Shown here: positions 1 to 64,000 of the stretch, piece by piece
How the letters are laid out: every line of letters starts with the position of its first letter
Position numbering within the stretch: position 1 is the first letter of the stretch
Assembly: GCF_017355935.1 (NCBI RefSeq)
Contig: NZ_JAFIQT010000001.1
Location: 1,860,001-1,924,000 of the forward strand
DNA from: Telluribacter humicola
GTDB lineage: Bacteria; Bacteroidota; Bacteroidia; Cytophagales; Spirosomataceae
DNA length: 64,000 bases
Direction of reading: 5' to 3'
Notes under the pieces: generated by a model
Databases searched by the model: none
Seen by the model: only the letters and a program-made list of their open reading frames with translations
What the model was told of the DNA's origin: nothing
Translations under genes and position numbers: made by a program

Positions 1-1113
1 CAGCTCAATTCTGGTATTCAGATCCGTAGCTTGTCCAAACCTGACTATATGGATGGTCGTGTACACGGCTATCAGGTAGAGATTGACCCGAGCAGCCGGG
101 GCTGGGCCGGAGGTATTTACGACGAGGCCCGTCGGGGCTGGCTGTATCCTGTGGATCTGAATCCAGATGCCAAAACTGCTTTTAAGCCCGGTCAGTGGAA
201 CAAGTACCGTATCGAAGCCATTGGTAATTCCATTCGCACATTTGTAAATGGTGTACCCGTAGCGCACGTCATTGACGATATGACTCCCGAAGGCTTTATC
301 AGTCTTCAGGTACATGGTATTGGCAATGATGCCAAGAAAGAAGGTACCCAGGTACGCTGGAAAAACGTTCGTATCAAGACTACAGACCTGCAGCCTTCAC
401 CTCCGGCCAACATCCGTGTTGTAAACAACCTGCTCAATACGCTCTCGGATGCTGAGAAAGCCCAGGGCTGGGAATTGCTGTACGATGGTAAAACCGCTGC
501 TCACTGGCGTGGCTACAACAGTACGGAGTTTCCGCCCAAGCGCTGGAGCTACAACGATGGTACCATCACCGTGTCCAAGTCGGATGGTTCTGAAACCGGT
601 AACGACATCGTAACCCGCGAAAAATTTGGTCCTGCCTTTGAATTTCAGTTCGATTTCAAACTAACCGAAGGAGCCAATAGTGGGGTGAAGTACTTTGTGA
701 ACGAAGAGTTGAATTCAAAAGGAAAGTCCGGTCTGGGACTGGAATACCAGGTACTGGACGATGAGCGTCACCCCGATGCCAAGATGGGTGTAGTAGGTAA
801 CCGTACCCTGTCTTCTCTATACGATCTGATACCGGCTGAGAAACCGGGTAATGCTGTCAAAAAGATTGGTGAGTGGAACAATGGCCGTATCGTAGTACAG
901 GCCGATGGTACCGTAGAGCATTTCCTGAATGGTCAGAAGGTACTTGAGTACAAGCGTGGCTCTGCCATTTACAAAGCACTGGTAGCCCGCTCCAAGTACA
1001 AAGACTTCCAGGGCTTTGGATTGGCCGAGCAGGGAAATCTTCTCCTACAGGATCACGGTGATAATGTATCATACCGCAACCTGAAAGTAAAGCGGATGAA
1101 TCCTAAGATTTAA
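1..1113 (+). CDS. DUF1080 (3-keto-disaccharide hydrolase-like) protein, 5' truncated
   Basis: The reading frame is open from base 1, so the gene starts upstream of the window. The first visible residues ([10 protein letters not shown]) are a hallmark of DUF1080 (concanavalin-like lectin/glucanase fold), and a second DUF1080 copy starts near visible residue 155 with the motif [14 protein letters not shown]. The visible part therefore holds the end of one domain and one complete domain. Family knowledge: DUF1080 proteins include periplasmic 3-keto-glycoside hydrolases or lyases working with Gfo/Idh/MocA dehydrogenases, and such a dehydrogenase follows 44 bp downstream. The substrate is not determined. 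The TTG at base 31 is not a true start because the conserved motif lies before it. Confidence 0.85.
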
Positions 1114-1157
1114 TACACATGTCTGATTCTCACAAAAACACATAAAGCTAACAATCC

Positions 1158-2501
1158 ATGACCAGTAGAAGAGATTTTATAAAGAAAACCGCTTTGGCCT
1201 CGGCAGGTATAGCCGTAAGCGCCAACGCTGTCAGCGCAGCCAGTTACCGTCGTATCCTGGGTGCCAACGACCGGGTTCGGGTAGGTATCATCGGTTTCTC
1301 TGACCGTTTCCGTAGCTCTCTGGCTCCCAGCTTTGCCGGGCATGCCAAAGAGATGAATTTCGAGTTTATGGGCGTTTCAGATATCTGGAATCGCCGCCGA
1401 GATGAGGCCGAAAAATACTTTAAAGATAAAGAATCAGCTTCCAAAGACTTTTTTAAAGCCCGCAATAACGATGAACTGCTGGCCCGTAAGGATGTAGATG
1501 CCGTTATCATCAGTACCGCTGACTTCCAGCACGCGCTGCATTGTGTAGATGCCGTAAAGTCGGGTCGTGATGTGTACGTCGAAAAACCATTTGCCGAATC
1601 ACTGGAAGATGCCAAGCTGGCACTAAGAACAGTGGAAGGCTCCAAGCAGATCGTACAGGTAGGTTCGCAGCGTCGTTCTGCCCCTAACTACCACGCCGCC
1701 AATGAATTCATTAAGTCCGGTAAGTTTGGTGATATTTCTATGGTTGAAATGACCTGGAATGTCAATCAACCCGGCCGTTGGCGCCGTCCCGAACTTGTGA
1801 ATGCAATACGGAAAGAAGATGTGGATTGGGAACGCTTCCAGCTCAACCGTCCCAAGGTAGCCTGGAATCCCCGCTACTATCTAGAGTTCCGGTTGTTCTA
1901 TCCTTACTCATCAGGTATTCCCGGTCAGTGGATGTCACACCAGATCGATACTGTACACTGGTTTACAGGCCTGGAAGCACCCCGCAGTGTTGTAGCCAAC
2001 GGTGGCGTGTATGTATGGAAGGATGGCCGTACCAATGCCGATACCTTTACCGCCGTATTTGACTACGGTCCGTTCGATAACAAAGAAAAAGGCTTCCAGG
2101 TCACCTACTCGTCACGGATGCACCAGGCCGCCGGAGATGTGAAGGAGTACTACTACTCCAACGGTGGAATGATTAACCTGGATACCAACCAGATTACCCC
2201 GGAAGGCGGCCTGACCGCCGGACCGGCCAAAGCCATGGGTATGCAGGCTAACCTGTTGCCCAAAATGGAACTGGGTACCGGTGGCATTAAAATGGAAACC
2301 GGGGCGAATACAGGTTCTGATCCGATGACGTCTATGCACATGCGTAACTGGATGGAGTGCGTACGCAGCCGGAAGGAGCCCAATGCTCCAGCCCGCGCCG
2401 GATTCAACCACTCGGTGGCTAACATTATGGCTACGCAGTCGTTGCACACCGGGAAGCGTGTTACCTGGGACCCTAAGAAGACGGATATCATTGTCAGCTA
2501 A
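1158..2501 (+). CDS. Gfo/Idh/MocA-family oxidoreductase with Tat signal
   Basis: This 447-residue protein begins with a twin-arginine signal (SRRDFIKKTALASAG), so it is probably exported folded with its bound NAD(P). A Rossmann nucleotide-binding segment (VRVGIIGFSDRF) follows, then the family EKP motif (VYVEKPFAESLEDA), whose lysine is normally catalytic, and a C-terminal alpha/beta substrate domain. Upstream lies a DUF1080 protein and downstream two DUF6807 proteins, a context associated with oxidation of glycosides at C3 followed by cleavage of the 3-keto product. That role is inferred; the sugar acted on cannot be read from the sequence. A strong hairpin terminator follows the stop codon. 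Confidence 0.88.
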   Translation: MTSRRDFIKKTALASAGIAVSANAVSAASYRRILGANDRVRVGIIGFSDRFRSSLAPSFAGHAKEMNFEFMGVSDIWNRRRDEAEKYFKDKESASKDFFKARNNDELLARKDVDAVIISTADFQHALHCVDAVKSGRDVYVEKPFAESLEDAKLALRTVEGSKQIVQVGSQRRSAPNYHAANEFIKSGKFGDISMVEMTWNVNQPGRWRRPELVNAIRKEDVDWERFQLNRPKVAWNPRYYLEFRLFYPYSSGIPGQWMSHQIDTVHWFTGLEAPRSVVANGGVYVWKDGRTNADTFTAVFDYGPFDNKEKGFQVTYSSRMHQAAGDVKEYYYSNGGMINLDTNQITPEGGLTAGPAKAMGMQANLLPKMELGTGGIKMETGANTGSDPMTSMHMRNWMECVRSRKEPNAPARAGFNHSVANIMATQSLHTGKRVTWDPKKTDIIVS

Positions 2502-2515
2502 TATTGCTGTACCTG

Positions 2516-2550
2516 GATCCGGTGACACAGGTGTCACCGGATCTTTTTTT
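2516..2550 (+). terminator. Intrinsic terminator after the Gfo/Idh/MocA gene
   Basis: A perfect 13-bp inverted repeat (GATCCGGTGACAC / GTGTCACCGGATC) with an AG centre is followed by seven T residues. It lies only 24 bp before the GTG start of the next gene, so it may attenuate that gene as well as end the upstream message. Confidence 0.9.
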
Positions 2551-2573
2551 ATCAACCTATAACTGTTGTACCC

Positions 2574-3626
2574 GTGAAATCCATAAAGTTGACAACCACC
2601 AGAATGGCGGCTACTCTGACTCTGGCGCTGATTGCAGGGGCAGCCAGTGCCCAGCGGGTCGATCTGGTTCATAATGAGGCCAATAAAAAAGTAGAGGTTA
2701 ACGTAGACGGTAAACCTTTTACTGCTTATATCTATCCCGGGCAGGAGGTACTGCGAAAAGCGGTGTTGTACCCGGTACTAACCGCGAATGGAACGGCCAT
2801 CACCCGTGGCTGGCCCATGGATCCGCGTCCCGACGAGCGGGTCGATCACCCGCACCACGTGGGTGTGTGGCTCAATCACGGCGATGTGAACGGCTATGAT
2901 TTCTGGAACAGCTCCAATGCTGTAGACCGTACCAAGCATAAGTACGGTGATATCCATCATACGGGTATCAAGTCCCTGAAAAGTGGCAAAAATAAGGGTG
3001 AGCTGACCGTGACTGCCGACTGGATCAATCAGGACGGCGGTTTGACGCTTAAAGAAACGACTACTTACATTTTCCGGGCAGAAGGTGACCGTCGGATCAT
3101 TGACCGGATTACGACCCTTACCGCACCAGAAGGAGATGTAACTTTTAAGGATTCCAAGGAAGGCGTATTTGCCATTCGACTGGCCCGCCAACTCGAGCAT
3201 CCTTCCACTAAGCCCGAACTCTTTACGGATGCGAGTGGTATCGCTACCAAAGTACCCGCTCTTAACAACAATGGCGTAACGGGCAGCTATAAAAACAAGG
3301 AAGGAGTGAAAGGAGAAGATGTATGGGCCAAGCGTTCGGTATGGACTAATCTTACCGGGCAAATCGGCAACGAAAAAGTGAACGTAGCCATTATCGACCA
3401 TCCCCAGAACGTTAGCTATCCATCGTACTGGCATGCCCGTGGCTATGGTTTGTTTGCCATCAATCCCATGGGTACCAAAGAGTTTACCAATGGAAAAGAG
3501 GCGCAGAACTTTCAATTAAAGAAAGGGGAGTCCAAGACATTCCGGTACCGCTTAGTTGTTGACTCTAAGGATATGGCTGATGCAGACCTGGATAAGCTGG
3601 CTGCTGACTTTGCCAAAGTGAAGTAG
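2574..3626 (+). CDS. DUF6807 (PmoA-like) exported protein, copy 1
   Basis: A 350-residue protein with a Sec signal peptide ending near ASAQ (about residue 27). The conserved core contains TRGWPMDPRPDERVDHPHH and the later SYPSYWHARGYGLFAINPMG segment, typical of the DUF6807/PmoA family, which recurs in Bacteroidota and Planctomycetes sugar-degradation loci. No biochemical role is established here; a sugar-related periplasmic function is inferred from the neighbours. The next gene is a close paralogue of the same length. The GTG start is chosen because both paralogues share a leader motif (TCAACC-ATAACT) 22-23 nt before a GTG; an ATG lies at 2604. Confidence 0.85.
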   Translation: MKSIKLTTTRMAATLTLALIAGAASAQRVDLVHNEANKKVEVNVDGKPFTAYIYPGQEVLRKAVLYPVLTANGTAITRGWPMDPRPDERVDHPHHVGVWLNHGDVNGYDFWNSSNAVDRTKHKYGDIHHTGIKSLKSGKNKGELTVTADWINQDGGLTLKETTTYIFRAEGDRRIIDRITTLTAPEGDVTFKDSKEGVFAIRLARQLEHPSTKPELFTDASGIATKVPALNNNGVTGSYKNKEGVKGEDVWAKRSVWTNLTGQIGNEKVNVAIIDHPQNVSYPSYWHARGYGLFAINPMGTKEFTNGKEAQNFQLKKGESKTFRYRLVVDSKDMADADLDKLAADFAKVK

Positions 3627-3653
3627 TCGTTATTTACCAAATATGTTTACGTT

Positions 3654-3690
3654 ACTCCCCCTGAGCCCCGGTTCTGGGGGAGTTGTTTCT
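3654..3690 (+). terminator. Probable intrinsic terminator between the DUF6807 paralogues
   Basis: An 8-bp stem ACTCCCCC / GGGGGAGT with a 14-nt loop is followed by a T-rich run (TGTTTCTT). It suggests that the two paralogues are separate transcripts, or only partly coupled. Confidence 0.65.
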
Positions 3691-3742
3691 TGAGTACAGC
3701 AATTTTTTGATACTTACTTACTCAAATTAACCTCTTCACTTG

Positions 3743-3750
3743 TAAGTTTG
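3743..3750 (+). promoter_or_regulatory. Candidate -7 box (TAAGTTTG) before DUF6807 copy 2
   Basis: This octamer matches the Bacteroidota TAnnTTTG -7 element and lies between a terminator and the second DUF6807 gene, predicting a leader of about 80 nt. No well-spaced TTTG -33 element is visible, so the call is tentative. Confidence 0.35.
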
Positions 3751-3838
3751 GCCTTAGGATACGCTATCCGATCAGGTCAGGTACTATTCGGCCTGATGGA
3801 CGTTCCGGATTTTATTCAACCCATAACTACTAATAGCT

Positions 3839-4891
3839 GTGAAAATGAATACACTAACTGCTGCCAAGGCTGCGGCAACCCTTTCGCTGGCCCTGATGGT
3901 GAGTGCTGCCAGTGCCCAGAAGGTAGACCTTATTCATAACGAAGCGGACAAAAAAGTAGACGTAATCGTAGATGGTAAGACATTTACTTCCTACATCTAT
4001 CCTGGGCCTGATAAGCTCAAGAAAGCCGTACTATATCCTGTAAGAACATCGCACGGTACACTCGTAACCCGAGGCTGGCCAATGGACCCGCGCCCGGGCG
4101 AGCGCGTCGACCACCCGCACCACGTAGGTGTGTGGCTCAACTACGAAGACGTCAACAAGCACGATTTCTGGAATAACTCCAACACGCCTCCCAGGCCGGG
4201 CAGTACCTACGGGACCATCGTCCATACCGGTATCAAGTCCATGAAGAGTGGCAAACGCAAGGGCGAGCTAGTCGTTACTGCAGACTGGCTGGATAAGGAT
4301 GGTAAAGTGATGCTAAAGGAAAACACGACTTACATCTTTGGCGCGTTGGGTGAGCGTCGGGTTATTGACCGCATCACTACCCTGACTGCCGCCAACGGTG
4401 AGGTGGAGTTCCCGGATGTTAAGGATGGTATGTTTGCCATACGGGTAGCACGGGAGCTGGAGCACCCCTCCAATAAGCCGGAGATCTATACCGATGCCAG
4501 TGGAGTAGCTACTAAGGTACCCGCCATGAACAATAAAGGAATAACGGGTAACTACCGTAGCAGTGAGGGAGTAGAAGGCGAAGACGTATGGTCTAAAAGG
4601 GCTAGTTGGGTGAACCTGCGTGGTAAGATTGGTGAGGAGAAAATAAGCGTGGCTATTATTGACCATCCCAAAAATGTAGGGTACCCTGCTTATTGGCATG
4701 CGCGTGGCTATGGTCTGTTTGCTGTAAATCCGCTGGGAGCCAAAGCATTTACCAACGGCAAGGAAGCACTTAATTTTAAGCTAAATAATGGCGAGTCGAC
4801 AACTTTCCGCTACCGGCTGGTCGTAGATTCGGATCACCTTTCTGATGCCGACATGAAGGCGCTGGAAGCTGAGTTTGCGAAGATGAAGTAG
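3839..4891 (+). CDS. DUF6807 (PmoA-like) exported protein, copy 2
   Basis: A 350-residue paralogue of the preceding gene, colinear over its full length without visible gaps. It has a Sec signal peptide (ASAQ cleavage region near residue 27) and the same core motifs: TRGWPMDPRPGERVDHPHH, an EHPS segment in the middle and YPAYWHARGYGLFAVNPLG near the C-terminus. Many exchanged residues are conservative, so this is an established duplication rather than a recent copy. GTG at 3839 is annotated by analogy with its paralogue, but ATG at 3845 would change only two residues. A very strong hairpin follows. Function unknown; a role in glycoside degradation is inferred from context. Confidence 0.84.
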   Translation: MKMNTLTAAKAAATLSLALMVSAASAQKVDLIHNEADKKVDVIVDGKTFTSYIYPGPDKLKKAVLYPVRTSHGTLVTRGWPMDPRPGERVDHPHHVGVWLNYEDVNKHDFWNNSNTPPRPGSTYGTIVHTGIKSMKSGKRKGELVVTADWLDKDGKVMLKENTTYIFGALGERRVIDRITTLTAANGEVEFPDVKDGMFAIRVARELEHPSNKPEIYTDASGVATKVPAMNNKGITGNYRSSEGVEGEDVWSKRASWVNLRGKIGEEKISVAIIDHPKNVGYPAYWHARGYGLFAVNPLGAKAFTNGKEALNFKLNNGESTTFRYRLVVDSDHLSDADMKALEAEFAKMK

Positions 4892-4910
4892 TAGTTGCTA
4901 TACTATCGGA

Positions 4911-4958
4911 AGCCTATACAAAAAGCCACGGATCAGTCCGTGGCTTTTTGTATAGGCT
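4911..4958. terminator. Strong symmetrical hairpin terminator after DUF6807 copy 2
   Basis: A perfect 22-bp inverted repeat with a TCAG loop; the outer part is AGCCTATACA and the inner part AAAAGCCACGGA. An internal A-run on one arm and T-run on the other let it act as an intrinsic terminator in either direction. Confidence 0.9.
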
Positions 4959-5022
4959 TAATTTGAGTACTTTTAAGGGCTTATTCTCTTTATACTCTGA
5001 ATTCATACTATCTTATTAAACA

Positions 5023-5478
5023 ATGAAAAACACGTCCCGTCGTAAGTTTTTGAAGGCATCGGCTCTGGCCGGTGTTGGTACTACCATTGCTACTGGTGCT
5101 ATTGCTGCTACCACAGCGGCTGCCACCGCAGCGATTGCATCCACAGAGGCAGCCCCCAAAAAAGAACTGTTTGTCCACCATGTATATTTCTATCTGAAGA
5201 ATGCGGGTAGTGCCGCGGATAAAGCCAAGCTGCTGGAAGGACTGGAGAAGCTCTCCAAGGTACCTACGATTCGGATGGTACACATCGGTACGCCGGCTAC
5301 TACCAACCGGGATGTGATTGAGCGCGGATATTCTATCTCGTGGTTGTGCTTCTTTGATAATCTGGAAGAGCAGGAAGTGTATCAGAAGCATCCTATTCAC
5401 CTAAAATTTGTAGATGACTACTCACATCTGTGGGAGAAGGTGATCGTATATGATTCGGTAGGTCCTAAGCGGGCTTAG
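5023..5478 (+). CDS. Dabb-domain (stress-responsive A/B barrel) protein with Tat signal
   Basis: A 151-residue protein. Residues 5-30 carry a twin-arginine signal (SRRKFLKASALAG), followed by an alanine/threonine-rich stretch to about residue 45. The rest fits a Dabb ferredoxin-like domain: FVHHVYFYLKN at the start, a helix with LLEGLEKLSK, and HPIHLKFVDDYSHLW near the end. Dabb proteins are small dimeric alpha-beta barrels of varied or unknown activity, often found near Gfo/Idh/MocA sugar genes. It sits between a DUF6807 gene and a GH9 gene on the same strand, so a role in the same carbohydrate block is inferred. Confidence 0.82.
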   Translation: MKNTSRRKFLKASALAGVGTTIATGAIAATTAAATAAIASTEAAPKKELFVHHVYFYLKNAGSAADKAKLLEGLEKLSKVPTIRMVHIGTPATTNRDVIERGYSISWLCFFDNLEEQEVYQKHPIHLKFVDDYSHLWEKVIVYDSVGPKRA

Positions 5479-5529
5479 TAGGATCTATTATTTCAGTTTC
5501 TGGCCGCACAATTATATTTTCAACTCTAT

Positions 5530-7278
5530 ATGCATAAGGTTATACTGGTACTACTGGCCGGAACCATCGGTTCTGCAGTAGCTCAGACACCTACCGAGAA
5601 GATTCGTCTAAATCAGATTGGTTTTTATCCTGACGCGCCCAAGGTGGCTGTCGTCGTGGGGGATGCAGCCCAGGGGGCGTTTCAAATAAAGGAGGCCGGG
5701 AGCAACAAGGTAGTCTACAAAGGTACCCTGAGTGCCCCCCGTGCCAATCAGCATTCGGGCAAGAAGAGCCGCATTGCTGATTTTTCCAACTTCACAAAAA
5801 AGGGAGACTATGTAGTAGAGATACCGGGAGTAGGTACCTCATACGCTTTCTCCATTAAGCCCGCTGTACACCGTGACGTGGCAGCCGGCTCACTCAAAGG
5901 ATTCTACTTCCAGCGAGTCTCTACGGCTTTGCCCGAAAAGTACGCCGGAAAGTGGGCTCGTCCGGCTGGCCATCCCGACGATCGTGTTTTGATTCATCCG
6001 TCAGCGGCTTCGGCCGAGCGCCCGGCCGGGACGGTGATCTCTTCCCCCAGGGGCTGGTACGACGCCGGGGACTACAATAAGTACATAGTCAATTCAGGTA
6101 TTACGATGGGGACTCTGCTGTCGCTGTATGAGGATTTCCCGCAGTACACCCGACAGTTTGACGTCAACATCCCTGAAAGCGGTAATCAGGTACCTGACCT
6201 GCTCGACGAGGTAGTCTACAACCTGCGCTGGATGCTGACCATGCAGGACCCCAACGATGGAGGGGTCTACCACAAGCTAACTACCCCCAGCTTTGAAGGA
6301 ATGATTATGCCGGATAAGGCTAAAAAGCCCCGGTACGTCATTCAGAAGAATACCATCGCTACGCTCGATTTTATAGCTGTAACGGCTCAGGCGGCACGTA
6401 TTCTGGATAATTATAAAAAGGAGCTACCGGGACTGGCTGACTCCTGTCGTACGGCCGCACTCAAGGGCTGGGACTGGGTGAAGAAAAATCCGGAGGTACT
6501 GTACGATCAGAATGAGATGAACAAGAACTTTGATCCGGACGTGACTACCGGTAGCTACCAGGACCGCAGCGGCCAGGATGAGTGGATATGGGCGGCTACT
6601 GAGATGTACGTAACCACCGGAGATCAAAAGTACCTGGATGGAATCAATCTTTTTCCTGACACTCCCCTGTCGTTGCCTTCCTGGAATCAGGTGAGGGCAC
6701 TGGCCTACTATACGCTTGTCCGCTCTCAGAAAAAGCTACCTGCCGGTGGAGCTCAGTACTACAATCAGGCGAAGCAGGTACTCCTGAAGTTTGCCAACGA
6801 TCTGCTTACGGATCTGGACAAGCAGCCGTATCATACCGTTATGGGCCGGACCAAGGGAGACTATATCTGGGGAAGCAGCGCCGTAGCGGCTAACCAAGGT
6901 ATTGCGCTCGTTCAGGCTTATCAGCTTAGCGGTGATCGTAAGTTCCTCCATGCTGCTCTTGGTAATCTGGACTACATCCTGGGGCGTAACGCCACCGGAT
7001 ACTCGTTCCTGACCGGCTTTGGGGATAAAACGCCTATGCGTCCTCACCATCGGCCATCAGTGGCTGATACCCAGGAAGAGCCCGTACCAGGACTGCTCTC
7101 CGGCGGACCTAATCCGGGTCAGCAGGATAAGTGCAAGACGTACACCAGCAGCTACGCCGATGAGTCATTTACGGATGATGATTGCTCTTATGCTTCCAAC
7201 GAGATAGCCATCAACTGGAATGCTCCTATGGTGTACCTGGCCACGGCTGTGGAGGCACTGATGGAGAAGAAAAAGTAA
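5530..7278 (+). CDS. Glycoside hydrolase family 9 (endoglucanase-like), secreted
   Basis: A 582-residue protein with a signal peptide (cleavage near AVAQ, residue 19). An N-terminal Ig-like CelD_N domain (IRLNQIGFYPDAPKVAVV) covers about residues 24-105. The GH9 (alpha/alpha)6 domain has all expected catalytic parts: DAGD with D178 and D181, HHRPS at 506-510, and the proton donor E558 in YASNEIAINWN. Family knowledge: inverting beta-1,4-glucan or related glycan hydrolysis, sometimes exo-beta-glucosaminidase. No dockerin, CBM or type IX sorting domain is visible at the C-terminus, so it is probably periplasmic. It closes the plus-strand sugar block. Confidence 0.93.
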   Translation: MHKVILVLLAGTIGSAVAQTPTEKIRLNQIGFYPDAPKVAVVVGDAAQGAFQIKEAGSNKVVYKGTLSAPRANQHSGKKSRIADFSNFTKKGDYVVEIPGVGTSYAFSIKPAVHRDVAAGSLKGFYFQRVSTALPEKYAGKWARPAGHPDDRVLIHPSAASAERPAGTVISSPRGWYDAGDYNKYIVNSGITMGTLLSLYEDFPQYTRQFDVNIPESGNQVPDLLDEVVYNLRWMLTMQDPNDGGVYHKLTTPSFEGMIMPDKAKKPRYVIQKNTIATLDFIAVTAQAARILDNYKKELPGLADSCRTAALKGWDWVKKNPEVLYDQNEMNKNFDPDVTTGSYQDRSGQDEWIWAATEMYVTTGDQKYLDGINLFPDTPLSLPSWNQVRALAYYTLVRSQKKLPAGGAQYYNQAKQVLLKFANDLLTDLDKQPYHTVMGRTKGDYIWGSSAVAANQGIALVQAYQLSGDRKFLHAALGNLDYILGRNATGYSFLTGFGDKTPMRPHHRPSVADTQEEPVPGLLSGGPNPGQQDKCKTYTSSYADESFTDDDCSYASNEIAINWNAPMVYLATAVEALMEKKK

Positions 7279-7297
7279 TTACATAGTACCATTATAC

Positions 7298-7338
7298 AAG
7301 AGGCTACCTGTAAAACACAGGTAGCCTCTTCTTTTTTA
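7298..7338. terminator. Bidirectional terminator between GH9 and the alpha/beta hydrolase
   Basis: A 14-bp perfect stem AAGAGGCTACCTGT / ACAGGTAGCCTCTT with an AAAAC loop, followed by CTTTTTT on the plus strand. It sits between convergent genes. Confidence 0.9.
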
Positions 7339-7348
7339 TTAATAGGTA

Positions 7349-8359
7349 CTACTTTCCCAGTGCTTTGTTAAGCTGCTCTTTGAATAGCTGGAAGTTCTCG
7401 ATGTGGGGGAGGTGGCCGATCTCTTCCAATTCGAGGAGTCGGCTGTTGGGAATTTCAGAGGCTACCTCCTGATCCAGCGTGGCGTAGTTACCCATGGTCT
7501 TGGCTACGGCCTCACTGACCAGATCTTTGCCTAGTGCTGTTTTATCCCGCTGTCCAATGATGAGTACAGTAGGTACTTTGAGGTACTTAAATTCGTGGCG
7601 TACCGGCTGCGTAAAGATCATGTCGTAGGTGAGGGCCGCGTTCCAGGCGTAGCGCGGGTAGTCGGGGCTTTCCAGTACGGCCGCCAGCAGGTTGAGCCAC
7701 GGATCGTACTCCGGCTTCCATTTATTATCGTAGTAGCTGGTCAGCATGTACTTCCTGATCCCTTCGTAGGTCTTTTTGAGCTCGCTCTTATACCAGCTCT
7801 CAACGGGCTGATAAGGTACTTTCAGTTTCCAGTCTTCCAACCCGATTGGATTTTCCAGGATCAGCTTCTCCACCTGCTCCGGAAACATCAGGGCATAGCG
7901 CGTAGCCAGCATACCTCCCATGGAATGTCCAAGTACTATGATTTTGTTGATGCCCAGGGAGTCGATAATATTTTTGGTGTTGAGAGCAAGCTGCTGAAAA
8001 GTGTAGTGGTAGTAGTCGGGCTTGGTGGACTTGCCAAAGCCAATCTGATCCGGTACAAATACATCATAGCCACTATCCAGCAGGTACTTCATGGTTTCGC
8101 CCCAGTAGGCACCATTGAAGTTCTTGCCGTGCATCAGTACCACCGTACCCTTACGCGACCCGGAAGTCTTCTGATACATATAGGCCATCCGCAGGGACTC
8201 CCTCTGCGAGCTGAACGAATGGAAGTGGACCGGGTAAGGGTAGGAGTATCCTTCCAGATTAATGCCCAGGTTAGGTTCTTTATTGGACTGATTACCTTGG
8301 GCCCACAGGCCCGAGCCGGTACTGATTAGTAAGAGCAGGAGTGGAAGTAGGTTTTTCAT
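7349..8359 (-). CDS. Alpha/beta hydrolase, exported
   Basis: A 336-residue protein with a Sec signal peptide (cleavage near LWAQ, residue 21). It has an alpha/beta hydrolase fold: oxyanion region VVLMHGKNFNG, nucleophile elbow GHSMGG with S146, acid in VLIIGQRDKT, and a catalytic histidine in EIGHLPHIENF near the C-terminus. The triad is complete, so it should be an active esterase, lipase-like or related hydrolase of the periplasm; the substrate is unknown. It is read towards the GH9 gene with a terminator between them, and hemW lies upstream on the same strand about 80 bp away. Confidence 0.88.
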   Translation of the reverse strand: MKNLLPLLLLLISTGSGLWAQGNQSNKEPNLGINLEGYSYPYPVHFHSFSSQRESLRMAYMYQKTSGSRKGTVVLMHGKNFNGAYWGETMKYLLDSGYDVFVPDQIGFGKSTKPDYYHYTFQQLALNTKNIIDSLGINKIIVLGHSMGGMLATRYALMFPEQVEKLILENPIGLEDWKLKVPYQPVESWYKSELKKTYEGIRKYMLTSYYDNKWKPEYDPWLNLLAAVLESPDYPRYAWNAALTYDMIFTQPVRHEFKYLKVPTVLIIGQRDKTALGKDLVSEAVAKTMGNYATLDQEVASEIPNSRLLELEEIGHLPHIENFQLFKEQLNKALGK

Positions 8360-8440
8360 TTAGTTGAATCTCTCGTTAGCAATATCATCAGGCCGGAGGC
8401 CGGACAGCAGAGAAGTTCAACAAAATAGTGCCAGCGGGCC

Positions 8441-9565
8441 CTAATCCAGAAATAACTCACTGGTAATGCGGTCAGCGAATAGCTTGCCGGACTCGGTCAG
8501 AAGTAGTGTTTCGTCGTGGAGGTAGAGCCATCCGCTTTCGATCAGGCGGAAGATTTCTTTGCCCTGGCGCGCCAGAAAGTTACCGTTCGAAAGTTCACTC
8601 AGCATATCCAGCCGGCAGCCCCATTTGGTACGCAGGCCCGTTAGCAGGTACTCGTTGACCTGATCGGCCGGGGTGAGCTGTTCGATGGTAGTCGGTATTT
8701 CACCTTTGTGCAGGGCCGTCAGGTACTGCGCATTATTGCTAATATTGTACTGTCGGCTGGTGCCATTATACGAGTGGGCACTGGGACCTACACCTAGGTA
8801 GGGCCTGCGCTGCCAGTAGGCGCTGTTGTGGCGGCTGTAGTGGCTATTGCGGGCAAAGTTAGAGATCTCATATTGCTCATAGCCGCCTTCGGCTAGTGAT
8901 TTTACCACGTATTCAAACTGCCGGGCTGCGAATTCTTCGTCAATGGGCTTGATCTTCCCTTTTTTGAGCCAGTTACCAAATACCGTCTGTGGCTCTACCG
9001 TAAGACAATAGGCCGAAATATGAGGTACATCAAGAGCCAGTACCTTTTGTACATCTTTTTCCAGAATAGTATGGTCGGGAGCCGGTACGGCGTAGATCAG
9101 ATCCACGGAAATATTGGTGATGCCAAGGTCCTGTGCCCGCTTTACGCTGTCGCCAGCTTCCACGGCAGTATGTATACGATGCAGGTGCTTCAGGTGCGCT
9201 TCATCAAACGACTGTATTCCGATACTAAGGCGATTGACACCGGCCTTCACAAACTGCTCCAGCTTTTGATCCGTCAGGTCATCGGGATTGGCCTCCAGAG
9301 TAATCTCGGCGGTGGATCGTACTGAGAAGTGGGTATGGATAGTATTGAGCAGCAGGGACAGTTCTTCTTCATCCAGCAGGGAAGGAGTACCTCCTCCCAG
9401 ATAGATAGTATGTATTTCGGGCGTAGGCAGGTATTCTTTTCGCAGGACGATCTCCCGGGCTATGGCTTCTGTGATCTCACGTTTACGCTCAGTATTGGTA
9501 CTGAAGTGAAAGTCGCAGTAGTGACAGGCTTGCCTGCAAAAAGGAATATGAATGTACAGATGCAT
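8441..9565 (-). CDS. hemW: HemW-type radical SAM protein (haem chaperone)
   Basis: A 374-residue protein starting with the radical-SAM cysteine motif HIPFCRQACHYC (C10, C14, C17), a GGGTPS motif about 50 residues later and the HemW-type YEISNFAR segment and C-terminal winged-helix region. Family knowledge: these proteins were formerly called oxygen-independent coproporphyrinogen III oxidase but lack its full N-terminal extension; HemW binds haem and delivers it to respiratory proteins. Length and motifs fit HemW better than HemN (about 450 residues). The start is set by the conserved MHLYIHIPFC opening. Confidence 0.9.
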   Translation of the reverse strand: MHLYIHIPFCRQACHYCDFHFSTNTERKREITEAIAREIVLRKEYLPTPEIHTIYLGGGTPSLLDEEELSLLLNTIHTHFSVRSTAEITLEANPDDLTDQKLEQFVKAGVNRLSIGIQSFDEAHLKHLHRIHTAVEAGDSVKRAQDLGITNISVDLIYAVPAPDHTILEKDVQKVLALDVPHISAYCLTVEPQTVFGNWLKKGKIKPIDEEFAARQFEYVVKSLAEGGYEQYEISNFARNSHYSRHNSAYWQRRPYLGVGPSAHSYNGTSRQYNISNNAQYLTALHKGEIPTTIEQLTPADQVNEYLLTGLRTKWGCRLDMLSELSNGNFLARQGKEIFRLIESGWLYLHDETLLLTESGKLFADRITSELFLD

Positions 9566-9689
9566 TGGAACTTAAAAAACGATCGGCTGAGGGTTGAGTT
9601 GTGGCAATTGCCTTCTATACTTGTGACTGATAGTAACAAAGTAACAGCTTTATTTCCAAGAGTTGTTCCTGAGGAAACTACTTTTCTGC

Positions 9690-9723
9690 AAAAAAAATAG
9701 CAACCCATCAGAGGGTTGCTATT
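9690..9723 (-). terminator. Terminator of the rpsF-rpsR-rplI operon
   Basis: An 11-bp inverted repeat AATAGCAACCC / GGGTTGCTATT with a 6-nt loop. Read on the minus strand it is followed by seven T residues, about 25 bp after the rplI stop. Confidence 0.88.
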
Positions 9724-9748
9724 AATACGTGATACTTCAAGGAAAGTA

Positions 9749-10195
9749 CTACTCTTCAGCAGGTACTACGTTGAATGTAACATTGTGCTTTACTTCTTTG
9801 TGCAGGTCGATCACGGCAGTATAGGTACCAACGCTCTTCACGTCGTCTACTGTGATTTTCTTGCGGTCGATGTCGAAGCCTTTAGCTTTCAGAGCATCAG
9901 CTACCTGTGTGTTGGTAACACGACCGAAGATACGGCCGCTTTCACCTACTACTGCAGGGATGTTGATGGTCATGTTGCCGATGCCAGCAGCAATCGCTTC
10001 TGCATCATTCTTAAGTTTTTCCGCTTTGTGTGAGGCCTGACGAATATTTTCGTTAGCAATCTTGCGATTGGTTGTGTTGGCCAGCACAGCGTAGCCCTGA
10101 GGGATCAGATAGTTACGACCATAGCCAGCTTTTACGCTTACGATGTCGTTCTTGTATCCTACTCCGGCTATATCTGTCAATAGTATGATTTCCAT
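9749..10195 (-). CDS. rplI: 50S ribosomal protein bL9
   Basis: A 148-residue protein of normal bL9 length. The N-terminal domain has the signature MEIILLTDIAGVGYKNDIVS with GYGRNYLIPQGYAV, followed by the long connecting helix and the C-terminal domain (SGRIFGRVTNTQVADALKAK). It binds 23S rRNA near the L1 stalk and helps keep the reading frame. It is the last gene of a minus-strand operon with rpsF and rpsR, and a terminator follows. Confidence 0.98.
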   Translation of the reverse strand: MEIILLTDIAGVGYKNDIVSVKAGYGRNYLIPQGYAVLANTTNRKIANENIRQASHKAEKLKNDAEAIAAGIGNMTINIPAVVGESGRIFGRVTNTQVADALKAKGFDIDRKKITVDDVKSVGTYTAVIDLHKEVKHNVTFNVVPAEE

Positions 10196-10219
10196 GTGTT
10201 AGACTACCTCCTTCCTTTA

Positions 10220-10471
10220 TTATTTCAATTGATCGGTTACGAACGGTAGCAGCGCCAGTTGACGTGACCGCTTAATGGCCTGTGATACTTTACGCTGGTA
10301 CTTTAGGCTAGTACCGGTAAGGCGGCGAGGCAGGATCTTACCTTGCTCGTTGACGAGCTTCAGCAGGAAGTTAGGATCTTTGTAATCGATGTATTTGATG
10401 CCGGACTTCTTGAAGCGGCAATATTTTTTGCGGTTGACGTTCTTTTCAACCGGTTCGTTCACGAGTGTCAT
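10220..10471 (-). CDS. rpsR: 30S ribosomal protein bS18
   Basis: An 83-residue protein with the bS18 pattern [20 protein letters not shown] and [20 protein letters not shown] followed by [12 protein letters not shown]. It binds the 30S platform as a partner of bS6, whose gene ends 3 bp upstream, so translation is probably coupled. The order rpsF-rpsR-rplI is the conserved bacterial arrangement. Confidence 0.98.
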
Positions 10472-10474
10472 AGC

Positions 10475-10855
10475 TTATGCTTCGTTTTCGGTTTTTGTTT
10501 CAGTTGCTTCTTCCTTCTTTCTACCTACCAGACCCTTGCGCTTCTTCTCGTTATAGGCGATAGCGTGCTTATCAAGAGCAATGGTCAAGAAACGCATTAC
10601 GCGCTCATCACGGCGGAACTCAGTCTCGAGCGTGTCAATAACCGGACCTTCGTTTGTGTACTCAAACAGCTGGTAGTAACCAGTGTTTTTCTTCTGAATA
10701 GGGTAGGCCAGCTTGCGCAATCCCCAGTTTTCCTCATGCACCAGCTTCGCACCATTGTTGGTAAGGATATCGCGAAACTTGTCAACGGCGTCCCTCATCT
10801 GGGCCTCAGATAAGATGGGAGTTAAAATGAACACCGTTTCATACTGCTTAGACAT
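10475..10855 (-). CDS. rpsF: 30S ribosomal protein bS6
   Basis: A 126-residue protein opening with [20 protein letters not shown] and containing [20 protein letters not shown], both typical of bS6. The C-terminal tail is acidic and lysine-rich ([14 protein letters not shown]). First gene of the rpsF-rpsR-rplI operon. The intergenic region upstream also holds the terminator of the gene before it. Confidence 0.97.
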
Positions 10856-10909
10856 ACGGTAATTGTTTGAAAGTAAAATATTTATGCTTTTATCTCAAAA
10901 TGAGGGTGC

Positions 10910-10946
10910 AAAAATAGGGCTTGGAGCGCATAATTCCAAGCCCTAT
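10910..10946 (-). terminator. Terminator of the coiled-coil membrane protein gene
   Basis: A 12-bp perfect stem ATAGGGCTTGGA / TCCAAGCCCTAT with a 9-nt loop. Read on the minus strand the stem is followed by a T-run. It insulates the upstream gene from the ribosomal operon. Confidence 0.87.
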
Positions 10947-10976
10947 CCTGAATATTAATCGCTGAAACTGATCCTA

Positions 10977-11918
10977 TTATCTGACGGTGAAGTCGGTCTG
11001 ACCGATTTTGAAGCCTTCACTGTATAATTCTACGGTGTATTTGCCTTCCTTGAAAGGGGTACCACCCCGACCGTACACAATATCAACGGGCTGTCGGCTG
11101 TTGGTAAAGTTCACCGCTTCTTTGGAGCTATACAGGATTTCGCGGCCGTTGTGCATAAAAGCGCCTGAGCTGGTAGCCATATCCGAAAGTACCGCTCCGT
11201 TAGGATCCAGAATACGCAGGTATATTTCTTTCTGATTCTGCTGGGCAATGGCGTTCTCACCGAGGCGGAAGTTCACCTTGATCTTGTCGATCTGGCGGGC
11301 TCTGTAGCGGCCTCCATCGCGTTCTTTGCCTTTGGTAGTGATGGCATTGACTGAAATTTCCTCCGCTCTTAATGCCGATGCCAGGCTTACCTTTTCACTC
11401 AGCTCGCGGTTACGGCTCGAGTAGTTAGTGACCGAGTCGCTGAGCGCCTGACGCTCGCTCTGCAGGCCGGTTACCTGCTGGTTAAGCTCTTCGTTGCGGC
11501 TGGTAACAATCCCCAGTTCTTCCTTCAGGCGGCGGATATCCTGATCTTTCTGCGCCAGTACAGCTTCGTAGGATCTGATTTTAGATTCATACTGCTTTAT
11601 TGATGATGCATTGCTGATTCTTAAGTTCTGCTTGTCTCTTTCGAGCTGATCTTTCAGCGCTACCAGCGAGTCTACGCTGCCTCCGAGTTGCTGAATTTCC
11701 GCAATTTTGGCGTCCAATTGTACCGAGATGGAGTCCAGCTTGGTTTTGGTATTAAGTACTTCTTCGGTCTTGGCGGCAATGATTGTATCTTTGTTTACAT
11801 TTTCCTGTCTTTCCTGATAGAAAAAGTACAGCAGCACCAAGTTAAGAAGAGCTAATACGGCCAGAGCGGCCCACAGAAGATTTTTACGATCTTGCTTCTG
11901 TTCTTGATTGTAATCCAT
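10977..11918 (-). CDS. Membrane-anchored coiled-coil protein, function unknown
   Basis: A 313-residue protein with one transmembrane segment near residues 14-32 (LLWAALAVLALLNLVLLYFF), then a long predicted coiled coil (about 40-185) rich in E, K, Q and N heptads, and a compact beta-rich C-terminal domain (about 190-313) containing KIKVNFRLGENAIA and EGKYTVELYSEGFKIGQ. The topology suggests an inner-membrane anchor with a long periplasmic stalk and a head domain. I do not recognise a named family beyond similar hypothetical Bacteroidota proteins. It stands alone on the minus strand with its own terminator; a TATATTTG -7-like box lies upstream on the minus strand at 11986-11993. Confidence 0.8.
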   Translation of the reverse strand: MDYNQEQKQDRKNLLWAALAVLALLNLVLLYFFYQERQENVNKDTIIAAKTEEVLNTKTKLDSISVQLDAKIAEIQQLGGSVDSLVALKDQLERDKQNLRISNASSIKQYESKIRSYEAVLAQKDQDIRRLKEELGIVTSRNEELNQQVTGLQSERQALSDSVTNYSSRNRELSEKVSLASALRAEEISVNAITTKGKERDGGRYRARQIDKIKVNFRLGENAIAQQNQKEIYLRILDPNGAVLSDMATSSGAFMHNGREILYSSKEAVNFTNSRQPVDIVYGRGGTPFKEGKYTVELYSEGFKIGQTDFTVR

Positions 11919-12054
11919 ACGGAGTCAGAGATTATGGGTCGTGAACTTAATATAGTTATTACTTGAGTAGAAAACATTATCCGGACAAATATAACGTAAT
12001 ATTTTATTATAAATTTTTAGCGCCTGCGGGCAATACCAGTAATAGTATACCAAA

Positions 12055-12726
12055 ATGAGCATTAAAGCGAATATTGTACATATCGAAGAAGGGCTGGGCG
12101 AAAGAGCCCGCCTGGTAGCTGTGACCAAAACAAAGCCCGTGGAGGTATTAATGGAAGCGTACGAAGCGGGTTTTAAGCGGTACGGTGAAAATAAGGTGCA
12201 GGAAATGGTAGCCAAGCACGAGGCCATGCCCAAAGATATCGAGTGGCATATGATCGGGCACCTGCAGTCCAATAAGATAAAGTACATAGTCCCTTTTGTG
12301 TCGCTGATTCATTCTGTAGACAGCTTCAAGCTCCTAAAAGAAATCAATAAACAAGCCGCTAAGGCCGACCGGGTTATTGACTGTCTGCTGCAGATGTACA
12401 TCGCCGAGGAGGAGTCTAAATTCGGACTGTTAGAAGAAGAGGCTATTGAGATACTTACCTCCCCCGAGCTTGAATTTATTACCGGCATACGTATCGTAGG
12501 ACTGATGGGAATGGCTACCAATACAGATGACGAGGCTCAGATACGCAAGGAGTTCAGGCGGCTCAAAAGCCTGTTTGAACAATTCAGGACGTACCAAAGT
12601 GAGCGGATCACTATGCGGGAACTCTCTATGGGCATGAGCAGCGACTACCACATAGCCGTAGAGGAAGGTAGTACCCTGGTGCGCGTGGGTAGTGCTATAT
12701 TCGGAGCCCGTAATTACGCTGTCTAA
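12055..12726 (+). CDS. YggS/PROSC-type pyridoxal-phosphate homeostasis protein
   Basis: A 223-residue protein of normal family length. Key segments are VAVTKTKP (its lysine binds PLP), GENKVQEM, EWHMIGHLQSNK, LMGMATNTDDEA, LSMGMSSDYHIAVEEGSTLVRVGSAIFG. It is a fold-type III single-domain PLP protein without known enzyme activity; it buffers free pyridoxal phosphate in the cytoplasm. The stop codon overlaps the stop of the convergent glycosyltransferase gene by four bases (CTAA). Confidence 0.95.
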   Translation: MSIKANIVHIEEGLGERARLVAVTKTKPVEVLMEAYEAGFKRYGENKVQEMVAKHEAMPKDIEWHMIGHLQSNKIKYIVPFVSLIHSVDSFKLLKEINKQAAKADRVIDCLLQMYIAEEESKFGLLEEEAIEILTSPELEFITGIRIVGLMGMATNTDDEAQIRKEFRRLKSLFEQFRTYQSERITMRELSMGMSSDYHIAVEEGSTLVRVGSAIFGARNYAV

Positions 12727-13766
12727 CCTTTAAGTACCTCTTTGGATAGTACATCGGCAATGGGTTGTTTTACCTTCTCGACGGGTAGCTGCGCACAAGG
12801 CTTACCTTCCTCCCGGATCAGGACACAGTTTTCGCCCCTTCCGTAGCTGCCCGAGTACGGGTTGTAAGCGGGGAAGTCACCCAGCGCTCCCATCAGTACA
12901 AAGCCATAAGTACCCGTGGCATTGGCCAGGTGCGAAGGGCCGCTGTCGAGACCGATAAAGTAGGTAGCACGGCGTATTACTTCGCCCGTTTCCAGAATGC
13001 TCAGCTTGCCACACAGGTTATGGTAGCCCTCCCGCTGTATATCCAGATTGCTGCGCAAACCTATCTCTACTACCTGGTAGGGGTAGGTATCCAGTAGCCA
13101 GTTGACCAGCTCCACCCAGCGCGTAGCGGGCCAGTCTTTGGGGGCATAATTGGATTGGCAGTGAATGACTATAAAAGAGTTGGGTAGGTTCATCGCATCT
13201 ACTTTCTGCCGGTGCCGGTCCTGCAGGTACAGGCGTGGCTGATCATCGGCAGGCATAGTTACGCCGCCTGTCTGGGCAAATACTTCGAGCAGATTTCCGT
13301 AGTTAAAATAGGTATGTACATTGATTCCCGCCGCATCCGCGATAGTGTTATCCAGGAATACCTGACACTTGGGGCAGTGGTTATTGTTCCGGAACTGTAG
13401 CGGATATACTTTATCAAAAATGTTGGTCTCCAGCAGCACTCTTCGCTCCGTCACACAAAATTCTCCGTGCGCTTCATCCACATTCGGATTGGTCTCAACC
13501 AGCTCTCTAAAGGCTGGCTTCACAAACCACACAATGTGTGCCTTTGGGTGCAACGCCCGGATATGACGTGACAGAGGCTCGGCTGCGACTATGTCCCCAA
13601 AATGCTCCGTGCGTACTACGGCCACCAGTTCGGCACCTTTTGGTAGTTGCTGTTTCTTCCGGGAGAAGTGAAGCCATGCCTGATAGCCCAGAGCATGAGC
13701 TTTGAATATATGAGAGTACTTATGGTAACGGTGTGTCCAGAGTTCTACGAAACGTCGGAATGTCAT
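12723..13766 (-). CDS. Glycosyltransferase family 9 (heptosyltransferase-like)
   Basis: A 347-residue GT9 protein. The N-terminal half has VVRTEHFGDIVAAEPLSRHIRALHP, and the C-terminal nucleotide-sugar domain has IRRATYFIGLDSGPSHLANATG, the usual GT9 donor-site motif. An unusual cysteine-bearing insert, NNHCPKCQVF, lies near residue 125. GT9 enzymes add heptose or related sugars to lipopolysaccharide core at the inner membrane's cytoplasmic face; the exact sugar is unknown. It is a single gene converging on the yggS-like gene with a 4-bp stop overlap, and a 707-bp gene-free stretch lies upstream. Confidence 0.88.
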   Translation of the reverse strand: MTFRRFVELWTHRYHKYSHIFKAHALGYQAWLHFSRKKQQLPKGAELVAVVRTEHFGDIVAAEPLSRHIRALHPKAHIVWFVKPAFRELVETNPNVDEAHGEFCVTERRVLLETNIFDKVYPLQFRNNNHCPKCQVFLDNTIADAAGINVHTYFNYGNLLEVFAQTGGVTMPADDQPRLYLQDRHRQKVDAMNLPNSFIVIHCQSNYAPKDWPATRWVELVNWLLDTYPYQVVEIGLRSNLDIQREGYHNLCGKLSILETGEVIRRATYFIGLDSGPSHLANATGTYGFVLMGALGDFPAYNPYSGSYGRGENCVLIREEGKPCAQLPVEKVKQPIADVLSKEVLKG

Positions 13767-14473
13767 GCGTCGGTCTTTTGACTAGGACCGCAAGATAATG
13801 AAGTATTTTCAATGGTATCACTTCCGGTATGCAGATTAGGCGAGCGGACTCCTGCTATCATATGACTCCCTGTACACACAAGTACTTCAGCAGGCTCCAG
13901 AAATAAATTAAAAACGTATGAATGTGTTGCAGCTGGTACCTATCAGACAACACGTTACTAGCAGGTAGTTATAGCTTTATAAATAGGTCCATATTTGGCA
14001 TACTCTTTGCTTTTGATGGAGAACCTGCCTGCTGATCCTGTTTAAGTTTTGAAGCGCAATCCGTTGATTAGATGGGTGCTGTCAGGACTAAGGCTGGCAA
14101 ATTGCCGCTTGCAATTACCTGTAGTTCACTACCGCCTGTCATTCAGCCCGGCAGATACCTCCTCCTGCTTGCAGAGGTGCATGTGTTATTATTTTCTGAG
14201 GATTCTAGACACTACTGTAAAGGAGTGATTGCTGCTTGTATAGTAGTTCTATTACAGTAGCAATGCCATCAGCTTGTATGGTCTTTACATAGTAGCGTCT
14301 ATGAGCGGTGTGCGACACTGGAGCGGTTGATACTTAAGACAAAGCTTGATTTTGGAATACAAAAGGTAGCAGCCGAACAGGGGGGAAGAGCTAACTCTGA
14401 GCCTGCTGCCAGCTATCACGCATACAGGGCTAATACAGACCCGGACCCACTATTTTAATAAATTATACACTAT
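13767..14473. other. 707-bp intergenic region without a convincing gene
   Basis: This spacer separates the divergent GT9 and GAF-REC-HPt genes. I see no conserved protein or RNA. It contains several imperfect inverted repeats, including CTACTGTAA (14211-14219) with TTACAGTAG (14250-14258) and GTGTTG / CAACAC around 13925-13952. A 62-codon ORF at 14072-14260 looks random. It presumably carries both promoters and possibly an unrecognised small RNA. Confidence 0.5.
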
Positions 14474-15736
14474 ATGCTAAACACACTACCGGTATCAGCT
14501 CATGTACCCCAGCAAACACAAGCCTCAACGAGCTATAAAGTGCTGGACACAGTAGCTGAACCAGAATTTGATCGGCTGACTCAGCTAGCCTCCGTTATCT
14601 GTAAGGTACCTGTTTCATTAATTACACTTATTGATGAGGAAAAAACGGTTGTACAACCAAAACAGGACCATAATCTCCAGGAACATCTCAATGCTTTCTG
14701 TACGTATACTCTCAGTAGTAGCACATTACTGGAGGTAGAGGACATTACTGAAGATACCCGATTCAAGAATAGTCTGGATGTCTCCGGGCCTGGTGCCATT
14801 CGTTTTTATGCAGGTTACCCAATCATAGATTCCCGGGGAACCTCGCTGGGAGTATTCTCTATACTAGATCGTAAACCTAATAAGCTCACCGTAGAGCAGC
14901 GGTTTTTGCTTCGGGTATTGGCACAGGAAACTGCTTCGCACCTGGTGTCTAAACAAGACCGAAAAAAGCTGGAACAGTACGAATCGCTTTACAAGGAAGT
15001 AAGAGTACTGGTGGTAGAAGACGATCGGCTCAACCAGGAGAAGTCTATTGACATACTAAGCAACTTCGGGTTTATAACTGACCAGGCCGAAAACGGAAAG
15101 GCTGCCATCGAGAAAGTAAAAACCAACCGGTACGATGTCATTCTGATGGATATACATAGCTCTGAAAGCGATGTATACGACACCATTGAATACATCCGTA
15201 AAAAGCTGCATATCTCCATACCGATAGTGGCTATGATGGCCTGTTCTGTGGGAGACTCGAGTGCCCCTATTTACGAGGCGGGTATAAATAGTTTTCTGGT
15301 AAAGCCATTTTCTGCCAAAGAGCTTTACGATACAATCACTCACTATACAAGTGCGGGGAAAGTGACTTCGAATCAGGAAGAGGAAGCGGATATAGCGGAA
15401 AGTGTGATAGACCTGACTTACCTGAAGAACTTCTCGGATGGGTCCAGGGAGTTTGAGAAGGAAATGATAGAAATGTATCTTTCCAAGACTCCGGAAGAGA
15501 TGAATATTATTGAGAATGCGGTTCGGGAAGGGGACTATGACCTAATCAAGAAAAGAGCTCACAAGATAAGCAGTTCTTTTGCTTTGATGGGGGTAAAAGA
15601 GCAGGGACTGCTAAAAAAGATTGAAGAGTACGCAGGTAGCCATGTTGATCTGGTTATGATACAGACAAGCTTCGACAAACTAAAATCTATATTTCAGCAG
15701 TCCATAGTTGTACTCACAAAAGAGTTCGAAAAGTAG
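14474..15736 (+). CDS. GAF - receiver - HPt signalling protein without kinase core
   Basis: A 420-residue protein with three domains. A GAF domain spans about residues 22-170 (FDRLTQLASVICKVPVSLITLID to RFLLRVLAQETASHLV). A receiver domain spans about 178-297, with acid pocket VVEDD, phospho-acceptor D226 in ILMDIHS and K277 in LVKPFS; the usual switch Thr/Ser is M255 (IVAMMA). A C-terminal HPt domain has H363 in KKRAHKISSSFALMG. There is no histidine kinase or ATPase domain, no DNA-binding output and no membrane segment. It probably relays phosphate from another kinase in trans. A terminator follows. Confidence 0.87.
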   Translation: MLNTLPVSAHVPQQTQASTSYKVLDTVAEPEFDRLTQLASVICKVPVSLITLIDEEKTVVQPKQDHNLQEHLNAFCTYTLSSSTLLEVEDITEDTRFKNSLDVSGPGAIRFYAGYPIIDSRGTSLGVFSILDRKPNKLTVEQRFLLRVLAQETASHLVSKQDRKKLEQYESLYKEVRVLVVEDDRLNQEKSIDILSNFGFITDQAENGKAAIEKVKTNRYDVILMDIHSSESDVYDTIEYIRKKLHISIPIVAMMACSVGDSSAPIYEAGINSFLVKPFSAKELYDTITHYTSAGKVTSNQEEEADIAESVIDLTYLKNFSDGSREFEKEMIEMYLSKTPEEMNIIENAVREGDYDLIKKRAHKISSSFALMGVKEQGLLKKIEEYAGSHVDLVMIQTSFDKLKSIFQQSIVVLTKEFEK

Positions 15737-15756
15737 TCAATAGCTTACTGATCCGA

Positions 15757-15800
15757 AGAAGAGAGCTTGCAGCAATTGCGCGGTAAGCTCTCTTCTTTAT
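15757..15800 (+). terminator. Intrinsic terminator after the GAF-REC-HPt gene
   Basis: A 12-bp stem AGAAGAGAGCTT / AAGCTCTCTTCT with a 16-nt loop, followed by TTTAT. Confidence 0.75.
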
Positions 15801-16007
15801 GGCGCAAAGCGGAGCGGAACAGGGTATCTTCTTCTCAGGTCCTTACCAAGTCATTTCAGCCCAGCTATAGTTAAAGGTACTCCCGGTATGGAAGGATAAA
15901 ACCAGTAGGATCTGTAGAGGGGAGTATGAATTTTTGTGGAGCATAGTTGATATGCCAGGGCGGAGCCAGTACCTTTGGCCGGACTAACTACTAATTACTG
16001 CTGAACT

Positions 16008-16388
16008 ATGAAATTTATGATACAAGCCGGGGCTATATTAGGGGCGTTGGCTGTTGCCCTGGGAGCCTTCGGAGCGCACGCGCTCCGCGCGACACTGGAA
16101 GCCTCGGGTCGGGCTGATACCTTCGAAACGGCCGTTAAGTACCAGTTTTATCATGCCATTATGCTGGTAGCCGTAGGGATACTGATGCAGCGGGCCGGGG
16201 AAGATGCCGCCCGCTGGCTGGGCTGGTCGGGGTATGCCTTTATCGGAGGAGTACTTATTTTTTCCGGTTCTCTCTACACCATCTGCTTTACCGGTATTAC
16301 AAAGTTTGGAGCGGTGGCACCCATTGGAGGCCTGCTACTGATAGCCGGTTGGGTCCTTCTGCTTATCGCGGCTGGTAAGTTCAGCTAG
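16008..16388 (+). CDS. DUF423 small membrane protein
   Basis: A 126-residue protein with four hydrophobic segments. It matches DUF423 (YgdD/YwdK family) by GALAVALGAFGAHALR at residues 12-27, YQFYHAIMLVAVG and LIFSGSLYTICFTG. It is an inner-membrane protein of unknown function present in many bacteria. It is a single gene, and its TAG stop overlaps the stop of the convergent kinase-like gene (CTAG). Confidence 0.93.
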   Translation: MKFMIQAGAILGALAVALGAFGAHALRATLEASGRADTFETAVKYQFYHAIMLVAVGILMQRAGEDAARWLGWSGYAFIGGVLIFSGSLYTICFTGITKFGAVAPIGGLLLIAGWVLLLIAAGKFS

Positions 16389-17407
16389 TGGTGCGAAATC
16401 AGCTCGAGGCTCTTCCGGACGAGCTGCCCCATGGTACGGCACTCCATAAAAGCCTGGTGCTGGTAGTGCCGTGCCAGTTCTTGCCGTAGTTGAGCGATGT
16501 ACTCAGGACTCGAGAGCGTGTCTTCGGACATGACATCCAGGATATCATTGGCCCTCGACTTTTCGATGCGCATTCGCGTAGCAATCTGCGTACGTTCCTC
16601 GATCTGGTACTGACGCACGCTTTCAGAGGTCATGTACTTCATACCCATTTCGATGATAGGGTTATTCTGCCGGAAGTACTGGGGCATGTATACTGATTTC
16701 TTACCCTCATACGACTGCTGGTCAAAATCAATAGCGCGCAGGCGGTAGTAGATCTCTTCAAAATCAGGAGTGATATCTACGATGAAGTTGCTGGAATGCA
16801 TATCACCCAGCAGCCTTATAAAACACCTTTCATTAAACTTCACAAACTCCTTACAAAGCCGGATAGGGTTGAGGCTGGGCTCGTACAGGTGCGTTTTCAT
16901 AAATATATCCCCCGGTATACCCACGATATGCTCTTCTACCAGTGAGTTGCCACTGGTCAGGTAGCTTACCTGATTGGGTGAGAGGATATCTTCCAACTCC
17001 AGCCCGTATACCCGCGAGGCATCGGCATGTTTGATATAAAAGTAGTCGAAGTTGTCGTTGATCTGGTTGACGATCCGGATGCGGAAGGGGCGCGTATTGC
17101 CGTACGTACACAAGTCTACGCGATCGACCGAGAGGTGTCTCAGAATAGACAGATCGCCATCTACTTTGAGATGGGCGTAGATAGTCTTGAGGGCATAAAA
17201 GATATCCTGCGTATCGCTGGACTCATAAAATACTGACAGCCAAAGCGTATCATTTCCCCTGGGGTCATATAACGAGACAGCGTTAGAAAACCGGTGCAGG
17301 TCCGTATAGTGGATACTAAGAGGTACCTCCCGCTGGTACTTGACCAGGTACTCCCTCAGATCAGGACTGATCGGGTAGGGGATCTTCTTCTTGCTGATCA
17401 GAGCCAT
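16385..17407 (-). CDS. Kinase-like protein of unknown function in the mrdA-rodA operon
   Basis: A 340-residue cytoplasmic protein with no signal or membrane segment. The middle carries a pattern like the catalytic loop and DFG-type motif of aminoglycoside-phosphotransferase or HipA-like kinases: LLGDMHSSNFIVD (about 200-212), then LRAIDFDQQSYEG (about 224-236). An upstream YIKHADASRVYGLELED could supply the ATP-binding lysine and paired glutamate. This is motif reading, not a recognised family. It starts 3 bp after the rodA stop, so it is almost certainly co-transcribed with the elongasome genes. Its stop overlaps that of DUF423. Confidence 0.75.
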   Translation of the reverse strand: MALISKKKIPYPISPDLREYLVKYQREVPLSIHYTDLHRFSNAVSLYDPRGNDTLWLSVFYESSDTQDIFYALKTIYAHLKVDGDLSILRHLSVDRVDLCTYGNTRPFRIRIVNQINDNFDYFYIKHADASRVYGLELEDILSPNQVSYLTSGNSLVEEHIVGIPGDIFMKTHLYEPSLNPIRLCKEFVKFNERCFIRLLGDMHSSNFIVDITPDFEEIYYRLRAIDFDQQSYEGKKSVYMPQYFRQNNPIIEMGMKYMTSESVRQYQIEERTQIATRMRIEKSRANDILDVMSEDTLSSPEYIAQLRQELARHYQHQAFMECRTMGQLVRKSLELISHH

Positions 17408-17410
17408 GGC

Positions 17411-18694
17411 TCAGGTACGCGATAAGGTATATGGACGTTGTGAGTCGATTTTCAGGAAAATAAACAGTAGGATTGAAAACGACCACAGCGACGAACCCCC
17501 GTAGCTGAAAAAGGGCAGAGGAATACCAATAACCGGCATAAGACCGATGGTCATACCGATGTTAACCATGAAGTGAAAAAACATGATACCGGCAACGCAA
17601 TAACCATAAACCCGGGCAAAGCGCGTTCGCTGGCGCTCGGCCAGGATCACCAGACGGGCAATAAGGCCCATGAAGAGAACAACCACAATAGCAGCTCCGA
17701 TGAAGCCATGCTCTTCGCCTACGGTACAGAAAATAAAGTCAGTACTCTGCTCAGGTACAAAGTCAAACTTGGTCTGGGTCCCTTCCAGAAAGCCTTTGCC
17801 TATCAGTCGTCCCGAACCAATCGCGATCTTGGATTGAATTACGTTCCAGCCGGCACCACGCGGATCTGAATCAGGATCAACCAGTACCATGATACGGCTG
17901 CGCTGATGCTTTTGCAGAATGTTATTTATAAAGAAATCTACCCCGATCACTACGCCCATCATAATAAACGCCACCACCAGTGTAGCCAGTAAGCCACCCT
18001 GGCGACGGGTAGTCTTGGGCATGAACCATATGATCAGTCCGGCTATGATGACAATACCGGCTACGATAAACCAGTTGGATACCAGCAGGGTCATTACTAC
18101 CAGGATGGCCATAATAATACCTACGGCGGGGATAATACCAGGGAGCCCTTCGCGGTATAGCATGATCGCAAAAGCCGCAAATACAAGCATGGACCCGGTT
18201 TCGTTCGAAACCAGGATCAGTAGGGACGGTACTCCTACAAAACCTGCTATAGGCAGGTACTCCTTCCAGGAGCGGGTCAGACTCACGGTAGGATCACTAA
18301 GGTACTTGGCCAGGGCAAGGCTGGTACCTAATTTGGCAAACTCAGCAGGCTGGATAGAAAAGGCACCTATCTTGATCCAGGAGTGTGAACCGTTGATATC
18401 AGCTCCGATGAAAAGTACAGCGACCAGCATCAGTAGTACAATCCCGTAGATGATGTACGCAAAGGTATCGTAAAACTTATGGTCTATAACCAGAATAGCA
18501 ATAATGAGGAGTATCGTAGTCCCAATCCACATGAGCTGCTTCCCGGCATTGTGAGCCATATCAAAAATGCTGGTAGGCACCTCCGGACTGTACACGGCAG
18601 CGTAAATATTGAACCACCCCATCATTACACACAGGATGTAGATGAGTACGGCGATCCAGTCAAGATTCTGAGTTAATGTTTGGTTACGAGCCAT
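17411..18694 (-). CDS. rodA: Peptidoglycan glycosyltransferase RodA (SEDS family)
   Basis: A 427-residue membrane protein with about ten transmembrane segments and the SEDS signatures GADINGSHSWIKIGAFSIQP, EFAKLGTSLALAKYL, and near the C-terminus GIPLPFFSYGGSSL. RodA polymerises lipid II glycan strands in the elongation machinery with PBP2, whose gene lies 78 bp upstream on the same strand. FtsW is less likely because of the pairing with a PBP2 gene. The region is normally preceded by mreBCD; those genes are not in this window. Confidence 0.95.
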   Translation of the reverse strand: MARNQTLTQNLDWIAVLIYILCVMMGWFNIYAAVYSPEVPTSIFDMAHNAGKQLMWIGTTILLIIAILVIDHKFYDTFAYIIYGIVLLMLVAVLFIGADINGSHSWIKIGAFSIQPAEFAKLGTSLALAKYLSDPTVSLTRSWKEYLPIAGFVGVPSLLILVSNETGSMLVFAAFAIMLYREGLPGIIPAVGIIMAILVVMTLLVSNWFIVAGIVIIAGLIIWFMPKTTRRQGGLLATLVVAFIMMGVVIGVDFFINNILQKHQRSRIMVLVDPDSDPRGAGWNVIQSKIAIGSGRLIGKGFLEGTQTKFDFVPEQSTDFIFCTVGEEHGFIGAAIVVVLFMGLIARLVILAERQRTRFARVYGYCVAGIMFFHFMVNIGMTIGLMPVIGIPLPFFSYGGSSLWSFSILLFIFLKIDSQRPYTLSRT

Positions 18695-18772
18695 TTTCTA
18701 AAAGTGGCAATTAAGGAGGGAAAGTGGATATAAAAACTGTTAACGTGATCGATACCTTCAGCTACTGAACGT

Positions 18773-20716
18773 CTAGTTTCCGGATGAAGCTACGGTCAGG
18801 CCAGGTTTGTTAGCCCCGTCTTTTTTAGTAGTAGCGATGGGGGCCGTAACCGGTGGCTTCTTCTTGGCAGTATCCTTCTTAGTGGGAGACTTGGTCCCCG
18901 GTACTATTACGTTAGGCATGTAGTTTCTTGAGAGTACATAGCTCTCGAGTGGTTTATTCTCAGTTTTCCGTTTCAGATATCGCTCTATGATCAGAGTAGC
19001 TACCGGAGCGGCAGCTGTTCCTCCCCACACCCCATTTTCAACGAAGGCTGCTATGGCTATCTTGGGATTATCCGCCGGAGCAAATCCAATGAAGATAGAG
19101 TGGTCCTTACCGATTTTATTCTGTGAGGTTCCTGTTTTTCCTGCGATCTGAACATCTTTAATTCGGGCCAGTCCCATTACAGTACCCGCTTCGACGGCTC
19201 CAACCATACCAGGTATGATAGTCTCAAAATGACGGGCCTCTATACCTGTTTCATGCTTTACAGTATACTCAGGCAGAGGTTTATTCTTTTCTCCAACACC
19301 ACTTACTACGTGAGGCGTATAGTAGTAGCCGCGGTTAGCAATGATAGCAGCTACATTGGCCATCTTAAGGGGGGTGATCAAAAGCTCCCCTTCACCGATA
19401 CTTAGCGAATATACATTGGAAAACTTCCAGCGATCAGCGCCATAGATTTTATCATAGTAGGTTTCATCAGGGAGGTTTCCTTTGTATTCACTAGGAAGGT
19501 CCACCCCCAGACGCTGGCCAATGCCGAACTTACTTACTTGCTCATTCCAGCGGTTGAGGCCCTCGGCTGATGCTTTATAGGTATCCTTGGTGTCATTATT
19601 ATAAATAATACGCTTGAATACCTGATAGAAATAGGGATTACATGAATATTGTACCGCACTCACAATCGTAGAGGTAGCAGGGTGATTGTGACACTTCATA
19701 GGAGATCCTGCATGGCCAAAACCGGTACCCGGTGTAATTACTCCGTCTTGTAAGGCGATCAGGGCCTGTATCAGCTTAAACGTAGAACCCGGACGATAGC
19801 TAGCCATGACAGGTCGGTTAAAGAGCGGCTTGTATGGGTTCTTGGCCAGCATAGAGTAGTTCTTGGAGAAATGCCGGGAAGCCAGAATATTGGGATCATA
19901 ACTTGGTGATGATACAATAGCTAATATCTGCCCGGTTTTGGGCTCAATCGCTACTACACTACCTACCTTATTAACCATGAGACTATCTGCATACTGCTGC
20001 ACCATCAGGTCAATGCCGGTGTACAGGTTCTGACCAGCTATAGCCATCGTATCGAGTTCACCATCCTTCCAGGACCCTTTGGCTACGCCACTAACGTTTT
20101 GCATCACAAACCGGATACCTCGTTTACCGCGGAGCTGTTCCTCGTAATACTTTTCAATACCACTCTGTCCGATATAGTCGCCCTGCCGGTAGTACTCAAC
20201 TTCCTGCTTTTCCATCTGCCCTTTAGTGATTTCACTCACGTACCCCATCGTATTGGCCAGTACTGGAGCCGAATAGGTTCGCAGGGAGCTTTTAGCAAAC
20301 TCAAAGCCCGGATAGTCCACCATGATGTCCTGGATACGGGCAAAGTCTTCTTTAGAAAGCTGACGAAGGAAAAGGGACGGCTTAACGCGTGAGTAGGTAC
20401 GTGCGGCCGTCATGAGGCTGTCAAAATCACGCCGTTCGATGCCAAGCAGCCGACAGAAAGTAAGGGTATCCTGTACTTTGGCCTTGTAGGGGGTCACCAA
20501 CAGGTCGTAGACAGGCGTATTGTATACGATGAGGTTGCCGTACCGGTCATAGATCTGCCCCCGGAAAGGGATCTCTATTACTCTTTTGATGGAGTTACTG
20601 GACGATTCAATCGTATAACTTTCATCTAGTACCTGCAGGTAGAACAGCCTGAATAAGTAGGCAACACCTACAAATATGAAAAAACCAATAATGATAAAGC
20701 GACGATTCTCAAGCAT
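18773..20716 (-). CDS. mrdA: Penicillin-binding protein 2 (class B transpeptidase)
   Basis: About 647 residues. One N-terminal transmembrane anchor (FIIIGFFIFVGVAYLFRLFY) is followed by the PBP dimerisation domain (IPFRGQIYDRYGNLIVYNTP) and a transpeptidase domain with SxxK in RPGSTFKLIQ (about residue 310), SxN in YSCNPYF and KTG in AGKTGTSQNK (about 525). The C-terminal tail is lysine/proline-rich (SPTKKDTAKKKPP). It cross-links peptidoglycan during elongation with RodA. ATG at 20716 is preferred; an in-frame TTG lies 9 bp upstream. Confidence 0.95.
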   Translation of the reverse strand: MLENRRFIIIGFFIFVGVAYLFRLFYLQVLDESYTIESSSNSIKRVIEIPFRGQIYDRYGNLIVYNTPVYDLLVTPYKAKVQDTLTFCRLLGIERRDFDSLMTAARTYSRVKPSLFLRQLSKEDFARIQDIMVDYPGFEFAKSSLRTYSAPVLANTMGYVSEITKGQMEKQEVEYYRQGDYIGQSGIEKYYEEQLRGKRGIRFVMQNVSGVAKGSWKDGELDTMAIAGQNLYTGIDLMVQQYADSLMVNKVGSVVAIEPKTGQILAIVSSPSYDPNILASRHFSKNYSMLAKNPYKPLFNRPVMASYRPGSTFKLIQALIALQDGVITPGTGFGHAGSPMKCHNHPATSTIVSAVQYSCNPYFYQVFKRIIYNNDTKDTYKASAEGLNRWNEQVSKFGIGQRLGVDLPSEYKGNLPDETYYDKIYGADRWKFSNVYSLSIGEGELLITPLKMANVAAIIANRGYYYTPHVVSGVGEKNKPLPEYTVKHETGIEARHFETIIPGMVGAVEAGTVMGLARIKDVQIAGKTGTSQNKIGKDHSIFIGFAPADNPKIAIAAFVENGVWGGTAAAPVATLIIERYLKRKTENKPLESYVLSRNYMPNVIVPGTKSPTKKDTAKKKPPVTAPIATTKKDGANKPGLTVASSGN

Positions 20717-20858
20717 TCCAATCAACCCAATTTTCCGTTCTCACCAAGAACGCCACGAAGTTCGTGATATTGAAACATATATCAAAAGGTAATAAATAAT
20801 TTAGTTTTATGCACGTAAATGTCATAGAAATAGCAAGTTAGGTGCAATTTGTATGTAT

Positions 20859-21893
20859 TTAAAAACCAGCTCCGCGTGCATTTGTTCTGATTCGGCACAG
20901 ATATCCATCGGCTGTGATATATAAGGTACTACCATCGTTGCCCCAGGCGCAGTTGGCAGTAGCCTGTTTGGTATCTATCCGTCCCAGCAGTTTGCCTTCG
21001 GGCGATAGTATCAGTACTCCACCGGGTCCCGTTGTCCATACATTTCCGTCCTTATCCAGCTTGAGGCCATCCGGCAGGCCGGGTAGTCCCTGCTTCACCA
21101 TGGAAGTTGCATCGAAGAACAACCTTCCCTTACCCAAGGTTCCATCGTTCTGTACCGGATAAGCCATCAGGATAGCTTTTTCCGGATCAGACTGGGCTAC
21201 GTATAAGGTACGCCCATCCGGTGAGAAGGCCAGGCCATTGGGGCGAGTCAGATCGCTGATCAGCAGCGTTACATTTCCGTCGGGAGTAACTCGGTACACA
21301 CCGTAATGAGGCAGCTCCTGGGACGGGTCATCCTGGCGCTTGGGCAGGCCGTAAGGTGGATCCGTAAAGTAGTAGCTGTTCTGCGTCGGATGCTGTACTA
21401 CGTCGTTGGGGCTGTGAAAGCGTTTGCCCTGGTACCGATCGGCCAGGGTGAGCTTGCCGCCTCCTGTCAATGGCATGGCCGTGACCCGCCGGTCGCCGTG
21501 CTCACAGGCAATAAGCCGACCCTGTCGGTCGAGGGTAAGGCCGTTGCTGCCGGGTTCTTCGCTGTAGTACTCGTGTCCGGTGTAGCCCGACGGCTTCAGA
21601 AACTCCGAAAGTCCTTCCTGCTCACTCCATTTAAAGATAACGTTCTGAGGTACATCGGAGAAGAGCAAGTAATTACCCTCTTTGATCCAGATAGGTCCCT
21701 CGGACCAGACAAAACCCGAAGCCAGTACCTCAATGGGAGTACCCTTAGGAATTAGTTTTTCGAGTCGGGCATCCTGGTACACAACCTGACCGATACTGGG
21801 GTATACAGGCTGATTGGTAGCAGGCTGGGCAACACAGGGCGAAAGCAGACCGGTAGTCAGGCCTGCTAGTATAGGAAGAGCGGTCGTTTTCAT
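20859..21893 (-). CDS. SMP-30/gluconolactonase-family protein, exported
   Basis: A 344-residue protein with a Sec signal peptide (cleavage near CVAQ, about residue 22). The six-bladed propeller has metal-site motifs of SMP-30 lactonases: SEGPIWIKEG near residue 70, HSPNDVVQHP, LTRPNGLAFSPDG and GLPDGLKLDKDGNVW. Family knowledge: calcium- or zinc-dependent hydrolysis of sugar lactones. It is alone between mrdA and a UspA gene, each with its own spacer. It may act on aldonolactones made by periplasmic sugar dehydrogenases such as the PQQ-type enzyme elsewhere in the window; that link is inferred. Confidence 0.9.
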   Translation of the reverse strand: MKTTALPILAGLTTGLLSPCVAQPATNQPVYPSIGQVVYQDARLEKLIPKGTPIEVLASGFVWSEGPIWIKEGNYLLFSDVPQNVIFKWSEQEGLSEFLKPSGYTGHEYYSEEPGSNGLTLDRQGRLIACEHGDRRVTAMPLTGGGKLTLADRYQGKRFHSPNDVVQHPTQNSYYFTDPPYGLPKRQDDPSQELPHYGVYRVTPDGNVTLLISDLTRPNGLAFSPDGRTLYVAQSDPEKAILMAYPVQNDGTLGKGRLFFDATSMVKQGLPGLPDGLKLDKDGNVWTTGPGGVLILSPEGKLLGRIDTKQATANCAWGNDGSTLYITADGYLCRIRTNARGAGF

Positions 21894-21995
21894 AAACTGA
21901 GGAAGCGCCTAAGGCAAGTGATTTAAGTGATTTTACCCCTAAAAGGGCACAGGAACCGTTTCTCTACTGCGATAGATTGGGTTTAAAAGATGTAC

Positions 21996-22850
21996 TTACC
22001 GAAGTGGAATCGTCAGAACCGGAATGTTTGAATGGTTAACGGTATCTTCGGTCATGCTTCCCAGAATTAAGTGCGACAGGCCCCGACGCTGGTGGGTACC
22101 CATGGTAATAATGTCCACCCCCTGCTCTTTGGCGAATTGCAGAATCTCTATTCCTTCATCCAGATCCAGGGCTCCTTTCAGGTGGAAGGTAGTATTTAGT
22201 AAATTACTGTCTGAGACCAGATCGCGGTAGCGCTGCTCAATGGCTTCCTCACTGCCTAGACCCGCCGGGTCATTAACATAAAGTATATGGAAGCTGATAT
22301 CCGTGCCTAGGGTCTGCTGCAGAGCCGCCAGCCTGCGGAACACGACTTTCTGATCATCTTTCAGTGTCGTCGGGAAGGCAATGTTTTTGATCGGTCCGGG
22401 TATAGTCTCCTCGGGTACTGCCAGTACCGGACAGCAGGCTCGTCGGATTACTTTCTCGGTGTTTGATCCGATCAGCAGCTCCTCCAGACCACCCGCGCCC
22501 CGGGTACCCATCACGATCAGGTCCATATTATTACGTTCCGCGTATGTTTCGACTACTGACACCAGTGAACCGGGACACAACTCTGTACGGATCTTTAAAC
22601 CGGAAAAAGCCCGTTTCTGAACCAGCTCTCTTCGTAGTTCGATCAGGTAATCGTACAAATCACTGGTAGTTACAGTGTCAGACTGCTGATTATATGCTCT
22701 GGATTGCCTGGATGTGGCTGCCTGAGTGGCATTTTCATCTACATTGAGGAGCACCAGTCCAGCATCGGCCTGAACTGCCAGCAGGGCGGCTACCTCCACT
22801 GCCGTTCGGGAGCCGGGGGAAAAGTCGGTGGGGACGAGGATCGCCTGCAT
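21996..22850 (-). CDS. Tandem universal stress protein (two UspA domains)
   Basis: A 284-residue cytoplasmic protein with two Usp domains, about 1-145 and 150-284. Each ends in the ATP-binding GxxG(x9)GS/T motif: GTRGAGGLEELLIGSNTEKV and GTHQRRGLSHLILGSMTEDT. Both halves keep the motif, so ATP binding is likely. Tandem Usp proteins are common in Bacteroidota stress responses. No operon partner is apparent; the GH13 gene lies about 110 bp upstream on the same strand. Confidence 0.94.
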   Translation of the reverse strand: MQAILVPTDFSPGSRTAVEVAALLAVQADAGLVLLNVDENATQAATSRQSRAYNQQSDTVTTSDLYDYLIELRRELVQKRAFSGLKIRTELCPGSLVSVVETYAERNNMDLIVMGTRGAGGLEELLIGSNTEKVIRRACCPVLAVPEETIPGPIKNIAFPTTLKDDQKVVFRRLAALQQTLGTDISFHILYVNDPAGLGSEEAIEQRYRDLVSDSNLLNTTFHLKGALDLDEGIEILQFAKEQGVDIITMGTHQRRGLSHLILGSMTEDTVNHSNIPVLTIPLR

Positions 22851-22961
22851 AGTCAGTTAAGGGTTAGGTGCTGATGATACCTTAAAATTATAAAAAATTA
22901 TGCTAGGGTCTACCGATTTTGTGGAGTATTCAGGAGTTTGTGAGGTCTGAAATAGGGTGGC

Positions 22962-24470
22962 TCAGAAGCTGAGACCCAGTAGTATACTGCCATAGGTTGG
23001 CAACTGAATGGTATCCCTGTCGGTAATGGCAGCCGGCAAAGTCTGGAAAATCACTCGCGTGTACTGCTCCATAGTATCGCTTAGCATTATGGTTTGCGGG
23101 GAGTCGAGCAGGTTATGAATAATCAGCACCGGTTGGGTAGGATGCGGGCGGAAGTAAGCAAGTACCTTATCGTTATCGATAGGAGTCTCCGCCAGGTTGG
23201 GCGCATGGATTTGGGCCAGGGCGGGCTCAGCCTTACGAACAGCAATCAGTTTTTTATAATGATGGTACAGGGAATTCGGGTCCTGCTGCTGCAGCGACAG
23301 GGGCCTGACCGTAGCGCGGCGTGAGTACCTGGGTTTGATCCAGAGGGCTCGCTGGGGATCATCACGGTCCTCGGTCCAGATGAAGGGTTCCCGGATGCGC
23401 TCATCGGGCTTCTGCCCCAGCATACCTATCTCTTCGCCGTAGTACATATAGGGCTGACCGGGTAGGGTAAGTAGCATCGAAGCCGCGAGTTTCATCAGGG
23501 CTATGTTGCCCTCAACTACGCTGCCAATCCGGTTCTGGTCGTGATTGGTCAGCATGGTAGCATCTATAAAGTCAGGATTATAGCGGCCGAATATGGCGTA
23601 GTCGTCCAGCAGCTTACGGACCAGGTCTTGGTGAGTACCCTGGTATAGTATACGCTGAAGATGGTAGCTCAGGTCAAAGTGGAAGTTTGCCTTAAGCCCC
23701 CGGAAGTAAGGTCCTACCTCCTCGGTTGGAGCCCACACTTCCCCAACCGTATAGGTGCCGGGTTTGATGCGATCGACCTCCTTGCCAAACTCCTCCCAGA
23801 ATACCGGATTCCGGTGCTTGACCCAGTCGGGGTAGATGTGGCGGGCAGCATCAAGCCGGAACCCGTCCACGCCTATTTTATTGAGCCAAAACGTTAGGAT
23901 TTTCGACACTTCATAGCGAAGGAGTGGAGAGTCGTAGTTGAGGTCGGGCATACTATGCGTAAACATCCCGTAGTACTTTTCGGCATCACCCGGATTATCA
24001 TGCCAGGGGTTCGCTTCCCACGAGTCGGCCGTTAGCTGTCGGCGTCCTATCCCTTTGGCGTCAATTTGTTGCTGGGTCATCCACCAGTAAAACATCCGGT
24101 GGGGATTTTTTGTGCTGGCACTGGCCTTCCTGAACCACGGGTGCTGGGTACTGGTGTGGTTAATCACCAGGTCCATATATACATGGATATTGCGCCGGTG
24201 AGCTTCTGCCAGTAGCCTTTTAAAATCATCCATCGTCCCAAACTCCGGCTCGATGGCGTAATAGTCCGTGACGTCGTACTTGTGGTACGTAGGGGAGGGG
24301 TGAATGGGCGTAAGCCAGATCGCCTCTATTCCCAGATCCTGCAGGTAGTCCAGCTTGGATGTAATGCCATTCAGGTCTCCGATTCCGTCACCGTTGGAAT
24401 CGCAGAAGGCCCGTACAAATATTTCATAACATACGCGGGGCAAATGCACTGGGGCACTAGGGGCGTTCAT
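22962..24470 (-). CDS. GH13 alpha-amylase-family enzyme, cytoplasmic
   Basis: A 502-residue protein without signal peptide. The GH13 conserved regions are all present: DLVINHTS (region I), GFRLDAARH with the nucleophile aspartate near 203, GEVWAP with the acid glutamate near 243, and TNHDQNR near 306. The opening VCYEIFVRAFCDSNGDGIGD and SPTYHKYDVTDYY resemble GH13_36-type alpha-amylases / oligosaccharide hydrolases more than trehalose synthase. It probably cleaves malto-oligosaccharides to maltose or glucose and could feed the maltokinase-GlgE route at 39870-46984; that is inference. It is followed upstream by maf, 33 bp away. Confidence 0.9.
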   Translation of the reverse strand: MNAPSAPVHLPRVCYEIFVRAFCDSNGDGIGDLNGITSKLDYLQDLGIEAIWLTPIHPSPTYHKYDVTDYYAIEPEFGTMDDFKRLLAEAHRRNIHVYMDLVINHTSTQHPWFRKASASTKNPHRMFYWWMTQQQIDAKGIGRRQLTADSWEANPWHDNPGDAEKYYGMFTHSMPDLNYDSPLLRYEVSKILTFWLNKIGVDGFRLDAARHIYPDWVKHRNPVFWEEFGKEVDRIKPGTYTVGEVWAPTEEVGPYFRGLKANFHFDLSYHLQRILYQGTHQDLVRKLLDDYAIFGRYNPDFIDATMLTNHDQNRIGSVVEGNIALMKLAASMLLTLPGQPYMYYGEEIGMLGQKPDERIREPFIWTEDRDDPQRALWIKPRYSRRATVRPLSLQQQDPNSLYHHYKKLIAVRKAEPALAQIHAPNLAETPIDNDKVLAYFRPHPTQPVLIIHNLLDSPQTIMLSDTMEQYTRVIFQTLPAAITDRDTIQLPTYGSILLGLSF

Positions 24471-24503
24471 CAGCTTCCGGTTGTGGTATGAATTAGTAAT
24501 CTG

Positions 24504-25079
24504 TTAGTTGACGTGAGGCTTTAGCAACTGGTACACTTTATGCACAGGAAGCCCCATGATAGTATAGTAGGAGCCCTCTATACGCTCAATGCCCACCATG
24601 CCAATCCACTCCTGTATGCCGTAGGCTCCGGCCTTGTCGTAGGGACGGTACTGCTCGATATAGTAGTCGATCTCCGCATCTTCCAGCTCTCTGAACGTGA
24701 CATGCGCTATATCACTTGCAGGCTCATAACCCTTCGGGCCCAGTAGGCATATACCCGTGATGACCTGGTGGGTATGGCCCGAAAGTTGCCTAAGCATGGA
24801 GCGAGCTTCCGCCGCATCAGCCGGTTTATTCAGTATAGTTGTATCCACTACCACTATAGTGTCAGCACACAGTACGAGGGCCTCGCCCTGGTACTCCCCA
24901 AACTGCTCCGCTTTGTGTTGGGCCAGGTACTCCGCTACCTGAGCCGCATGCATGGTCGGCGGGAATAGTTCATCAGTGGGTCGTACTTCTACTCTGAAAT
25001 CAAAACCAGCTTCTTTCATGAGTTGTTGGCGCCGGGGCGAATTAGAGGCAAGGATCAGCGGAGACTTTAGTGTAAGCAT
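24504..25079 (-). CDS. maf: Maf-family nucleoside triphosphate pyrophosphatase
   Basis: A 191-residue protein with Maf motifs LASNSPRRQQLMKEAGFDF, CADTIVVVDTTILNKPADAAEA, and AYGIQEWIGMVGIERIEGSY. Maf proteins hydrolyse modified or canonical NTPs (dTTP/UTP or m7GTP) and are linked to septum control. The SNSPRR and IQ/I-E positions suggest the dTTP/UTP subtype, but subtype calls from a few residues are uncertain. It is head-to-head with the MarR gene, with 172 bp between starts. Confidence 0.93.
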   Translation of the reverse strand: MLTLKSPLILASNSPRRQQLMKEAGFDFRVEVRPTDELFPPTMHAAQVAEYLAQHKAEQFGEYQGEALVLCADTIVVVDTTILNKPADAAEARSMLRQLSGHTHQVITGICLLGPKGYEPASDIAHVTFRELEDAEIDYYIEQYRPYDKAGAYGIQEWIGMVGIERIEGSYYTIMGLPVHKVYQLLKPHVN

Positions 25080-25190
25080 ACGTCTGGTAATGTGCGAACA
25101 GCTGGTAGAGTACGGCTATAATACCATCAAATCTTTTCTACTGTTCAGAAGTTTTTATAATTTGTTTGTTATAAAGGAACTAAAATTTCT

Positions 25191-25227
25191 TTAATGTATG
25201 TTTGTACATTAAATGTAAATACATTAA
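25191..25227. promoter_or_regulatory. Candidate MarR operator overlapping a -7 box
   Basis: A perfect palindrome TTAATGTA-N6-TACATTAA (25191-25212) is followed at once by a second repeat AATGTA-AA-TACATT (25212-25225). The octamer TATGTTTG (25197-25204), inside the first palindrome, matches the TAnnTTTG -7 element. Binding of the downstream MarR protein here would block the promoter, suggesting autorepression of the marR-yceI unit. Confidence 0.6.
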
Positions 25228-25251
25228 TATTGCATCACATTGAAAGAAGCT

Positions 25252-25707
25252 ATGTCCATCGAAACTGATATAAAGCAGAAAAAATTCCGGTCACCTTACC
25301 ATCGGCTGACTGTGAATCTTATCTATACCAGCAATTGGCTGATGTATCAGCAGTTGGAGGTCCTGCGCGAGTATGGTATTACTCCTCAGCAGTATAACGT
25401 GCTCCGAATATTGAAGGGCCAGTACCCTGAGCCTATCAAAGTTAATGCCATAGCCGAACGCATGCTGGATAAAACATCCAACGCTTCGCGACTGGTAGAT
25501 AAACTTCTGGCTAAGGAGCTACTGATTCGCAACTCCTGCCCGTCTGACCGGAGAGCCGTAGATGTCATTATTACAGAGAAGGGACTTGCACTGCTGACGC
25601 AACTTGATCCGGTGATTCTGGAAATGGAGAAGAATCTGCATACGCTTACTCCCGATGAAGCCAACCAGCTTAGCGATTTGCTGGACAAATTGCGCAAACC
25701 AGAATAA
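25252..25707 (+). CDS. MarR-family transcriptional regulator
   Basis: A winged-helix repressor of about 151 residues. The recognition region LRILKGQYPEPIKVNAIAER and wing SCPSDRRAVDVIITEKGLALL are typical of MarR proteins, with dimerisation helices at both ends. ATG at 25252 is chosen over a TTG 12 bp upstream. It is followed 57 bp later by a YceI-family gene on the same strand, a pairing seen repeatedly in Bacteroidota. Two AT-rich palindromes lie just upstream and are likely its own operators. The inducing ligand is unknown; phenolic or redox compounds are typical for the family. Confidence 0.92.
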   Translation: MSIETDIKQKKFRSPYHRLTVNLIYTSNWLMYQQLEVLREYGITPQQYNVLRILKGQYPEPIKVNAIAERMLDKTSNASRLVDKLLAKELLIRNSCPSDRRAVDVIITEKGLALLTQLDPVILEMEKNLHTLTPDEANQLSDLLDKLRKPE

Positions 25708-25764
25708 TACAACTTTATATACGTTTTGAATTTTTTACCCAAACAATCAAATCTAGTCAAACCA

Positions 25765-26385
25765 ATGAAAGTGTTCAAACAATTCGCCAGTGTAATGGCA
25801 GCAGTATTGCTGATGTCTTCAGTAGCCGTAGCCGAAGATGGAACAAAAGCTAAGGCAGCTACTTACAAAGTTGATCCTGCAAAAAGCGAGATTAAGTGGA
25901 ATGGTAAGAAAGTTACCGGCGAGCATTACGGAAAAATTGACCTGAAAGAAGGTAGCTTTACCCTGGATGGTAACAAACTTACTGCCGGTAAATTCGTAGC
26001 TGACATGACTACCATCACCAGCGAAGACCTGAAAGACGCAAACTACAACGGCAAACTGGTAGGCCACCTGAAGTCGGAGGATTTCTTCTCCGTAGAGAAG
26101 CACCCTACTGCTACATTTGTACTAACTAAGGCTACTGCCACTAGTGCTAACCAATACGATGTAACGGGTAACCTGACCATCAAAGGTATTACTAAGCCTG
26201 TAACTTTCCCCGTAACAGTAGCTCCTACTGCTAATGGTGCTCAGGCTACCGGTACTATCACCGTTGACCGCTCTAAGTACGACATGAAGTTCCGTTCGAA
26301 GTCATTCTTCGACGCTGCTACCCTGGGTGACAACCTGATCTACGACGACTTCACTTTGGATGTGAAACTGGTTGCTACCAAGTAA
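25765..26385 (+). CDS. YceI-family lipocalin-like periplasmic protein
   Basis: About 206 residues with a Sec signal peptide (cleavage after AVAE or near it, about residue 23). The YceI fold is shown by YKVDPAKSEIKWNGKKVTGEHYG, a central VGHLKSEDFFSVEKHPTATF and NLTIKGITKPVTFPV. YceI proteins form a beta-barrel that binds isoprenoid or quinone-like lipids, and are often stress-induced. ATG at 25765 is chosen because it directly precedes the signal peptide; an upstream TTG frame would add 13 non-conserved residues. Probably controlled by the preceding MarR repressor. Confidence 0.93.
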   Translation: MKVFKQFASVMAAVLLMSSVAVAEDGTKAKAATYKVDPAKSEIKWNGKKVTGEHYGKIDLKEGSFTLDGNKLTAGKFVADMTTITSEDLKDANYNGKLVGHLKSEDFFSVEKHPTATFVLTKATATSANQYDVTGNLTIKGITKPVTFPVTVAPTANGAQATGTITVDRSKYDMKFRSKSFFDAATLGDNLIYDDFTLDVKLVATK

Positions 26386-26411
26386 TTAGTAGTACTAGGA
26401 TAAAATTTCTT

Positions 26412-26456
26412 GCGAAAGCCCGTGCGGTCACTGACTGTACGGGCTTTCGCTATTTA
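26412..26456. terminator. Terminator between yceI and the HsdR_N-like gene
   Basis: A 12-bp stem GCGAAAGCCCGT / ACGGGCTTTCGC with a 15-nt loop between convergent genes; the trailing T tract is short (TATTT). Confidence 0.72.
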
Positions 26457-26486
26457 AAAGGGCTAATGAACTAGTACATGATTATG

Positions 26487-26927
26487 TTATCTGGCAAACC
26501 GTGGGAAATCGTTGTGGTAGCTGATCTGCCCGTCCTGCACCGAAAAACAGTAGTGTGACATACCGTTGGTTACGGCCAGATAGGTAGGACGGAGGGTAAA
26601 GTTGTACCGGCCAATCTGGGCGAAGGTAGCTTCTGAAACAGGTATATGAGGAGCCTTGCACTCGATCAGCAGGAACGGCGTACCGTCCGTAGATAGTACC
26701 ATGATATCGGTTCGTTTGGCTAGTTTGTTGTAGCGCAGGCCGGTCTCAACGGCGAATAACGACTTAGGATACCCGTAGTGGTTAATGAGCAGGTGAATGA
26801 AGTGCTGACGCACCCATTCCTCAGGCGTAAGCACGACATATTTCTTACGGATCAGGTCATAGATGTATGGTTTACCATCCATGTCCTTAACTTTGTGGGC
26901 GAAAGGAGGAAGATTGATCGATTCCAT
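26487..26927 (-). CDS. Solo type I restriction HsdR N-terminal (HSDR_N-like) domain protein
   Basis: About 146 residues. It matches the small Bacteroidota family resembling the HsdR N-terminal nuclease domain: RKKYVVLTPEEWVRQHFIHLL, then RTDIMVLSTDGTPFLLIECKAP, which gives the PD-(D/E)xK-like pattern D-x(n)-ECK, and IGRYN. No helicase, methylase or specificity gene is adjacent, so it is not a restriction locus. ATG at 26927 is preferred over a start at 26987 because conserved sequence begins with MESINLPPF. Its function is unknown; a nuclease or nucleic-acid-binding role is inferred. Confidence 0.82.
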   Translation of the reverse strand: MESINLPPFAHKVKDMDGKPYIYDLIRKKYVVLTPEEWVRQHFIHLLINHYGYPKSLFAVETGLRYNKLAKRTDIMVLSTDGTPFLLIECKAPHIPVSEATFAQIGRYNFTLRPTYLAVTNGMSHYCFSVQDGQISYHNDFPRFAR

Positions 26928-27023
26928 AGTTGAAAGTAACAGCAGTTGTAATAACGTCAGATCTGCCATCCTGCTGCCTGAAAGCACTATTTTTTTCTAG
27001 TTAAAACCAGTTTCTTATTTATT

Positions 27024-27797
27024 ATGACTACCAAAGAACAGATCGTACAGAACTGGCTGCCCCGGTATACCGGTACAGCCGTAGAAGAATTCGGACAATA
27101 TATTCTGCTTACTAATTTTATCAATTACGTAACCATGTTTGCCGAGCGATTCGGGGTGGAGGTGAAAGGCTACGGTCGCGCCATGCAGACAGCCACGGCT
27201 GATAATATCACCATCATCAATTTCGGGATGGGAAGCCCCATGGCGGCTACCGTCATGGATCTGCTCTCAGCTCTTGAGCCTAAGGCAGTACTGTTCCTGG
27301 GTAAGTGCGGAGGCTTAAAGAAAACTCAGATCGGAGACCTGATCCTGCCCATCGCGGCGATCCGGGGCGAAGGTACCAGCGATGACTACATGCCCGCCGA
27401 AATACCCGCCCTTCCTTCATTCCGTCTGCAGCGTACGGTTTCATCCAGCATAGCCAAGCACGAAATGGACTACTGGACCGGTACTGTGTATACTACCAAC
27501 CGCCGCATCTGGGAGCACGACGAGGACTTCAAAGAGTACCTGCGTGAGATACGTGCCATGGCCATTGATATGGAAACCGCTACCATCTTTATCGTGGGCT
27601 TTGCTAACTCCATCCCGCACGGAGCCCTGCTGCTCGTATCAGACAACCCTATGGTACCCGAAGGCGTAAAAACCGAAGAGAGCGACAAAAAAGTAACCTC
27701 TCAGTTTGTCGAGAAGCACCTGCTCATCGGTATCGACGCCCTGACCGAACTGGCCGAGTCCGGTGAGTCCGTGAAGCACCTGCGTTTCGAGAAATAA
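27024..27797 (+). CDS. amn: AMP nucleosidase (short form)
   Basis: A 257-residue protein of the purine nucleoside phosphorylase/MTA-SAH nucleosidase fold. It has NFGMGSPMAATVMDLLSAL, LFLGKCGGLKKTQIGDLILP and AIDMETATIFIVGFANSIPHGALLLVSDNP. Bacteroidota AMP nucleosidases are of this short kind and lack the N-terminal domain of the E. coli enzyme. Reaction: AMP + water to adenine + ribose 5-phosphate. It complements adenine deaminase at 54528-56168 in purine salvage. The stop lies 8 bp from the convergent GH140-like gene. Confidence 0.93.
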   Translation: MTTKEQIVQNWLPRYTGTAVEEFGQYILLTNFINYVTMFAERFGVEVKGYGRAMQTATADNITIINFGMGSPMAATVMDLLSALEPKAVLFLGKCGGLKKTQIGDLILPIAAIRGEGTSDDYMPAEIPALPSFRLQRTVSSSIAKHEMDYWTGTVYTTNRRIWEHDEDFKEYLREIRAMAIDMETATIFIVGFANSIPHGALLLVSDNPMVPEGVKTEESDKKVTSQFVEKHLLIGIDALTELAESGESVKHLRFEK

Positions 27798-27805
27798 ACA
27801 GTTCC

Positions 27806-29227
27806 TTACTTCTTCAAGCCGTATCCGGCCCAGGTCTTGGACGCATCGTCCAGTACGAGTACCCAATCGGTACCGGGACCTGCCGCGTACGGCTTGAATT
27901 CTACAACGCCTTCGTTCTTCAATTCACCAATACGGATACTCCGGCCATCGCGCGGGTTGAACCAGTAGGCCAGCAGGCGGGGCGCCGCAGCCAGTCGGCC
28001 CAAGTCGATCTGGAGCGGTCGGCCGTAGGGGGTATAGGCCAGCAGAAAGTCTGAATCTTCCGAAATAGCGGCAGTCTGGAAGCCACCATCATCAGGATTC
28101 TTGTTTTTGATCAGATCCTGGTCCGGCATGAGTCGCCACCACGGATGCGACTCCATCAGCCGGCGGATGTAGCCCATCTGATAGGCGCCCGGCAGGTCCA
28201 TGGCCCTTTTCCAGTGGGTACGGGCGTAGGAGATGGGTGGATTACGATCCGGATCAAAAAACTGCCAGATGTCGTGGCAACCGTAGGTATGTCCGGCTCC
28301 GCCCGACAGTACCGCCCACCAGGCCGCCTGACGCGCATCAAAGTCATCAAAGTACCCCAGCTCCGGCTTCCAGTTGATCGGGTGATCTTCGTAGCGGGGC
28401 TCGGCGTCCAGCGTAGGTTTAACGGGGAACATGTTGTAGTTCTGCCGCATCATCACGTAGTTCTTCTTATCCTTGTTACCATGTCCCGACTGGTACATGT
28501 TAAAGTTGAGCCAGGGTTCCTGGTGGAAGAAAGCCGCCGAATTGGCATCACCCTGCGGGTGGTAGGTAATCAACCGGCTGCCGCCGTCACCTGCTTTGAG
28601 GCCTTCGGCCATCGCCCGGATGATCTTGTAGTGAGCTTCGGTCTCGGGGCTGCGGTCGCCACCCAGTATCCATATTACGTTCTTATTCCGGTAGCGTCTT
28701 CCCAGGAACTCTCCGTAAATACGGGCATTTTCGGGAGTAAATATCTCCGGTCCCACACCCCACTTTTTATTGAACTTATCACCCCAGGTAGGTAGCAGGC
28801 CTATGAACATGTTGTACTGAGCGGCCTTATCCACCACGTAGTCTACATGCTTGAAGTACGCTTCGTTGGGTTGGGTAGGATCGTTGTTGACCAGGGGAAG
28901 TTGCCCGTACTGATTGGGCTGGGTCAGGCCATCAAACTCGGCCAGCGCTACGGCCTGTATCACATTGAAGCCTTTGTCCGCGCGGTTTTTGAGGTATAGG
29001 TCAGCCTCCTCACGGGTTAGGCGGTGAAATAATTCCCAGGCCGTATCTCCCAGCCAGAAGAATACCCGGTCCGCACCCTGTGATATAAATCGTTTGTCTT
29101 TGATGACGTATAGTTTTTGCCAGGAGGGCTGCGCGGCCGCAGGGCGATTCTGGGCCTGAGCCTCAGGTACCGAAACAAAAACAGTAGCAGCTAATAGCAG
29201 TAACAACAAGTATCTCACGTGAACCAA
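27806..29227 (-). CDS. GH140-like (DUF4038/apiosidase-like) glycoside hydrolase, secreted
   Basis: A 473-residue protein with a signal peptide (cleavage near AQAQ, about residue 25). A DUF4038 TIM barrel is shown by FFWLGDTAWELFHRLTREEA, KGFNVIQAVALAEFDG and WILGGDRSPE, followed by the C-terminal collagen-binding-like domain (DUF5060/putative_collagen-bind) with YWFNPRDGRS. Family knowledge: GH140 enzymes cleave apiose from rhamnogalacturonan II side chains, and other DUF4038 proteins act on related plant glycans. The exact substrate here is not proven. It fits the plant-polysaccharide lifestyle seen elsewhere in the window. Confidence 0.87.
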   Translation of the reverse strand: MVHVRYLLLLLLAATVFVSVPEAQAQNRPAAAQPSWQKLYVIKDKRFISQGADRVFFWLGDTAWELFHRLTREEADLYLKNRADKGFNVIQAVALAEFDGLTQPNQYGQLPLVNNDPTQPNEAYFKHVDYVVDKAAQYNMFIGLLPTWGDKFNKKWGVGPEIFTPENARIYGEFLGRRYRNKNVIWILGGDRSPETEAHYKIIRAMAEGLKAGDGGSRLITYHPQGDANSAAFFHQEPWLNFNMYQSGHGNKDKKNYVMMRQNYNMFPVKPTLDAEPRYEDHPINWKPELGYFDDFDARQAAWWAVLSGGAGHTYGCHDIWQFFDPDRNPPISYARTHWKRAMDLPGAYQMGYIRRLMESHPWWRLMPDQDLIKNKNPDDGGFQTAAISEDSDFLLAYTPYGRPLQIDLGRLAAAPRLLAYWFNPRDGRSIRIGELKNEGVVEFKPYAAGPGTDWVLVLDDASKTWAGYGLKK

Positions 29228-29394
29228 TTAGTTAGTGTTGTGGTGGCGAAGTAATAAAATTCCGGCTTGTATGCCAAAAGAAAGAGCCGGATAGGGTCCA
29301 GTTACTTAATTAGAACCGGAGGAATACAGGAGTTACCGAACAGGCGGGTAAATTTTATGACGAAGGTATCACAGGTGGCCTGATTATTTAATCA

Positions 29395-29429
29395 TTTGCA
29401 CCTACCAGGGTTTTAAATTACTACCTTTG
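29395..29429 (+). promoter_or_regulatory. Candidate promoter of the CCA-adding enzyme gene
   Basis: TTTG (29395-29398) and TACCTTTG (29422-29429) resemble the Bacteroidota -33/-7 elements, spaced by 23 nt, a little longer than usual. The ATG lies only 4 bp after the -7 box, so transcription could start at or close to the start codon (leaderless or nearly so). Confidence 0.5.
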
Positions 29430-29433
29430 TCCT

Positions 29434-30867
29434 ATGAATTTAAGTGAAAAGCTACATAATTATCCAGTACTGGAAACCGTAGCCAAAGCAGCCCGTGAGC
29501 TGGGCGTTGAGGCCTATGTAATCGGGGGCTTTGTACGTGATCTGATCCTGAAACGTCCCGGCAAAGACATAGATATCGTATGTGTGGGCAGTGGTATTGA
29601 ACTGGCCGAACGCGTAGCGACAGCGTTGGGCAACGGAGCCCATGTGAGTGTATTCCGTAACTTTGGTACCGCTCAGATCCGGCTGGATGATCTGGAAGTA
29701 GAGTTTGTGGGGGCCCGTAAAGAGTCGTATCGCTCCGATTCGCGTAAGCCTATTGTAGAAGATGGTACCCTTGAGGACGACCAGAAACGCCGCGACTTCA
29801 CCATCAACGCCATGGGTATTAGCTTGGACAAGAATAGCTACGGCGAGTTGGTAGATCCCTTTGAAGGCATGCGTGACCTGCGCATGAAGATTATCCGTAC
29901 CCCGCTGGAGCCGGGTATTACCTTCTCCGATGATCCGCTGCGTATGATGCGTGCTATTCGGTTTGCTTCGCAGCTCAACTTTGATATTGAGCCCGATACC
30001 TTTGAGGCGATCATCCAGATGAAGGATCGCATTCAGATCGTATCTGCCGAGCGGGTCATCGATGAATTGAACAAGATAGTACTGTCACCTGTACCTTCCT
30101 ATGGCTTTAAGCTCCTGTACCACGCGGGGCTGCTGCAGACTATCTTTCCAGAGCTGGTAGAGCTACAGGGGGTAGAGCATATTGAGGGTAAAGGACATAA
30201 AGATAATTTTTACCATACCCTGCAGGTACTTGACAATGTAGCCGAACACTCGCAGGACCTGATGCTGCGCTGGGCGGCGCTGCTACATGATATCGCCAAG
30301 CCAGCTACCAAGCGCTTTGATAAAAAAGCAGGCTGGACCTTCCATAACCACGAGGAAATAGGCGCCCGTATGGTACCGGGTATATTCCGGCGAATGAAGC
30401 TGCCACTCGATGACCGGATGCGTTTTGTGAAGAAGCTGGTCAGACTGCACCTGCGTCCCATCGTACTGTCCAAGGAAGCCATCACCGATTCGGCTATGCG
30501 GAGGCTGCTGTATGAAGCCGGTGACGATCTCGAGGCACTGATGACCCTGTGCCGGGCCGATATCACGTCCAAGAATCCGGAGAAGGTGAAGCGGTACCTG
30601 CGTAATTTTGATATTGTACAGCAAAAGCTGCATGATCTGGAAGAGCGGGATAAACTGCGCAACTTCCAGCCGGTTGTTACGGGCGAGATGATCATGGAGA
30701 CTTTTGGCATCAAACCCTCCCGTGAGGTGGGTATCATCAAAGAGGCTATTCGGGAGGCTATCCTGGAAGGCATTATACCCAACGAACTCGAAAAAGCCTA
30801 TGCATTTATGGTAGAGGAAGGTAAGAAGTTAGGGCTGGAGGAAAAAGAAAATAAAGTCGGAGCGTAG
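29434..30867 (+). CDS. cca: tRNA nucleotidyltransferase / poly(A) polymerase family with HD domain
   Basis: A 477-residue protein. The head domain has the nucleotidyltransferase motif GGFVRDLILKRPGKDIDIVC and RRDFTINAMGISLD, then the RNA/enzyme-binding region DDPLRMMRAIRFASQLNFDIE, and an HD domain with LRWAALLHDIAKPATK and FHNHEEIGARM. It adds or repairs the CCA end of tRNAs; the only tRNA in this window (tRNA-Arg) lacks an encoded CCA, consistent with need for this enzyme. CCA-adding activity rather than polyadenylation is the usual assignment in Bacteroidota. A promoter-like -7 box sits directly before the ATG. Confidence 0.94.
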   Translation: MNLSEKLHNYPVLETVAKAARELGVEAYVIGGFVRDLILKRPGKDIDIVCVGSGIELAERVATALGNGAHVSVFRNFGTAQIRLDDLEVEFVGARKESYRSDSRKPIVEDGTLEDDQKRRDFTINAMGISLDKNSYGELVDPFEGMRDLRMKIIRTPLEPGITFSDDPLRMMRAIRFASQLNFDIEPDTFEAIIQMKDRIQIVSAERVIDELNKIVLSPVPSYGFKLLYHAGLLQTIFPELVELQGVEHIEGKGHKDNFYHTLQVLDNVAEHSQDLMLRWAALLHDIAKPATKRFDKKAGWTFHNHEEIGARMVPGIFRRMKLPLDDRMRFVKKLVRLHLRPIVLSKEAITDSAMRRLLYEAGDDLEALMTLCRADITSKNPEKVKRYLRNFDIVQQKLHDLEERDKLRNFQPVVTGEMIMETFGIKPSREVGIIKEAIREAILEGIIPNELEKAYAFMVEEGKKLGLEEKENKVGA

Positions 30868-30942
30868 AGGGCTGCTGCATACCAGTAGCCCGCCTATGTA
30901 CCTTTTGGACTTGTCACGAAAAGCTTAATAACCTACAACTAA

Positions 30943-31146
30943 ATGGAGAACTATCGCTTCAAACGCTTCTTTGCCGCACTGCTTACAATACTGGGTATTA
31001 TCGTTGTCCTGTTTGCCTGTGTGGCTTTCTTATCAGACAATGAGCCGGTACTGGGCCTTTTTGTTACCAAGTGGGAGTCTATCGTCCCCTTCCTGGTGGG
31101 TATCGTGTTCCTGCTATCAGGGGTGAGTATGATCAATAACAGCTAG
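30943..31146 (+). CDS. Small two-helix membrane protein, unknown function
   Basis: A 67-residue protein with two transmembrane segments (about 9-29 and 46-64), joined by a short loop with FVTKWESIVPF. No family is recognised. It lies 75 bp downstream of cca on the same strand and could be its distal operon member. Its TAG stop overlaps the stop codon of the convergent DUF2851 gene by four bases (CTAG), which supports it being a real gene end. Confidence 0.68.
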   Translation: MENYRFKRFFAALLTILGIIVVLFACVAFLSDNEPVLGLFVTKWESIVPFLVGIVFLLSGVSMINNS

Positions 31147-32423
31147 GAGGGACGCAGCAGCGATACCCCTACAGTGCATTCCAGACAGCGTTTGGCTGAG
31201 CAGTAGGTATTATACCATTCGATGAGTGCCTGCGAATCAGCCGAACTCTGTACCCGCATTCCCAATTGTTCCCACTGACGAGTCAGATGATTATTTTCGG
31301 CCGGCATTTGTTCCAGCCATTGTACCGCTTTTTCGAGTAGAGCCTGCTGGTCGCGCTGCCGCGCGTAGGCCACCAGTAGCGGTACGGCCGCATTGATGAT
31401 AATAAGGTCAGCGGCGTCGGCACCCAGTGTTGGTACTTTGCTTTTGGCCGCTTTGCCAAACTGGTAGTGACTCAGCCAGTAGTCCGACTGCTTTACCCGC
31501 AGTACCTTACGAAGCGTAGCTACATCCGGTGCTGCGGTAAGGGTAGCAAATATACCGGCCTGCTCTTTGAGCAGTACTGCCAGCTGGGCCAGCCTGACTG
31601 TCGGAAATCCCGCCGGGCGCAGTCTCATAAACTTCCACTCGTGCGCACCCAACTGTTTTTCTTCCAGCCGGTACTTCACCGCCAGAAATTTATATTCCCG
31701 TTTTAGAGCCTGCACGTATTCTTCCTCCGAAGTATCCGGTAGCAGGCCTGCGGTACCAAATAGCATGGCTTCCAGCTGCAGGGAATTATCCCGGTGTTTC
31801 TGAAGTATTTTCAAGGGGACTTGTTGAGCTAGTCGCAGGAAAGGTGGCGCGTTGAGCTTAAAGCCAAAGTGCTGAGCCAGCCACTGATAGGCCGTTTCTT
31901 CCCAGTCCCTGCCGTTCCTTTCCCACAGGCCTAGTACCAGCTCCGCTTTTTTATCCAACCGTTCCAGCAGTACCCGGTCCAGCATCGATAGCTTTTTGAT
32001 TTCATTCATCTTACCGAACTGAGGAGCGCACAGGATAGGATCATCGGGTGTCATCAGTTGTTCGTACCGCTCCCGTACTTCGGTGGCTACGCGGTCTTTC
32101 AGGCTGAGGGTAGGGAGTAGGGTACCATCGTCGCGACGGACGGGACGATCATCCTCCCACACGACGTGCAGCACGACACTCTCATAAGCGGCATCCTGCG
32201 TATGCCGGTGCTGCTGCCAGTCCGACGACCGCACATGAATCTCCACACAACCCGCCCATTCTACGTCATCGATAACTATCCGGGCATCCGTAAAGTCCGG
32301 ACCCGCGTGGGTATTGCGCTGCCCCGGGTGCATAACCCGCAGCGACTCGCCAGCCTGGGTACTCAGATCACTTCTATCATAGTAGTGGTAGCGCCACACA
32401 AAGCTCAGGAAGTCTTCATTCAT
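31143..32423 (-). CDS. DUF2851 family protein
   Basis: A 426-residue cytoplasmic protein matching DUF2851, a family largely confined to Bacteroidota: MNEDFLSFVWRYHYYDRSDL, GQRNTHAGPDFTDARIVID, WAGCVEIHVRSSDWQQHRH and YESVVLHVVWEDD. The conserved H/D/E residues in the N-terminal third resemble a nuclease-like active site, but no activity is known to me. The C-terminus ends in a cysteine-containing YCSAKRCLECTVG, a conserved feature of the family that could bind metal. It ends in a 4-bp stop overlap with the preceding small membrane protein gene. Confidence 0.9.
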   Translation of the reverse strand: MNEDFLSFVWRYHYYDRSDLSTQAGESLRVMHPGQRNTHAGPDFTDARIVIDDVEWAGCVEIHVRSSDWQQHRHTQDAAYESVVLHVVWEDDRPVRRDDGTLLPTLSLKDRVATEVRERYEQLMTPDDPILCAPQFGKMNEIKKLSMLDRVLLERLDKKAELVLGLWERNGRDWEETAYQWLAQHFGFKLNAPPFLRLAQQVPLKILQKHRDNSLQLEAMLFGTAGLLPDTSEEEYVQALKREYKFLAVKYRLEEKQLGAHEWKFMRLRPAGFPTVRLAQLAVLLKEQAGIFATLTAAPDVATLRKVLRVKQSDYWLSHYQFGKAAKSKVPTLGADAADLIIINAAVPLLVAYARQRDQQALLEKAVQWLEQMPAENNHLTRQWEQLGMRVQSSADSQALIEWYNTYCSAKRCLECTVGVSLLRPS

Positions 32424-32441
32424 ATCTTAGCTGTTTTAGAG

Positions 32442-32963
32442 CTACTTCTTCACCTCTACTTTAAAGGCTCCGTATACTATCGTGGGGTATCCCTTTGGAC
32501 CTGCTGAGGTGATGGGTACAAATTCGATGGCCCTGATCCTGGTAGTATCTGAGTCTGAAAGTGATGAATAGTCGGTAGGAGTTAGTAACTTGTTATTGAT
32601 GATCAGGGGTAATCGTACATCCCAGTGACTAAAGGGAACTACCCTATTGTTTCTGGCCCATCTGTAAACATATTCATAGAACCGGGAGGGATTTGAGTGG
32701 TAGAAGGTATATGATTCACTAAACTCTTTTACCCCCAGTTCTTTCAGTTCCTGAGCGTCCTTTACTTTCTGCATCCTTAGTATGGTCAGGTTGTCCGGCA
32801 AGGGGCTCTTTTTATCCATCAGAAGGCCATCCAGTACTACAAAGTCCGTCGCGAGTTCCGCTGATTCGTTGGAAAAGGTATGGTTGGGAAGCCCCTGTGC
32901 AGCACTCCGTACCGATAACAGGCTGATAAGCAGATAACATATTATGAGGGAGCGAGTATTCAT
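32442..32963 (-). CDS. Secreted protein of unknown function, weakly plug-like
   Basis: A 173-residue protein with a signal peptide (cleavage near SAAQ, about residue 23). Segments DFVVLDGLLMD and TTRIRAIEFVPITSAGPKG with a final YGAFKVEVKK echo the order of a TonB-receptor plug (VVDG, SIEVL, YG, VI.ITK), but the similarity is short and by eye. No barrel follows. It lies 18 bp upstream of DUF2851 on the same strand, so co-transcription is likely. Function is unknown. Confidence 0.66.
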   Translation of the reverse strand: MNTRSLIICYLLISLLSVRSAAQGLPNHTFSNESAELATDFVVLDGLLMDKKSPLPDNLTILRMQKVKDAQELKELGVKEFSESYTFYHSNPSRFYEYVYRWARNNRVVPFSHWDVRLPLIINNKLLTPTDYSSLSDSDTTRIRAIEFVPITSAGPKGYPTIVYGAFKVEVKK

Positions 32964-33145
32964 ACAGTAGTATAAAAGGTAGTCATAAATAAGTCATTTC
33001 GTCCTGCTAACTACCCGCTTGTAGCCAGGTCACCTGCAGGGTAAACTAATTTTTGGACGATTGTGCCCCGGCATCTTGTACTTTGTAAGTACTCTTTGCG
33101 ACATTTGCGTCACTATTCATTACTGACACACTGACCCCAGTACGT

Positions 33146-33832
33146 ATGTTTCGTCTCCTTTTTGGCATCATATTCAAGTTAATCCTGTACTTCGTAATCC
33201 TCTCGGTGATATGGGTCGTGGTGCTGAAGGTAGTACCGGTATGGGTGACGCCGCTGATGCTGGTTCGTAAGGCAGAAGCGTCAGCAGAAGGACGAAGCAC
33301 CGAGATCTACCACGACTGGGAGTCATACGAAAATATATCGAAGGAAGCAGCGCTGGCGGTAGTGGCCTCCGAGGACCAGAACTTTCCGAACCACTGGGGC
33401 TTTGACTTTGAGCAGATTCAGGATGCCCTGTCCGAGAACCGGAAGCGTGTACGCGGAGCCAGCACCATATCGCAGCAGGTAGCTAAGAATGTGTTCCTGT
33501 GGAATGGCCGAAGCTATATCCGTAAAGCGCTGGAAGCCTACTTTACGGTACTGATCGAGCTGATCTGGGGCAAGGAGCGCATTCTGGAGGTATACCTTAA
33601 TGTAGCCGAAATGGGCAAAATGACCTTTGGCGTGGAGGCCGCCTCCCAGCGCTTCTATAACAAATCAGCCAAGGACCTGACCCGATACGAGGCCGCCCGC
33701 ATTGCCGCTGTGCTGCCTAATCCCATTCGTTTTTCTATCAAGAATCCTTCATCCTATGTCAATAGCCGTACCGGCAAAATAGTCCGGCAGATGCGGGCCC
33801 TGGGCGGGCAGAAGTACATCGCGGACCTTTGA
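33146..33832 (+). CDS. mtgA: Monofunctional peptidoglycan glycosyltransferase
   Basis: A 228-residue GT51 protein. An N-terminal membrane anchor (about residues 3-30) is followed by VVASEDQNFPNHWGFD with catalytic E76, the RGASTISQQVAKNVFLW motif, KALEAYFTVLIELIWGKERILEVYLNVAEMG, and AARIAAVLPNP. This is the full GT51 set without a transpeptidase domain, which identifies MtgA. It polymerises glycan strands from lipid II at the periplasmic side of the inner membrane. It is a single gene, convergent with the large receptor-like gene, 11 bp between stops. Confidence 0.95.
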   Translation: MFRLLFGIIFKLILYFVILSVIWVVVLKVVPVWVTPLMLVRKAEASAEGRSTEIYHDWESYENISKEAALAVVASEDQNFPNHWGFDFEQIQDALSENRKRVRGASTISQQVAKNVFLWNGRSYIRKALEAYFTVLIELIWGKERILEVYLNVAEMGKMTFGVEAASQRFYNKSAKDLTRYEAARIAAVLPNPIRFSIKNPSSYVNSRTGKIVRQMRALGGQKYIADL

Positions 33833-33843
33833 TTCATCTCTCC

Positions 33844-36800
33844 CTACCGCACCTTTACAAGCTTCTCCACCGACACCGGGTCACCCTGAATAGTAATTCC
33901 CTGTATGGTAAGACGCAAGGTCTGGACATGATCTGAAAGTGGAAAATGCAGGGTGGCTTTTCCCAGATTATCAGTCTTAATCAGGGGTTGCCAGTATAGT
34001 ACATCCCGCAGGTCAGGGTGGGCAGGTGCCGCATCGGGGCTGGCATAACGAGGCACGTAGTACTGCCGTTTCACCGGAAAGCCGGCCATGATAAAATCCG
34101 CAGTTTCTTCCCGGCCGGCTTTACCCTGCCTCCACTTTTTGGTAAATATGGCAATAACGCCCCCCGCAGCCCTGGCGCCATAAGCGGCTCCTCCTCCGTT
34201 AACCAGTAACTCGATCCGTTCTACATCCTCCGGATTCAGAAAGTTAAGTTCATCACCTGAACCGCTGGACGTGCCCTCCCTGGCAACTGCGTTACTGCTT
34301 ATAGCTACACCGTCAACTATAAACAAGGGAGAAACCCTGCCCTCAAAATTGGCTGCGTCACGAATCGTTACCGAATAAGTTTCATTGGGGCCCTTCAGTA
34401 CTTTCACTCCGGGTACCTGCCCCATGATCATTTCGTATACATTGAGATAGCTGCGCGATTTTTCGTCAAAAGTCAGGGAGTAGTCGGGTATGCCGTGGAT
34501 ACTGGTGCGCCGGGCGTTGCTTTCAGCGTCTTCCTTTTTGCCCTTGATCAGTACTTCCCGCAGGAGCCGCGCATCTTTTTCCCGGTACAGCTCCGGCGCA
34601 CCCTCCTGGCGTAGGCGGGCCTGGGTCAGGTATTTTTCGTGGTTTTGTGCCCAGTCTGCTGGATTGCTCAGTAGTAAAGGTACTTTGGTAAATGTTGCAC
34701 CCGGCGTATCTGGTACTACCCGGCCTTTGATGACCCGCAGGTTCTGGTTCATGATCACCACCCGGACCTTGCTGGTATCCGTAAACACCAGGCGTCCCAG
34801 CGTAAAGGTTCCTTTCGGACTGGCCTGTACCGAAGTAGAAAAATTATCCGACGAGCCGGTAAATGTAAACAGCAGCCGGGCATTGGGGATGGGCCGGTCG
34901 CGGGTATCGAGTACTTTACCCCGAAGTACCATGGCTGTGGGAGGGGCCGGAGTACCGGTGGCAGGAGTCGTCGGGAACTGCTCCCAGCTCAGCCGGCGCC
35001 AGCCCTGAGTGAGCAGCAGGTCGTCCAGCGCCCGGCGGGTAGCGGGCTGGTTGGTGTGGGTATAGTACCGGGGATTTTCGACCGTACCTCGCAGCTCACC
35101 GGACAGAAGCAGGTGCGTGTGCAGGTCCGCTGCCGCGGTATCGGCCGGTAGCTGGTCGGCGTCGGTTACTGAAGCTGACAAAACCGCGGAGAGCGGTTCG
35201 TTGGTACCATCCCGCACGAGCAGGCCCAGGGTCATCTGTTCCCGGGCGTCGTAGAGGTTTTTGTCAGGCACCAGTTCCACCCGAACGGGGCTTACCCGCT
35301 GCGGTATGTACACCAGCCGCTCGGCCCGGGGCTTCGCCTGCGCGTCAAAAAGGGTGACCTGCATCAGGCCCGGCGGTAGTTTAGCCGTAGGTATTTCAAT
35401 ACCGGCCTTTCCCAGCTGAAGCTGTAACTTGGCCTGCTGCTGTACCGTACCCTGGCTTTGCAGCACTACATATACCGGCTGGTGGTGCAGACTCCCGGAG
35501 GCAAGTATCTGTATTTTCAGCAGGGTACTGTCGCTGAGCCAGTCGGCCCGCAGGCTCAGCCCTTCGGCCCCGGCCTGGGGAAGTTTAAATTCATGTCCAC
35601 CCACGCGGGCCCGGTACGTCTGGTCAGGAACAGGGGTGAGTTCAACGCTGCCCATACCCAATGCATTGGTACTGAATTCGGTTATTTCATTACCCTGATT
35701 ATCCAGGACCTGACCGGAAAGGGCCAGCCCCCGGCCCCGGCTGTCCAGTGCTTTGATCCCCAGCCGGGTGGGGTGTCCGGCTACCCAGTAACCGCCCTCG
35801 GGCAGAAACTGCACGTCCGGGGCTGCATTCCGGCGGCGGGCATCCGGGCGGACGGGCTGGGTCCAGTTATATACCTGTACTAGTCGCTCAAAGGGCGGAA
35901 AGGGCTGATCCCGGTCTGCTTCGGTATAGGCGCGCAACCTGTAGGTACCCGTGGACAGAGTGTCCGACAGGCGTAAGTACCCGCTGCTCCGGTTATTATC
36001 AATTGGCAACCACTGGTGGGCCAGGGTACGTCCCTGCGCCGTGAGCAGCTCTACGTGCAAAGCCGGCTGCGACTCAGGTTCGGCCGTTGCCACGGTGGCC
36101 GCTGCCACGGTGGCAACGGCCACGGTACTTTCAATTTGGGGACTGCCTTCCTGTTTTAACAGATAGGCGCTTAGCCTGAGGGTATCGCCGGTAGTATACA
36201 AAGGCTTGTCAATGTGCAGAAATACGCCCGGCGCGTCAAGTTGCCGTAAAGCACGCCACTGATTTATGAGCGAGTCAAGTACCTGGTCTTTATCCAGCAG
36301 GGTACCCGTGGTAGCCGCTTCGGCCAGCAGGGGAGCTATGGCTGTACCGGCGGGTTTCCAGTCGGCGGGCAGTAGCCGCGCCAGCCGGTCCTGCCCCAGG
36401 TAACCCCGGATTTCCATTCCCATGGGTACCGATACCCAGCCGTCGGTCGTAACTACGGCCTGCTGCTGCGGCAGCGTCAGGATGGAATAGGCGTAGGGCA
36501 TGTCGGTATAGGGCGAGTTGCGGGTATAGATGCGGGAGTGGAAAATTTCCAGCGGCTGTCCGGACCGGAACACCCGCTCGAAGGGCAGGTCGCCCGGACG
36601 AAAAAGGCTGTCCGGGACAATGGGTTTGGCCCGTCGAAGCCCCGAAAACTGCACGATGGGAGCCGTGGAAGAAGCGTCGGTCAGGGTCATATTGCTCTGG
36701 TACACCAGAAACCCCTCTTGTTCGTAGGTACCGGCGATCATACTGGCCAGCAGGTGCCGTGACGACCCCCGATAGGCTGCCTGCCGGTTGCGCTGCCAGC

Positions 36801-37770
36801 GCTCGGCCTGGTCCGGGGTTTCAGGTGTGAGTTCTTCGAAGCGGGTAGTACCTGCGTAACGGGTATTGAGCCGGAAGGTATCAAAATAGGTCATATCGTA
36901 GTAGATACGGTAGCCCAGTGCCCGGTTATCAATGACCAGTGGTGCGCTGGCGTGGGCGATTAGCCTGCCGCGATCTTCCGAAAACTGAACAACCGAATCA
37001 TTGAGCAGGACGCACCGACCGGAGAAGGGGCTCTGTCCCAGTAGTTCGTCTACAAATTTTCTGAGCTGACGTTGTCTGGACCGGCTCTTGCGGCCTACTA
37101 TTGTCACGCTAATCAGCTGATTGGCGGTGGGTTGTAGCTGAAAATTAACTGTACGGGCGGTGGTGCCGGTGAGTCGTACTACCTGGCGGGAGGTTTGGTA
37201 GCCCAGGTAGGTGGACACCAGTTCAATGGTACCTACGGGTACGCTCGTAAGTCGGTAGGTGCCATCTGCTCGGGTAGTAGTACCCAAGGTCGTGGTGTTG
37301 ATGTACACGGAGGCAAAGGGGAGTGGTTCTCCCGTTTGGGCGTCGGTGACCCGGCCGGTGATCGTAGAGGTGCTGCGTGTCGGGCTAGCAGGTGCTGAGC
37401 CGGCCGGTACCTGCCGGGAACGGGAAGGTACGGTAGTAGGAACTTCGTAAATAAGGTAGCGACGCTCCTGTTGTTTTTCTACCTTCATACCTACCGGACG
37501 TAATAGCTCCGCCAGGTATTGATCCAGATGCGTGTCAGCTACTTTCTGGTTATCCAGCGTGAGTTGCTTATCCTGAATGGCCTGAGGGTTGTAGTTGAAG
37601 AAGATCTGGTAACGCTCCTGTAACTGCCGAAGAACGGTCTCAAGGGGAAGCGCCCCAGCAGGGCTTGGCTTCTGACCCCCGGGTTGCGCCAGGACTACCG
37701 GTACAAAGGTAGCGGGCAATAGGCTTGCCGACAGAAAAAGAGCCAGTAGTATTTTAGATAAAAGCTTCAT
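33844..37770 (-). CDS. STN - carboxypeptidase-regulatory - MG2 - TonB plug protein without beta-barrel
   Basis: A 1308-residue exported protein (signal peptide to about residue 29). In order: an STN domain (about 40-110, LRQLQERYQIFFNYNPQAIQ); a carboxypeptidase-regulatory beta-sandwich (about 136-215, GRVTDAQTGEPLPFASVYIN); a segment typical of regulatory-like proteins (VDELLGQSPFSGRCVLLN); macroglobulin MG2-like domains (from about 513, VFLHIDKPLYTTGDTLRLSA); a second regulatory-type domain (LRGKVLDTRDRPIPNARLLF); a TonB plug (about 1097-1210, GQVPGVKVLK to GGGAAYGARAAGGVIAIF); and an A2M-like end (YWQPLIKTDNLGKATLHF). There is no outer-membrane barrel. It is the third gene of an operon after ECF sigma and FecR, so it probably serves as the surface-signal partner. 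Residues 550-565 hold a short tandem repeat. Confidence 0.87.
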   Translation of the reverse strand: MKLLSKILLALFLSASLLPATFVPVVLAQPGGQKPSPAGALPLETVLRQLQERYQIFFNYNPQAIQDKQLTLDNQKVADTHLDQYLAELLRPVGMKVEKQQERRYLIYEVPTTVPSRSRQVPAGSAPASPTRSTSTITGRVTDAQTGEPLPFASVYINTTTLGTTTRADGTYRLTSVPVGTIELVSTYLGYQTSRQVVRLTGTTARTVNFQLQPTANQLISVTIVGRKSRSRQRQLRKFVDELLGQSPFSGRCVLLNDSVVQFSEDRGRLIAHASAPLVIDNRALGYRIYYDMTYFDTFRLNTRYAGTTRFEELTPETPDQAERWQRNRQAAYRGSSRHLLASMIAGTYEQEGFLVYQSNMTLTDASSTAPIVQFSGLRRAKPIVPDSLFRPGDLPFERVFRSGQPLEIFHSRIYTRNSPYTDMPYAYSILTLPQQQAVVTTDGWVSVPMGMEIRGYLGQDRLARLLPADWKPAGTAIAPLLAEAATTGTLLDKDQVLDSLINQWRALRQLDAPGVFLHIDKPLYTTGDTLRLSAYLLKQEGSPQIESTVAVATVAAATVATAEPESQPALHVELLTAQGRTLAHQWLPIDNNRSSGYLRLSDTLSTGTYRLRAYTEADRDQPFPPFERLVQVYNWTQPVRPDARRRNAAPDVQFLPEGGYWVAGHPTRLGIKALDSRGRGLALSGQVLDNQGNEITEFSTNALGMGSVELTPVPDQTYRARVGGHEFKLPQAGAEGLSLRADWLSDSTLLKIQILASGSLHHQPVYVVLQSQGTVQQQAKLQLQLGKAGIEIPTAKLPPGLMQVTLFDAQAKPRAERLVYIPQRVSPVRVELVPDKNLYDAREQMTLGLLVRDGTNEPLSAVLSASVTDADQLPADTAAADLHTHLLLSGELRGTVENPRYYTHTNQPATRRALDDLLLTQGWRRLSWEQFPTTPATGTPAPPTAMVLRGKVLDTRDRPIPNARLLFTFTGSSDNFSTSVQASPKGTFTLGRLVFTDTSKVRVVIMNQNLRVIKGRVVPDTPGATFTKVPLLLSNPADWAQNHEKYLTQARLRQEGAPELYREKDARLLREVLIKGKKEDAESNARRTSIHGIPDYSLTFDEKSRSYLNVYEMIMGQVPGVKVLKGPNETYSVTIRDAANFEGRVSPLFIVDGVAISSNAVAREGTSSGSGDELNFLNPEDVERIELLVNGGGAAYGARAAGGVIAIFTKKWRQGKAGREETADFIMAGFPVKRQYYVPRYASPDAAPAHPDLRDVLYWQPLIKTDNLGKATLHFPLSDHVQTLRLTIQGITIQGDPVSVEKLVKVR
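36082..36126. repeat. 15-bp tandem repeat forming a near-perfect hairpin inside the MG2/plug gene
   Basis: The unit starting GCCACGGT occurs three times at 15-bp spacing (36089, 36104, 36119), encoding three xxTVA pentapeptides (STVA, VATVA, AATVA). The arms 36082-36099 and 36104-36121 are also inverted repeats, matching at 17 of 18 positions. Confidence 0.8.
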
Positions 37771-37789
37771 ACAAAGTGGAGAGTTTATA

Positions 37790-38806
37790 TCAGATCCGTT
37801 GTATAATGACTTGCTTTCCGTTACACGTTATCTTTACTCCACAGGCTTTAGCAATGGTTTCCAGTACCAGTTGTTCGTCATTGGCGAGCATATTTCCGGT
37901 GAAGGTCAACCTCTTTAATGACGAGTCTGTAAATGCTACCTTAAGCCCGAAGTGGTCTTCCAGGGTATAAGCTATTTCCTGTAGAGTGGCCTGCTCAAAC
38001 ACCAGTACCTTATCCATCCAGGCCAGGTACCGGGCCGGATCGACTTGCTGCTTTCGCAGTACAGAGTCAAAATCGGATAGCTCCGCCAGGTCCCCCGGCT
38101 TCAGGAGCATACTTTCCTTATTGCCCCCATTTTTCTGGAGGTCTACCTTCCCCTCCGTAAGCAGGATCTGTACCTGATCCCGGCGATCCCTGACGTTGAA
38201 CTGAGTACCCAGCACCCGTACATCCAGGTCCTGAGTATGTACGGTAAACGGAACAGACGTACCCGCCCTCTGGTACTTATTGACCCGGAAGAAGGCTTCA
38301 CCAGTCAGCCACACCTCCCGGTTACCCGCCCAGTCGGTTTTATAGGTGAGTTGGGAGTGGCTGTTGAGGGTAACCTGTGATCCATCCGGCAGGCTTTCAG
38401 TTCGTACTTCCCCATACGCAGTATGCAGTTCGGTTGATTTACTGTTCCAAACGTACCAGCTTAGTAAACCCAGTCCCACGGTCAGGACCAGTATAGCGGC
38501 CATCCGGTACCACGGACTAAGTGAAACGTTGTGGTGCCAGGCCTTCTCCCCAGTTGCTTCCCGCTCGTGTCGGCGAGCTAAGGCTCCCTGCCATATCGCT
38601 TCTACTTCTGTGGGCGAGAGCTCATCCTCCGGGGGCAGGCTTTGTAGTACCAGCCGTGCTTTCTGAAGGACTTCACCCCGTTGTTCCGGCGCCTGCGCCA
38701 GCCAGGCAGCCCAGGTACCATCAGTATCCGAGGCAGGGTTCTTTACCCAGCAAAGAAAATCGTCATGCAGAAGCAGGTCTTCTAAGTGATCAGGAAGCTG
38801 ACTCAT
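37790..38806 (-). CDS. FecR-family anti-sigma factor
   Basis: A 338-residue inner-membrane protein. An N-terminal cytoplasmic sigma-binding region (about 1-90) is followed by one transmembrane helix (about 104-122, MAAILVLTVGLGLLSWYVW), the FecR domain (YGEVRTESLPDGSQVTLNSH to VWLTGEAFFRV, VLGTQFNVR) and a C-terminal STN-like domain (LQEIAYTLEDHFGLKVAF). It holds the ECF factor encoded 93 bp upstream until a signal arrives from the outer-membrane partner. The receptor-like gene begins 20 bp downstream, so the three form one signalling operon. Confidence 0.95.
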   Translation of the reverse strand: MSQLPDHLEDLLLHDDFLCWVKNPASDTDGTWAAWLAQAPEQRGEVLQKARLVLQSLPPEDELSPTEVEAIWQGALARRHEREATGEKAWHHNVSLSPWYRMAAILVLTVGLGLLSWYVWNSKSTELHTAYGEVRTESLPDGSQVTLNSHSQLTYKTDWAGNREVWLTGEAFFRVNKYQRAGTSVPFTVHTQDLDVRVLGTQFNVRDRRDQVQILLTEGKVDLQKNGGNKESMLLKPGDLAELSDFDSVLRKQQVDPARYLAWMDKVLVFEQATLQEIAYTLEDHFGLKVAFTDSSLKRLTFTGNMLANDEQLVLETIAKACGVKITCNGKQVIIQRI

Positions 38807-38898
38807 AGTATAAGCGGATGGGGTTCTATAGGTAGTAGAAACAACCCACTCTCAACTAATCATTTTTGAAGAAATATTTTTTCGGCAGAAGGGGAAGG

Positions 38899-39495
38899 TC
38901 AGGATATATCAGCAGATAGGTAGTAGAGCACCAGCATAGCCGTAGAACCCGTAAGCAGATCACGAATAGCCTTGATGGCTTTAGAAATAAGATTACAGAC
39001 AGCCTGGTAGGTGAGAGACATGATCTCGGCAATGGAGTGGTTGTCCAGGTCGTGGTAAAATTTGAGATAGATGATTTCCTGCTGGCGCCGGGTGAGTTTC
39101 CGGATGGCTTCCTGTACTTGCCTGCTATCGTCGGTCGCCGCCTGTGCCTGTATCAGTTCCTGTTCGTAGGAGGGGATCAGCCCGAACTGGTAGTCATCCG
39201 GTAGTTCTACAAAAGCATACTTATTACTTGCAGCCAGTATTTTTCTGCGCAGGGCTTTCATCAGGTAATTTCTGACACTGGGTGTCTGCGATATTGATTG
39301 TGGTTTACTGAGCAGGTCGGCAAAAAGATCCTGAATACAATCTTTGACCAGTGCAGTTTCGGCCCCAAACTTACGACCATAGGCATACAGCCGCTTAACA
39401 TAACGTTCATAGATCACCGCCAGTGCAGCCTCATTGCCCTGGCGGTAAAGGTTCCAGAGCACTTCGTCCGTAGAGTATCGTAAGTCTTGCGTCAT
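38899..39495 (-). CDS. ECF RNA polymerase sigma factor
   Basis: A 198-residue sigma-70 factor of the ECF type. Region 2 includes LYAYGRKFGAETALVKDCIQDLF, and region 4 includes KLTRRQQEIIYLKFYHDLDNHSIAEIM with the helix-turn-helix LTYQAVCNLISKAIKAI. No region 1 or 3 is present. It directs transcription of its target genes when released by the FecR protein encoded downstream. A 374-bp spacer separates it from the divergent glgE gene, so both promoters lie there. Confidence 0.95.
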   Translation of the reverse strand: MTQDLRYSTDEVLWNLYRQGNEAALAVIYERYVKRLYAYGRKFGAETALVKDCIQDLFADLLSKPQSISQTPSVRNYLMKALRRKILAASNKYAFVELPDDYQFGLIPSYEQELIQAQAATDDSRQVQEAIRKLTRRQQEIIYLKFYHDLDNHSIAEIMSLTYQAVCNLISKAIKAIRDLLTGSTAMLVLYYLSADIS

Positions 39496-39869
39496 GACTG
39501 CCCCGATTGCTGCTATTTATCCAATATTTAATATATAGTAAATATAGTAATAGATGTAATACCTTGATAAGTAAGAAAGAGAGTCCAGTCCCCAAAACTA
39601 CCTGTCCCTGGTTACTCGCTCAAAGGCGTGAAGTCATTCGGATTGTAAAGTAGTAGAAGCACATCGTGAGTTGATAAAAGAAAAATAATGTAACAAAGGG
39701 TAGTGGTTAGGGAGTTAAATGAATGGGTACCCCTGGCGGAATGGCGTGATTTTTTTGGGTACCCAGGGAGACTTTACCGGGTAATGGCTAATTTTTTTCT
39801 GAATAAGATTTAGCTAATTTGCCCGGATAAGCCTGATAAATGAATTCTGGTACACAATGAATCTAATCT
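39496..39869. other. Divergent regulatory spacer between ECF sigma and glgE
   Basis: This 374-bp spacer contains no gene. It is AT-rich near the sigma gene. It holds two perfect GGGTACCC palindromes (39725-39732 and 39757-39764), 32 bp apart, about three helical turns, and TAATTTG-like boxes near 39815-39825. These may be promoter and operator elements for the glucan cluster. Confidence 0.5.
39725..39764. promoter_or_regulatory. Paired GGGTACCC palindromes upstream of glgE
   Basis: Two identical 8-bp palindromes with a start-to-start distance of 32 bp lie 105-145 bp before glgE. The spacing would place two dimeric regulators on one DNA face. Because GGTACC is abundant throughout the window, chance is a real alternative. 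Confidence 0.3.
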
Positions 39870-41843
39870 ATGGCAGAACAAGCAACTTCACTCATACCCG
39901 ATAACATTGAAGGTCGCAGAAGGGTAGTAATAGAGCACGTAGTCCCCGAAATAGACGGCGGCATGTACGCTATAAAGGCTATTCCCGGCGAAACCATCAC
40001 CGTCGAAGCGGACGTATTTGCCGATGGGCACGACAAGGTATCAGCTCGTCTGTTTTACAAGCATGTGGATGATCCGGAGTGGACGGAGGTATTTATGACT
40101 TTTCTGGTCAACGACCGCTGGCAGGGTAGTTTTTTAGTGGAGAGACAGGGACATTATATCTATACCATCGAAGGGTGGGTAGATCACCTGACGTCCTGGT
40201 GGCACGAAACCGAACTCAAGATAAATGATAAGCAGCACGTACGGATGGAGCTGCTCATGGGAGCCCAGTTCCTGGAAGGCATGATTAGCAGAGCCTTCGG
40301 CGATGACCAGGAGGCTCTCCGGAATGCGGCGGATCTGTTCAGGGATGAAAACCGCTACGACGACTCCATGCAGCTCTTTCATAGTTTCCGCATGCAGGAG
40401 TGGATCAACCGCTATCCCGAGAAACAGTACTTAACCCGTTACCGCGAGCTACCTGTGTGGGTGGATCGCCCCAAGGCGCAGTTCAGTGCGTGGTACTCCA
40501 TGTTTGTTCGCTCGTCATCCAAAGATCCGAGCCGGGCAGGTACCTTCCGGGATCAGATCGAGCTACTACCCCGGCTGGCCGACTTAGGTTTTGATGTACT
40601 GTATATTCCCCCCATACACCCCATCGGGCACCAGTTCCGGAAAGGCAAGAATAATTCTGTAAATAGTCAGCCGGATGATCCGGGAGTACCCTATGCTATT
40701 GGTAGCGAGTTGGGGGGGCACGACGCCATCAATCCTGATCTGGGTACACTGGATGATTTTAAGGCCCTGGTAGCTGCTGCCAAAGAGTATGATATGGAGG
40801 TGGCTATGGACCTGGCTATTCAGTGTTCACCCGATCATCCGTGGGTGAGAGAGCATCCGGAGTGGTTTAAGATACGCCCCGATGGTACTATCCAATACGC
40901 CGAGAATCCGCCCAAAAAGTACCAGGATATTTACCCCATCAACTTTGAGAGTGAAGACTGGCGGGGGCTATGGATGGAGCTGCGCCGGATTATATTCCTG
41001 TGGGCCGAGTGGGGCGTACGCCTGATCCGGGTGGATAATCCGCATACCAAGGCGTTCAAGTTCTGGGAATGGGTTATCGCCGAAACCCGCAGAGAGTACC
41101 CTGATATGATATTCCTGTCGGAGGCATTTACCCGTCCTAAGGTAATGCAGCAACTGGCCAAAGTCGGCTTCTCACAGTCGTATACTTACTACACTTGGCG
41201 TACCCATAAGCAGGAACTGGAAGAGTACATGACCGAACTGACGCAGAGTGAGATGAAGTACTACTTTCGTCCCAACTTCTGGCCTAATACTCACGATATT
41301 AACCCGTACATGCTGCAGTCAGGGCATGAGCCACTGTTCCTGATCCGATACTTCATGGCGGCTACGCTGACTTCCAACTACGGTATATTCGGGCCTACTT
41401 ACGAAATGATGGTACACGAAGCTTTCCCCGGAAAGGAAGAGTACCTCAACTCGGAAAAATACGAGGTCAAGCATTGGGACTGGAACAAGGAAAACAAGCT
41501 TACGTACCTGATCAGGATGGTTAACCGTATCCGGCAGGAAAACAGTGCGATGCAGTTTACCAATAACCTGCACCTGTGTACGATCCAGAACGACCAGATC
41601 ATGGCCTACCTTAAGACGCACCCCAACGGAAACCGTATCCTGTGTGTGGTGAATCTGGATGGACAGAACAAGCAGGCCGGAATGGTACATGTACCTGCCA
41701 ACCTGATCGGCAGACAGGACTGGCAGTCGTATACGGCTCATGATCTGCTTACCGGCCGGAAGTACACCTGGTCGGGTGAGTGGAATTTTGTTGAGCTGGA
41801 TCCGTACGTGATGCCGTTCCACCTGTTCCGCATCGAAGATTAA
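39870..41843 (+). CDS. glgE: Alpha-1,4-glucan:maltose-1-phosphate maltosyltransferase
   Basis: A 657-residue GH13_3 protein. The N-terminal beta domain starts RRRVVIEHVVPEIDGGMYAI, typical of GlgE, and the catalytic barrel contains YIPPIHPIGHQFRKGKNN, a nucleophile in LIRVDNPHTKAF (about residue 387), and acid in IFLSEAFTRP (about 416). GlgE transfers maltose from maltose 1-phosphate to the end of alpha-glucan chains in the cytoplasm. Maltokinase and branching enzyme genes follow downstream on the same strand, giving the main steps of the GlgE pathway. The N- and S-domains appear complete. Confidence 0.95.
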   Translation: MAEQATSLIPDNIEGRRRVVIEHVVPEIDGGMYAIKAIPGETITVEADVFADGHDKVSARLFYKHVDDPEWTEVFMTFLVNDRWQGSFLVERQGHYIYTIEGWVDHLTSWWHETELKINDKQHVRMELLMGAQFLEGMISRAFGDDQEALRNAADLFRDENRYDDSMQLFHSFRMQEWINRYPEKQYLTRYRELPVWVDRPKAQFSAWYSMFVRSSSKDPSRAGTFRDQIELLPRLADLGFDVLYIPPIHPIGHQFRKGKNNSVNSQPDDPGVPYAIGSELGGHDAINPDLGTLDDFKALVAAAKEYDMEVAMDLAIQCSPDHPWVREHPEWFKIRPDGTIQYAENPPKKYQDIYPINFESEDWRGLWMELRRIIFLWAEWGVRLIRVDNPHTKAFKFWEWVIAETRREYPDMIFLSEAFTRPKVMQQLAKVGFSQSYTYYTWRTHKQELEEYMTELTQSEMKYYFRPNFWPNTHDINPYMLQSGHEPLFLIRYFMAATLTSNYGIFGPTYEMMVHEAFPGKEEYLNSEKYEVKHWDWNKENKLTYLIRMVNRIRQENSAMQFTNNLHLCTIQNDQIMAYLKTHPNGNRILCVVNLDGQNKQAGMVHVPANLIGRQDWQSYTAHDLLTGRKYTWSGEWNFVELDPYVMPFHLFRIED

Positions 41844-42050
41844 TACATAGCTCTGAGCGGTTCGCCGTAGTGATGCTGAATTAGGAATCCTGAAAGGAGT
41901 AAGGCTGCTGGTTTAGATGGGGAGAATAGAAGTACTTAGTTGCTCAATACTCTATATAAGCTCTTGTAGCCATACGTTCAGTTCCTGATTCAGCATCATT
42001 TATAATCAAGAATTAAAATCTCCCTCCTGCTCTCTGACCTAAACTGATAC

Positions 42051-43259
42051 ATGAAAAAAACAACACTACTACTGCTGTTGCTACCCGCGCTAGCCCTGGC
42101 TCAGAAGGACAATGAGCTGGCTCGTAAAGCTGCTCGTATCCATGCAAAGGCACTGACCATTGATACCCATGCCGATGTACCCATTAATATGATGAAGGAC
42201 GGCTTCGATGTAGCGCAGGAACACCAGTTTGAACAGGATGGCTCGCAGATCGACTTCCCCCGCATGAAAAAAGGGGGCATGGATGCCATGTTCTTTGCGG
42301 TGTACCTGGGACAGGGGAGACGTACCCCAGAGGCTACGGCCGAAGCTAAGCAAAAAGCCCTGGCTATATTTGACAAGATCCACCAGGCGATCCGGGAAAA
42401 CCCGGCAGTAGCCGGCCTGGCTACGACACCGCAGGATGCCTACCGGTTGCAGAAGGAAGGAAAGCGGGCGGTATTCATAGGTATGGAGAATGGCTGGCCC
42501 GTGGGAAATGATCTTTCCAACCTCAAGCAGTTTTATGACCTGGGGCTGCGGTACATTACGCTGTCGCACTCGGCCAACAACGCGATCTGCGACTCGTCTA
42601 CGGACCCCGACGGACCGGAATACAACGGGTTGAGCCCATTTGGCGAAGAGGTAGTACGGGAAATGAACCGGCTGGGTATGATGGTGGATATTTCGCATGT
42701 ATCTGACTCTACGTTCTATGACGTCATGCGCCTGACCAAGGCCCCCGCCATTGCTTCACACTCATCGTGCAGGGATCTCTGTGACCACCCGCGTAATATG
42801 TCTGACGATATGATCAAGGCTCTGGCTAAGAACGGTGGAGTAATCCAGATCAACTTTGTGCCCGATTTTCTGCGGAAGCCTTCGCAGCAGCAGGAGATTT
42901 CTATGAAGGCCCTGCGGATGAAACTCCGCCAGGCTGACCTCTCCGAAGCTGATAAGAAAGCCCTGTACGAAGAGCGGAAGGCCATGCGAGAGAAGTACGC
43001 GGCTGACATGCCCACCGTTAGTGATGCTGTCAACCATATAGAGCACGTCATCAAGCTCGTCGGGGTTGACCACGTGGGCATTGGTATGGACATGGACGGA
43101 GGAGGTCAAGTAGTGGGTTGCCGTGACGTCAGCGAGATCCGCTCCATTACCGAAGAACTCGTACGCCGTGGCTATTCGGCTCATGATATTGAGAAAATAT
43201 GGGGAGGCAACATCATGCGTGTACTCGGGGAGGTTCAGCGGGTAGCCTCCAAAATGTAA
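42051..43259 (+). CDS. Peptidase M19 membrane dipeptidase, exported
   Basis: A 402-residue protein with a signal peptide (cleavage near ALAQ, about residue 18). Renal dipeptidase (M19) zinc motifs are visible: TIDTHADVP with the HxD pair, FIGMENGWPVG with the bridging glutamate, DISHVSDSTF and ASHSSCRDLCDHPRNMSDD. It removes dipeptides, possibly with D-residues, in the periplasm. It lies between glgE and maltokinase on the same strand but has no evident metabolic link to glucan synthesis, so its position is unexplained. Gaps on either side are about 207 and 106 bp. Confidence 0.93.
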   Translation: MKKTTLLLLLLPALALAQKDNELARKAARIHAKALTIDTHADVPINMMKDGFDVAQEHQFEQDGSQIDFPRMKKGGMDAMFFAVYLGQGRRTPEATAEAKQKALAIFDKIHQAIRENPAVAGLATTPQDAYRLQKEGKRAVFIGMENGWPVGNDLSNLKQFYDLGLRYITLSHSANNAICDSSTDPDGPEYNGLSPFGEEVVREMNRLGMMVDISHVSDSTFYDVMRLTKAPAIASHSSCRDLCDHPRNMSDDMIKALAKNGGVIQINFVPDFLRKPSQQQEISMKALRMKLRQADLSEADKKALYEERKAMREKYAADMPTVSDAVNHIEHVIKLVGVDHVGIGMDMDGGGQVVGCRDVSEIRSITEELVRRGYSAHDIEKIWGGNIMRVLGEVQRVASKM

Positions 43260-43365
43260 CCAGAGGGTGCAGAGCCGGAGCAGCCGCGAAAAAAGTCTAT
43301 AAAATGCCAACATTCAGCCACTGAGCCTGTTCTTAGAGGTATACTTACATGTAATTCCGAACACT

Positions 43366-44853
43366 ATGCATAACCAGTTAACTCCACAACTTCTAGAACA
43401 ATTTTTGAAAAAGTGCCGGTGGTTTGCGGGAAAAGCACGCGAGATAGTTGACTGTTCGATCGATGAGTCCCTAAAGTTCGGGGATGCGTGGATAGGTATT
43501 GTGGTGGTCACGTATAAGGAAGGTGATAAGGAGTACTACCAGCTGCCGTTATCATTTCAGAATGACGTACCCAATGATCTGCCCGAACAGGGCTTAGTCG
43601 CGGCTTTACCCGAAGGCTACCTCATAGATGCCATGTACACAGATCAGTTTCGCCGGGATCTGTACGAGCGTATGTATAATTCCGAAGATACCTCCGAAGC
43701 AGACTCTTCACTGGTATTCCGTAAAGGCAAAGGACTGGATGATCAGGACCAGCCCGGGCAGATCCCGTCAAGGGTACTACCGGTCGACTCCAGTAACTCA
43801 GCCATGCTATTCGGCGATAGGTACTTCTTTAAGCTCTACCGGAAGCTGTTTCAGGAGACTAATCCAGAGGTAGAACTGGTCGAATTCATCACTGAAAACT
43901 CGTCCTTCCGGCAGATACCCGCTTTTTGCGGGAGCATAACCTGGCAACGCGAAGGAGTACCCGATATTACACTGGGTATGATGCAGCGTAAGGTAGATGC
44001 CAAGAAAGACAACTGGTCTACCACGGGTGAGTACATCGATGAGTTTATGCACGGAGTACCGCTCGAGGTATTTTCGATCAAAGAAAACCTGTTTGAGCAG
44101 GTAGCTTTACTGGGCCGACGTACGGCCGAAATGCACCTGGCCCTGTATGCTCCCGACGCGGGCAAAGAGTTTGCGCCTGAGCCTTTTACGGATGAGTACC
44201 GCCAGTTTCTGCTGAAGCGGATCACCCACCTGCTCGATACCCGATTCAACCTGCTGAACGACCGCTTTGACCAGCTACCTCCGGATACGCAGGAGATGGC
44301 AACCCGGTTCCGGGATTCGCGGAAGCTGATCGAAGAATTTGCTCAGGGGATACTAACCCGCCCATTAGGATCGCTCCGCATCCGTATTCATGGTGACTAC
44401 CACCTTGGGCAGGTACTCAGCTCCGATAATGATTTTATCATCATTGATTTTGAGGGTGAGCCCGAAGCCAGCATTACCGACCGTAAGGTGAAGCATTCGC
44501 CGCTCAAAGATGTATCGGGAATGCTGCGCAGCTACCACTATGCGGTGTCTTCCAAGCTGTTTGATGGTACAGATACTCAGACTATAGACCCGCAACGGCT
44601 CCAAAAGATAACCAGCCGGTGGTATAACCTGATGAAAAGTACGTACTTTGAGGCCTATCTCGAGACTTTTGGCTGGCCGCACCCGCTTTTTAAGAGCCGG
44701 GCTGAGGTCAACTACCTGATGCTTTACTACCTGCTCGAGAAAGCCGTATACGAACTTGGTTATGAGCTAAGCTACCGTCCCGACTGGGTCAAGATACCCC
44801 TGAAAGGTATCGTGGACGTGGTCAGGGAAATCGAAATGCTGAGCGGACAGTAA
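43366..44853 (+). CDS. mak: Maltokinase (Pep2/Mak-like)
   Basis: A 495-residue protein beginning LEQFLKKCRWFAGKAREI, the usual maltokinase N-cap, with kinase motifs IRIHGDYHLGQVL (about 337-350) and FIIIDFEGEPEASI (about 358-371). Maltokinases phosphorylate maltose to maltose 1-phosphate using ATP; the product is the substrate of the GlgE encoded upstream. In many genomes the maltokinase is fused to trehalose synthase; here it stands alone, at full length for the kinase. glgB lies 130 bp downstream. A TAGTTTTG -7-like box is in that gap (44897-44904). Confidence 0.92.
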   Translation: MHNQLTPQLLEQFLKKCRWFAGKAREIVDCSIDESLKFGDAWIGIVVVTYKEGDKEYYQLPLSFQNDVPNDLPEQGLVAALPEGYLIDAMYTDQFRRDLYERMYNSEDTSEADSSLVFRKGKGLDDQDQPGQIPSRVLPVDSSNSAMLFGDRYFFKLYRKLFQETNPEVELVEFITENSSFRQIPAFCGSITWQREGVPDITLGMMQRKVDAKKDNWSTTGEYIDEFMHGVPLEVFSIKENLFEQVALLGRRTAEMHLALYAPDAGKEFAPEPFTDEYRQFLLKRITHLLDTRFNLLNDRFDQLPPDTQEMATRFRDSRKLIEEFAQGILTRPLGSLRIRIHGDYHLGQVLSSDNDFIIIDFEGEPEASITDRKVKHSPLKDVSGMLRSYHYAVSSKLFDGTDTQTIDPQRLQKITSRWYNLMKSTYFEAYLETFGWPHPLFKSRAEVNYLMLYYLLEKAVYELGYELSYRPDWVKIPLKGIVDVVREIEMLSGQ

Positions 44854-44983
44854 CCTTATCAGGATAAATAGAGAGAAAGTACTGGTTTTGGCAAGATAGT
44901 TTTGTGCAAAATGAGTAGATAGTTAAATAGTTCAGGGTGCTGCCTTCTGCTAGTACCCTTCATTTATAAATCGTATAAGCATA

Positions 44984-46984
44984 ATGGCAAAATCATCAAA
45001 TAAAAAGAAAAATCCCGAAACCCTAATAGAATCTCCAGAAATCACCAAAGAGAGCACCTCTTCGTGCGATGACATAAAGCCAGTAGAGTCCCTTTCCCGA
45101 TTTACGGAACTGGATATCCATCTTTTTAGAGAAGGAAAGCATTATAAGCTGTACGATAAGCTGGGGGCTCACGTCATGGAGCATAACGGGGTAGTAGGTA
45201 CCTACTTTGCGGTATGGGCTCCCAACGCGTCCAAAGTGTCCGTAATAGGTAATTTCAACTGCTGGAATCGTGAAGATCATCCGCTGTCAGCGCGCTGGGA
45301 TAGCTCGGGTATCTGGGAAGGCTGGATACCTAACGTCGGAAATGGTGAGGTGTATAAGTACTTCATTCTTTCCAACAACGGACAGCACCTCGAAAAGGCC
45401 GATCCTTTTGCCTTCTGGTGTGAAGTAGCTCCCCAGACAGCCTCCATCGTGTGGGATACCTGGTACGAATGGAAAGATGAGGAGTGGATGCAGAGCCGTA
45501 AAGAAAAGAATAAGCTCAACGCGCCTATCTCTGTATACGAAGTACATCTGGGGTCGTGGCGTCGTGATCCATCTGAGCCGGATCGTCACCTGACTTATAA
45601 GGAAATAGCCGACTCTCTGGTACCTTATGTAAAAGAAATGGGATTCACCCACGTGGAGTTTATGCCCGTCATGGAGCACCCCTATACACCTTCGTGGGGG
45701 TATCAGATTACCGGCTACTTCTCCTGTGCTTCCCGAATGGGTAACCCCCAGGAGCTGATGTACCTCATTGAGCGCCTGCACCAGGAGGGAATAGGCGTGT
45801 ATATGGACTGGGTACCTTCGCATTTTCCCGGTGACCCGCACGGATTGTATCGCTTTGACGGTACTGCTCTTTATGAGCACGAAGATCCGCGCAAGGGCTA
45901 CCACCCCGACTGGAAAAGCTACATATTCAACTACGGTCGTAATGAAGTACGTTCGTTCCTGATCAGCAACGCCCTGTTCTGGCTGGATCGTTATCATACC
46001 GATGGGCTTCGGGTGGATGCGGTAGCTTCGATGCTGTACCTGGATTATTCCCGTAATCATGGTGAGTGGATTCCTAATGAATTTGGCGGACGCGAAAACC
46101 TGGAGGCCATATCCCTGCTACGCGAAATGAATGCCGCGGCCTACGGTGAATTCCCGGATATCCAGACCATCGCCGAAGAGTCTACGGCCTTCCCCGGCGT
46201 CTCACGGCCGGTGTTTGTAGGTGGTCTGGGCTTTGGTATGAAGTGGATGATGGGCTGGATGAACGATACCCTTAAGTACTTCGAAAAAGATCCGAGCTTC
46301 CGCAAGTGGCACCAGGATCAGCTGACTTTCAGTCTGGTATACAGCTTTGCCGAAAACTTCATGCTGCCGCTATCACACGATGAAGTAGTATATGGGAAAG
46401 GCTCCCTGGTGAACAAAATGCCGGGTGACGAATGGCAGCGTCTGGCTAACCTCCGCTTGCTGTTTGCGTACATGTTTACACACCCCGGTACCAAGCTCAT
46501 GTTTATGGGTGGTGAATTTGGGCAGCCGTCGGAGTGGAATTTTCAGAAGAGCCTCGACTGGCACCTGCTTGAGCAAGACTCGCACAAAGGAATAGCCGAA
46601 TGTATGAAAGCGCTTAATCAGCTGTATCGTAACGAGCCAGCCCTGTATGAGCATTCGTTCTCTGCCGAAGGCTTTGAGTGGATAGATACTCAGGACCGCG
46701 AAAACTCCGTGCTGGTGTATGCCCGTAAGGGAGTGGATCCGACTCAGGATGTTATTGTAGTACTTAACCTGACTCCAGTACCTCGCCAGAGCTATCGGAT
46801 TGGGGTACCTACCAAAGGAGCCTGGCAGGAGATATTCAACAGCGACTCTCCAGAGTTCTATGGTAGTGGGAAGGTGAATGCTAAACCAGCTACCACCGAA
46901 AACAAAACCTGGCACGGGAAGCCGTATTCGATTACAATCGACCTGCCTCCACTGGGTGCTACTTTTTTCAAAAAGGTACAATAA
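44984..46984 (+). CDS. glgB: 1,4-alpha-glucan branching enzyme
   Basis: A 666-residue protein. A hydrophilic lysine-rich N-terminal tail of about 45 residues is followed by CBM48 (FAVWAPNASKVSVIGNFNCW) and a GH13_9 catalytic domain with YEVHLGSWRRDP, GVYMDWVPSHFPGD, DGLRVDAVASMLYLDYSR (nucleophile near 344), TIAEESTAFPGVSRP (acid near 397) and LSHDEVVYGKGSL. It forms alpha-1,6 branches in glycogen-like glucan made by GlgE. Last gene of the glucan cluster; a clear terminator follows. Confidence 0.96.
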   Translation: MAKSSNKKKNPETLIESPEITKESTSSCDDIKPVESLSRFTELDIHLFREGKHYKLYDKLGAHVMEHNGVVGTYFAVWAPNASKVSVIGNFNCWNREDHPLSARWDSSGIWEGWIPNVGNGEVYKYFILSNNGQHLEKADPFAFWCEVAPQTASIVWDTWYEWKDEEWMQSRKEKNKLNAPISVYEVHLGSWRRDPSEPDRHLTYKEIADSLVPYVKEMGFTHVEFMPVMEHPYTPSWGYQITGYFSCASRMGNPQELMYLIERLHQEGIGVYMDWVPSHFPGDPHGLYRFDGTALYEHEDPRKGYHPDWKSYIFNYGRNEVRSFLISNALFWLDRYHTDGLRVDAVASMLYLDYSRNHGEWIPNEFGGRENLEAISLLREMNAAAYGEFPDIQTIAEESTAFPGVSRPVFVGGLGFGMKWMMGWMNDTLKYFEKDPSFRKWHQDQLTFSLVYSFAENFMLPLSHDEVVYGKGSLVNKMPGDEWQRLANLRLLFAYMFTHPGTKLMFMGGEFGQPSEWNFQKSLDWHLLEQDSHKGIAECMKALNQLYRNEPALYEHSFSAEGFEWIDTQDRENSVLVYARKGVDPTQDVIVVLNLTPVPRQSYRIGVPTKGAWQEIFNSDSPEFYGSGKVNAKPATTENKTWHGKPYSITIDLPPLGATFFKKVQ

Positions 46985-46998
46985 TCCGTTGTACCACC

Positions 46999-47027
46999 AG
47001 GCCAGATATTGTATCTGGCCTTTTTTT
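46999..47027 (+). terminator. Intrinsic terminator after glgB
   Basis: A 10-bp stem AGGCCAGATA / TATCTGGCCT with a TTG loop followed by a run of T residues ends the glucan cluster. Confidence 0.9.
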
Positions 47028-47081
47028 AGTGAAACAGCATTACATTTACAAACTCACAATTACCAATTCCATACTTAACTA

Positions 47082-47783
47082 ATGAAAAAAGCAGTTCTGT
47101 TCCTTCTACTTTCCACCATCAGTATTACCAGTAGTTTCGCTCAGGGGTTTGAGCGTCGCGCGCCCCGCATCAATGCTGGAATTGACCTGGGTACTGGTTT
47201 CCAAGACGGAAGTTGGGTTCCATCTTTTCTTTACTATCAGAATCTGAGTGCCGCCCGGGCACCATGGCTACAGGTAGGCTGGGGGGTACGCGTGTGGGGG
47301 TACTACGGCGGAGCCACTACCCTGGAAGCTCCCGATGGAGCTTCGGGCTACGATAAGTTACGGGTAGGACGGGTATCGATGAATGGAGCCAGCTTCCTGC
47401 TGGGTGTCAACCTGCGCGTCAGTATTTTTGACCTGGGCGTAAATACCGATCTGTTTGGGATATCCTTCGGAAAGCGTCGGCAGGGATTATATTCCATCGC
47501 TAACGTAGCTGCGGCTACCGATTCGATTGTTGAGGAATACAATAATGAGTTCTTAGGTACAGCCCCGCGTAATTTGAATGCGCTGCCTTCGGTGTGGAAG
47601 GCCAATAACGGGCAGACCGAAGCGTACATACGCGTAAGGTTCAACGAGCAGGTGGGCTTAAAAGTAGGCTACACCGTAGGCAGAATAGCATACCGGACAG
47701 ATGTAGCGCTCAACAACCGCCAGAGTCGGTTTTCAAGCTCGTTTGGCATGCCTTATGTAGCCTTATCTTTGCCACTTTACTAA
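47082..47783 (+). CDS. Exported protein, probably outer-membrane beta-barrel-like, unknown
   Basis: A 233-residue protein with a signal peptide (cleavage near SFAQ, about residue 21). The mature part has glycine-rich alternating hydrophobic strands (RINAGIDLGTGFQDGSW, WLQVGWGVRVWGYYGG, VGLKVGYTVGRIAY) and ends in VALSLPLY with a terminal aromatic residue, which suggests an outer-membrane barrel. No specific family is recognised. Its TAA stop overlaps that of the convergent DUF2721 gene by four bases (CTAA). Confidence 0.72.
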   Translation: MKKAVLFLLLSTISITSSFAQGFERRAPRINAGIDLGTGFQDGSWVPSFLYYQNLSAARAPWLQVGWGVRVWGYYGGATTLEAPDGASGYDKLRVGRVSMNGASFLLGVNLRVSIFDLGVNTDLFGISFGKRRQGLYSIANVAAATDSIVEEYNNEFLGTAPRNLNALPSVWKANNGQTEAYIRVRFNEQVGLKVGYTVGRIAYRTDVALNNRQSRFSSSFGMPYVALSLPLY

Positions 47784-48259
47784 TTCTTTTTTCGGTTTTT
47801 TGGGTCTTCACTTTCTCCCGTATCGGTCTTACTCAGCAGGTTAAAGAGCTCAAAATGATTACGGCCTAGCTGGTCTTCCATATCATTGAGTTCTATCTGC
47901 AGGGCCTTGATAGAGATGGAGATTTCGACCACTGAGAGCAGAAGAGCCGCGATCTGAAGTACCAGAGCGCCTATAAACAGTACACGAGCCAGCTCCATCT
48001 GATTCTGGAAGAGCAGAAGCATACAAATAGCACTCAGGAGCAGGCTCAGGACAGCTGTGGCCTGGATGGTCCGGATCAGGCGCAGACGGGTGTGTAGGTT
48101 TTTGATCTGATCCACGACTACTTTTTCGGGATTCTGCTGAAACTGCTTGTGCAAGTCACGGATCAGGTTAGCTATGGCCAGAAAACGATTGGTGAAGGCA
48201 ATCATCAGCAATGATACCGTCGAGAAAAGCAGAGCGGGGGTACTCAGGGTAAGTTCCAT
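47780..48259 (-). CDS. DUF2721 membrane protein
   Basis: A 159-residue protein matching DUF2721: ALLFSTVSLLMIAFTNRFLAIANLIRDLH, then RLRLIRTIQATAVLSLLLSAICMLLLF and a third hydrophobic helix. About three transmembrane segments; the C-terminus is charged and cytoplasmic-like. The function of the family is unknown. It ends in the CTAA overlap with the preceding gene and is divergent from the Nudix gene with only 38 bp between starts. Confidence 0.9.
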   Translation of the reverse strand: MELTLSTPALLFSTVSLLMIAFTNRFLAIANLIRDLHKQFQQNPEKVVVDQIKNLHTRLRLIRTIQATAVLSLLLSAICMLLLFQNQMELARVLFIGALVLQIAALLLSVVEISISIKALQIELNDMEDQLGRNHFELFNLLSKTDTGESEDPKNRKKN

Positions 48260-48297
48260 CAGAACGTGGATTTCATATTTTAGCTAATAAACAAAAA

Positions 48298-48969
48298 ATG
48301 CAGGAAAATTTAACCGACTCGCACAAATACAATCTCTGGAAAAACAAGCTCACAAAGAATGGTATGGATGTACACCGGGTAGATGAGCTATACAGCCGCC
48401 GTAATGGCAGGGGCGAAATTCTCTTCTCGCTGCTCTATACTGATGCCACAACCCCTGAAGGCGACAAAATCCCACCAATCTGTTTTCTGAAAGGAGAGGT
48501 AGTAAGCGTGCTGGTATGCTTCATAGAAAAAGAAACCCGTCAGAAGTACCTGCTCCTGGTCAAGCAGCGCCGTATCTGTGACGGCTCCCACACCTACGAA
48601 CACCCGGCCGGTATGCTCGATAGCGAGAGTGACGCGGCCGCCGTAGCAGCCCGTGAAGTGTGGGAAGAAACGGGTATCGAAGTCCGGAAGGAAGACCTGG
48701 TACGGCTCAACAGCGAGCCTTGCTACCCATCAACGGGGACCAGCGACGAAGCCATGTACTTTTTTTATATTGAAATAGAGCTGGCTGCCGATCAGATAGC
48801 TTCTTACCACAACCAGGCGCAGGGAGTAGCCTCCGACTACGAACGTATCACGACCCATGTAGTCTCCTTTGTTGAAGGCCATCACCTTATAAATAACAGC
48901 AACGGTATCCTGCTCAACTATCTGTATCTTAAAGATGTAGGCGACTGGGAACTGCTGAAAGCCCTATAA
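48298..48969 (+). CDS. Nudix hydrolase
   Basis: A 223-residue protein with a full Nudix box, GMLDSESDAAAVAAREVWEETGI (shown in parts: GMLDSESDA and REVWEETGI), preceded by YLLLVKQRRICDGSHTYEHP. The size and the HPAGMLD opening resemble ADP-sugar or NDP-sugar pyrophosphatases. The substrate is not certain. It is divergent from the DUF2721 gene, and tRNA-Arg follows about 95 bp downstream on the same strand. Confidence 0.93.
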   Translation: MQENLTDSHKYNLWKNKLTKNGMDVHRVDELYSRRNGRGEILFSLLYTDATTPEGDKIPPICFLKGEVVSVLVCFIEKETRQKYLLLVKQRRICDGSHTYEHPAGMLDSESDAAAVAAREVWEETGIEVRKEDLVRLNSEPCYPSTGTSDEAMYFFYIEIELAADQIASYHNQAQGVASDYERITTHVVSFVEGHHLINNSNGILLNYLYLKDVGDWELLKAL

Positions 48970-49064
48970 GTAGCTATTTTAGTTGCGAGGAATTTAGCGC
49001 CATTGTTGACAACTACAAACTTTTGCTCTTATATTTGCTGCCCATTGCTACCAGATACCACTTC

Positions 49065-49136
49065 GCACCCGTAGTTCAATGGATAGAATTTCGGTTTCCG
49101 GTACCGACGATAGGGGTTCGAATCCCTTCGGGTGCA
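49065..49136 (+). tRNA. tRNA-Arg (anticodon CCG)
   Basis: The cloverleaf folds completely by hand. Acceptor GCACCCG (49065-49071) pairs with CGGGTGC (49129-49135), followed by discriminator A. The D arm is GTTC/GAAT. The anticodon stem TCGGT/ACCGA encloses loop TTCCGGT, giving anticodon CCG (49098-49100), which reads CGG. The T arm has loop TTCGAAT. No CCA is encoded. A terminator follows immediately. Confidence 0.96.
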
Positions 49137-49137
49137 C

Positions 49138-49174
49138 AACCCGCTGATCATATCAGATCAGCGGGTTTTCTTTT
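49138..49174 (+). terminator. Terminator after tRNA-Arg
   Basis: A 12-bp perfect stem AACCCGCTGATC / GATCAGCGGGTT with a 6-nt loop, followed by TTCTTTT, two bases after the tRNA. Confidence 0.92.
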
Positions 49175-49450
49175 ATGTAGCCAATCCGGCAACGGCTCAT
49201 ATATGGAGCTGTTTTTGCTAAAGTGAAGTATCTTGAGGGAGATATTTGTATCGTTTACTCAATACAAGGTACTTTTTTTATCAATATCCACATCCTGGTC
49301 GTTTAGTAGTAGAGGCTGTTGTTCAGCAGGGTAAGAAAGTACTGAACTAACCTAGGAGAGTTGGAGCAGAAATGGGCTTAGTAGTAGGTTGAATACTGAG
49401 CAGAAACGGCCTATTATGAAGCAGTTTAAAACACTCAAATCACAATTAAG

Positions 49451-50302
49451 ATGAGAAAGAGCTTTACGCTGGTTTTATTGATATGGATTACCGTAGGATG
49501 TAAGAATAATGATTCTGATGCACCTGTGCCGATGGAGCAGAGCGTTCATCTGCGCCTTGGAAACCCTACTAACGCCAAAACCGATGATATTGTAGATGCT
49601 GACAACTTTTTGATGGTGAGGCAGCAGTATGCCCTGAGCTATAATAGGAGTAAGGGACATGCCAACTGGGTGTCCTGGGAGCTCACCAGGGACTATCTGG
49701 GAGAGGGCGGACAGCAGCAGGATTACCTGGCTGATCCTACATTGCCGGATGGCTGGTACAAGGTGCTGCCCAGTGACTTTACCAACTCCGGTTTTGTAAT
49801 GGCAAACCTGTGCCCCCAGGCTGATCGATCCAAGTCGGTTGTAGATATAACGGCTACCAATTTGATGACTAATGTAATACCACAAGCATCTGAACTGAAC
49901 CGCCAGTCCTGGACCAAGCTGGAAGAGTACTGCCGTGATCTGGCTAAAAAGGGGTATCGCCTGTATATAATAGCGGGTACCTATGGCATAGGCGGAGTAG
50001 GTAGCAAAGGGGTTGTACTCCGGATTAAGAATCAGATTAATGTACCTACCCGCATTTACAAGGTCATTGTGGCTATTCCGGATGGAGGTACGATAGAGCA
50101 GATTACCGAATTCACCCCGGTAATAGCGGTTGATTTTCCCAACTGGTCCAGCATAGTAAATAATAAGAGCTGGAACAGCTTTATCACTACCCCGGACGAT
50201 ATTGAAAAAAACGCGGGAGTAGCCTTCTTTACAAACTTACCGGAACCACTTCGTAATAAACTCAGGACCGTTCGCTTTGATCCTGCGAAATTGCCACTGT
50301 GA
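49451..50302 (+). CDS. NucA/NUC-type non-specific nuclease-fold lipoprotein with lost DRGH motif
   Basis: A 283-residue lipoprotein: lipobox with C17 in WITVGCKNN. The domain matches DNA/RNA non-specific endonucleases of the NucA type: SYNRSKGHANWVSWEL, then NSGFVMANLCPQADRSK, NLMTNVIPQASELNRQSW and TKLEEYCRDLAKKGYRLYII. In NucA-type enzymes the second segment reads G-Y-D-R-G-H-x-x-P-x-A-D-R. Here the DRGH is V116-M-A-N119, so the general-base histidine is Asn, while the metal-binding Asn region (ELNRQSW) is kept. The protein is probably catalytically dead or altered. The nearby frame is intact, so this is not a simple frameshift. Confidence 0.83.
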   Translation: MRKSFTLVLLIWITVGCKNNDSDAPVPMEQSVHLRLGNPTNAKTDDIVDADNFLMVRQQYALSYNRSKGHANWVSWELTRDYLGEGGQQQDYLADPTLPDGWYKVLPSDFTNSGFVMANLCPQADRSKSVVDITATNLMTNVIPQASELNRQSWTKLEEYCRDLAKKGYRLYIIAGTYGIGGVGSKGVVLRIKNQINVPTRIYKVIVAIPDGGTIEQITEFTPVIAVDFPNWSSIVNNKSWNSFITTPDDIEKNAGVAFFTNLPEPLRNKLRTVRFDPAKLPL

Positions 50303-50871
50303 TAACAGGTACATGGGCAGGGTAAATAACGCCCGTACATATACATAGTATTTGGTAGTTGGTACCGTTAAACTTCGTATGCCTTCTAGACCTTAGCCCG
50401 AAGGAGCTGTACTACTTTGAAGCAGTAAAAGCCACTGGTGAAGGAGGCTACCGTAGTGATGAGATAACAGGTAACTAGTATAGTCATAGAAGTAGCCATT
50501 AAAGATCTTGCACCAATACCCTGGCTGACCATCATGTTTGAGTTACCGTACTACTGGTCAGCCTGATTATTTTCTACTAAAAAATCATACCCCTGCACCT
50601 GCTTCACCTTTTCCCTTTTAACTTTTTGTAACTGCTGTTGCTATAATGCCGCAGAAGTTCTTATAAGTAGCACTTAGGCTACAAGTCTGGTGTACACTTT
50701 TGTGCCAGATAGTGCGTAAAGCGTATAAACTTAAGGCTAACTACTACCGAAGAATCATAATATCTGTATGTACAATAGGAGATAGCTATTTGCTGATTTG
50801 TTTGTATCTTTTTATTGATACATTTATACGCAATTCTTTTGGGTTTAGTAGTACGACCACACCAGCACACT
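50303..50871. other. 569-bp spacer with one hairpin, no convincing gene
   Basis: No conserved ORF was found between the nuclease-like lipoprotein and the small membrane protein. It holds a 9-bp hairpin with a T-rich tail at 50523-50575. The frame 50700-50888 appears random. Confidence 0.5.
50523..50575 (+). terminator. Possible orphan terminator hairpin
   Basis: GGCTGACCA (50523-50531) pairs with TGGTCAGCC (50555-50563) across a 23-nt loop, followed by TGATTATTTT. The nearest upstream gene ends 220 bp away, so it may end a long 3' UTR or a small RNA. Confidence 0.45.
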
Positions 50872-51102
50872 ATGCAGAAAAACCCTGATACTTCACGGCG
50901 TACCTGGCCCTATGTAGCCGCTATCGCCGTGACAAATTCTCTACTCTGGTTACTGATAGGCTGGGGGGTCACCTATATCTTCCCCTCGATTCCCTTCTGG
51001 ATTTTTCTAATTGTAGGGCCGGTGGCCGGTCTGATTGTCGCTATCGCCCTGTATCTGTTCATCAACGCAAAGACGGGTAAGAGAGGAGAAGATCATCTCT
51101 GA
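50872..51102 (+). CDS. Small two-helix membrane protein, unknown
   Basis: A 76-residue protein starting MQKNPDTSRRTW, with two transmembrane segments (about residues 13-33 and 41-63) and a basic tail (NAKTGKRGEDHL). The ATG at 50872 is preferred over an upstream start that would add a poorly conserved stretch. No known family is recognised. It stands between the nuclease-like lipoprotein and an unknown small protein, all on the same strand but with wide gaps. Confidence 0.66.
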   Translation: MQKNPDTSRRTWPYVAAIAVTNSLLWLLIGWGVTYIFPSIPFWIFLIVGPVAGLIVAIALYLFINAKTGKRGEDHL

Positions 51103-51253
51103 TAGCTTCTGCCTGACTTCAGGTGCCTAAAATAGATAATTCTGAATAGTAGTACTACGGCGAAAAATTATTTTTGGTCTAGGATAGTAAGTGGCATTTT
51201 CTTTGCTATTTTAGCTATTGTAAAGAAGTAAACAAATCACCCTCCCTATCAAT

Positions 51254-51571
51254 ATGAGTAGATTAGATGATTCGTTAGCTCTAGCCGAGAGCTTGATCAG
51301 GCACGCCATGACCAGCAGGCCCAGTAGCATTCAGTTTGCAATAAGCCAAAGTAACATTAGTGTCATCACGCTGGGTATCTATTTTAATGAATACCGAGGC
51401 TTGGCATTGATGTACGGACGTCCTTTCGTTGAGCAGATCATTAATTATTTTGAAGGCAGAGAAGAGTACGAGGCCTGCGCCTTTATTCTGAGACAACTGG
51501 AAGATCTGCGTTTTGAGCTGAATTATATTCCACAGATGGCCGGTGTTCAGCTACAGGCTTTACCGGCCTGA
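51254..51571 (+). CDS. Small soluble protein of unknown function
   Basis: A 105-residue protein without signal peptide or membrane segment. It is acidic and helical, with YFNEYRGLALMYGRPFVEQIINYF and EYEACAFILRQLEDLRFELNY. I do not recognise it. It lies 67 bp from the convergent rarA gene, with a hairpin between the two. Confidence 0.6.
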   Translation: MSRLDDSLALAESLIRHAMTSRPSSIQFAISQSNISVITLGIYFNEYRGLALMYGRPFVEQIINYFEGREEYEACAFILRQLEDLRFELNYIPQMAGVQLQALPA

Positions 51572-51582
51572 CAAATTAGTGG

Positions 51583-51640
51583 AGCAGACTACCTGCCAAA
51601 CCTGTATAGATAGCTGGTTGACAAGTAGTCTGCTTTATTA
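51583..51640. terminator. Bidirectional hairpin between the 105-residue gene and rarA
   Basis: AGCAGACTAC (51583-51592) pairs with GTAGTCTGCT (51625-51634) around a 32-nt loop that can form an inner stem, followed by TTTATT. It separates convergent genes. Confidence 0.6.
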
Positions 51641-52909
51641 GTACTCGTACCATTCTCCCCACCACTGTTGTAGCTTCTTTCGGATTTCTTCTTCCCGGGC
51701 ATTGCGGCCGGGCTCAAATAGCTTTGTACCTTTTAGTTCGTCGGGCAGAAAGTTCTGTAGGGCAAAGTTGCCTTCATAGGCGTGAGCATAGTGGTACTCT
51801 TTGCCGTAGCCAATCTCCTTCATCAGCTTAGTAGGCGCGTTGCGCAGGTGCAGGGGAACGGGCAGGTGTGCCGTTTTCTGGGCCAGCGCTATGGCGTCGT
51901 TTATGGCCGTATAGCTGGCGTTACTCTTAGGTGAAGTAGCCAGGTACACCGCTACCTGCGACAGAATGATGCGGCTCTCGGGATAGCCAATCATCTTGAC
52001 GGCCTGCATACAGGCATTAGCCATGATAATGGCCGTGGGGTTGGCATTACCTATATCTTCCGAAGCCAGGATCAGCATGCGCCGCGCTATAAATTCAGGA
52101 TCTTCTCCGGCAACGATCATACGCGCCATCCAGTACAGGGCCGCGTTGGGATCACTGCCTCTTATCGACTTGATAAAGGCAGATATAATATCATAATGCT
52201 GCTCGCCGGATTTGTCGTAGCGGGCTATATTCTGCTGGGCCGTCTGGGTTACCAGCTCGTCCGTTATTACCACCTCCGGCTTTTCACCCTCGGCTAGTAC
52301 TACCAGTTCGAGCAGATTGAGCAGTTTGCGCCCATCTCCACCAGACAGCCGGAACAAGGCATCGTACGACTCAACCTTGATATTTTTCTTCTGTAGCCAC
52401 TCGTCCTTTTCCAGCGCCCGGCTCACCAACTCTTTCAGCTCCTTTTCGCCAAATGCCTCCAGTATGTACACCTGACAACGCGACAGGAGCGCCGAATTGA
52501 CCTCAAACGAGGGATTCTCGGTCGTAGCACCTATGAGTGTCACCTGGCCCTTTTCTACGGCCCCCAGCAGCGAATCCTGCTGGCTCTTATTGTAGCGGTG
52601 AATCTCATCAATGAACAGGATGGGGGAGAACAACCCCGATGGCCTTGAAAGAACTTCCCGCAGGTCCTTCACTCCGGAGTTAATAGCACTCAGGCTATGA
52701 AAAGGGCGGCGGGTAGCTTCAGCCATCAGCAGGGCCAGGGTAGTCTTACCGACACCGGGAGGCCCCCACAGGATCATAGAGGGAATGGTGTTGTTCTCAA
52801 TGGCCTTTCGCAGCGGTCTTCCTTTACCCAGTAGCTTTTCCTGACCTACGTAGTCATCAAGGGTACGTGGTCGGAGGCGTTCGGCAAGGGGTGTGGTCAA
52901 TGGGTTCAT
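51638..52909 (-). CDS. rarA: Replication-associated recombination protein A (AAA ATPase)
   Basis: A 423-residue protein. RarA/MgsA signatures are PLAERLRPRTLDDYVGQEKLL, Walker A GPPGVGKTT (49-57), Walker B LFIDEIHRYNKSQQD and sensor ATTENPSFEVNSALLSR, followed by the C-terminal tetramerisation domain with DPNAALYWMARMIVAGEDPEFIARR. It acts at stalled replication forks with SSB and RecA. It is a single gene in front of the SDR gene on the same strand, 65 bp apart. Confidence 0.96.
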   Translation of the reverse strand: MNPLTTPLAERLRPRTLDDYVGQEKLLGKGRPLRKAIENNTIPSMILWGPPGVGKTTLALLMAEATRRPFHSLSAINSGVKDLREVLSRPSGLFSPILFIDEIHRYNKSQQDSLLGAVEKGQVTLIGATTENPSFEVNSALLSRCQVYILEAFGEKELKELVSRALEKDEWLQKKNIKVESYDALFRLSGGDGRKLLNLLELVVLAEGEKPEVVITDELVTQTAQQNIARYDKSGEQHYDIISAFIKSIRGSDPNAALYWMARMIVAGEDPEFIARRMLILASEDIGNANPTAIIMANACMQAVKMIGYPESRIILSQVAVYLATSPKSNASYTAINDAIALAQKTAHLPVPLHLRNAPTKLMKEIGYGKEYHYAHAYEGNFALQNFLPDELKGTKLFEPGRNAREEEIRKKLQQWWGEWYEY

Positions 52910-52974
52910 GGCTGCTTGTATAGCTTGTGATGATAAAGCAAAAAAAGGAGATTAATCTTTCAAAACCAATCCGC

Positions 52975-53784
52975 CTATCGACCTGCCTTCCACTTACGCC
53001 ACTGCCGGGCGTAGTACCACTGGTACGGGAGCATAAGCCACTCGAACAACTGCTGGGGGAAGCGCGTAATCCGGAAGAAAAGTGACGGGTAGATAAATCG
53101 TTGGTTCTTGCGGATGCCACGTAACATCGCTTGGGCTACTCGTTCGGGAGTTTGCGAAGGCCAGGGCGTATCGGGCACCTGGCTTGTAGTATCCGCGATG
53201 GAGTGTCTGAAAAAGGAGGTACGGGTAGCAATAGGATAGACAAGTCCAACCGTAGGCATGCCCCTGTCCTCGTAGCGGTACGCATCCAGGAACCGATCCA
53301 GAGCGGCTTTGGTAGCCCCGTAGACGGCATAGCCGGGTATACCAGTCTTGGCCATGGCCGAGGCAGTGATCAGCGTGTAGTGTGGACTATTTGGATTCAG
53401 CTCTTTCATCTTTTGAATAGTATACAGTGGTGCGTATACGTTAAGCTCAAAGATGCTCCGCAGGTGTTCCCAGTCTGCCTGTGCCGGATAGCTTTCGTAG
53501 TAGGCAAAGCCGGCGTTGGCTACAAAAATGTCTGCTCCACCCATTTGTACTCGGGCAAAGTCAAATAGAGCATCCAGCGTAGCCTTTTGTGACAGATCGC
53601 CAACGAAGGGGACTATTCGTGGCATATTCGGGGGCAGCTGACGGATGAGCTCCATCAACGAAGGTTCGTCCCGGTCGGCGGCTATGATGGTTTGTGGCTC
53701 GAAGGATAGGAGCTGCAACAAAAAGGCGCGGCCTATTCCAGAGGCCGCGCCGGTTATTATAATCCGTTTATTATGTATTTCCAA
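52975..53784 (-). CDS. Short-chain dehydrogenase/reductase
   Basis: A 269-residue SDR. Nucleotide motif IITGAASGIGRAFL, NAG motif IFVANAGFAYYES, catalytic Ser in LITASAMAKTG and YxxxK in YAVYGATKAALDRF. The C-terminus carries a hydrophobic-aromatic tail (LFEWLMLPYQWYYARQWRKW) which could associate with membrane. The substrate is unknown. The orphan ECF sigma gene begins upstream on the same strand and ends 22 bp before this start, so they may be co-transcribed. Confidence 0.9.
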   Translation of the reverse strand: MEIHNKRIIITGAASGIGRAFLLQLLSFEPQTIIAADRDEPSLMELIRQLPPNMPRIVPFVGDLSQKATLDALFDFARVQMGGADIFVANAGFAYYESYPAQADWEHLRSIFELNVYAPLYTIQKMKELNPNSPHYTLITASAMAKTGIPGYAVYGATKAALDRFLDAYRYEDRGMPTVGLVYPIATRTSFFRHSIADTTSQVPDTPWPSQTPERVAQAMLRGIRKNQRFIYPSLFFRITRFPQQLFEWLMLPYQWYYARQWRKWKAGR

Positions 53785-53805
53785 CCTTATAGGTATGGTT
53801 TATCA

Positions 53806-54387
53806 TCAAATGGTTACGCGCTCCAGGGTCATGTGCTTCTTGAGGTTACTCAAAGCACCAAATACAAGGTTGTATACCGACTGGATGTTGATTTTCATCA
53901 GATCAGCGATCTCCTGGTTGTTCATATTCATGTAGAATTTCAGGAAGATAGCTTCGCGCTGACGTCGGGGGAGGCGGTTAAGGGCCAGGTTAAGGTGTTG
54001 ATTGGTTGAGTCAAATTCTTCCTCAGAGATCAGGTGGCTTTCGTACGATGGAGTATTGATGTGCCAGTATTCAACCGGGATGTCTTCGTTGCTGGTGTGT
54101 TTTTGCTGAGCGTTGAGATGGCGAACCAACTTGCGCTTGATAGAAGCCATCAGGTAGAAACGTACTGAAGTAGTATCGCCGATGGTTGTTCTGTTGCGCC
54201 ACAGTTCCACGAACAAGTCGTGAATGCAGTCTTTAATAAGAGGCTTATCAATGGTGAACTGCGAACAATACTGGTAGAGGATGTGTACGTATGACTGGTA
54301 TAGACAGGCATAAGCGCTTTCATCACCCTTACGGAACTGATTCCAGAACCGCAGTTCTTCTTCTTGTTTGTATCGAACGTGTGCCAT
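53806..54387 (-). CDS. ECF RNA polymerase sigma factor without adjacent FecR
   Basis: A 193-residue ECF sigma factor with region 2 (LYQYCSQFTIDKPLIKDCIHDLF) and region 4 (LNRLPRRQREAIFLKFYMNM with NNQEIADLMKINIQSVYNLV). It resembles the sigma factor at 38899-39495 in layout, and both carry a PSYE segment in the linker. No FecR or receptor gene is next to it: an SDR follows and adenine deaminase lies upstream. Its anti-sigma factor may be elsewhere. The upstream 140 bp is very AT-rich. Confidence 0.94.
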   Translation of the reverse strand: MAHVRYKQEEELRFWNQFRKGDESAYACLYQSYVHILYQYCSQFTIDKPLIKDCIHDLFVELWRNRTTIGDTTSVRFYLMASIKRKLVRHLNAQQKHTSNEDIPVEYWHINTPSYESHLISEEEFDSTNQHLNLALNRLPRRQREAIFLKFYMNMNNQEIADLMKINIQSVYNLVFGALSNLKKHMTLERVTI

Positions 54388-54527
54388 TAGAGAGGTTAGA
54401 AATGGTTAGGTTAGGATTAAGGGTCATTTTTACACTTGTAAATATATTCATAATAAAACGTTAAAAAAAAATATTTTCAACATATTATTTTACCAGTATG
54501 CAAAAAGTATACAAGTATGTATGCATA

Positions 54528-56168
54528 TTATCCAATTTTGCCAAACGTTGATACGAACTGGAAATGGTCTCCGTCAAAGAGGCCTTTATCGCTTAATTTT
54601 AGGGAAGGAATGACCAGGAGGGCCATAAATGACAGAGTCATGAAGGGAGACTGGAGGGTACTACCCAGTTGGTTTTTTACAAATTTGTCTATACTTGTAT
54701 AGTGCTCTGCCACTTCGTAACCGGTTTTGTCGGTCATAAGTCCGGCTATGGGCAAGGCTAATACATGTTGCTCACCTTTGCCGACTGCGGCTACGCCACC
54801 CTTTGCTTCGATCAGGAGATTAACTGCCTGACATATAGCATCGTCATCGCAGCCTACGGCTACTATATTATGGGAGTCATGACCTACCGAAGAGGCAATA
54901 GCGCCGGTTTTCAGGCCAAAGTTTCGGATAAAGGCTACAGCCGGTGGGGTATCCTGGTAACGATTAACTACGGTAATCTTAAGCAGGTCGCGGGTTGGGT
55001 CAGCCTGTATAGTACCCTGTATAGGAGTGACGGGTTCCAGAAGGGCATTGGTAATAAGCTGGCCTTCCAGAGCCTCGATGACCCGTACAGCCGTTGTATC
55101 GCCGAGTGCAATACAAGTAAAGTCTTCAGGCTGCTTGGGTGTACAGTTGAACTGATTAATGTGTTCGCTGCGGAGGTCAGGCAGTAGGGACTGGCCGCGC
55201 TCGGCTACTACCTCGCCATTAAGGTAGGTGCGCAGGATCGTAAAGTCAGTCAGGTTGTCTACCACAATGAAGTCAGCCGCATCGCCTTCACGCAACAGGC
55301 CAACGGGCAGGCGGTAGTGTAGGACGGGGTTAAGACAAGCCGCCCGTAGTACATCAAAAAGCTTGTGGCCTTTGGCTAATGCCCGTTTTACCAGCAGATT
55401 GATATGGCCCTCCACCAGGTTATCAGGGTGCTTGTCATCGGAACAGAACATGATCCGGTTCGGGAACTCAGCCAGCAGGGGAATCAGAGCCTCAAAGTTG
55501 CGGGCGGCACTTCCTTCCCGGATCAGGATGTGCATCCCGTAGTCAATCTTCTCCCGGGCTTCTTCGTAGGTAAAGCATTCATGATCGGTAGAGATGCCCG
55601 CTTCGGCGTACTTGCGGGCCGCCTCGCCCCTCAGACCGGGAGCGTGACCATCAATAGGTTTATTAAAGGCTTGCGCTAGTCGTAGCTTAGCCATCATATC
55701 GGGGTCCTCATTAAGTACCCCCGGGAAGTTCATCATCTCAGCCAGGTACCCAATTTCCTTCATGCCCAGCAGGCGACGAACATCTTTCGGGGTCACAGTG
55801 GCTCCGGCTGTTTCGAAAGCCGTGGCGGGTACACAGGAGGGGGCTCCAAAGCAAAACTTAAAGGGTACCCGCTTGCCATCCTGAATCATGTACTCCACGC
55901 CGGGTATACCCAATACATTGGCTATTTCATGGGGATCCGATACCGTAGCGACCGTACCATGTACCACTGCCAGACGGGCAAACTGCGCCGGCGTAAGCAT
56001 AGAGCTCTCAATATGGACATGGGCGTCCACAAAGCCCGGCAGCAGGTAGGGTAGGGAGGTGTTTTCTTTGCCTTTGGCCACAATACTGACTATACGCCCG
56101 TTGTCAAAACTTACTTCGGCTTCCTGAATGGTCTGGTCAAATAGGTTCAGTACGTTGGCGTTTATCAT
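54528..56168 (-). CDS. ade: Adenine deaminase
   Basis: A 546-residue amidohydrolase. Metal site GFVDAHVHIESS, the Ade-specific GTVATVSDPHEIANVLG, MMNFPGVL, DGHAPGLRG, and MFCSDDKHPDNLVEGHIN, followed by the Ade C-terminal domain (SVGHDSHNIVAVGCDDDAI, LPIAGLMTDKTG). Reaction: adenine + water to hypoxanthine + ammonia. It can act on adenine produced by the AMP nucleosidase elsewhere in the window. The N-terminus is tight, starting MINANVLNLFDQTIQEAEV. Confidence 0.96.
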   Translation of the reverse strand: MINANVLNLFDQTIQEAEVSFDNGRIVSIVAKGKENTSLPYLLPGFVDAHVHIESSMLTPAQFARLAVVHGTVATVSDPHEIANVLGIPGVEYMIQDGKRVPFKFCFGAPSCVPATAFETAGATVTPKDVRRLLGMKEIGYLAEMMNFPGVLNEDPDMMAKLRLAQAFNKPIDGHAPGLRGEAARKYAEAGISTDHECFTYEEAREKIDYGMHILIREGSAARNFEALIPLLAEFPNRIMFCSDDKHPDNLVEGHINLLVKRALAKGHKLFDVLRAACLNPVLHYRLPVGLLREGDAADFIVVDNLTDFTILRTYLNGEVVAERGQSLLPDLRSEHINQFNCTPKQPEDFTCIALGDTTAVRVIEALEGQLITNALLEPVTPIQGTIQADPTRDLLKITVVNRYQDTPPAVAFIRNFGLKTGAIASSVGHDSHNIVAVGCDDDAICQAVNLLIEAKGGVAAVGKGEQHVLALPIAGLMTDKTGYEVAEHYTSIDKFVKNQLGSTLQSPFMTLSFMALLVIPSLKLSDKGLFDGDHFQFVSTFGKIG

Positions 56169-56336
56169 GGTAAGGTAAGAGTAGTAAGGCTAAAACGAGT
56201 TGTAATTAAACTATCCTATCAAAGAAAAGGATTCTCTGGCAATAAATAAAAAGTGAGTTTTATAAAAAATTTAGATGTTGTAAGGGTATATCCTCTACTT
56301 TCGGTCTTACTTTGTGGATTAAATTATCAGTTACCT

Positions 56337-57998
56337 ATGTCATCGTCAATTCTTAAAATACACCCCAGTGACAATGTCATTGTGGCCCTGCGGGACTTGC
56401 CAGCCAATGCTACGGCTGAGTGGGGGGGTGAGCAGTACCTCCTTCCTTATGGAGTGAACGGAAAGCATAAATTTGCTACTGAAGATATAGCGCCCGGTGG
56501 GGCGGTTATTATGTATGGGGTACTGGTAGGGCGGGCTACCCAGCCTATCCGTCGTGGCGAGCCTATCACTACCTTCAACCTCAAGCATGACTCCGAAGGA
56601 TACAGCACTGCCAAGCGTCAGCCCTACTCATGGACTCCGCTGGATGTAAGCAAGTGGACCGACCGTACCTACATGGGGTACCATCGTCCTGACGGCCGGG
56701 TAGGTACCTACAACTATTGGCTGGTGGTACCACTGGTATTCTGCGAGAATCGTAACGTACTTATTCTGAAGGATGCTTTCGAGAAGGAACTCGGCTATGC
56801 ACAGTCAGATATGTATCGGCAACAGGTCCGGGAGTTTCTGCGTGCGTACCAGCAGGGCGGGGATTTCGGTGGGGTGAATGACTTCCTCTCGGGTGGAAGT
56901 ACCTCTGCCCGTGTAGCCGGTGCCGCTGACCGTCCTTTCCGTAATGTAGATGGAATCAAGTTTCTGACGCACGAGGGAGGCTGTGGAGGTACCCGTCAGG
57001 ATGCCAATACGCTATGTGCCCTGTTTGCCTCGTACGCGGTACATCCCAACGTAGCGGGTGTGACGGTATTGAGCCTGGGTTGTCAAAACTCCGAGCTGCA
57101 AACGCTGGAAGATGAAATCAAGAAGCGCGACCCGCACTTCAATAAGCCCATGTATGTATTTGAGCAACAGGCAGGAACGGAGTACTCGCTGATGTCGGGT
57201 GCTATCAAGCAGACTTTCCTTGGGCTAGTAGAGGCCAATAAGCAGGAGCGCGAAGCGGCTCCGCTTACCAAACTTTCGGTAGGTCTCAAGTGTGGTGGAT
57301 CAGATGGATTCTCGGGTATATCGGCCAATCCGGTACTGGGGCATCTGTCGGATATCATCGTATCGCTGGGTGGACAGACCTTGCTGGCAGAGTTTCCGGA
57401 ACTACACGGTGTGGAGCAGGAATTACTGAACCGCTGTGTGACCGAGGAGAAAGCCGCTAAGTTTGAAAAACTCATGCGTGACTACTCTTCCAAGGCCGAC
57501 GCCGTGGGGTCAGCTTTTGCATTTAACCCTTCGCCCGGTAATATCAAGGACGGACTTATCACGGATGCCATCAAGTCGGCAGGAGCGGCCCGCAAGGGAG
57601 GTAATGCCCCCATTGCCGATGTACTTAACTATACCGAGCGGGCGAATGGATCCGGCCTGCATCTGGTATGTACTCCCGGTAACGATGTAGAGGCTACCAC
57701 GGGCAAAACAGCATCCGGCGCTAATATTATCCTATTTACTACGGGACTGGGTACACCAACTGGTAACCCCATCTGTCCGGTGGTGAAGGTATCTACTAAT
57801 ACTGCCCTGGCTAACCGTATGCCGGATGTAATCGACTTTGACAGCGGTCCGGTAGTATCGGGTGAGCAGTCCATTGAGCAGAATGCCGAAGCCCTGCTTG
57901 AATGTATCATCAAGATATCAAGTGGTGAAGTACTGACCAAAGCGCAACAACTCGGTCAGGATGACTTTATCCCCTGGAAGCGCGGGGTATCCTTGTAA
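56337..57998 (+). CDS. UxaA-family dehydratase (altronate dehydratase-like), candidate L-fuconate dehydratase
   Basis: About 553 residues: an N-terminal SAF domain (ILKIHPSDNVIVALRDLPANA, PIRRGEPI) and a long UxaA domain with THEGGCGGTRQDANTLCALF, VLSLGCQNSELQTLE, VGLKCGGSDGFSGISANP and IKISSGEVLTKAQQLGQDDFIPWK. Conserved cysteines fit an iron-dependent dehydratase. ATG 56337 is preferred over GTG 56253. Family members dehydrate D-altronate or galactarate; here the downstream fucose-type genes suggest a sugar-acid dehydratase for L-fuconate or a related acid, which is inference. A convergent PQQ-dehydrogenase gene follows. Confidence 0.88.
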   Translation: MSSSILKIHPSDNVIVALRDLPANATAEWGGEQYLLPYGVNGKHKFATEDIAPGGAVIMYGVLVGRATQPIRRGEPITTFNLKHDSEGYSTAKRQPYSWTPLDVSKWTDRTYMGYHRPDGRVGTYNYWLVVPLVFCENRNVLILKDAFEKELGYAQSDMYRQQVREFLRAYQQGGDFGGVNDFLSGGSTSARVAGAADRPFRNVDGIKFLTHEGGCGGTRQDANTLCALFASYAVHPNVAGVTVLSLGCQNSELQTLEDEIKKRDPHFNKPMYVFEQQAGTEYSLMSGAIKQTFLGLVEANKQEREAAPLTKLSVGLKCGGSDGFSGISANPVLGHLSDIIVSLGGQTLLAEFPELHGVEQELLNRCVTEEKAAKFEKLMRDYSSKADAVGSAFAFNPSPGNIKDGLITDAIKSAGAARKGGNAPIADVLNYTERANGSGLHLVCTPGNDVEATTGKTASGANIILFTTGLGTPTGNPICPVVKVSTNTALANRMPDVIDFDSGPVVSGEQSIEQNAEALLECIIKISSGEVLTKAQQLGQDDFIPWKRGVSL

Positions 57999-58104
57999 AA
58001 GGAGAAAAGGTAAAAGAGGAGGAAGGGAGAAAAGGTAAGAAAGGAGGAAAGTGAACAGATTAGCAGACTTTTCTCCTCTCCTCCCTTATTCCATTCCTCC
58101 TTCT
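57999..58104. repeat. Polypurine/polypyrimidine intergenic tract forming an imperfect hairpin
   Basis: Between convergent stops the plus strand carries a purine tract with the element GGGAGAAAAGGTAA and its near copy GGAGAAAAGGTAAAAG (58001-58050), then a pyrimidine tract (CTTTTCTCCTCTCCTCCC, from 58068). The two can pair as an imperfect bidirectional hairpin. Confidence 0.7.
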
Positions 58105-59308
58105 AATTATTCTTTTCAGCCGCCAGCTTCATAATCTTTCCGTCGCCGTAGTTCAGGAAGTAGAGTTCGTTATTGGCATCTACGCCAAAGGCAGATATTG
58201 TACCTGAGAGATCCGTTAGCAGGCGATTGGCACCTGCTTTTTCGCCATCAGATTCCAGCGCCCATACCTTACCGCTTACGAAGTCGCCGTAGATGTACTT
58301 GCCTTTCAGATCCGGTAGGTTATTACCACGGTATACAAATCCTCCCGTTATTGACTTGTCGCCGTTGCTCTGGGAGTAGGTGTAGATGGGGGCTACCAGC
58401 CCCTGCTCCTCACAGTTGGAAGTAGGGTTGAAGCAGTCCTTCCCTTCCTTAATGCGCCAGCCGTAGTTTCCTCCGGCTTTGATGATATCAATTTCTTCGA
58501 TGGAATTCTGTCCCACGTCTCCGGCCCACAGGGCACCGGTCTGGCTGTCGAAGCTCATCCGCCACGGATTCCGCAGACCATACGCGTAAATCTCCTCCCG
58601 GCCCTGTTGCGGATTGCCCTTGTAAGGGTTACCATCAGGTATACCGTAGTTACCTTTAGTAGTAGCATTCACGTCCAACCTAAGGATAGTACCCAGCAGG
58701 TTGTTACGGTTCTGGGCATTGTTTTGGGGATCGCCCCCGCTTCCTCCGTCACCCACCGATACATACAGGTGCCCATCCGGCCCGAACTTGACGGCACCTC
58801 CGTTGTGGTTGGAGTAAGGCTGGGGAAAGGTGAGCAGGATCGTCTCGCTGGCCGGATCAGCTGTGTTGGGATTGGACGGATTGACTTTATAACGGGCTAT
58901 CACCGTTTCGAGCGGACTGGAGCGGGTATAGTTGACAAAGAAGTAGCCGTTGGTCCGAAAGTCGGGGTGAAAGGCCAGGCCCAGCAAACCGCGCTCGCCG
59001 CCATCGGTCACTTTACTTTTTATATCCAGGAATACCTGCGCTGAATTGGCGTCCGCTTTGTTCTCAAATACCCGGATTACCCCCTCCTGTTCCAGTACAA
59101 ACAGACGGTTAGAGCCATCAGGCGCATAGGTCAAATCAACGGGATTGTCGAAATCCAGATTAGGAAAAGCTTCCGCTGTTGTATAGGCGGCTGTATTGTT
59201 ATCCGGCCCCTGCGGACCCGATCCCGGATCCTGCTCCGAGGAGCTGCAGCCGATGAGGAGAATAAGGCCTAGAAATGCCTTATTAGACCTTGAAATAGTC
59301 GTTTTCAT
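58103..59308 (-). CDS. PQQ-dependent sugar dehydrogenase (GSDH/sorbosone dehydrogenase-like) lipoprotein
   Basis: A 401-residue lipoprotein (lipobox LLIGCSSSEQD, cysteine near 21). Six-bladed propeller motifs of the glucose/sorbosone dehydrogenase family: NPVDLTYAPDGSNRLFVLEQ, GERGLLGLAFHPDF, NHNGGAVKFGPDGHLYVSVGDGG and GLRNPWRMSFD. PQQ would be the cofactor, and the substrate is unknown. It is encoded on the opposite strand inside the fucose-type block, divergent from the SDR gene with 217 bp between them. Its lactone products could be handled by an SMP-30 or amidohydrolase lactonase; that link is speculative. Confidence 0.9.
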   Translation of the reverse strand: MKTTISRSNKAFLGLILLIGCSSSEQDPGSGPQGPDNNTAAYTTAEAFPNLDFDNPVDLTYAPDGSNRLFVLEQEGVIRVFENKADANSAQVFLDIKSKVTDGGERGLLGLAFHPDFRTNGYFFVNYTRSSPLETVIARYKVNPSNPNTADPASETILLTFPQPYSNHNGGAVKFGPDGHLYVSVGDGGSGGDPQNNAQNRNNLLGTILRLDVNATTKGNYGIPDGNPYKGNPQQGREEIYAYGLRNPWRMSFDSQTGALWAGDVGQNSIEEIDIIKAGGNYGWRIKEGKDCFNPTSNCEEQGLVAPIYTYSQSNGDKSITGGFVYRGNNLPDLKGKYIYGDFVSGKVWALESDGEKAGANRLLTDLSGTISAFGVDANNELYFLNYGDGKIMKLAAEKNN

Positions 59309-59339
59309 AGATGTATAATTTTATGAGTACAACCTTCTG

Positions 59340-59488
59340 TAGAACAATTTGTTAGGACGCACCCCTATTCTGGCTCATTTGTAAGTAATACAAAGAAATC
59401 ATCCCTGATTAGCGTTCTCCACAAAAAGTTATGTAGTTTCATGGTTATGTTTGAAAAACAACGTCCTCTTACTAATTGAATTGTTCTA
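59340..59488. promoter_or_regulatory. Divergent control region with paired TAGAACAATT half-sites and a -7 box
   Basis: TAGAACAATT (59340-59349) and its exact inverse AATTGTTCTA (59479-59488) flank a region that contains TATGTTTG (59446-59453), a match to the TAnnTTTG -7 element. The two sites could bind a regulator of the sugar-acid genes. The decamer also occurs once inside the maltokinase gene, so specificity is unproven. Confidence 0.35.
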
Positions 59489-59525
59489 AACCTACCCAGT
59501 AGTTCACTCAGCCTATACAATTACA

Positions 59526-60299
59526 ATGTTCCGATTAGATAATAAAGTAGTACTCGTAACCGGCGGAGCCAGCGGAATAGGCCTGGCTATCTCGCAGACA
59601 TTTGCCAGACAGGGAGCCTATGTACATATTCTCGAGCTAAACATTGATCTGGCCAGCCAGGTGGCTGAGGAGATCAAGCAGGAGGGCGGACAGGCTCAGG
59701 CGCATAAAGTAGATATCTCAAAGCAGGCGGATGTGGTAGAGGTGATCAATCAGATCGCTGAGCAGCATACCATCAACATACTGATCAATAACGCGGGTAT
59801 TGCTCACATAGGCAAGGCTCATACTACCTCCGAGGAGGACTTTGACCGTATAGTCAATGTCAATATCAAGGGGGTGTACAACTGTCTCTTTTCCGTAATC
59901 CCTCACCTACAGAAAGCGGGTGGTGGCGTAATCCTGAATATGGTATCCATTGCGGCTACGGTAGGTATACCCGACCGCTTTGCGTATTCGACCAGCAAGG
60001 GCGCTGTTTATACCATGACGCTATCGGTAGCCAAAGACTACCTGGCCGATGGCATCCGCTGCAACAGCATTTCACCCGCCCGGGTACATACTCCTTTTGT
60101 GGATGGCTTCATTGCTAAAAACTACCCCGGACAGGAAAAGGAAATGTTCGACAAACTTTCCAAAACGCAACCCATCGGTCGTATGGCGAAGCCCGAGGAA
60201 ATAGCCGGACTAGCCCTGTATCTCTGTTCCGACGAGGCCTCTTTCATCACCGGCTGCGACTACCTGATCGACGGTGGATTCGAAAAACTGAACAACTAA
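59526..60299 (+). CDS. SDR-family dehydrogenase, candidate 2-keto-3-deoxy-L-fuconate dehydrogenase
   Basis: A 257-residue classical SDR with VVLVTGGASGIGLAIS, the NNAG motif LINNAGIAHIGK, catalytic Ser in LNMVSIAATVG and YSTSKG. The C-terminus GCDYLIDGGFEKL is typical. In nonphosphorylating L-fucose or L-rhamnose degradation an SDR oxidises 2-keto-3-deoxy-L-fuconate to the 2,4-diketo acid, and the next gene encodes the expected hydrolase. The assignment to this step is inferred from the neighbour. It is followed by a repeat element and then the FAH-family gene. Confidence 0.86.
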   Translation: MFRLDNKVVLVTGGASGIGLAISQTFARQGAYVHILELNIDLASQVAEEIKQEGGQAQAHKVDISKQADVVEVINQIAEQHTINILINNAGIAHIGKAHTTSEEDFDRIVNVNIKGVYNCLFSVIPHLQKAGGGVILNMVSIAATVGIPDRFAYSTSKGAVYTMTLSVAKDYLADGIRCNSISPARVHTPFVDGFIAKNYPGQEKEMFDKLSKTQPIGRMAKPEEIAGLALYLCSDEASFITGCDYLIDGGFEKLNN

Positions 60300-60309
60300 T
60301 TGAATGATT

Positions 60310-60371
60310 GAATGTCAAATGCAAAATGTCGATAAACTAGATTTTAAATCGACAATCAGCATTCGACATTC
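60310..60371. repeat. Imperfect palindromic intergenic repeat
   Basis: Arms 60310-60333 and 60348-60371 match as inverted repeats at 20 of 24 positions, with GAATGTC / GACATTC at the outer ends and TGTCGAT / ATCGACA next to a 14-nt AT-rich loop. It resembles a small dispersed palindromic element rather than a terminator, having no T-run. Confidence 0.7.
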
Positions 60372-60412
60372 GAAAATACCATATACTCTAAACTCATAAA
60401 CTCTACTTACGA

Positions 60413-61285
60413 ATGAAACTCTTTCGCTTTGGCGCATACGAAAAGGAGAAACCAGGTGTACTGCTTCCTGATGGACGAATGATTGATATCTCCGCTTTTG
60501 GAGAAGATTATAACGAGACCTTTTTTACGACCGGTGGTCTTGAGCGACTGGTCGAGTGGCTCCCTGCCAACGCGGATGCCTGTCCGGTAGTGGAAGAAGG
60601 CGTTCGCTACGGTTCCTGCGTAGCGCGTCCGTCCAAAATTATTTGTATCGGACTCAACTACGCCCGCCACGCGGCCGAGTCAGGCATGGAGCCCCCCAAA
60701 GAGCCGGTTGTATTCTTCAAGGCGACTACGGCACTTTGCGGTCCAAATGACAATGTAGTGATCCCCCGCAACTCTGTTAAGACCGACTGGGAAGTGGAGC
60801 TGGCGGTAGTAATAGGCCGTCGGGCCAGTTATGTGGAAGAGGCCGAAGCCATGGACTACGTAGCCGGGTATGCCCTGCATAATGACTACTCTGAGCGGGA
60901 GTTTCAGCTCGAGCGCAGCGGGCAGTGGGTAAAGGGCAAGAGCAACGATACCTTCGCACCGCTGGGACCTTACCTGATTACCAAAGACGAAGTAGCCGAT
61001 CCGCATAACCTGCGCCTGTGGCTCTCTCTGAATGGTAACAAGATTCAGGATTCGTCTACATCAGACCTCATATTTGGCATTCCAAAGCTGATTAGCTACC
61101 TCAGCCAGTTCATGACCCTGCTTCCGGGCGATGTGATCTCAACGGGTACTCCCGAAGGAGTAGGTTTGGGCATGAAGCCACCGGTATACCTGAAGCCCGG
61201 TGATGTAGTTGAACTGGGTATTGAAGGCCTGGGTGAACAGCGCCAGACGGCCGAAGCCTGGAAACCCCGCGTAGCTCTGGTGTAA
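60413..61285 (+). CDS. Fumarylacetoacetate hydrolase family, candidate 2,4-diketo-3-deoxy-L-fuconate hydrolase
   Basis: A 290-residue protein with an N-terminal cap (KLFRFGAYEKEKPGVLLPDG) and a FAH catalytic domain: KIICIGLNYARHAAESGM, TDWEVELAVVIGRRA (metal-binding E-x-E), GYALHNDYSEREFQ and LLPGDVISTGTPEGVGLGMKPP. FAH enzymes cleave C-C bonds in beta-diketo acids; members of this subfamily split 2,4-diketo-3-deoxy-L-fuconate into pyruvate and lactate. The context of two SDRs, a lactonase and a fucose-type transporter supports this, but it is inferred. The next gene starts 21 bp later. Confidence 0.87.
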   Translation: MKLFRFGAYEKEKPGVLLPDGRMIDISAFGEDYNETFFTTGGLERLVEWLPANADACPVVEEGVRYGSCVARPSKIICIGLNYARHAAESGMEPPKEPVVFFKATTALCGPNDNVVIPRNSVKTDWEVELAVVIGRRASYVEEAEAMDYVAGYALHNDYSEREFQLERSGQWVKGKSNDTFAPLGPYLITKDEVADPHNLRLWLSLNGNKIQDSSTSDLIFGIPKLISYLSQFMTLLPGDVISTGTPEGVGLGMKPPVYLKPGDVVELGIEGLGEQRQTAEAWKPRVALV

Positions 61286-61306
61286 TCTGTAACTTATTGC
61301 TGACTC

Positions 61307-62137
61307 ATGACCATTGACGCACATCAGCATTTCTGGATTTTTGATCCCGAGCGTGATGCCTGGATCACTCCCGAAATGGAGGTAATACGTCGTAATTTTC
61401 TGCCGGCTGATCTGGGGCCCGTACTGCGGGCCAATGGCATCGATGGCTGCGTGGCCGTACAGGCCGCGCAGTCAGAGGCAGAGACCCAGTTTCTGCTTCA
61501 GTTATCCGAAGCCAACAGCTTTGTGAAGGGGGTAGTAGGCTGGGTGGACCTGCGGGCTGATAACCTTTACGACCGTCTGGAGTTTTACTCTCAATTTGAA
61601 GAGCTGAAAGGCTTCCGCCATGTAGTACAGGCTGAGCCGGATAGTTTTCTCCGGCAGGCTGATTTCATCAAGGGAGTCCGTCAGCTGGTAGCGTTTGACT
61701 ATACCTATGACATCCTGATCTATCCTACGCAGCTGGAGGCAGCCGCTTATTTTGTAGAGCAACTTCCGGAAGTAAAGATGGTCATAGACCACCTGGCGAA
61801 GCCTTACATCAAAGACGGCAGGGTCGACGACTGGGCAGCCGCTATGCGGCGAATGGCCCGGTACCCCAATGTCTACTGTAAGGTATCAGGTATGGTCACC
61901 GAAGCTGACTGGCACCTCTGGAAAACCGAAGATTTTCGTCCGTATCTGGATGTAGTATTTGAAGCCTTCGGAACAGATCGGTTGCTCTTTGGCTCTGACT
62001 GGCCCGTATGTCTGGTAGCTACCGAGTATGCCGAAATGAAGAATATCCTGGTAGAGTACATGGAAGGTTTCTCCGCCACCGAAAAAGAAAAAATATTTGG
62101 GTTGAATGCTGTCAAATTCTACAACCTGAACGATTAA
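61307..62137 (+). CDS. Amidohydrolase (COG3618 type), candidate L-fuconolactonase
   Basis: A 276-residue TIM-barrel protein starting IDAHQHFWIFDPERDAW, the typical amidohydrolase_2/fuconolactonase HxH opening, with GFRHVVQAEPDSF, VIDHLAKPYIKDG, CKVSGMVTEADW and LLFGSDWPVCLVA. It hydrolyses aldonolactones, here probably L-fucono-1,5-lactone to L-fuconate. Only 21 bp separate it from the FAH gene and 40 bp from the next SDR, so it is part of one operon. Confidence 0.9.
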   Translation: MTIDAHQHFWIFDPERDAWITPEMEVIRRNFLPADLGPVLRANGIDGCVAVQAAQSEAETQFLLQLSEANSFVKGVVGWVDLRADNLYDRLEFYSQFEELKGFRHVVQAEPDSFLRQADFIKGVRQLVAFDYTYDILIYPTQLEAAAYFVEQLPEVKMVIDHLAKPYIKDGRVDDWAAAMRRMARYPNVYCKVSGMVTEADWHLWKTEDFRPYLDVVFEAFGTDRLLFGSDWPVCLVATEYAEMKNILVEYMEGFSATEKEKIFGLNAVKFYNLND

Positions 62138-62177
62138 CACCACTATACAACCACTAATCTGGTAACTGCTTCACTGA

Positions 62178-62948
62178 ATGGATCTATACTTACAAGATAA
62201 ATACATCATCGTAACCGGAGGCGCGAAAGGAATTGGGGCGGCCATCGTACGAGGACTGGTGGCCGAAGGAGCACACCCCATTATTTTTGATCTGGATGAA
62301 GAAGCTTCCCTTGCCCTTTCAGAGGAGCTACAAAATGTTTCCTACTTTACTTTCGACCTGACGGATATAGACTTCTGCCGGAAAGCAGTCAATACCATCA
62401 TCCAGAAGTACGGCCGTATCGACGGTCTGGTAAATAACGCGGGGATCAACGATGGGGTAAGCCTGCTCCATGGTACGCCGGAGGCTTTCGATAAATCGCT
62501 GCATCGGAACCTGTACCACTTCTACAACCTGACCCATTTTGTGGCTCCTGAGCTCAAAGCGACGAAGGGGGCTATTGTGAATATTGCTTCCAAAACCGCC
62601 ATAACCGGTCAGGGAGGTACATCCGGCTACGTGGCGGCCAAGGGGGGCGTGCTGTCCCTCACCCGTGAGTGGGCGGTAGAGCTACTCCCATTTGGCATCA
62701 GGGTCAATGCCGTCATTCCGGCGGAGGTAATGACCCCTCTATACGAAAACTGGCTGAATACGTTCCCGGACCCGTTGCAGCAGAAACAGCTGATCGAGCA
62801 GCGAATTCCTCTGGGAAAACGTGTGACTACCGCTTCTGAAATTGCTGATACGGTACTATTCATGCTGTCTGAACGGTCATCCCACACGACCGGCCAGTGG
62901 CTGTTTGTGGATGGAGGTTATACGCACCTTGATCGCGCTATTTCCTAA
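62178..62948 (+). CDS. SDR-family dehydrogenase, candidate L-fucose dehydrogenase
   Basis: A 256-residue SDR with IIVTGGAKGIGAAIVRGL, LVNNAGINDGVS, catalytic Ser in VNIASKTAITGQ and YVAAKGG, and GQWLFVDGGYTHLDR at the end. In the nonphosphorylating route the first step is oxidation of L-fucose to the lactone by an SDR, and this gene precedes the FucP-type transporter. The role is inferred; it could instead act on another deoxysugar. It has ordinary SDR length and complete motifs. Confidence 0.86.
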   Translation: MDLYLQDKYIIVTGGAKGIGAAIVRGLVAEGAHPIIFDLDEEASLALSEELQNVSYFTFDLTDIDFCRKAVNTIIQKYGRIDGLVNNAGINDGVSLLHGTPEAFDKSLHRNLYHFYNLTHFVAPELKATKGAIVNIASKTAITGQGGTSGYVAAKGGVLSLTREWAVELLPFGIRVNAVIPAEVMTPLYENWLNTFPDPLQQKQLIEQRIPLGKRVTTASEIADTVLFMLSERSSHTTGQWLFVDGGYTHLDRAIS

Positions 62949-63027
62949 CAATGTACAGCTGTCTGCTGAGCAGATAGCTGTGCATTCAGATACTAAACCC
63001 TTTTTTACCAATTACTATTTATAACGT

Positions 63028-64000
63028 ATGGCATCCATTCCGCCTCCTTCTGCGAAACCCTCCTCCAGGACTTCTTCTGCTTCGGGGAATAGCTATTTTC
63101 TCCCGCTGGCACTGGTGACCAGCCTTTTCTTTTTGTGGGGCCTGGCCAATTCCCTCAATGGTACCCTGATCAAGCAGTTTCAGATCGCGCTTGACCTGAA
63201 TCGTTTTCAGGCCGGTATTATCGACTTTGCCTTTTACATGGGGTACTTCTTTATGGCCTTACCGGCGGGGTACTTCATGCGGCGCTATGGCTATAAGAAA
63301 GGCATCCTGTTTGGATTGATACTTTATGCGGCCGGAGCTTTTCTGTTCTACCCGGCAGCCTCGGTACGGGTATACGGTTTCTTCCTGCTGGCCCTATTTA
63401 CCATTGCCAGCGGACTGGCATTTCTGGAAACGGCCGCTAACTTGTACGTAACGGTACTCGGTGACCCGGACAAGGCCGAATGGCGCATCAACTTCGCTCA
63501 GTCGTTCAACGGCATCAGCCTAATACTTGGGCCTATCATCGGAGCCCTTTTTATCTTCGCCAAGACCGAATACACCACCGAAAGCCTGGCCGCCATGCCG
63601 GCCGTCGAGGCGGAACAGATCCGGATTCAGGAGGCACTCTCGGTGCAGGGGCCTTATCTGTTTATAGGGGCGCTGGTCTTATTTGTAGCCCTGTTATTTA
63701 CAGTAACCCGCATGCCTGAGCCCGTAACTGAAGATGAGTACGATGCAGGTAACAATATCTCCATTATGTCCCTCTTCCGTCATCGCCACCTGACGCTGGG
63801 TATCATAGCTCAGTTCCTGAACGTAGGCGCGCAGACGGTACTGTGGGGGTACTTCGTAGATTTCAAACTGGACTTCTCACGGGAAGAGCACTGGTCACTG
63901 GCCGAAGGCTACATGAATCTGATCAACTCTATCTCGGGTACTACCGCCGAGCTGACACCAACCCAGATTGCCGGCTACCATGCCTCTTTCGCGCTGGTGC
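63028..64000 (+). CDS. fucP: L-fucose:H+ symporter, FucP-type MFS transporter, 3' truncated
   Basis: 324 codons are present before the window ends, so the gene continues outside. After a Ser/Pro-rich N-terminus, the first transmembrane helix has the FucP/GlcP signature FFLWGLANSLNGTLIKQFQ. It continues with IIDFAFYMGYFFMALPAGYFMRRYGYK, GLAFLETAANLYVTVLGDP and QSFNGISLILGPIIGALF, all typical of the FHS family. It would import L-fucose with protons. It lies 79 bp after the SDR gene and completes the fucose-type operon. Confidence 0.92.
   Translation, partial: MASIPPPSAKPSSRTSSASGNSYFLPLALVTSLFFLWGLANSLNGTLIKQFQIALDLNRFQAGIIDFAFYMGYFFMALPAGYFMRRYGYKKGILFGLILYAAGAFLFYPAASVRVYGFFLLALFTIASGLAFLETAANLYVTVLGDPDKAEWRINFAQSFNGISLILGPIIGALFIFAKTEYTTESLAAMPAVEAEQIRIQEALSVQGPYLFIGALVLFVALLFTVTRMPEPVTEDEYDAGNNISIMSLFRHRHLTLGIIAQFLNVGAQTVLWGYFVDFKLDFSREEHWSLAEGYMNLINSISGTTAELTPTQIAGYHASFALV

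Follow-up and report, generated by a model that had tools for sequence, protein, structure and literature searches.

A NucA-fold lipoprotein with a replaced active site, a candidate pseudonuclease, beside tRNA-Arg(CCG) in Telluribacter humicola

The closest described system is the Anabaena nuclease NucA (PDB 1zm8 and 2o3b), a member of the Endonuclease_NS family (PF01223). In an active NucA-type nuclease, the DRGH motif provides the general-base histidine (His124) together with Asp121 and Arg122, Arg93 contacts the scissile phosphate, and the metal is held by Asn155 with Glu163 in a beta-beta-alpha-metal fold. In human EndoG, single mutations at residues equivalent to these catalytic ones reduce the kcat of 0.07 per s to 2.5e-6 per s (H141A) or 2.8e-5 per s (R139A); the entry for R110A is n.d. 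(PMC2653514). Mutation of the EndoG residue equivalent to R122 made the Km lower, not higher (PMC2653514). Loss of catalysis is also known from the fungal RNase II pseudonucleases (Ssd1), in which it took place repeatedly, sometimes following a gene duplication, and the protein was kept as a binder (PMC8097288). For the DRGH family, our limited search of the open-access literature found no description of a natural pseudoenzyme.

We analyzed a 64,000-nucleotide stretch of the T. humicola genome (the window), in which an intact gene encodes a NucA-like lipoprotein (Table 1). The product scored 124.7 bits against PF01223 (cut-off, 23) and matched Anabaena NucA (1zm8) over 240 residues (phmmer, 1.6e-56; about 39% identity). 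An AF2 model built from 29 sequences had a mean pLDDT of 89.3, with the majority of the domain above 90, and its best PDB matches were 2o3b and 1zm8 (target-normalised TM, 0.95 to 0.96; rmsd, 1.5 A), so that the predicted fold is the beta-beta-alpha-metal nuclease fold over the whole domain. By sequence and predicted fold, therefore, the 283-aa protein is a NucA-type DNA/RNA non-specific endonuclease. Unlike NucA, it is predicted to be lipid-anchored; a surface lipoprotein is a plausible reading because the signal peptide ends in Cys17 and this Cys is conserved in 91% of the relatives aligned.

Table 1. Features of the candidate pseudonuclease gene and its surroundings (window positions; residue names in brackets follow NucA numbering).
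Feature	Position	Strand	Basis or remark
tRNA-Arg(CCG), left hotspot edge	49065..49137	+	ARAGORN; site of an integrase element in a sister genus, where the tRNA end is repeated over 16 bp
tRNA-Arg-rarA interval, here lipoprotein gene and small ORFs	49138..51637	.	About 60 bp and empty in a sister genus (G154)
NucA-like lipoprotein (putative pseudonuclease) CDS, 283 aa	49451..50302	+	Intact ORF; PF01223 E=5.6e-36; dN/dS 0.055 vs ortholog
Lipoprotein signal peptide, last residue Cys17 (T-V-G-C)	49451..49501	+	Sequence; Cys in 91% of 33 DRGH relatives
Residues 88-95, QQQDYLAD, in place of R93/F-R-P-D motif (R93Q, F97Y, R98L, P99A)	49712..49735	+	Alignment with 33 DRGH relatives including NucA
Residues 116-119, V-M-A-N, in place of D121-R122-G123-H124	49796..49807	+	Alignment; V-M-G-N in ortholog
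Asn141 (N146), kept	49871..49873	+	Alignment
Asn150 (N155, Mg2+ ligand), kept	49898..49900	+	Alignment
Glu158 to Arg162 (E163, R167), kept	49922..49936	+	Alignment
105-aa ORF, genus-restricted small family	51254..51571	+	In tRNA-Arg-rarA interval; dN/dS 0.135
rarA/mgsA AAA+ ATPase, right hotspot edge	51638..52909	-	PF12002 2.3e-70

The preliminary description of this DNA had noted VMAN in place of DRGH within an otherwise NucA-type reading frame, and both this and its assignment of the catalytic His to Asn (H124N) were borne out by the alignment with the 33 DRGH relatives from which all replacements were called. The motif reads G-F-V-M-A-N-L-C-P-Q-A-D-R (residues 114 to 126; positions 49790 to 49828). 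Its further statement that the flanking motifs remain held for N146, N155, E163, R167, and E249, so that the metal ligand Asn150 is in place together with Glu158, but not for the upstream motif, in which R-Q-D-N-F-R-P-D of NucA is Q-Q-Q-D-Y-L-A-D, nor for S128, N138, F142, and P152. The phosphate-contacting Arg93 is Gln88 in this protein and in its ortholog from a second congeneric species (see below). In NucA numbering, both carry R93Q, F97Y, R98L, P99A, D121V, R122M, H124N, S128Q, N138I, F142N, and P152S/M, and among the five replaced at R93, R98, D121, R122, and H124 are all catalytic residues of one side of the cleft, as judged by alignment; several second-shell residues have changed along with them. 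The loss is thus wider than first stated. Among 72 positions that were at least 90% conserved, 11 were changed in both orthologs, and 10 of them fell in the active-site half of the protein, residues 88 to 152 (Fisher p = 6e-4). The controls with an active-type site (L007, L008, L018, and L021) had 0 or 1 such changes in this region.

A catalytic His displaced to another site would have argued against loss of function. Only His33 and His70 are present, and, since both are common to the active paralogs, neither is a displaced catalytic His; the catalytic motif appears to have been lost without migration, as in a pseudoenzyme. Given that three residues with EndoG equivalents are changed at once, catalysis of the family type is very unlikely by analogy. 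A profile-based annotation would call this protein an endonuclease, which is almost certainly wrong; on alignment and model, it belongs to the family by sequence and by fold but lies outside the active enzyme class. Weak residual or different chemistry is possible on these residues. An altered active site with a different substrate, formed by the V-M-[AG]-N cleft and the retained N155/E163 metal site, would accord with the conservation of the replaced residues between species and the survival of the metal side. We consider such new chemistry quite improbable: the cleft (Val, Met, Ala, Asn, and Gln) holds no candidate general base or nucleophile, positive evidence is lacking, and the conservation is equally compatible with binding.

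The ortholog in the second species (G001) is syntenic, 86% identical, and reads GFVMGNLCPQTDR in the motif region, within a segment colinear with the window over about 20 kb. The dN/dS between the two genes was 0.055, at a dS of about 1.4 that is near saturation and for two species; the neighboring housekeeping genes gave similarly low values, 0.051 (DUF2721), 0.034 (NUDIX), 0.027 (RarA), and 0.175 (SDR). By this two-species comparison, purifying selection on the gene is strong, as in a maintained pseudoenzyme. Of the replaced cleft positions, 12 of 15 were identical between the species, for which neutrality would give a rough probability of 1e-8 to 1e-4 that varies with the chance of identity one assumes; the replacements themselves appear constrained. 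The Ala for Gly at motif position 3 (residue 118) is limited to the window species and must be independent of the Ala in the NMAQ paralog described below, because the ortholog (VMGN) keeps Gly. Frameshift or assembly error was ruled out, as a single base separates each new amino acid from a DRGH codon set of the AGG type, and V, M, and N recur in the ortholog. Near-identity in two species makes a non-cutting job probable, and, with two species, the depth of conservation is limited. These data agree with the earlier proposal of a pseudoenzyme, in that the catalytic residues of one side are gone, no displaced His exists, and selection is strong, and they answer its concern about a lone decayed copy.

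The explanation that we favor, with about even confidence, is an exported, lipid-anchored NucA-fold pseudonuclease that does not cleave, is selected for a non-catalytic role, presumably binding, and originated as mobile cargo. With the general base (H124N), D121, and the phosphate-side R93, R98, and R122 replaced, cleavage by the family mechanism would be lost, and the remodeled neutral cleft together with the retained Asn/Glu metal site would serve as a binding surface. The ligand would most likely be extracellular nucleic acid or phosphate-bearing fragments, held and not cut. With three basic residues gone from the cleft, the protein may have ceased to bind nucleic acid, and, by analogy, this loss speaks against tight nucleic acid binding in the old mode, a point qualified by the EndoG Km result and by the survival of the metal ligand N155 and of R167. 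The net charge of the domain is -1, which does not exceed that of active relatives, and charge was accordingly dropped as uninformative on DNA binding. The likeness to Ssd1 lies in a nuclease fold that lost catalysis in a protein that was retained; Ssd1 differs in having an unrelated fold and in being an RNA-binding protein with a demonstrated function.

Homologues with a comparable motif at the VMAN position, for which the preliminary description had asked, were found in the congeneric ortholog and nowhere else as a genuine match: the pattern G[FY]xM[AG][NQHK][LMI]CPxxD, which is blind to other losses, matched once in 84,980 species genomes, in an unrelated frame with stops. About 77 distinct relatives from the family and order, which were best matches and not a random sample, all carried DRGH. 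A wider VMAN family was ruled out, since a search of the family (223 genomes) and a sample of the order (391) gave DRGH relatives only, among those read. A protein search for relatives in viral contigs confirmed none; a DRGH pattern scan was the source of distant relatives for the structure alignment. One DRGH relative (L130, G174:C4) has Val for R93.

Active NucA-like lipoproteins from within the genus and the family (L007, L008, L009, L018, and others) share the lipoprotein signal and domain length at about 50 to 61% identity. In contrast to these proteins, which keep DRGH and R93, the dead members comprise the VM[AG]N pair of window protein and ortholog and a second PF01223 lipoprotein of the window genome (L010/L004, G000:C23:180125-180964), which has NMAQ for DRGH (SGFNMAQLCPNMDR). 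This second protein has also lost Q150, R156, and the metal ligand N155 (to His), is more degenerate than the window protein, and sits on a long branch of the tree; no ortholog with NMAQ was found in G001. It shares 10 lost conserved positions with the window protein, mostly changed to different residues, and a single catalytic loss common to both lineages was neither supported nor rejected by the tree (p-AU 0.25). In G001, an active-type (DRGH) NucA-like lipoprotein gene is broken (L011/L014, G001:C10:121032-121879), with its frame disrupted 3' of the active site. That broken paralog and the long branch of L010, along with the loss of the active site and a location in an integration hotspot from which element genes are gone, would fit the gradual decay into a pseudogene of a nuclease once carried by an element. 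For the window copy, such decay is contradicted by the dN/dS of 0.055, the intact frame in two species, the synteny, and the constancy of the replaced residues, and we regard it as very improbable; it may apply to L010.

An active DRGH paralog is present in both species (L008 and L009; the window genome copy is on C17). The dead protein might therefore pair with or shield this paralog, or compete for a nuclease inhibitor, and so tune nuclease activity at the surface. Its fold and surface appear retained in the model, and Serratia nuclease and EndoG are dimers. NucA itself is reportedly active as a monomer, however, the two genes are unlinked, and nothing points to an interface; we judge a regulatory partner to be unlikely.

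The origin of the pseudonuclease gene is suggested by its position. It starts 314 bp downstream of tRNA-Arg(CCG) and precedes rarA in position order. In G050, the tRNA-Arg-rarA interval is occupied by an integrase element, with the tRNA end repeated over 16 bp, and in G176 by unrelated genes with a duplicated rarA 3' end; from these gene contents, it is an integration hotspot across genera. Elsewhere in the genus, L010 is located downstream of tRNA-Arg(CCT), and G001 carries an integrated element of about 19.4 kb at tRNA-Arg(TCT) (G001:C23:1811-21281; L170 and L079), with a 46-bp direct repeat of the tRNA end, the active lipoprotein gene L007 in the tRNA-proximal position, a tyrosine integrase gene at the opposite end, and, within the element, a tape-measure-like gene. 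In other genera, no tRNA adjoined the NucA-like gene at any of the loci checked. No att repeat was found flanking the window insertion. Given the hotspot position downstream of tRNA-Arg(CCG), the gene probably arrived as cargo of a mobile element and lost catalysis later. NucA-like lipoprotein genes would travel in the genus as cargo of tRNA-Arg-integrating elements, and the window copy would have been fixed beside tRNA-Arg(CCG) before the species split.

The tRNA-proximal L007, in an element with an integrase and tail-like genes, could also indicate a surface-exclusion or defence lipoprotein of mobile elements whose catalysis is dispensable. To this we assign a low probability, as PADLOC gave no match, a functional link is missing, and element genes were not recognised around the window copy. 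A more specific form of the favored reading, a domesticated tRNA-Arg-cargo pseudonuclease particular to this genus, whose conserved V-M-[AG]-N cleft has gained a specific ligand or a chemistry that is new, with one or perhaps two losses of catalysis as the minimum within the genus, is put forward only tentatively and is in our estimate rather doubtful. If the favored reading is confirmed, the locus would offer a small bacterial system in which to ask how a dead nuclease serves the cell that carries it; active paralogs encoded by the same genome would be the controls, and the path by which mobile cargo became a fixed gene is clear. The 105-aa ORF in the same interval belongs to a family that, among the 223 family genomes, occurs in the window genus only, with three paralogs per genome.
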